From the IMG/VR virus record IMGVR_UViG_3300044825_001965, positions 1 to 21,240 of that record: 21,240 nucleotides of DNA; one strand, given 5' to 3'. Under the pieces are notes generated by a model. The model saw nothing but the letters and a program-made list of their open reading frames with translations. It was not told where the DNA came from and searched no databases. This DNA comes from a virus. The position numbers and the translations under genes were made by a program. Shown here in pieces: positions 1-21,240 of this stretch; position 1 is the first letter of the stretch; each line of letters starts with the position of its first letter.

Positions 1-31
1 TGTTCGTCCTGCAGTCGAGTTATAACGTGTG

Positions 32-304
32 CTACCATTTTCCCTCAGGGCATTTAACTTTTCCGCCGTCCAGTGGGTGATAGTCGGCTCGAAGTTTGGT
101 TACAAAAGGGCAGCCGCACTCAGTGCAGCCGCGAAAATCCAGACCGAGCACGGTCACTTTGCCAGCTTTTGAGCAGCGTTCACAGACGGCCATGCGTTCG
201 CGGTACGTCTGCTCCGTGACCAGCGTGCCGCCAGCTTGGATAATGTCGGTTAAAAGTTTTTTTACCATTGTTGCACGTTTAAGATTTACGCGTATCTTTG
301 TCAT
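32..304 (-). CDS. Small cysteine-rich zinc-ribbon-like phage protein
   Basis: A 90-residue protein with cysteines arranged as CERC (about 41-44), CTECGC (about 60-65) and a final KCPEGKW. This spacing looks like a treble-clef or zinc-ribbon site. Small proteins of this kind, ending in CP..KW after a C..CGC motif, are common in phage structural regions, but I know of no proven function. The first ATG at 304 follows an A/T-rich leader without a Shine-Dalgarno sequence. Met13 is an alternative start. It lies last in the head block, separated from the connector gene by about 100 bases holding two hairpins, so it may be transcribed separately. The reading frame is clean; the role is unknown. Confidence 0.75.
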   Translation of the reverse strand: MTKIRVNLKRATMVKKLLTDIIQAGGTLVTEQTYRERMAVCERCSKAGKVTVLGLDFRGCTECGCPFVTKLRADYHPLDGGKVKCPEGKW

Positions 305-324
305 AGCAAAATAAGTGGTTTAAT

Positions 325-356
325 CTTTGCGCGAATAGCCGTCCAGAGGCGCAAAG
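325..356. repeat. Inverted repeat, 8-bp arms, between zinc-ribbon and connector genes
   Basis: CTTTGCGC (325-332) and GCGCAAAG (349-356) are perfect inverted copies separated by 16 bases. The repeat lies 21 bases upstream of the zinc-ribbon gene start. It could be an RNA hairpin in that gene's leader or an operator. No T-tract follows on the minus strand, so it is less terminator-like than the neighbouring hairpin. Confidence 0.5.
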
Positions 357-364
357 GGGAAAAA

Positions 365-400
365 GTTAGAGCGCTCCGTGGCTTCGTCCCCGCGGAGCGC
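365..400 (-). terminator. Terminator-like hairpin downstream of the connector gene
   Basis: GCGCTCCG (371-378) and CGGAGCGC (393-400) form a perfect 8-bp GC-rich stem with a 14-base loop, just after the connector stop codon. On the minus strand the stem is followed by an imperfect T-rich stretch. On the plus strand it is also followed by T-rich sequence, so it could act in both directions. It probably ends or attenuates transcription of the portal-connector unit. Confidence 0.55.
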
Positions 401-407
401 ATTTTAT

Positions 408-1115
408 TTACCATCGTCCGTTGTTTGGGTGGTTGTAGTTGTTGCCCATAAAAATGTAGGTGTTGCGCGCACGTTGCAAGCCTTCACGCTCACGGTTTTG
501 GCAGTCGGTGTTATATTTTTTGACCGGCAGAAAATCATCCAATGTACCAGCGGCGCACAGGTTCGGGTCTTTTACTTCATCGATTGCCCACGACACGGCC
601 AGTTTCCACCACTCATCCGCATCGGTGCGGAACTTATCGGCCACGGCTTGGGCCCTGTCGGTCGCCGCTTGGTTAGCATCCGCGGCGTTTATCTGCACAA
701 TGCCACCCGGAGCGACTTTGTACGCGATGGAATTACACGAGGCGGCCATTATGACGTTGCTTAGGAAGTAGGCCAACCCAGCGCCCCACAGGCCGTTGTA
801 GCAGGCCGACGCGAATTTAGGCGCAAGGCTCCATCCAGCGCCGCCGTTCGGGTCGGTGTTCGTCGTCGTAGCCGTGCATTGGTACACCAAGCCCAAACGC
901 CAAACAAGGTCGCCGATATTGTACGTTCCAGCGGCCCAATCAGGCGCGGCGGAGTAGTCCACCAAATCGGCCAGCAAGGCTTGGTAAAAGTCCCATCCGA
1001 TAACGTTGCGCGCGGCCTTTTGCTCTTGCAGCAAAATCTGCTTTTGCACATCGGAGGCCGACAGGGAATAGTGATGGGAGGCGTAATAAAGCACCTCATT
1101 CGATGATAGCAACAT
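408..1115 (-). CDS. Putative head-tail connector / adaptor protein
   Basis: A 235-residue protein directly after the portal gene, whose stop it overlaps by 20 bases; this is the usual place for the connector that docks on the portal ring. The helical N-terminus (about 5-55, with an ILLQEQKAARNVIG stretch and then DFYQALL) resembles the start of head-tail connectors of Bacteroidota phages, where an integration-type helix precedes a short glycine and aromatic motif. Residues about 58-99 (W, AGTYNIGDLVW, LVYQC, then DP and a final W) look like a small carbohydrate-binding fold inserted in the protein. The C-terminal half is helical with a polar tail. The call rests on position and general resemblance, not on a diagnostic motif. 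Confidence 0.55.
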   Translation of the reverse strand: MLLSSNEVLYYASHHYSLSASDVQKQILLQEQKAARNVIGWDFYQALLADLVDYSAAPDWAAGTYNIGDLVWRLGLVYQCTATTTNTDPNGGAGWSLAPKFASACYNGLWGAGLAYFLSNVIMAASCNSIAYKVAPGGIVQINAADANQAATDRAQAVADKFRTDADEWWKLAVSWAIDEVKDPNLCAAGTLDDFLPVKKYNTDCQNREREGLQRARNTYIFMGNNYNHPNNGRW

Positions 1116-2478
1116 TAGCGGGAGCGTTGGTTTGTTGAGGAAGAATTTGTTCGATTAGCGTCTGCACGGGCGAGCGGAAAAACAGCGTCTTGTTGGCCAT
1201 ATCCGGGCGGTCGGTAGCGACCGCCAGACCGTCGAAAATATCCTGCCAAATGCGCTGCATTTTTTCTTGTGCCGGCTTCAGCGTAAGCACGTCCGTAACG
1301 CGTAATTGGTCAATAAGCAGGTTGCCGCCGAGTACCGTCCGGGCTTGGATTTCGCCGTTAAGTACGGGCGTGTACCCGTGCGCGCCGTATATCTTTTCGC
1401 GTGCCATTAGGCCCGTTTCTTTGATATAGGCGTGGTCTAACATCGGCTCCAGTCTTATCGCCTGCGGAGCGGCTGCGCCGTGCGGATATTGCACCACACC
1501 AATACCTGCGCGGTTTTGGCCCTGCATCGTGAGGGCGTTTGTGATATTGTTTTGAATTGCCCTTACCTGCGCTATCATTTCGTCGTCCGACAATTCGGCC
1601 ACGCTCATTGGATCGGGGGCCTGAGTGACAAACAGCATCGTGCCCAGCCAACGGTTTGCCGCTTGCCTTACGAGCGCGTCGGACTGTTGGGTTTCGTAGA
1701 ACATCCAAGCGGTGGCCCCGAGCGTGTCGGGCGCTCCATACCAATCCGTCTTGGGCGTTTTTTCGGTGAAGTGGAACACGGTTTCCAAAGTACCGTCGGC
1801 ATATTCCTGAAAATTCACGCGGTCGCCACGCGTCACGGCGTACAGCTTCGGCGGGTTGTACACCCAATAGGCAATACTCCAAATGTCGGAGTAATAAAGC
1901 ATCGGTTCGCCGCCGTGGAAAAGGTCGCGGGAGTAGGCGCAATTAGTGTAAGGCAACAAGGTCAAGTGCGCACGGCGAACGCCGCCGACCTCGCTTATTC
2001 TCATCCGCAAATAGGCGTTGCCGCTTTCTTTGATTGCCCTCCAAATCATTCCGTTTAGGTTGGCGATATTCGTGGCCGACAGCCCGAGTTCGTTTAGCCA
2101 TAGGCCCGTGGATAGCGTTTCCTGCGGTGTGGCCTCGCGCACCTCGTCCCCAAATCCTGCATAGTTGGAAACGCCCAGCAGCGCGCGGTCGCCGAACGCC
2201 GCCTTTGCTATGCCATTGATTGCGCTCGAATGGCTTTCCGAGTTTTCGCCAAGCCGCTGAAAGTAACGCATCATATTAAATGCGTAGAAGTCGCCGTCCA
2301 TCCACGGCGGTACTATCCCGAGGTAGTCGAATAGTGTTTGCAGCTCCTTGGTGTCGCGCACCATACCCGGCACGGGGTTGGGCTGCGTGGTGGCCAGTTG
2401 GAACTGTTGGGAAAACTGCGCGGCGGTTCGATTGTCTTGGCCGAACATCGAAAGCGCGCTTATATCTGGGCCGAACAT
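1096..2478 (-). CDS. Portal protein
   Basis: A 460-residue protein. Portals form the dodecameric ring at the capsid vertex through which DNA is packaged, and later hold the connector and tail. The central motif VFHFTEKTPKTDWYGAPD (about 235-252) matches the portal pattern in which a His-containing strand is followed by a YG.P turn. It is followed by long helical segments (LTMQGQNRAGIG region and the C-terminal LIDQLRVTDVLTLKPAQEKM helix) typical of portal stem and crown. Length is usual for the family. The ATG at 2478 has an A/T-rich leader. An intrinsic terminator lies just upstream, so it likely has its own promoter, and the connector gene overlaps its end. Unusually, it lies downstream of the protease and capsid genes rather than before them. 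Confidence 0.8.
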   Translation of the reverse strand: MFGPDISALSMFGQDNRTAAQFSQQFQLATTQPNPVPGMVRDTKELQTLFDYLGIVPPWMDGDFYAFNMMRYFQRLGENSESHSSAINGIAKAAFGDRALLGVSNYAGFGDEVREATPQETLSTGLWLNELGLSATNIANLNGMIWRAIKESGNAYLRMRISEVGGVRRAHLTLLPYTNCAYSRDLFHGGEPMLYYSDIWSIAYWVYNPPKLYAVTRGDRVNFQEYADGTLETVFHFTEKTPKTDWYGAPDTLGATAWMFYETQQSDALVRQAANRWLGTMLFVTQAPDPMSVAELSDDEMIAQVRAIQNNITNALTMQGQNRAGIGVVQYPHGAAAPQAIRLEPMLDHAYIKETGLMAREKIYGAHGYTPVLNGEIQARTVLGGNLLIDQLRVTDVLTLKPAQEKMQRIWQDIFDGLAVATDRPDMANKTLFFRSPVQTLIEQILPQQTNAPANVAIIE

Positions 2479-2502
2479 AGGCGAAATTTTAGGCTAAAAT
2501 AC

Positions 2503-2534
2503 AAAAAAGGCCCGCCCGAAAATCCGAGCGGGCC
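2503..2534 (-). terminator. Intrinsic terminator after the tail tube gene
   Basis: Read on the minus strand, GGCCCGC (2534-2528) pairs with GCGGGCC (2515-2509) across a 12-base loop and is followed at once by six T residues (2508-2503). This is a textbook Rho-independent terminator. It sits in the 81-base gap between the tail tube stop and the portal start, so it separates the protease-capsid-tube transcript from the portal-connector transcript. Confidence 0.85.
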
Positions 2535-2559
2535 AATATATGGGGAGAGGGCAGGGCTG

Positions 2560-3120
2560 TTAGGCCGTTGGCAACACGACAGACGAGTCAAGCATAAAAG
2601 CCTGGCTCACGGTCGTGGCCGTAAGTTGGAGCGCGGTCACAACGCCCGAACCCGTCACGGTGCCGAAATTCACGCCGTTGGGCGACGCAACGGTGAGCGG
2701 AACGATAGAGGGGCGGACGTTGGTTCCCGTCGTGGTGTCCTTGTCGAGGCCGAGCACGAAGCGGTCGCCGTTAGCGGTTTCCACCACGGCGAACAATTTG
2801 TCGCAGCAGTCAACCAACGAAGCGATGGCGGCACGCATTGCGACGGACGTACCCAAAAATGACGTGTCCACGGTATGCGTCCAGCGAGCGGGAGCGCTGC
2901 GGTCGTCGCGGGTTAGCACGTTCAGCGTCTGCGTAGTCGCGTCGAGGGACTCGGGCGTAAGAACCGCAAACGTGTTGTAATACAGCAGGTCGAGCGTCGT
3001 TATTTGGTCGTTGGCGTCAAAGACTACGCTGTCAATGTCATCAACGGCGGCAACATAAGCGCGCACAATAGCGCCAAATTGTTGGCACTGGGATTGGAGG
3101 TTGGAAAGAACGCAAGCCAT
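2560..3120 (-). CDS. Putative major tail tube protein
   Basis: A 186-residue protein starting with MACVLSN and a second cysteine near residue 16, a start seen in tail tube proteins of Bacteroidota phages. The body fits the tube-protein plan: an F.VLTPESLDAT strand region near 50-60, then a helical stretch (SVAMRAAIASLVDCCDKLFAVV, about 88-110), then a NGDRFVLGLDKDTTTG hairpin, ending in predicted beta strands. It would polymerise into the hollow tube around the tape measure. It lies 13 bases after the capsid gene and is the last gene before a strong terminator. It could instead be a head decoration or other small structural protein; a profile search would decide. I see no defect in the frame. 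Confidence 0.55.
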   Translation of the reverse strand: MACVLSNLQSQCQQFGAIVRAYVAAVDDIDSVVFDANDQITTLDLLYYNTFAVLTPESLDATTQTLNVLTRDDRSAPARWTHTVDTSFLGTSVAMRAAIASLVDCCDKLFAVVETANGDRFVLGLDKDTTTGTNVRPSIVPLTVASPNGVNFGTVTGSGVVTALQLTATTVSQAFMLDSSVVLPTA

Positions 3121-3133
3121 ATTCGGTATAGGT

Positions 3134-4423
3134 TTAGGCGGTTACGACGTGCGAGCAGGCAGCGGTCACAAAATATACGTCGCGGATACCGGCACCCACC
3201 AAACCAGCGGCGCGGGCCTCAGTAATGCCAGCCTTGGAGGGCATATCCGAGCCATAGCGGCGGATAATGAACGCGGTGTTTACTGTGCCCTCAATCGTCG
3301 GGAAGCCCGTTGCAATGGTCAGGTTACGGGCGACGGTCAAAACGGCGTACTGCGGACGGAGGCGAAGGCCGTTGTCCAGCAGGCGGTCGGCGTATTTGTT
3401 GAAGGCAGGTTCCCAGATAACGGGGATTTCGGAGCCTTGGCCGGTGTAGGCCAAATAGCGCATTTCGACGCCGTTCAGCACCACCGAACGCTCGACAAAG
3501 AAGCGAGGCACGGCACCGAGGCCAGCTTCCTGACGGTGCCAGTAGTTGTAACACGCTTGGCGAACATCGCGCGATACCAACAGCACGGGGCGCAGGTAGG
3601 TGCCATCACCGTCCAAAAGGCCAGTACCAGCCGCGTCTTGGAGCGGGGGCGGAGCCTGAGAAAACAGCGTTTCCAACGCCGTAATAACGTCGTTGTAGTC
3701 GAGCACGCCGTTCGTGTAGGTGAACGCGGGATTGCTGAACACGGGAGCGGTCGAGCCGTCCGCATCGAGGTCGAGCCACGGATAATCGGCGGCGTACTCC
3801 TGCATCTGCTGCAAAAGCGATTTGCCGTCGCACAGGGCGTACTGCTCTTGCAGATACGTCAACCAGTCGGCTTGGAAATACGGCGCATTGGCCGAAATGC
3901 CGCCGCCCGTGATGGTGCCCAGCGAGTTGTTGGCAATGGCGACGATGATGAGGCCGTCCTGCATCGCTTTCACGGCGATAGCCGCGATGTTCTGCAAATA
4001 AGCAACGCCCGAGGCGGACTCGAACACGAGGCCGTTCGTCACCATTTGGTTGTACAGCTCCGAAATGGGGCCGATACACTGCTGCAGCTGCATCTCGACG
4101 GCGCACGCGTTGATGGTCATCGTGCGGGAGTTCGTGACGTTCGAGCGCGGGTCCCAATCGCAGTTGCTCTCTTTGGCGCGGAGCATAATCGTGGGGTCGC
4201 CGCCCATCGCGATAGTGCGGATAGTGCGCACGCCTTCGGGGAAGGTCATAAACATGTACGTCTCAAAGAAACGCACCAAGTCAGCAGCTACCTCAATTTG
4301 AAGGTTGATGCCGATGTTTTGCGCCACATTGGGCTGAATCTGGATGTTGAACCCCCCGTTTTCCGCGACGATGGAAGGCGCGGGAACATTAACGAGGGTA
4401 TTCGGGATACCGTAACGAATCAT
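3134..4423 (-). CDS. Major capsid protein
   Basis: A 429-residue protein directly downstream of the protease-scaffold gene (21-base gap), the usual position of the HK97-fold major capsid protein. It is of the right length, mixed alpha/beta, without signal peptide or membrane segment. It has a long central helical region (about 120-165), a loop-rich section around 175-280, and a C-terminal beta-rich part (RPQYAVLTVARNLTIATGFPTIEGTVNTAF). The ATG at 4423 is preceded by the A/T-rich leader TTTTATATT, with no Shine-Dalgarno. It would form the icosahedral shell after proteolytic maturation by its neighbour. The call is by context and shape; no single motif proves it. Confidence 0.75.
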   Translation of the reverse strand: MIRYGIPNTLVNVPAPSIVAENGGFNIQIQPNVAQNIGINLQIEVAADLVRFFETYMFMTFPEGVRTIRTIAMGGDPTIMLRAKESNCDWDPRSNVTNSRTMTINACAVEMQLQQCIGPISELYNQMVTNGLVFESASGVAYLQNIAAIAVKAMQDGLIIVAIANNSLGTITGGGISANAPYFQADWLTYLQEQYALCDGKSLLQQMQEYAADYPWLDLDADGSTAPVFSNPAFTYTNGVLDYNDVITALETLFSQAPPPLQDAAGTGLLDGDGTYLRPVLLVSRDVRQACYNYWHRQEAGLGAVPRFFVERSVVLNGVEMRYLAYTGQGSEIPVIWEPAFNKYADRLLDNGLRLRPQYAVLTVARNLTIATGFPTIEGTVNTAFIIRRYGSDMPSKAGITEARAAGLVGAGIRDVYFVTAACSHVVTA

Positions 4424-4444
4424 AATATAAAAGGGGGTTTTGGT

Positions 4445-5527
4445 TTACTTTTTGAATTCGGCCATTTTGCGCGCCTGTTCGGCGGCCCAAAGCTCCTGCA
4501 TTACTTCTTGTTTGCTTTTCGGCAGCGCGGCCTCCAGCGTGTCGATACCGTTCGCCTTGGGCGCGGTAACGGGGCCTTTGGCCTTGATGGATGCCAACTC
4601 GGTCGCCAGCATCTGATTGGCGGCGGCCAACTGCGAAACCTGTGCTTTGATTTCGTCGAGGTCGGCGGTAACGGCCACAGGCTCAACGGCGGCAGGGTCG
4701 GTGTCGCCCGGGTCGTTGGCTTCGAGCTTAGCCTTGATTTCGGCCAGCGCGTTTTTCACCTCGTCGAGCGCGGCAAATTTGGCTTGGATGTCCTTCACGA
4801 CCTCGTCCTCCGTGGTCGTGGTCTCGGTGCGGCCAAACATAGCCGCCATACGGGATAACAAATTCATAATTTTGGAAGGGGTTTGGTTAAACTGATTCAT
4901 AAAAGCAGCGGCGGAAGCCATTGCATCGGTCAAAATTTCGTCGATAAAGCCGAGCGCCAGCGTCTCTTCGGCGTTGTAAAGCTTGTTGGTCTCATCGCCC
5001 AGGACCATTAAAGCCAGCATTTCGGCCTCGGTTCCGCCAGTTTTGTCCGCGTAGATACGGGCGATAATGGCTTGCAAGGTCGGCTCAATGCGTTTAATGT
5101 ACGTGCCGCCTTCGTCGCCATTCATACGGGGCTTTTTATACCCGTCTTCGCTTTCCTCTGGCTCCATAGGCTCGACCTCGTTGGGCACATACTCGAAGTA
5201 GTACGGGCTGTGCACCAACCAAACGGACGAAGAACCCATCCGCACGCGGCGACCGCAAAGGGCCAGGACCGTCGCAGCGGAAGCGGCGTAGCCATATACC
5301 GAGGTCGTAATGTCGTAGCCGTTGGCACGAACGAAATCGTACACGGCCAGCGCCTCGACGACCGTTCCGCCCTCCGACATAATAATCATCTCGATAGGTT
5401 CGCTGTTGCCCATCGCCAGCAGCGTCTCAATCATCTCTTTTGCCGTGTAGTCCCAGCCTATTTCGCCCATAATAGTGAGCGAACGGCCCTCGGATTTCAG
5501 CGGGTGCGGGTGTTTGGTGCGATTCAT
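4445..5527 (-). CDS. ClpP-like prohead protease fused to scaffold-like coiled coil
   Basis: A 360-residue protein. Residues about 15-210 form a ClpP/S49-type serine protease. MGEIGW (about 20-25) gives the first strand, SEGGTVVEAL the oxyanion-side loop, GYAASAAT carries the likely nucleophile Ser83, and LVHSP the likely His106. The FIDEI motif around 210 marks the end of the fold. Between His106 and the next helix is an acidic insertion (about 109-145) with many Glu and Pro. Residues about 235-330 contain two heptad-like charged stretches (AKFAALDEVKNALAEIKAKL and LDEIKAQVSQLAAANQML) typical of a scaffolding region. Protease-scaffold fusions cut themselves and the capsid N-terminus during prohead maturation. 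It is the first gene of the head block, and its start faces the divergent glycosyltransferase operon. Confidence 0.85.
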   Translation of the reverse strand: MNRTKHPHPLKSEGRSLTIMGEIGWDYTAKEMIETLLAMGNSEPIEMIIMSEGGTVVEALAVYDFVRANGYDITTSVYGYAASAATVLALCGRRVRMGSSSVWLVHSPYYFEYVPNEVEPMEPEESEDGYKKPRMNGDEGGTYIKRIEPTLQAIIARIYADKTGGTEAEMLALMVLGDETNKLYNAEETLALGFIDEILTDAMASAAAFMNQFNQTPSKIMNLLSRMAAMFGRTETTTTEDEVVKDIQAKFAALDEVKNALAEIKAKLEANDPGDTDPAAVEPVAVTADLDEIKAQVSQLAAANQMLATELASIKAKGPVTAPKANGIDTLEAALPKSKQEVMQELWAAEQARKMAEFKK

Positions 5528-5597
5528 ACCGCAAAAAAACCATTGCGCGCGCGATTTTGTGGCAAAAACGTTTGTTCAAGTTGCGTATTTTTGCAAA
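5528..5597. promoter_or_regulatory. Divergent intergenic region between head block and glycosyltransferase cassette
   Basis: Seventy bases separate the divergent protease and first glycosyltransferase starts, so promoters for both directions should lie here. On the plus strand TATTTTTG at 5586-5593 is an exact match to the Bacteroidota -7 consensus TAnnTTTG. I see no -33 TTTG at ideal spacing: TTTG at 5571-5574 is too close and TTTG at 5556-5559 is too far. On the minus strand a T-rich TTTTTTTG lies just before the protease start but lacks the TA. The region also has an alternating GC tract (GCGCGCGCG). Confidence 0.5.
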
Positions 5598-6287
5598 ATG
5601 ATTGATAAAACAACGGTTCTTTTGACCGCCTGCGGTCGGCCCGACCTCCTCCACAGGACGCTGTCGAGTCTAAACACGTCGCATCCGCTTACCGATTTTG
5701 CCGCCGTTTGGGTGCATGAAGATTTTTCCGGTACGGACAACAGCAAAAGCAAGGTGGATTTTCCCGCCGTTCGGTGGATTAATCCGACCAACAGACAGGG
5801 GCACATGCGCGCGCTCAATGCTCTATACCGCAACGTGACCACGCCGTTTATCTTCCATTGTGAAGATGATTGGGAGTTCTACGGTGGCCCTTTTTTGGCA
5901 GAAAGCTACCTGCGATTGAACACCGATTCCAAGTGTTTGCAGGTTTGGCTGCGCGCCCACGACGACACCAACGGCCACGCCATTGTCCAGCATCCGCGCG
6001 GCCCACAAATGTCCGTGTACGGCGATTGCCCGACGCCGCGGCACAACCAGAGGCACAACCCTTGGCGCGGGTTCAGCTTAAACCCGGGCTTGCGAAGGGC
6101 CGTGCAGTTTGCCTCTTTTGATTTCGTGGCCCACGCGCGCGGATTTTCAGGTTGGCGGGCGGAAAAAACGATTGGCGAGCATTTTTATAGGCTCGGATAT
6201 TACGCCGCAATAACGGCCAATCCAGCGGGCTACTGTCGGCACATTGGCGAGGGCCGTCACCAAGAAGACACGGGAGGCGCGAAATGA
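5598..6287 (+). CDS. GT-A-type glycosyltransferase (GT2-like)
   Basis: A 229-residue protein starting at the ATG at 5598, chosen because the longer frame would run back over the divergent promoter and the protease start. The N-terminus TTVLLTACGRPDLLHRTLSSL is the classic first strand and helix of nucleotide-sugar GT-A enzymes. NRQGHMRALNALY (about 65-77) precedes a strand ending in the acidic motif HCEDDWEF (87-94), the likely metal and nucleotide-sugar binding DXD equivalent. A His/Arg-rich C-terminus (CRHIGEGRH) follows. It should transfer a sugar from an activated donor; donor and acceptor are unknown. It opens a plus-strand operon: its stop overlaps the next start as ATGA. Confidence 0.8.
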   Translation: MIDKTTVLLTACGRPDLLHRTLSSLNTSHPLTDFAAVWVHEDFSGTDNSKSKVDFPAVRWINPTNRQGHMRALNALYRNVTTPFIFHCEDDWEFYGGPFLAESYLRLNTDSKCLQVWLRAHDDTNGHAIVQHPRGPQMSVYGDCPTPRHNQRHNPWRGFSLNPGLRRAVQFASFDFVAHARGFSGWRAEKTIGEHFYRLGYYAAITANPAGYCRHIGEGRHQEDTGGAK

Positions 6288-6907
6288 TACCAACAATAAC
6301 CAACCGAGCGCACCCGACCGAATTGGCCGACAAATTTTCCGCCCTTTTGCCGCCGTACCAATGGGCCAAATACGTACCGATGTACGATTTCGACGGCTAC
6401 GAAGGCGCTTATGATTTTTTAATTGATGCCATATTCCGCCATCGTGGCCGCGTCATTGTGGCCGACGTGGATTTCTTCATCTTCGATTGGTACGAATGCA
6501 TTAAAACTGCTTGGAGCAATGCCGATATAATCGTCCCCGAGGCCAGCATCCCGCACCGCGTAACTATGCCCGAGCACATCGGCAACCCGTTCTTTTGGGT
6601 TTTCGATGCCGACCGAGCGCGCGCCGCTATTGCAAAAAGCGGATTGACGCGCGAGGGCCTGCGAACTTTCGGCGCATCTGGCGTAATGCATGCCGAACCT
6701 TTCTGGGGCCTATATGATTTTCTTTACAGCACGGCTAAATTACCATTCCAAGCGCTCGACGTGAGCACGCACGCCGACGGCGTTTCAACCGTCTGCGATT
6801 TCGGGATACACACGTGGTACGCACGTGAATACAACCAAGATAAACGACACACAAAACGCATAAACCAGCACTACCAATGGGCACACTCGAAAAAATCCAC
6901 TTTATAA
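6284..6907 (+). CDS. Putative glycosyltransferase-like protein with DVD motif
   Basis: A 207-residue protein translationally coupled to the gene before it by an ATGA overlap, and overlapping the next by 31 bases. A hydrophobic strand VIVADVDFFIF places Asp-Val-Asp at 61-63, the position and form of a GT-A DXD motif. Later segments (NPFFWVFDADRARAAI, FGASGVMHAEPFWGLYDFLY, DFGIHTWYAREY) resemble the acceptor side of small glycosyltransferases. I do not recognise a specific family. The context, between two glycosyltransferases in one operon, supports a role in the same glycan. It could alternatively be a sugar-nucleotide processing enzyme. No signal peptide or membrane segment is visible, so it is likely cytoplasmic. 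Confidence 0.6.
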   Translation: MIPTITNRAHPTELADKFSALLPPYQWAKYVPMYDFDGYEGAYDFLIDAIFRHRGRVIVADVDFFIFDWYECIKTAWSNADIIVPEASIPHRVTMPEHIGNPFFWVFDADRARAAIAKSGLTREGLRTFGASGVMHAEPFWGLYDFLYSTAKLPFQALDVSTHADGVSTVCDFGIHTWYAREYNQDKRHTKRINQHYQWAHSKKSTL

Positions 6908-7548
6908 TTCCATACCGCGACCGCTTGGAGCATTGGGAGCAATTCCACGGCGCTATCCTCAAACATAGCGCGGGCAAATACGAACCCGTCTTTTGGTTAA
7001 TGGAGCAGGCGGAGGGCCGTGGATTCAACCGCGGCGCAATGCTCAACCTCGGGGCCGAGCAGGTTTTGGCCGTTGACAAATACGCGAATATTGCCCTGCA
7101 CGACGTGGATATGCTGCCACGTGAGCGGACGCGATACGACCGTGGCCACTTCGATTTTCTGCACATCGCGACGGCGGCCAGCCAGTTTGATTATCGTATG
7201 CCATACGGCGATTATTTCGGCGGCGTGGTGCTCACAACTCCGTTAAATATGCTATCCGTTGGCGGTTTCCCGATGGATTTTTGGGGATGGGGCGGCGAAG
7301 ATGACGCATTTTATCACCGCGTTCGGGCCAAAACTACCAAGTACGGCCACAGGCTGAACCAGTTGTTTGACAGCCTTCAGCACAACCGCGCGATTTTGCG
7401 CTCCGAACACTCGAAAAACGTGGCGATTTTGGAGCAAATAACAAGCGGCAATTTAATGGCCGGGGGCTGCATCCTCAACACCGAAAGTTGGGACGTTAAG
7501 CGGGTCGGCTACCTTTGCGAGAACCACTTCCTTTGCACTCCTAAATAG
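6877..7548 (+). CDS. Beta-1,4-galactosyltransferase-like (GT7 family) glycosyltransferase
   Basis: A 223-residue protein with the ordered motifs of the GT7 family best known from animal beta-4-galactosyltransferases: HFIIPYRDRLEHW (8-20), LMEQ (41-44), FNRGAMLNLG (50-59), HDVDMLP (75-81, the DXD metal site), YFGGVVL (113-119) and FWGWGGEDD (135-143, acceptor site and catalytic acidic residues). A later RSEHSKN matches the region where the family has its metal-binding His. It lacks the animal signal anchor and stem and consists of the catalytic domain only, as expected for a cytoplasmic bacterial or phage enzyme. Donor could be UDP-Gal, UDP-GalNAc or UDP-Glc. It is the last gene of the cassette; its 3' end overlaps the convergent helix-turn-helix gene by 96 bases. 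Confidence 0.85.
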   Translation: MGTLEKIHFIIPYRDRLEHWEQFHGAILKHSAGKYEPVFWLMEQAEGRGFNRGAMLNLGAEQVLAVDKYANIALHDVDMLPRERTRYDRGHFDFLHIATAASQFDYRMPYGDYFGGVVLTTPLNMLSVGGFPMDFWGWGGEDDAFYHRVRAKTTKYGHRLNQLFDSLQHNRAILRSEHSKNVAILEQITSGNLMAGGCILNTESWDVKRVGYLCENHFLCTPK

Positions 7549-7797
7549 GCTTGATTTCAGCGACCGCACGGCCTGCCCGCTCACGCCATACCGGTTGGCA
7601 ATTGTTTCACTTGATGCTTGGCGTTTGCGGAGCAAGTACGCTTTGATTACCACCACGCGCATCGCCCGCTCGTCCATTAGCGCCACGACCTGCCGAAAGC
7701 GGTCGGGCAAGTCTTCCAGAGTCTCCGCCGTTTCGCCAGTGCAGAGCGCGTAAAAGTCCAATTTTATCTTCAGCGATACGTTAGGTTGGGTCAGCAT
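7453..7797 (-). CDS. Small helix-turn-helix protein at the end of the tail operon
   Basis: A 114-residue protein whose ATG at 7797 lies 17 bases inside the end of the preceding tail gene, suggesting translational coupling. Residues about 59-88 (RQASSETIANRYGVSGQAVRSLKSSLF) read as a helix-turn-helix: helix, GVS turn, recognition helix. The N-terminal half is helical (DFYALC, LPDRFRQVVALMDERAMRVV). It could be a late-gene regulator, a sigma-like fragment, or a small structural protein with a helical hairpin. The last 32 codons are antisense to the end of the galactosyltransferase-like gene, so both frames are constrained there or one C-terminus is dispensable. Function not known. Confidence 0.6.
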   Translation of the reverse strand: MLTQPNVSLKIKLDFYALCTGETAETLEDLPDRFRQVVALMDERAMRVVVIKAYLLRKRQASSETIANRYGVSGQAVRSLKSSLFRSAKEVVLAKVADPLNVPTFGVEDAAPGH

Positions 7798-9979
7798 CGT
7801 AATTAAGATAAGTGGGCGAATTTGGGTTCTGTAGCCACGTCAGCGCATCCGCGTCGGGGTAATCGATTGTGCGGAGCGTTACCTCGTACACGTCGCTTTC
7901 CGCGGGTTTGCCGTTGATTCTGAGTACCTCGAATAGGCGCGACGTTATGCGCACGGGTCGGTCGAACGCGTACGTTTGCAAATCCACGGGCGACAGCCTT
8001 ATCTGCGCTTTCATCAGCTTACCGTTGTTGGCGCTCATCACCGTGCCGAAATGGTAGTTTGAGATTAGCCCGGGCAGCGGGTCGCCGTTCTTGCTTGCTT
8101 CGTTGCCGAACGCCAGCGAGGGGCGGACAAAGTCGTTGTTTGTGCTGTCGTAGTCGTAAGGTATTTGGCTGCCTGTAAATACACCTGAGTAGCCAGTTAG
8201 GCCGCTCTGTATTTGATAAATGCGCAAACGACCGTATGACGTGCCCGCAATATCGTTGCCAACCTGCAAATAAAACAGAGTGTCGTCCGTGTTAAAGTCG
8301 GTTTGCAGCAGCGGGTTTGTTGTGTGATTATCGTTTAACAACATCGGCATCATAACCACAGGCCCAGCCGGGTCGCTTACCGTTGCGTCAAAGATATGGG
8401 CCATTGCCGCGCCCTCCATTTCGACCTCGTTGCGTTGGCTGCCATATCGCCCTGTATTGATACGTCCGCCAGCGCTTGGCACCTCGGATAGGGCGCTTTG
8501 TTCCTCCAGCCACGCGTCGGCGGGGTCGGCATAACGGAGCCAGTAGTCCCACGCCCAACGCTCGACAATCGTTTCCTGAGGCGGTTCAACCACTTGCGCC
8601 GTCCAGTCCACGGGCGTTGCCCACATAAATCCCGCGTTGGTTGGAGTGCCGCCCGTTAGTTGGTTCGCCCAGCGGCGGGCGGGGGCAATGCTCAACCGTT
8701 GGCGGATATTGTCGTAGAACATTCGCAAATTGAACATCCGAAACACGTCGCGCATTACGTCGGCCACCGATAGGTCGGAAGGAATCCATCCGCCCGCCAG
8801 CATCGGCGTACTGCCAGCGGCGTAGCTACTTGTTTGCATCCCGATAGTCGCCCTTACACTTGCTATTTCCCACGTTCCGCCAGTGGAGCCGCTAAACCAA
8901 TTAATCTGCATCGTGTCGCCCGCTGCCATTGGTACGTTTTCGGCCACCATTCTAAATACATAGTTGTTGCCGTTGGTCATATTCGGCCCGAACGGAGCAA
9001 GGTAAACAACGGCGTTCAAGACAAACTCTAAATACATAACGTTGGTGCCAGCGGGAAAATTTGGCCCCATCTCAAACACTACCTCAAACGAATACTCGCC
9101 GTCATACGGAGCCGTATAGGTCGCCGTGGCCGTGTCGAAGTTGTTGTTGTTGTCGTAGAATCCGTCCGTTGAATCGTTGTTTAAAAACGTTGCTGCGCCA
9201 TTGAACACCACGCCAGCGGGTACGGTAAGGGTAAAATTTAACTGCCCAACAAGCGCCCCAAAAGCGCGCCGCAAATATTCCTTTTCGTAGTCGTTGTTCT
9301 TGTTGAGGAATATAACCAAGTTCTCAAAGTTCGCCTGTGCCGTCCATTGCGGGTCAAAGTCAATCGACGCGGGGGCGGTCGGGGTCGTGCGTTGGAAGGC
9401 TTGGTAGAAAATGGATTTGACCGAGATGCACGGATAAAAATCTGCATTGGTTACAACGCGGTCGCCGTTACCGTCCACGGGCCACGAGCGGAGCTTGGCG
9501 GGTATTACGCAAACGTTTGAAAGGCCAAACGTATAGAGTAAATTTTGCGGGTTGTAAGGCGCTATTGTGCCAGTAACTACGTCCCAGTCAAGTTGATTGA
9601 CGCGCAAATCCTGAAGATTCCTAAACGGGTCTTCGCTATCGAAGAACATCGTGAGCCGCGCCACCTCATCCGTTGTACTCATCAACGCGATTTTCCCGAG
9701 GCGTGCGGGGAAGCCGTCAACCTCCAGCACCGCATCGCGGTATAGGTACGCTGTTCCCGCGTCGCGTTGGTACTGCTGCCAATCGTCAAACAGCGCACGA
9801 TTGGACGGCGTTTGGGGAGCATCGAAGGAGTATTCGGTCGCACCGCCTTTCAATATATTTTCCGCATCCGTCGGGCGCAGGTCGAGCACCAGCGCATCCA
9901 CAAGCGCGTCGGGGCCCTCGATGTCGATAAACTGAGGAAGACCGCCCTGTGGCGGGTATATTTTTATTTTGACCATCAT
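7781..9979 (-). CDS. Large tail-tip / tail hub-like protein with jelly-roll-like domain
   Basis: A 732-residue protein following the distal tail gene, with start ATGATG overlapping its stop. The N-terminal part (about 1-125: SFDAPQTPSNRALFDDW, then YLYRDAVLEVDGFPARLGKI) resembles the baseplate-hub type proteins of Bacteroidota phages. A central beta-rich segment (about 250-381, containing YTAPYDGEYSFEVVFEMG and alternating strands) looks like a C1q/TNF-like jelly roll, a fold often used for receptor or carbohydrate contact. Residues about 404-434 (VADVMRDVFRMFNLRMFYD and LSIAP) match a hub motif in which a helix and FNL..YYD precede a strand. It probably forms the tail tip around the distal ring. 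Exact equivalence to Tal or hub proteins is inference. Confidence 0.65.
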   Translation of the reverse strand: MMVKIKIYPPQGGLPQFIDIEGPDALVDALVLDLRPTDAENILKGGATEYSFDAPQTPSNRALFDDWQQYQRDAGTAYLYRDAVLEVDGFPARLGKIALMSTTDEVARLTMFFDSEDPFRNLQDLRVNQLDWDVVTGTIAPYNPQNLLYTFGLSNVCVIPAKLRSWPVDGNGDRVVTNADFYPCISVKSIFYQAFQRTTPTAPASIDFDPQWTAQANFENLVIFLNKNNDYEKEYLRRAFGALVGQLNFTLTVPAGVVFNGAATFLNNDSTDGFYDNNNNFDTATATYTAPYDGEYSFEVVFEMGPNFPAGTNVMYLEFVLNAVVYLAPFGPNMTNGNNYVFRMVAENVPMAAGDTMQINWFSGSTGGTWEIASVRATIGMQTSSYAAGSTPMLAGGWIPSDLSVADVMRDVFRMFNLRMFYDNIRQRLSIAPARRWANQLTGGTPTNAGFMWATPVDWTAQVVEPPQETIVERWAWDYWLRYADPADAWLEEQSALSEVPSAGGRINTGRYGSQRNEVEMEGAAMAHIFDATVSDPAGPVVMMPMLLNDNHTTNPLLQTDFNTDDTLFYLQVGNDIAGTSYGRLRIYQIQSGLTGYSGVFTGSQIPYDYDSTNNDFVRPSLAFGNEASKNGDPLPGLISNYHFGTVMSANNGKLMKAQIRLSPVDLQTYAFDRPVRITSRLFEVLRINGKPAESDVYEVTLRTIDYPDADALTWLQNPNSPTYLNYDADPT

Positions 9980-11274
9980 ATTACCGAGCGGAATTTGTCG
10001 CGCGCCACGCGCATTGTAAGTTCAAGCGGGTACACCGACAGCGTGCGGTCGTACACAAGGCCGTCCACATCGTCCACCACGACGGGCAAAAACTCAAAAT
10101 CGCCGCCAGTCTTGCCTGAAAAACCGCCGATTTCGGTACAAACAAGCGGCGAAACTTGCAATTCGCGGAGCCATTCGCGTTGTGCTTCGTTCAAATCATC
10201 AATCGAAAGGCGATAAATGTCGTAGTCGGTGGAGCCATATTTGGCCCGGCCATACTGCTGCGGCGTTTGAGGGACGGTGTTGTCGATTATTCGGCTGAAA
10301 AACCGCGATACGGGGCTGTTGTTTATTTGGTTGATGCCCGTAAAAGTGATGCTATCCACCACTCCAAACGTGTTTTTGAAGTGAATCCGCACGCCGCAAT
10401 AGTCGGCAATTTCATACACATACGTCTCGGTATATTCAGTGAATCCGTCGCCCTCGACAAAACAGCCGGCCACGACCGTGTAACCAGCCACATCAACCGT
10501 AAAACTGCCGCTTGTTAGGTCAAAATCGCCGTCCGCATTCATTTGTTTGAGCTGACGTAGGCCCGTCGGCACTTGGTTAACGCCGTACGCCACCGCGTCC
10601 ACAAATAGCGTCCGAGACCATAGCTGCGCACCGCTGGCGGAATAGCCACGGTACAAAACAGCCGTTTGCCCTCCGCCTGAAATGCAGTCCTTTGCGCTAA
10701 TAAACGACAAAAAAGCCGCTTCGTCGTTGCGGATTAGTTGACGTTGTGGGCAGTTGGTCAGAAACCGAGCCAGCGCCACCGTGTTCGGATTAAAGTCGTT
10801 TAGGTTCGTGACCTCATCGAATTGGGTGGAGGCGTTGATGAACGTGCGCGCAATGCTAACATCGTCGGGGCAGGCGCTCGCTACTTCGTGGTTTTGCGCG
10901 TTGACCTCGAAGTATTTGGCCGTGCAGTCAATTAGCGCATAGCTGTCAACCAAATCGGATAAGCCATTGAAGCCAATCAGAGACGATTGGAAGCATAGCG
11001 GCAGGTCGCCAGCGTTGCGCTGCTCACGCGCGAACCATTCGCGGATAACGCTCGACGCATCCCAGCGAAACTCTTTCGTGTAGTAGTCGAGCTGCTCCGC
11101 ATCGGAGACCAAGTAGGCCGTGTTGCCGTTCGCTTGGTAGGTCGTGCCGTTGAAGGTTAGTTCAATCTTTGCGCGATACACGTCGGGATATGTCGCCGCG
11201 TCTATCTCAGTCCAAAACGGTTGTGGGTCGCATCCAGCGTTTACCGTGTCAAGTGGTTGTAAAGTATAAGCCAT
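9976..11274 (-). CDS. Distal tail protein-like
   Basis: A 432-residue protein directly after the tape measure gene (3-base gap) and before the tail-tip gene, the standard place of the distal tail (Dit) protein that forms the ring at the end of the tube. The segment CGVRIHFKNTFGVVDSITFTG (about 290-311) fits the distal-tail pattern of a strand, F.N..G..D.F.F.G. The C-terminus, with a predicted strand FEFLPVVVDDVDG followed by LELTMRVARDKFRSVI, matches the end of such proteins in Bacteroidota phages. About eight cysteines are spread through the middle. No signal or membrane segments are visible. It is larger than classical Dit, so it may carry an extra domain. Confidence 0.65.
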   Translation of the reverse strand: MAYTLQPLDTVNAGCDPQPFWTEIDAATYPDVYRAKIELTFNGTTYQANGNTAYLVSDAEQLDYYTKEFRWDASSVIREWFAREQRNAGDLPLCFQSSLIGFNGLSDLVDSYALIDCTAKYFEVNAQNHEVASACPDDVSIARTFINASTQFDEVTNLNDFNPNTVALARFLTNCPQRQLIRNDEAAFLSFISAKDCISGGGQTAVLYRGYSASGAQLWSRTLFVDAVAYGVNQVPTGLRQLKQMNADGDFDLTSGSFTVDVAGYTVVAGCFVEGDGFTEYTETYVYEIADYCGVRIHFKNTFGVVDSITFTGINQINNSPVSRFFSRIIDNTVPQTPQQYGRAKYGSTDYDIYRLSIDDLNEAQREWLRELQVSPLVCTEIGGFSGKTGGDFEFLPVVVDDVDGLVYDRTLSVYPLELTMRVARDKFRSVI

Positions 11275-11277
11275 TTG

Positions 11278-14200
11278 TTATAAGCCTTGAAGGGTTTTGA
11301 CTTGGTTCGCCCGAGAGTTCACCGTGTCGAATGATTGGAGTGTCAAGACGGGCACGCGGTTCGAGAGTTTGTCCAGCGCCAGCCCGAGCAATTCCAGTTG
11401 TGCCGTGGATTGCGCACCGCCCGCGTTGGTCATTGGGGCCACCACGCCGCCCGTGGCCATCAGCGGAACGCCGCCGCCGTATTGATTGATTGCCGACAGG
11501 GCCGCCAGTTTGCCCGGGTAATTACGGCCCGCCTGTGCCATTAGTGCCGACCTAAACCGCGAGGTCGAGCGCTTATTCACCACAACGGACGACCCATCCG
11601 CCAATCGCTCAAAATATTCGCCGCCTTCGACGTTAACACGGCGGCCAGATAGGCGCGTATTGATGCCGCCGCCAGCGTGCGAGGGGCCGACAAAGATACC
11701 GTGCTCAGCTTTGGGGCTGTCGAAGCCGTCGCCAATACGGCCACCGAGGGCGTATTCCTGCGCCGCAATGGTGGCAATTTGTACGGCTGTCGTGGCCGCC
11801 GTAAGCGCCGCGGCAATAATGGAAAGAGGAAACGGGGTCGTGGCAAATACCTGAGTAATTGCCAGCGCCGCGTTCATAATAGCCTGTGCGATATCGCGCT
11901 CTTTTTTCTTTTCGAACGCCTCACGCTCCAACTGCTCACGCTCCTGTGCGAATTGCTCCCGAACATCCTGTTCGGCCTGCGCGTTGCCCTCAACTAATTC
12001 GAGTTGTTGCGCCTCTTGTTGTTCAAGTAATTCCAACTGCTTATCCAAACGGCGCTTATCGTTTTCTTCGTCCAGCTTGAAAATAGCGTCGTTTGCATCT
12101 TTGGCCAACTTAAAAGACGCGTCTATCAGTGCTTTTTTAAGCTCTTCCCCACGCTTTTTTTTCAATTCTTCAATTTCTATAAACGCATCCACATCACGTT
12201 TCCCACCGTCCTGCACGACTTTGGATTCTTGGTCTTGAGCGCTCTGCCTATTAAGCAGCATACTGTAATTCATATCGTTAAAGTCTTTTACGACCTTTTG
12301 TATACTTGTTTTGTCCGTGACGGCCGTAACAACCACCTCGGGGGCGACCTGTTTGAACAATTCTTCGAGCGCCTTTTCCGTGCTTGCTATTTCGCTTTTG
12401 AGCGATTGATAATTTTTCAGCAGCTCGGTCGGGATTAGGCTCTTATCCGTGTACGCTTTAAGTTGCGCCTCTACCTTTGCCAGTTCCTCCCGCAAAAAAT
12501 TAAGGTTGCGCCGCTCGATTTCGGCCCGCTTTGCCTCCTCTTCTGCGCGCTTTTTGGCCTCGGCCTCGCGCTTTTTGGCCGCTTCGGCTGCTGCTTCTTT
12601 GTCCTTTTCAAGTTGTTCGAGGCGCTCGGCCTCCTTTTTAGCCAACTCTTCGGCCAATGCAGCCGCTGCCGCTTCCGCATCCGCCTGTTTTTGTATCTGC
12701 TCCGCCGCCTGCTTCGATGCCTCCGCCTGTTTTGCTTTGGTTGCGTTGTACGCCTCCGCAAACTTGTCTATTAGGTTTACATTGTTTTGCTGCCGGGCCA
12801 CCAGTTCGGCCTGCAAACGGTCGGCCTCGGCCGTGATTTCCGCACCGCCGTTGGCAAGCCCAAACGAGATAAACTCCGCCGCATCCTTAAATGTGGCCTT
12901 CGTGCGCAGCCCGAATATTTGCACCTTGGTAATTGCGTCCTTGAAAAGGTTGCCCAAAAACTCGGGGAACGAGCTGAACACCGCCGTAACGCCTGCCCAA
13001 ACAGCGGGCAATTCGCGAAGCGCAAAGGTTAAAGCCCTAATTGGCCCAAAAACAATAAATTGCAAAGCTTTACTTAACTTCGTGTAAGCATCTGCAAAAA
13101 ATTGACCTGCATCACCAGCATCGCCAAGGCCGCCAGTCAATTCACCAACTGCATCCGCTAAATCTTTGAATGTGTCAAAGGCTCGTTGCCCAGCATCAAA
13201 AAGGGCCTCGATTATAGGCAAAAAGAATTGACCGATAACCGTCAGCGCATTATTGAACCGATTAGTTAGGTTTTCAATCCGCGCAGACAGCGTCTCCTGC
13301 TTCGTGGCCGCTTGGTCGTATGCCGTATTAGTGCCTGTAATGGCGCTGGTAAGCTTTGGAAACTCATCTGCATACTTCGTTAGGGTTATCGCCGCGTTGA
13401 TGTTCTCCGTGCCAAATACGGCGGTTAATCCAGCGGTGTCGCCCGTTAGCTTTTTGAGCTCGTTTAGCTTTTCGCTCAGCGGCACCGTGGTATCCCGCAA
13501 CTTTTCCAACGATACGCCGCCGCGCTCAAACGCCGCCAGCGCATCCTTTGATAGCGTTTCTTCGGATGCCGTGCCAATCTTCAAAAGAACGTTTCGGAGC
13601 GCCGTGCCCGCCTCGCTTCCCTTGATGCTATCCTTTGCCAACAACTGAATTGCGGCGGTCGTTTCTTCGAGCGACGTTCCCGTAATTTTGGCCGCGCCGC
13701 CAGCCTTTTCGAGCGCCTCCGCGGCCTCTAATGTAGTCGCGCTGCCTTCCTTTTCGCCAGCGGCCAACGTGTTGATAACGCGGTTTGCCTCCGTGGCCTC
13801 CAGCCCAAATAGGTTAAGCGCGCCCGTGACCACTTTGGCCGCGTTCGTCAGGTCTGTGCCAGCGGATTTCGAGAAGACAATAACCTCTTTTGATACGGCT
13901 TGCAGCGCCGCTTGGTTCTTCAGTAACTGCGGAGCCGCGCTGCCTACGATGGTAAACGCGTCCGCGATTTCCGTGGACGTGGACACGATTTCCGCGCCGC
14001 CGGACAGGGTAATAACCTGCAGTTCGTCAATGCGCTGTTTGAGCCGGTCGGCTTCTTCACCAGATACGCCCAGCGTGGCCGAAAGCTGCGCGAACGCGTC
14101 TTCAAACGCCATTGCGTTCGATACGCCTTTGCCTATCACAATCGCCGCCGCTGCGATACCAGCCGTGGCCGCCATTGCGCCAGCACCAACGCCGCCAGCG

Positions 14201-14808
14201 GCAGCACCGAGGCCTTCCATCCCAGCCGTGGCAGATGCCGCGGGGCCTTTGCCGATGGAGCCCAGACCGCTTGCAAGGTCTTGCAGCGGAGTCATAAGCC
14301 CCTGAACGTTGCCGATAAAGCCACCGAGCGGTCCGCCAAGGCCTTGTAAGCCCTGCGCAAAAGCACCAAACCCGCCGCCCGGATAGTTGCCAACGTTGCG
14401 CTGAAACTGGCCCATCGTGCTGTCGAGTTGCTTCAGCTCCATATCCAGCGCCTGAATACGTTTAAGCGATTCCGCGCCGCCCGGGCCTTCGCGTTCGGCT
14501 TGGGATAGCTCCTTATACGACCGCCGCAACCGCGCCAGTTCCGCGTCCAGCTTACGATATGATCCCTCGGCAAAACCCACTGTTTCTTTCGTGAGCTTTT
14601 GCTGCTCTTTAATCGTGGCATTGATGGCTTTCTGCTCCCGCTTATTGTTTTCCAATTCGCGGTTCAGCTTCGTGTACGTTGTGGGGTCGGTGGCTGACCT
14701 CATTTCCTTTTGTAGCTGCGTGGCCTCACGACGAAGCAGACCCAGTTGGTCCACCAAATCGCCGACGCCCTCGGCCTCTACGCGGAAAAATACTACTTGT
14801 TCTGCCAT
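11278..14808 (-). CDS. Phage tail tape measure protein
   Basis: A 1176-residue protein, by far the longest in the window. It sets tail length, fills the tail tube and is ejected with the DNA. The N-terminus is coiled coil (about 20-130) followed by MGQFQRNVGNYPGG, a motif seen in tape measures of Bacteroidota phages. An Ala/Gly-rich hydrophobic stretch (about 201-230) leads into a TP901-type core (about 235-500: AFEDAFAQLSATLGVSGEEA). More hydrophobic helices lie near 520-610, a Lys/Glu/Ala coiled coil at about 690-790 and another at 880-975. A hydrophobic pair follows at about 975-1020. The C-terminus has LGGRIGDG and GIFVGPSHAGGGIN followed by VEGGEYF, a common tape-measure ending. No lysozyme or peptidase domain is evident. 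Confidence 0.93.
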   Translation of the reverse strand: MAEQVVFFRVEAEGVGDLVDQLGLLRREATQLQKEMRSATDPTTYTKLNRELENNKREQKAINATIKEQQKLTKETVGFAEGSYRKLDAELARLRRSYKELSQAEREGPGGAESLKRIQALDMELKQLDSTMGQFQRNVGNYPGGGFGAFAQGLQGLGGPLGGFIGNVQGLMTPLQDLASGLGSIGKGPAASATAGMEGLGAAAGGVGAGAMAATAGIAAAAIVIGKGVSNAMAFEDAFAQLSATLGVSGEEADRLKQRIDELQVITLSGGAEIVSTSTEIADAFTIVGSAAPQLLKNQAALQAVSKEVIVFSKSAGTDLTNAAKVVTGALNLFGLEATEANRVINTLAAGEKEGSATTLEAAEALEKAGGAAKITGTSLEETTAAIQLLAKDSIKGSEAGTALRNVLLKIGTASEETLSKDALAAFERGGVSLEKLRDTTVPLSEKLNELKKLTGDTAGLTAVFGTENINAAITLTKYADEFPKLTSAITGTNTAYDQAATKQETLSARIENLTNRFNNALTVIGQFFLPIIEALFDAGQRAFDTFKDLADAVGELTGGLGDAGDAGQFFADAYTKLSKALQFIVFGPIRALTFALRELPAVWAGVTAVFSSFPEFLGNLFKDAITKVQIFGLRTKATFKDAAEFISFGLANGGAEITAEADRLQAELVARQQNNVNLIDKFAEAYNATKAKQAEASKQAAEQIQKQADAEAAAAALAEELAKKEAERLEQLEKDKEAAAEAAKKREAEAKKRAEEEAKRAEIERRNLNFLREELAKVEAQLKAYTDKSLIPTELLKNYQSLKSEIASTEKALEELFKQVAPEVVVTAVTDKTSIQKVVKDFNDMNYSMLLNRQSAQDQESKVVQDGGKRDVDAFIEIEELKKKRGEELKKALIDASFKLAKDANDAIFKLDEENDKRRLDKQLELLEQQEAQQLELVEGNAQAEQDVREQFAQEREQLEREAFEKKKERDIAQAIMNAALAITQVFATTPFPLSIIAAALTAATTAVQIATIAAQEYALGGRIGDGFDSPKAEHGIFVGPSHAGGGINTRLSGRRVNVEGGEYFERLADGSSVVVNKRSTSRFRSALMAQAGRNYPGKLAALSAINQYGGGVPLMATGGVVAPMTNAGGAQSTAQLELLGLALDKLSNRVPVLTLQSFDTVNSRANQVKTLQGL

Positions 14809-14810
14809 AG

Positions 14811-15317
14811 TTATATTCGTTGAAGTTCACGGTTTAGTTGAGGCGTAAACGCCGCCGTTATGGTTGCATTTGCAGCCGCGGCCAGTTGTTGGCCTATGTC
14901 ATTGCCGACGTTGCCAAAGGCCGCTTGGATTGCCCCTGTGCGCTTACCGTTGGACGTGTAAAGAAAGGCCGCGGGCGTTGGACTACCATACTTCACTTGG
15001 TTCACGGCGGTCGCAAACGCGGCGCTGCGCGCTTCCTTGTCGGATAATCCTTTGGCCTTCCACCATTCAAACAGCCCCGCGACCTGAGCGCCGGCCACGC
15101 GGCTGTGGCGCGTGCGGCGGTTTATGTAGTCGATATAATCGAGGCCGCTCACCTCGCCGACGATTTTTCGGCCCTCGAGCTTTACCTCGACTTTGATACT
15201 TTGCTCCAATGCGCCCGTGTTGCGGTGGCCCTGCGCCTCCAATTCGATAAGCAAGTCCACGGCAGCATCGTTCAGCGCCGTATTGAGGGCCGCGATAAGG
15301 TCAAGCGTCAAGTCCAT
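14811..15317 (-). CDS. HK97 gp10-like tail completion / head closure protein
   Basis: A 168-residue protein two bases upstream of the tape measure gene. It shows the HK97-gp10 plan: an N-terminal helix (about 1-30), then NTGALEQSIKVEVKLEG with the typical TGAL..SI turn near 34-41, a beta strand pair (IVGEVSGLDYIDYI), and a helical C-terminal half. Proteins of this family cap the tail tube or join it to the connector. At 168 residues it is somewhat longer than the usual 110-150, owing to a helical insertion (about 80-110) and an extended C-terminus. Its start overlaps the end of the 58-residue gene by 17 bases. Confidence 0.7.
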   Translation of the reverse strand: MDLTLDLIAALNTALNDAAVDLLIELEAQGHRNTGALEQSIKVEVKLEGRKIVGEVSGLDYIDYINRRTRHSRVAGAQVAGLFEWWKAKGLSDKEARSAAFATAVNQVKYGSPTPAAFLYTSNGKRTGAIQAAFGNVGNDIGQQLAAAANATITAAFTPQLNRELQRI

Positions 15318-15477
15318 CGGTCGTTTCGGGCGGTGGTGGGCAGTTGTCGTTTACCCACTTGGAGTATTCGTCCCAAGTCTCAAACACCCAAAGCTGCACG
15401 CCGTCGAATATCGTCGGCATAGGCGGAACAATGGGCTCCAGCGGTACGCCCTGAGGCGTGGATGGTACGGCGCGCAT
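15301..15477 (-). CDS. Small hypothetical protein (58 aa) between fibre and gp10-like genes
   Basis: An ATG at 15477, one base after the fibre stop codon, opens a 58-codon frame ending at TGA 15303-15301, 17 bases inside the next gene. It has a Pro-rich first third (residues 1-20), then IFDGVQLWVFETWDEYSKWVNDN with several Trp and Tyr, then PPPP and an acidic tail. An internal ATG at codon 20 is an alternative start. The tight packing with both neighbours and the fact that no other gene covers 15318-15478 make it likely real. The function is unknown; a small tail or chaperone-like role would fit the position. Confidence 0.65.
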   Translation of the reverse strand: MRAVPSTPQGVPLEPIVPPMPTIFDGVQLWVFETWDEYSKWVNDNCPPPPETTDGLDA

Positions 15478-15478
15478 A

Positions 15479-17587
15479 TCAGTTCTTTTTTAATAGTATA
15501 AATTGTGATTGACCTGTGTCCAATGCGCTGCCCAAAGCAATGGTCGTAAAAATATACTGGGGCTGCGTCCAGTCCAGCGACAAAACAGTAGCCGCACCGT
15601 TAGCTGTGGCAATATCCGTTACCGCGCTCAATGCGGTATTTAATACTTGCGTTTGGCTTGTTTGATTGATAACAAAAAGGTGACGCAAAAACTGATACCA
15701 AAGCACGGCGGATGTCAAACTAATGTTGTAAATCGTGGTCATACCTACCAAAGATAGGGACGAGTTAACAGCAAGCCTAATAGCCATACCGCCCGCGGTG
15801 CCGACCTTGGTAAATCTTATTGTGGCCTCAACAATATCGCCCACCGCAAAAGTGTTGGCCGGTATTAAATAGGATTGCAGAATGGTCTGCGCTGTGGTGC
15901 CCGTGACCGATTGCGGCACGCCGTTTTTGTACACCGTGGGATAGGGCGGCGTTACAAATTGTCCATACCCCGCCGACTGCCACGTCATAACCTGCCCCGC
16001 TGCCTCGGAGTTGGTTTGATTCATGTTGTGCAGGTCGTCGAACCCAATCGCCTCGCCGACGCGCACGAAGATTTTGCCGTGGTTTTGGTGGGCATACTCC
16101 ACGTAGCCAATGGCCACTTTGAAGTTTGGAGCCGTGGGCCGCACGTTGGTAAGTCCGCCCGGCGTGGTCGGTGACAGCCAAAGTTCATCGCCGTCGTTCC
16201 AGGTTTGACCCTGCAGCGTGCCCGTGGTATTTACGTCAACTATTTGCCCGACCAAGGTTATAAATCCCTCTTGGTTGACCGCTATGTTTTCCGTTACTAT
16301 ACCCAGCGTGCCTTTTGCATTTGCGGCAGTATCAGCCTGCGCAAAATCCACCGCCAGCCGTTGGCCCTGAGCATCGTCAACCCGCACGACCGCATATCCC
16401 GCTTGTGTCAAATTGCTTCCCGTCTTGTTGACCACGCGCGCCACGATTTCTTGGCCGACCTGCAAATTCACCGCGCCGCCCTTCAATCCCAAATCCAATG
16501 TGCCGTCCGTGTCGTTCCATTGCATCCGCGCCACGGCCCCGACGTTGGCGGGCGTCGTGTCAAAATCAATGGAGCCGACGTTTGTTAGGTCGTTGCCGTC
16601 CATATCGATATCCAAACACGCGGTATTGCCCTCAGTCAAAATATCGCAAAGCGGAACGATGGGGCCCGGAGGCCCGGGAGGGCCCGGGTCGCCTTGCGGC
16701 CCCTGAGGCCCGGGGTCGCCCTGAATACCCTGCGGCCCTTCGGGAATCTCGAAATCAAAGATTGCATCGGTGTTGGTACCGACGTTAGTAACCGTCGCGG
16801 GGTCGCCGTTGGGCACCGTTGTAACCGTGCCGACCTCGATGGTCGCCGCGTCGCCCGGGTCGCCCTGCGGCCCAGCAGGGCCCGTGATGTCGGCCAACGA
16901 AACAAGGTCAATCCAATCTACTTCACCAACGTAGCGGTACTGTATGTAGGTGCCGTTGTTGCGGATTTCAATTTCCCGGCAGCACGGCGGATAGCTCGGC
17001 GGATCCACCTGCGCGGGCGCGGAGTAGTCGGCACACGGAGCCATGAGAGGCACCTCAAAGCGGAATGAAGCGCCAACGTGGCGTTGTACCGTGCCGCCCG
17101 TGAGCGGGGTCACGGACACGGCGGTAAACGCGGGAATGTACCTGTCGAGCGGCACACCGTTTATCGTCGTTTGACGGGCGACCGACAGTGTGTTGTAGCC
17201 AATCTGAATGCAGTCGGCAACTATCTGGTCAACCGTGCGCGGTGCCGTCTGCGAGGTTGCATCGTAGGGCAATATCACATCCAACACAGACATACTAAAC
17301 GACAAACGGTATTGCGACATAGTGCCGCTGCCCTGAGTGACTTCCATCAGCACCATCGGGTGGGCCAGCGTCAATTCCGCGCCCTCGTAACCGCTTTCCG
17401 CATACGGCCGACTAAAAAACGTGCCCGCCTCCGCGTCCACCTGCGTTTTTCCGCCATTGTTCGATTGCAATTCGCTTGCAAAATTGACCGTGGCAAACGT
17501 GTTTGGCCGTAGGTTTTGCGCCTCCAGCACCAGCGGAGCGTTCTCGACGGCCAGTGCAAAGGCCCTGTAAATGTCTATAATCGTCAT
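15479..17587 (-). CDS. Collagen-like tail fibre / receptor-binding protein
   Basis: A 702-residue protein starting at ATG 17587; an upstream in-frame TTG at 17596 is less likely. Residues 1-190 form a mixed domain (IIDIYRAFALAVENAPLVLEA and later VQRHVGASFRFEVPL) that probably attaches to the virion. CCREIEIRN then leads into WIDLVSLADITGPAGPQGDPG, a short collagen-like run (about 236-246). A 37-residue interruption follows, then a longer Gly-X-Y run at about 284-309. Residues about 360-520 match a repeated beta module of phage fibres (LGIVTENIAVNQEGFITLVGQ, DELWLSPTTPGGL, KVAIGYV). The C-terminal part is likely the trimeric receptor-binding tip. Collagen repeats trimerise fibre shafts. It follows the chaperone-like gene across an AT-rich intergenic region. 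Confidence 0.75.
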   Translation of the reverse strand: MTIIDIYRAFALAVENAPLVLEAQNLRPNTFATVNFASELQSNNGGKTQVDAEAGTFFSRPYAESGYEGAELTLAHPMVLMEVTQGSGTMSQYRLSFSMSVLDVILPYDATSQTAPRTVDQIVADCIQIGYNTLSVARQTTINGVPLDRYIPAFTAVSVTPLTGGTVQRHVGASFRFEVPLMAPCADYSAPAQVDPPSYPPCCREIEIRNNGTYIQYRYVGEVDWIDLVSLADITGPAGPQGDPGDAATIEVGTVTTVPNGDPATVTNVGTNTDAIFDFEIPEGPQGIQGDPGPQGPQGDPGPPGPPGPIVPLCDILTEGNTACLDIDMDGNDLTNVGSIDFDTTPANVGAVARMQWNDTDGTLDLGLKGGAVNLQVGQEIVARVVNKTGSNLTQAGYAVVRVDDAQGQRLAVDFAQADTAANAKGTLGIVTENIAVNQEGFITLVGQIVDVNTTGTLQGQTWNDGDELWLSPTTPGGLTNVRPTAPNFKVAIGYVEYAHQNHGKIFVRVGEAIGFDDLHNMNQTNSEAAGQVMTWQSAGYGQFVTPPYPTVYKNGVPQSVTGTTAQTILQSYLIPANTFAVGDIVEATIRFTKVGTAGGMAIRLAVNSSLSLVGMTTIYNISLTSAVLWYQFLRHLFVINQTSQTQVLNTALSAVTDIATANGAATVLSLDWTQPQYIFTTIALGSALDTGQSQFILLKKN

Positions 17588-17596
17588 ATAAAGCAA

Positions 17597-17706
17597 ATTT
17601 TTAGACGCTTTTTAAACGCTTTTTTAGATAATAAACGCATATAAAACGCTAATATATAGGCATTTACAACCGTATAAATTAGTTCTGGTTAAAAGCTTTT
17701 TAGACA
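17597..17706. promoter_or_regulatory. AT-rich intergenic island with repeated GCGTTTA-type units
   Basis: This is the longest strongly AT-rich non-coding stretch in the window, between the end of the chaperone -1 frame and the fibre start. On the minus strand it repeats GCGTTT or GCGTCT within A-tracts four times (17603-17650), including AAAAAGCGTTTAAAAAGCGTCT. TAAAAATTTG just before the fibre ATG resembles, but does not match exactly, the -7 box TAnnTTTG. It probably holds the fibre promoter and perhaps a regulator site. Confidence 0.45.
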
Positions 17707-17963
17707 TTATGGGTGTTCGGTTGCGATTGCGATTAGTATTGCGTCAAAGAACGGAGCGTCAAGCATCATTTGCCACGTTTGCCACGCCCCTGTCTTCCAA
17801 AGGCGGCCATAAATGGATTGCTCGCGCCCTTTGCCTTCTTCGTGCCTTTCCCGCCAGTTGCGGATGCGGATTTGTTCGGGGCTTTCTTTGAAGGTCGGCG
17901 GCTTTGGGGGCTTGAACCAGTTGCCGAAGATGCCGTCGCCGCTGAGGGCAGCGATGTAAGAAA
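17707..17963 (-). CDS. -1 frame extension of the tail-assembly-chaperone-like gene (frameshift product)
   Basis: If the ribosome slips back one base on the T9 run (17969-17961), the frame continues for 84 codons to TAA at 17709-17707 instead of ending at 17766. The encoded segment starts SYIAALSGDGIFGNWFKPPK, is rich in Trp and charged residues, and ends in a hydrophobic LDAPFFDAILIAIA stretch. It has codons ending mainly in G or C like its neighbours, so it looks like true protein. Fusion to the first 241 residues would give about 325 residues, mirroring gpG and gpGT of lambda-type tail assembly chaperones. An alternative is a homopolymer base-call error, in which case ten T residues would make the long form the only product. 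Confidence 0.65.
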
Positions 17964-18683
17964 AAAAAAGTTGCGAATATCGAGCGCGACCGATAGCGGC
18001 ATTTGCTCAATTTCGGTGATGCGCGCCGCGTGCCAATGGTCGAAAGCTTCCTGAGTCGTTGGCAGCGGTTCGTTTGGCGAATTGCGCAGGAACAGCGCCA
18101 TTTGTGCGAGGAAGATACGCGTCGGGGTCATATACAGCTCGGAGGCGTTTATCGCCGCCCGCTCCTCTATTACCCGCTCGACCTCTTTGGCCAGTTTGAA
18201 TTCCAAAAAGTTGTTGTAGTACTCTTCCAGCAGCAGCGACTGGGCGACCTGCTTAACGCTGAATCCAGCGCCTTTTTTGTCGCGGTAATTGACCGCCTGC
18301 TCACACAAATACCACGTTTTGCCGCCAAACTCAAACTCGTTGTCGGGCTTTTTGTGCTCGTACTTTACCATACAGTTGGCGATGCCCTCAACGGCGCCCA
18401 TAAGCATTGCCGCGATGTCGGTCTCGCTTTCGCCGACCAGCACCACGTCCAACGGATTTTTCCCGTCCATATAAGGACGGAGCGACCACGCCAGCGCGTT
18501 TAGGTAGGCGTGCATAGGCAGGTCGCCCTGTTTGCCCTCCGCCTCGTTTTTGATGGCCTGCATCATCGAGTAATACGCGATATGCGCCTCAAAAAAGGCC
18601 CCAACCGTCACCTCGGAGGCGTGGTTGGGGATATTGAATGTTAGGACGGAGCCCTCGGGCCCGACCGCTTTAAGCACCCGCAT
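17766..18683 (-). CDS. Putative tail assembly chaperone (zero-frame product)
   Basis: A 305-residue zero-frame product starting at ATG 18683, which overlaps the previous stop by 14 bases; an earlier in-frame start would lie deep in the upstream gene. The N-terminus, VLTFNIPNHASEVTVGAFFEAH, has the IP..seVTvG.f form of chaperone-type phage proteins. The body to residue 238 is helical. After FFF at 239-241 the zero frame becomes a low-complexity Ser/Ala/Lys/Gly tail (ASSATGSS, KKAPNKSASATGGKG) ending GKRGK. This tail overlaps the alternative -1 frame. Such chaperones coat the tape measure and recruit tube subunits. Against this reading, it is separated from the tape measure by three genes, which is unusual. 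Confidence 0.6.
   Translation of the reverse strand: MRVLKAVGPEGSVLTFNIPNHASEVTVGAFFEAHIAYYSMMQAIKNEAEGKQGDLPMHAYLNALAWSLRPYMDGKNPLDVVLVGESETDIAAMLMGAVEGIANCMVKYEHKKPDNEFEFGGKTWYLCEQAVNYRDKKGAGFSVKQVAQSLLLEEYYNNFLEFKLAKEVERVIEERAAINASELYMTPTRIFLAQMALFLRNSPNEPLPTTQEAFDHWHAARITEIEQMPLSVALDIRNFFFLTSLPSAATASSATGSSPQSRRPSKKAPNKSASATGGKGTKKAKGASNPFMAAFGRQGRGKRGK
17961..17969 (-). promoter_or_regulatory. Slippery sequence for programmed -1 frameshifting
   Basis: On the coding strand AAC is followed by nine T residues and then CTT. In the zero frame this reads AAC TTT TTT TTT CTT, containing the canonical heptamer T TTT TTT on which both tRNAs can re-pair after a -1 slip. It lies exactly where a long, protein-like -1 frame takes over. 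Confidence 0.6.
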
Positions 18684-19131
18684 AAGCCTCGACGATTTTG
18701 GCGATGATCGTAGCGGGTTTCGATGCCGGGCCGACCGACAGGCCAAGGTCGGCGGCCATTCCACGAAGCGCCACGACCTGCTCGGGCGTAATTGCCTCGA
18801 CACTTTCGGATCCGATTTGTTGGAGGACGGCGGCGGTGTCGTAGGTCGGGACGATGCTATCTATTTCCACAGGTTCCGCACCGCTTTTTTTTTGCGGCGT
18901 TGGCTCGGTAACGGGCGCGGCGGCGCTCATCGTGCGGCGGAAGGTCGTTTGTTGGCCGCGTGGGGCGACAAAATCGAACGACCCGCCAAACCCACAGGGG
19001 CCAGCGTACTGCGGCATATAGACCCGCATAAGGCGAATGAGTTGGTTTGCGTAGTCAACGCGGATTTCGCGCTCCTGAACCATAGCGTCAAGGGCGGCTT
19101 TGAACTCGGTAATGGCTTGTTTGTGCTTCAT
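18670..19131 (-). CDS. Hypothetical protein with helical C-terminal SAP/Rho-N-like segment
   Basis: A 153-residue protein read from ATG 19131; a TTG at 19140 is less likely. It begins 21 bases after the terminase stop. Residues about 1-45 are helical with charged faces (MKHKQAITEFKAALDAMVQ, ANQLIRLMRVYMPQ). A linker rich in Pro and Thr follows (about 65-90). The last 40 residues, ITPEQVVALRGMAADLGL followed by IIAKIVEAYAG, look like a small two-helix SAP or Rho-N type unit that may bind nucleic acid. I do not recognise the full-length family. Its place between large terminase and the chaperone-like gene suggests a packaging or assembly role. Confidence 0.6.
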   Translation of the reverse strand: MKHKQAITEFKAALDAMVQEREIRVDYANQLIRLMRVYMPQYAGPCGFGGSFDFVAPRGQQTTFRRTMSAAAPVTEPTPQKKSGAEPVEIDSIVPTYDTAAVLQQIGSESVEAITPEQVVALRGMAADLGLSVGPASKPATIIAKIVEAYAGA

Positions 19132-19152
19132 AAAGTGCAAATTTAGAAATGA

Positions 19153-20370
19153 TTAAACAGATATTGTCGTGTTGTGTCGTGGCCTTGCGGATAAATTCAT
19201 AACGGCCCAATACCGGACAGCGTCGAGCGCGTGGTCGTCCGATGCGCTCGGCTCCTGAATTGTCTTTCCCGTGGCCGCGTGCAGCTTCCATTTGTACTGG
19301 CGGAACTCGCGGTTTAGATTGTAGCCAATTGCCCGAATAGGGTACTGCGCCAGCGTCTGGATGCCGTACAGCACGGAGTTGGCGCCCTTCTTTGCGGCGG
19401 CCACGTTGTAGCCATAGCGCCGCAGCTCGGTTATCATTTCGGGACGTGCGCCGTCCGCCCAAATGGGCAGGCGCTTGGATACGTTTAACTCGGCCAGTCG
19501 CTTAACAAGGGCCGTCATCGTGAGTCCGCTCTCGTAAAGTAACTCTTTTGCGTACACTATCTCGCCGTGTTCGCAGCACTCCACCAGCGCCAGCGGGTCG
19601 GTGTAACCAAAGTCAAGGCCGTAACCTAAACGGCGACCGCCATCGGGGAAGGTCGGCCACGTCTCGACGCGGGAATAGATGAGATTTTCGGTTCCGCCAG
19701 TGCGGCCCTCCGCATAGACACGGCGGAAATTCTCATCCCGGGCCGCGCGTTCCTCAATCGAGGCGCGCACCTGCTCGGGCAGATACGGGTTATCCAGATA
19801 GGTAGTTCGGCAAAACGTCCCATCCGCCAGCGCCTGCGCCTTATACAACTCGTGCGCCCAGAAAGGCGTGTCGGGATTGTAGTCGATAATCGCGGCGACC
19901 GAGGTACGCATCTTCAGCTGCGAAAAAATCTCGTGCGAAATCCCCTGCGCCTCGTTTACAAACAGAATATCCCGCTTGCCTGCCTTTGCGTCCTGCGCCG
20001 TTTCGTAGCTGGTAAACTGGATTTTAGCGCCGTTCTTAAACAAATACTCTTTGTCGGTTCGGTGATAGCGCTCGATGCCCTCGGCGAACGTTTCCGCGAT
20101 GCGCTCCGCGTCGAGCAAAGCGCCCTTCTTCAGGTTCGGCACGTCCTGCCCCACCACCGTTATCACGGTCGGCTTGCCGTTGACGGTCGGATTGTTGACG
20201 CAAAACGCAAACAGCGCTTGGATTGTGGAATAGGTCTTGCCCGACGATGTGCCGCCCTGCAGAATAAGTACCGGCACGGCTCCATATTGCCCCACCTGCG
20301 CCGCGGCGATGCGCTGCCACACCCAGCTAAATATGGGCGACGTCGTAATGTGTATTTTGCCGTTAGTCAT
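19153..20370 (-). CDS. terL: Terminase large subunit (packaging ATPase and nuclease)
   Basis: A 405-residue protein starting at ATG 20370; a GTG one codon upstream is possible. The start overlaps the small-terminase-like stop by 8 bases. The ATPase domain has Walker A GGTSSGKT (39-46), Walker B DILFVNE with catalytic Glu (134-140) and a coupling motif DYNPDTP (163-169). The RNase H-like nuclease has acidic residues in LDFGYTDP (Asp253), IWADGARPE (Asp306) and SDDHALD (Asp378, Asp379, Asp383). The motif forms and length fit the PBSX-type large terminase family. It translocates phage DNA into the prohead through the portal and cuts the concatemer. Catalytic residues all appear intact. Confidence 0.95.
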   Translation of the reverse strand: MTNGKIHITTSPIFSWVWQRIAAAQVGQYGAVPVLILQGGTSSGKTYSTIQALFAFCVNNPTVNGKPTVITVVGQDVPNLKKGALLDAERIAETFAEGIERYHRTDKEYLFKNGAKIQFTSYETAQDAKAGKRDILFVNEAQGISHEIFSQLKMRTSVAAIIDYNPDTPFWAHELYKAQALADGTFCRTTYLDNPYLPEQVRASIEERAARDENFRRVYAEGRTGGTENLIYSRVETWPTFPDGGRRLGYGLDFGYTDPLALVECCEHGEIVYAKELLYESGLTMTALVKRLAELNVSKRLPIWADGARPEMITELRRYGYNVAAAKKGANSVLYGIQTLAQYPIRAIGYNLNREFRQYKWKLHAATGKTIQEPSASDDHALDAVRYWAVMNLSARPRHNTTISV

Positions 20371-20686
20371 CACTGGCCAAATTAGGCGGCGGCGCTTGTA
20401 TTACGACTTGCAGCGGCACGATATTACCGTCTTGGTCTGTCGTGTTCAGCGTTTGCGCGGGCTTACCATATGCACGGTCGAGCAGCATATCAGCGGCCTT
20501 CAAATTGCCCTGTACGGCTAACTGGCGTAGCTTTTTCAGCACCGCATCCAATGCCGTCACGCCGTCCTTTTCATCAGCCAAAACAGCGGCCACGGCCTCG
20601 CGGAGGTCGGGCATTTTGGGCCGGCCCTTGTTGCCAACGTTGCCAGTTTTGAGTTTGCCTCCGTTGCGGCCTTGTCGCATTTCCAT
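20363..20686 (-). CDS. Putative small terminase-like / DUF5681-type DNA-binding protein
   Basis: A 107-residue protein starting at ATG 20686 (a second ATG two codons on). A longer in-frame reading is rejected because it would run through the tRNA. The N-terminus has basic RQGRNGGKLKTGNVGNKGRPK, like the GGRPKGSKN start of DUF5681 proteins. The C-terminal helices (AVLKKLRQLAVQGNLKAADMLLDRAYGKPAQ) match that family, where a helical unit ends in DRAYGKP. Immediately upstream of and overlapping the large terminase, it is the natural candidate for the small subunit that recognises the packaging site. It is shorter than typical small terminases. Confidence 0.7.
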   Translation of the reverse strand: MEMRQGRNGGKLKTGNVGNKGRPKMPDLREAVAAVLADEKDGVTALDAVLKKLRQLAVQGNLKAADMLLDRAYGKPAQTLNTTDQDGNIVPLQVVIQAPPPNLASDD

Positions 20687-20705
20687 AACGGTGAATTTAC
20701 GGAGT

Positions 20706-21206
20706 TTAGAGCGCTGGGGTCGGACTCGAACCGCCTGCCTCCCCGTCGGAAACGGGGCGCTCATCCTTATGAGCTTCCAGCGCTTTTTTAGGATATGGCT
20801 TAGCCAATGATTTGCACAAAGGTACTAATGATTTGCAAAGAGGGTAAATATATCGATGCTTATTAGTGTTTTCAATCCTTTCTAACCCATCATCATAATG
20901 TTTAATCTTTCCATTGCTTTTCATTTTTGCGGCTGTTCTTGAATGTATTAATTTTCCATTTTTATCCTTAAAAAAAGGCCTTGTTGGTACTATGCAACCT
21001 TCGTAATGCCAATTTGTAGCTTGATAAATAATTCCAGAATGATTTTGGCCAGTATCTGCATAGCTTATTAACAATTTAACGGACGGATTGTCTTTTTTAA
21101 ACTTTTTAACAGCTAATGATAAAACACGAGATGTTGTGCCATGTTTGCCATTTAAAGCCATTCTTATTAATTCTGCAAACTGGCCAATTTTCAATTTGTA
21201 TGGCAT
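20706..21206 (-). CDS. Mom-like adenine DNA hypermodification protein
   Basis: The frame has 166 codons from ATG 21206. It stays open upstream to the window edge (reading SRGARNGG just before the Met), so the true start may lie outside. The core ISYADTGQNHSGIIYQATNW (about 47-66), with the following HYEG, matches the central motif of the phage Mu Mom family, GNAT-fold enzymes that convert adenine in phage DNA to a carbamoylmethyl form resistant to host restriction. YIYPLCKSLVPLCKSL and AKPYPKK (about 118-140) match the family's C-terminus. The last 25 codons are translated from the tRNA gene and are probably not native. The gene is much richer in A+T than its neighbours, suggesting recent acquisition. 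Confidence 0.8.
   Translation of the reverse strand: MPYKLKIGQFAELIRMALNGKHGTTSRVLSLAVKKFKKDNPSVKLLISYADTGQNHSGIIYQATNWHYEGCIVPTRPFFKDKNGKLIHSRTAAKMKSNGKIKHYDDGLERIENTNKHRYIYPLCKSLVPLCKSLAKPYPKKALEAHKDERPVSDGEAGGSSPTPAL
20710..20783 (-). tRNA. tRNA-Gly (anticodon UCC)
   Basis: The minus strand folds into a cloverleaf. Acceptor GCGCTGG (20783-20777) pairs with CCAGCGC (20717-20711). The D-stem is GCTC/GAGC with GG in the loop. The anticodon stem is CCCCG/CGGGG with loop TTTCCGA, giving anticodon TCC. The variable loop is AGGCA. The T-arm is GGCGG, loop TTCGAGT, then CCG-A-CC, with one bulged A. The discriminator is T. G1-C72, C2-G71, U73 and C35-C36 match glycine identity rules known from bacteria. 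No CCA is encoded. It lies between the Mom-like gene and the packaging genes, and the Mom-like frame reads straight through it. Confidence 0.8.
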
Positions 21207-21240
21207 TCCCCCATTTCTTGCGCCTCTGCTAAATAAAACA

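Follow-up and report, generated by a model that had tools for sequence, protein, structure and literature searches.

A conserved run of nine T's as a candidate slip site for RNA polymerase in a putative two-product tail-assembly chaperone gene

Among phage genes, those for tail-assembly chaperones are the standard textbook example of ribosomal frameshifting. In lambda and many other phages, gpG and gpGT are made by ribosomal -1 frameshifting (PMC5009743). Two products are also obtained by programmed transcriptional slippage on a nine-base A/T run, as in Thermus dnaX (A9) and the Shigella mxiE/spa genes, where A9 yields a shorter product and a U run a longer one. Bacterial RNA polymerase, whose RNA:DNA hybrid measures 9-10 bp, shows efficient slippage on runs of nine A or T (PMC1088944; PMC5009743), and the Escherichia coli enzyme favours poly(T) for slippage (PMC6260861). 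The gene described here lies in a 21,240-nucleotide stretch (the window) that covers positions 1 to 21,240 of the IMG/VR virus record IMGVR_UViG_3300044825_001965. It resembles the lambda gene in that an N-terminal domain is common to two predicted products, in that reading in the -1 frame brings in a second domain close to the 3' end, and in its location within a tail gene cluster. It differs from lambda in the use of a nine-base homopolymer as the slip site, a feature of both gene families described below, in its position near the terminase large subunit gene (TerL) and two genes before the tape measure gene, and in having no sequence match to chaperone families. The nine-base A/T run in a two-product gene is common to this locus and the Thermus and Shigella systems, and the shorter product at A9 and the longer one at a U run would also have their parallel here. 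In contrast to those systems, it is from conservation that we infer slippage here, and the genes belong to a phage tail region and keep the nine-base run across very divergent members.

The coordinates of the features are given in Table 1. The nine T's at 17969-17961 were confirmed from the letters of the window as TTT TTT TTT in the zero frame, and the figures originally put forward for the -1 frame (84 codons, an excess of 59 bases over the zero-frame stop, and a fusion of the two frames of 325 aa) all agreed with ours; on the minus strand, this frame is free of stops over 18006-17707. Two A/T runs of at least nine bases were seen in the window, where a first-order Markov model expects about 0.8, and both are kept in homologues, the second being an A9 in the adjoining upstream gene. 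A terminator role for T9 was rejected, as no conspicuous stable hairpin precedes the run. Over 17766-17960 on the minus strand, past T9, each of the three forward frames runs for more than 60 codons without a stop; the +1 frame after the run showed a pN/pS of 1.40, without sign of selection.

Table 1. Features of the window around the candidate slip sites (positions refer to the window).
Feature	Position	Strand	Remarks
T9 slip site (candidate)	17969-17961	minus	AAC TTT TTT TTT CTT; zero-frame phase 0
Zero-frame ORF, 305 aa	17766..18683 (ATG 18683, stop 17766)	minus	N-domain 1-241 and Ser/Ala/Lys-rich tail
-1 frame extension, 84 codons and TAA (17709-17707)	17707..17961	minus	C-terminal domain of the predicted 325-aa fusion
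Upstream gene, 156 aa	18670..19140	minus	N-domain, variable linker and conserved C-terminal domain
A9 run in linker of upstream gene	18885..18893	minus	second candidate slip site
-1 frame after A9, KRCGTCGNR and stop	18857..18886	minus	conserved CxTC tail
Terminase large subunit (TerL)	19153..20373	minus	PHROG set as in family 2
Collagen-repeat tail/fibre protein, next gene	15479..17584	minus	start overlaps -1 stop in most relatives
HK97-gp10-like neck/tail component	14811..15317	minus	weak match
Tail tape measure protein	11278..14808	minus	phrog_28, E 4e-42

Relatives of the window gene were found in 14 IMG/VR contigs, which together with the window (family 1) give 15 sequences and 12 haplotypes down to about 65% protein identity; searches of the phage collection (isolated phages) and of genome contigs gave no homologue. 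The run consists of exactly nine T's in 15/15 sequences, whereas other homopolymers of the same gene are gained and lost among members. In one member (L004) it is shifted by one base (AAT TTT TTT TTA), through a C-to-T change ahead of the run and a T-to-A change at its end, and its length is still nine. Homopolymers are in general error-prone in sequencing, and the original prediction had allowed for a true run of ten T's, which would make one continuous gene. The 14 separately assembled contigs all have nine T's, and since exactly nine are present across the 15 sequences, T9 is not attributable to a sequencing or assembly error. Against such an error also stand the maintained position of the zero-frame stop and the nine or ten T's of about 140 sequences of a second family (family 2, see below), among them that of the isolated phage P12024S in GenBank, so that we regard it as extremely improbable. 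Long homopolymers also often mutate, and the run could be conceived as a phase-variable contingency tract whose length is altered by replication slippage, switching a single product. This is very improbable as well: the length is nine in 12/12 family 1 haplotypes and in nearly all of family 2, T8 does not occur, in the three cases of T10 the zero frame remains free of stops through the run, and both frames look maintained.

In order to assess selection, pN/pS values were calculated for family 1 in each frame. In the overlap region the -1 frame had a mean pN/pS of 0.34, and beyond the zero-frame stop a value of 0.26. The zero frame had 0.17 upstream of the overlap and 1.23 over the same overlap bases, where pN/pS alone showed no constraint; wrong-frame controls upstream of the overlap gave 1.5-4.0. 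The -1 stop overlaps the ATG of the next gene as ATGA in 12/15 sequences; in the window and its nearest relatives (L002 and L003), a 119-base AT-rich spacer (window 17585-17706) replaces the 4-base overlap. The constraint on the -1 frame and the ATGA overlap with the next start mark the end of this frame as the natural end of the gene, and judged by its substitution pattern the -1 frame is clearly under selection as protein. Conservation of both the T run and the -1 frame in homologues, proposed beforehand as a check, is thus borne out. The zero-frame tail was addressed by shuffling the synonymous codons of the -1 frame in 11 haplotypes. The shuffled sequences often had early stops, and they placed the zero-frame stop near its observed position with P values of 0.08-0.59 per sequence. 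In the real sequences it lies at +201 to +207 in 11/11 haplotypes, with differing stop codons and surrounding amino acids. This maintained position indirectly suggests that the zero-frame tail is probably also used; the evidence is good but not overwhelming, since the haplotypes form about five clades.

A Foldseek search with the model of the window N-domain led to I6R9M9 of Nonlabens phage P12024S, assigned by protein length (175 aa) to P12024S_38. This gene lies directly after TerL and contains nine T's, with a -1 extension of 81 codons past the run. Genes of this type constitute family 2 (phrog_32199 and phrog_38404, both of "unknown function"). A first scan yielded 63 related loci, and in 63 sequences (62 of these loci and the P12024S record) the run was T9 in all but one, which had T10. 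Since one query peptide of that scan spanned the slip site, it was repeated with a profile ending 15 codons before the site, which gave at least 568 related loci. Among the best 80, which were kept, the site was readable in 77 (75 T9 and 2 T10), and two (L124 and L146) stop short of it. In L148 (3390-3470) the slip-site region seems deleted or rearranged, without a run. T10 occurs at this site only in L055 (2902-2911), L150 and L155, where the zero frame stays open across the run, just like that of the T9 members. The -1 extension of family 2 has about 83 codons, closing in a WGWY...EKEK domain, and the T9 is in codon phase 1.

As in the window family, P12024S_38-like genes are TerL-linked, with TerL proteins of both families matching the same PHROGs, and carry an IP..xEITL/VTIG N-terminus and a PL..vl...FF motif at T9. 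An N-terminus IP..(S/N)E(V/I)T(V/L) is common to both families, their PL...FF junction falls exactly at T9, and the junctions MPLSVALDIRNFFF/S and aPLDAVLgSIvFF/LSF (slashes marking the junction) align there in register. The differences lie in the WGWY...EKEK C-terminal domain of family 2, in the codon phase of its T9 and in the absence of significant sequence similarity, also in a profile-profile comparison of the two families. Structure, gene order and motifs make common descent likely, short of proof because profile comparison of the sequences is not significant by itself. A further structural match, R9VW65, was taken by protein length as AGN89393 of Flavobacterium phage 6H, which has no clean -1 site: in this phage (L042, 10352-10927, minus strand) the -1 frame meets a stop just past T_TTT_TTC and is open over a long stretch only after this stop. 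The gene after TerL of Bacteroides phages BU241P1 and BT2 showed no comparable site. From TerL similarity and P12024S we infer a Bacteroidota host for the window phage; the large group of tailed phages with this layout is probably one of Bacteroidota. The exact run, the purifying selection, the stop/start overlap and the layout retained in the distant family strongly support, from sequence, a programmed switch to the -1 frame at T9. The original prediction of a programmed frameshift therefore holds as regards the change of frame, which may take place during transcription, by RNA polymerase slippage, rather than on the ribosome.

Concerning the function of the protein, the AlphaFold2 model of the N-domain (residues 1-241; pLDDT 68.5, pTM 0.67) matched phage proteins without names in BFVD, and annotated tape-measure chaperones appeared as weak Foldseek matches (Scapp, E 0.12; EfaCPT1, E 0.32). 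The PDB fold search gave no matches. The C-domain model was poor (pLDDT 54.7), and a fold search with it gave no matches either. Pfam and PHROG profiles assigned no function to the window gene and gave no match to Pfam tail-assembly chaperones; phrog_166 ("tail protein") was matched weakly (E 0.0027) in family 2 only. The tape measure gene belongs to the same tail cluster but does not follow the gene immediately; three genes had been thought to separate the two, and two were counted (17584-15479 and 15317-14811). The description as tail-assembly-chaperone-like thus agrees with architecture and position, but it finds no chaperone HMM match and is not proven. The missing HMM match, the location near TerL and two genes from the tape measure, and a neighbouring collagen gene that is structural would also suit a true two-product gene for another tail or head-tail component rather than for a virion-leaving chaperone, by either slip mechanism; we consider this unlikely, since the G/GT architecture is a hallmark of tail chaperones and the weak structural matches include annotated ones. 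Our preferred reading, to which we give a probability of roughly 0.58, is that of a putative gpG/gpGT-type tail-assembly chaperone with two products and RNA polymerase slippage as the likely agent. Ordinary transcription and translation would yield the 305-aa form with its Lys-rich tail (gpG-like), and a minority of events at T9 would lead into the -1 frame and to the 325-aa form, whose C-terminal domain is conserved and rich in Trp (gpGT-like). By analogy, the common N-terminal part may bind the tape measure protein, the -1 domain may recruit tail-tube subunits, and the slippage rate would fix the ratio of the two forms.

As to what slips at T9, RNA polymerase would slip on the nine T's and insert a tenth U in some transcripts, which ribosomes would then read normally; one extra U gives precisely the -1 frame. 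The two-product chaperone could instead depend on ribosomal -1 frameshifting, with two tRNA-Phe slipping back on U_UUU_UUU. This has the precedent of gpG/gpGT in lambda and many phages, every member carries the T_TTT_TTT heptamer in its zero frame, and H_HH.U_UU.Y motifs rank with the most shift-prone ones in E. coli (PMC4066793). Since any nine-base run holds an in-frame N_NNN_NNN heptamer, ribosomal slippage keeps a real, if smaller, share of the probability. However, six or seven T's would suffice for it and nine are always kept, across three codon phases (0, 1 and 2), and the heptamer is never replaced by an alternative one. In family 2, a T8-to-C change would be silent in either frame, and the T_TTT_TTC that it left would still be an efficient shift site in E. 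coli (PMC4066793), but this change is absent: both Phe codons of the slip site are TTT in 121/121 sequences (45 and 76), whereas TTC makes up 13-69% at most other conserved Phe columns, although one column off the site has hardly any TTC either (2 in 116). Flanking amino acids account for some of the outer T's of the run. Folding of the downstream RNA into pseudoknot-free structures gave z-scores of -2.2 to +1.5 and no shared structure, and no Shine-Dalgarno-like sequence was seen ahead of the slip site when looked for by eye. RNA polymerase is therefore moderately favoured over the ribosome, as far as sequence can tell, because run length and not the heptamer is constrained, the doubly synonymous change that would keep a good heptamer does not occur, and no downstream structure is shared. 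Elsewhere in family 2 contigs, A/T runs of at least nine bases number 44 against 191 expected, a roughly four-fold shortage, and the deficit grows with run length. This avoidance fits such runs being prone to slip, and replication slippage would lead to the same pattern.

The A9 of the upstream gene behaves similarly. It has exactly nine A's in the 8/8 family 1 haplotypes with the region present, in a linker otherwise variable in sequence and length. The -1 frame past it reaches its stop after 8-9 codons and encodes (K)(R)CxTC(G/P)xx in 8/8 haplotypes, while the zero-frame residues differ. A9 is thus a probable second programmed slip site: as in Thermus dnaX, slippage there would yield a short N-terminal product ending in a CxxC tail in addition to the complete upstream protein. 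Polymerase slippage gains further support from this site, as the feature common to both sites is run length and not base or codon. The fuller proposal, that across a large group of tailed phages RNA polymerase and not the ribosome sets the chaperone ratio on the exact T9, and that in the branch of the window A9 is a second site yielding a short CxxC-ending protein, is tentative, and we place it slightly below an even chance.

In the literature searched, no report of transcriptional slippage of tail chaperones was found, the two terms together retrieving only a general review and frameshift-prediction studies; this absence is no proof of novelty. If a large phage group keeps T9 for its chaperone, the same control of the product ratio may have arisen in transcription instead, with a parallel in dnaX between Thermus and E. 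coli. The slippage idea is directly testable in the isolated phage P12024S with its Nonlabens host. The results also offer a likely role for hundreds of unannotated genes (phrog_32199/38404) and a warning that annotation pipelines split or truncate them.
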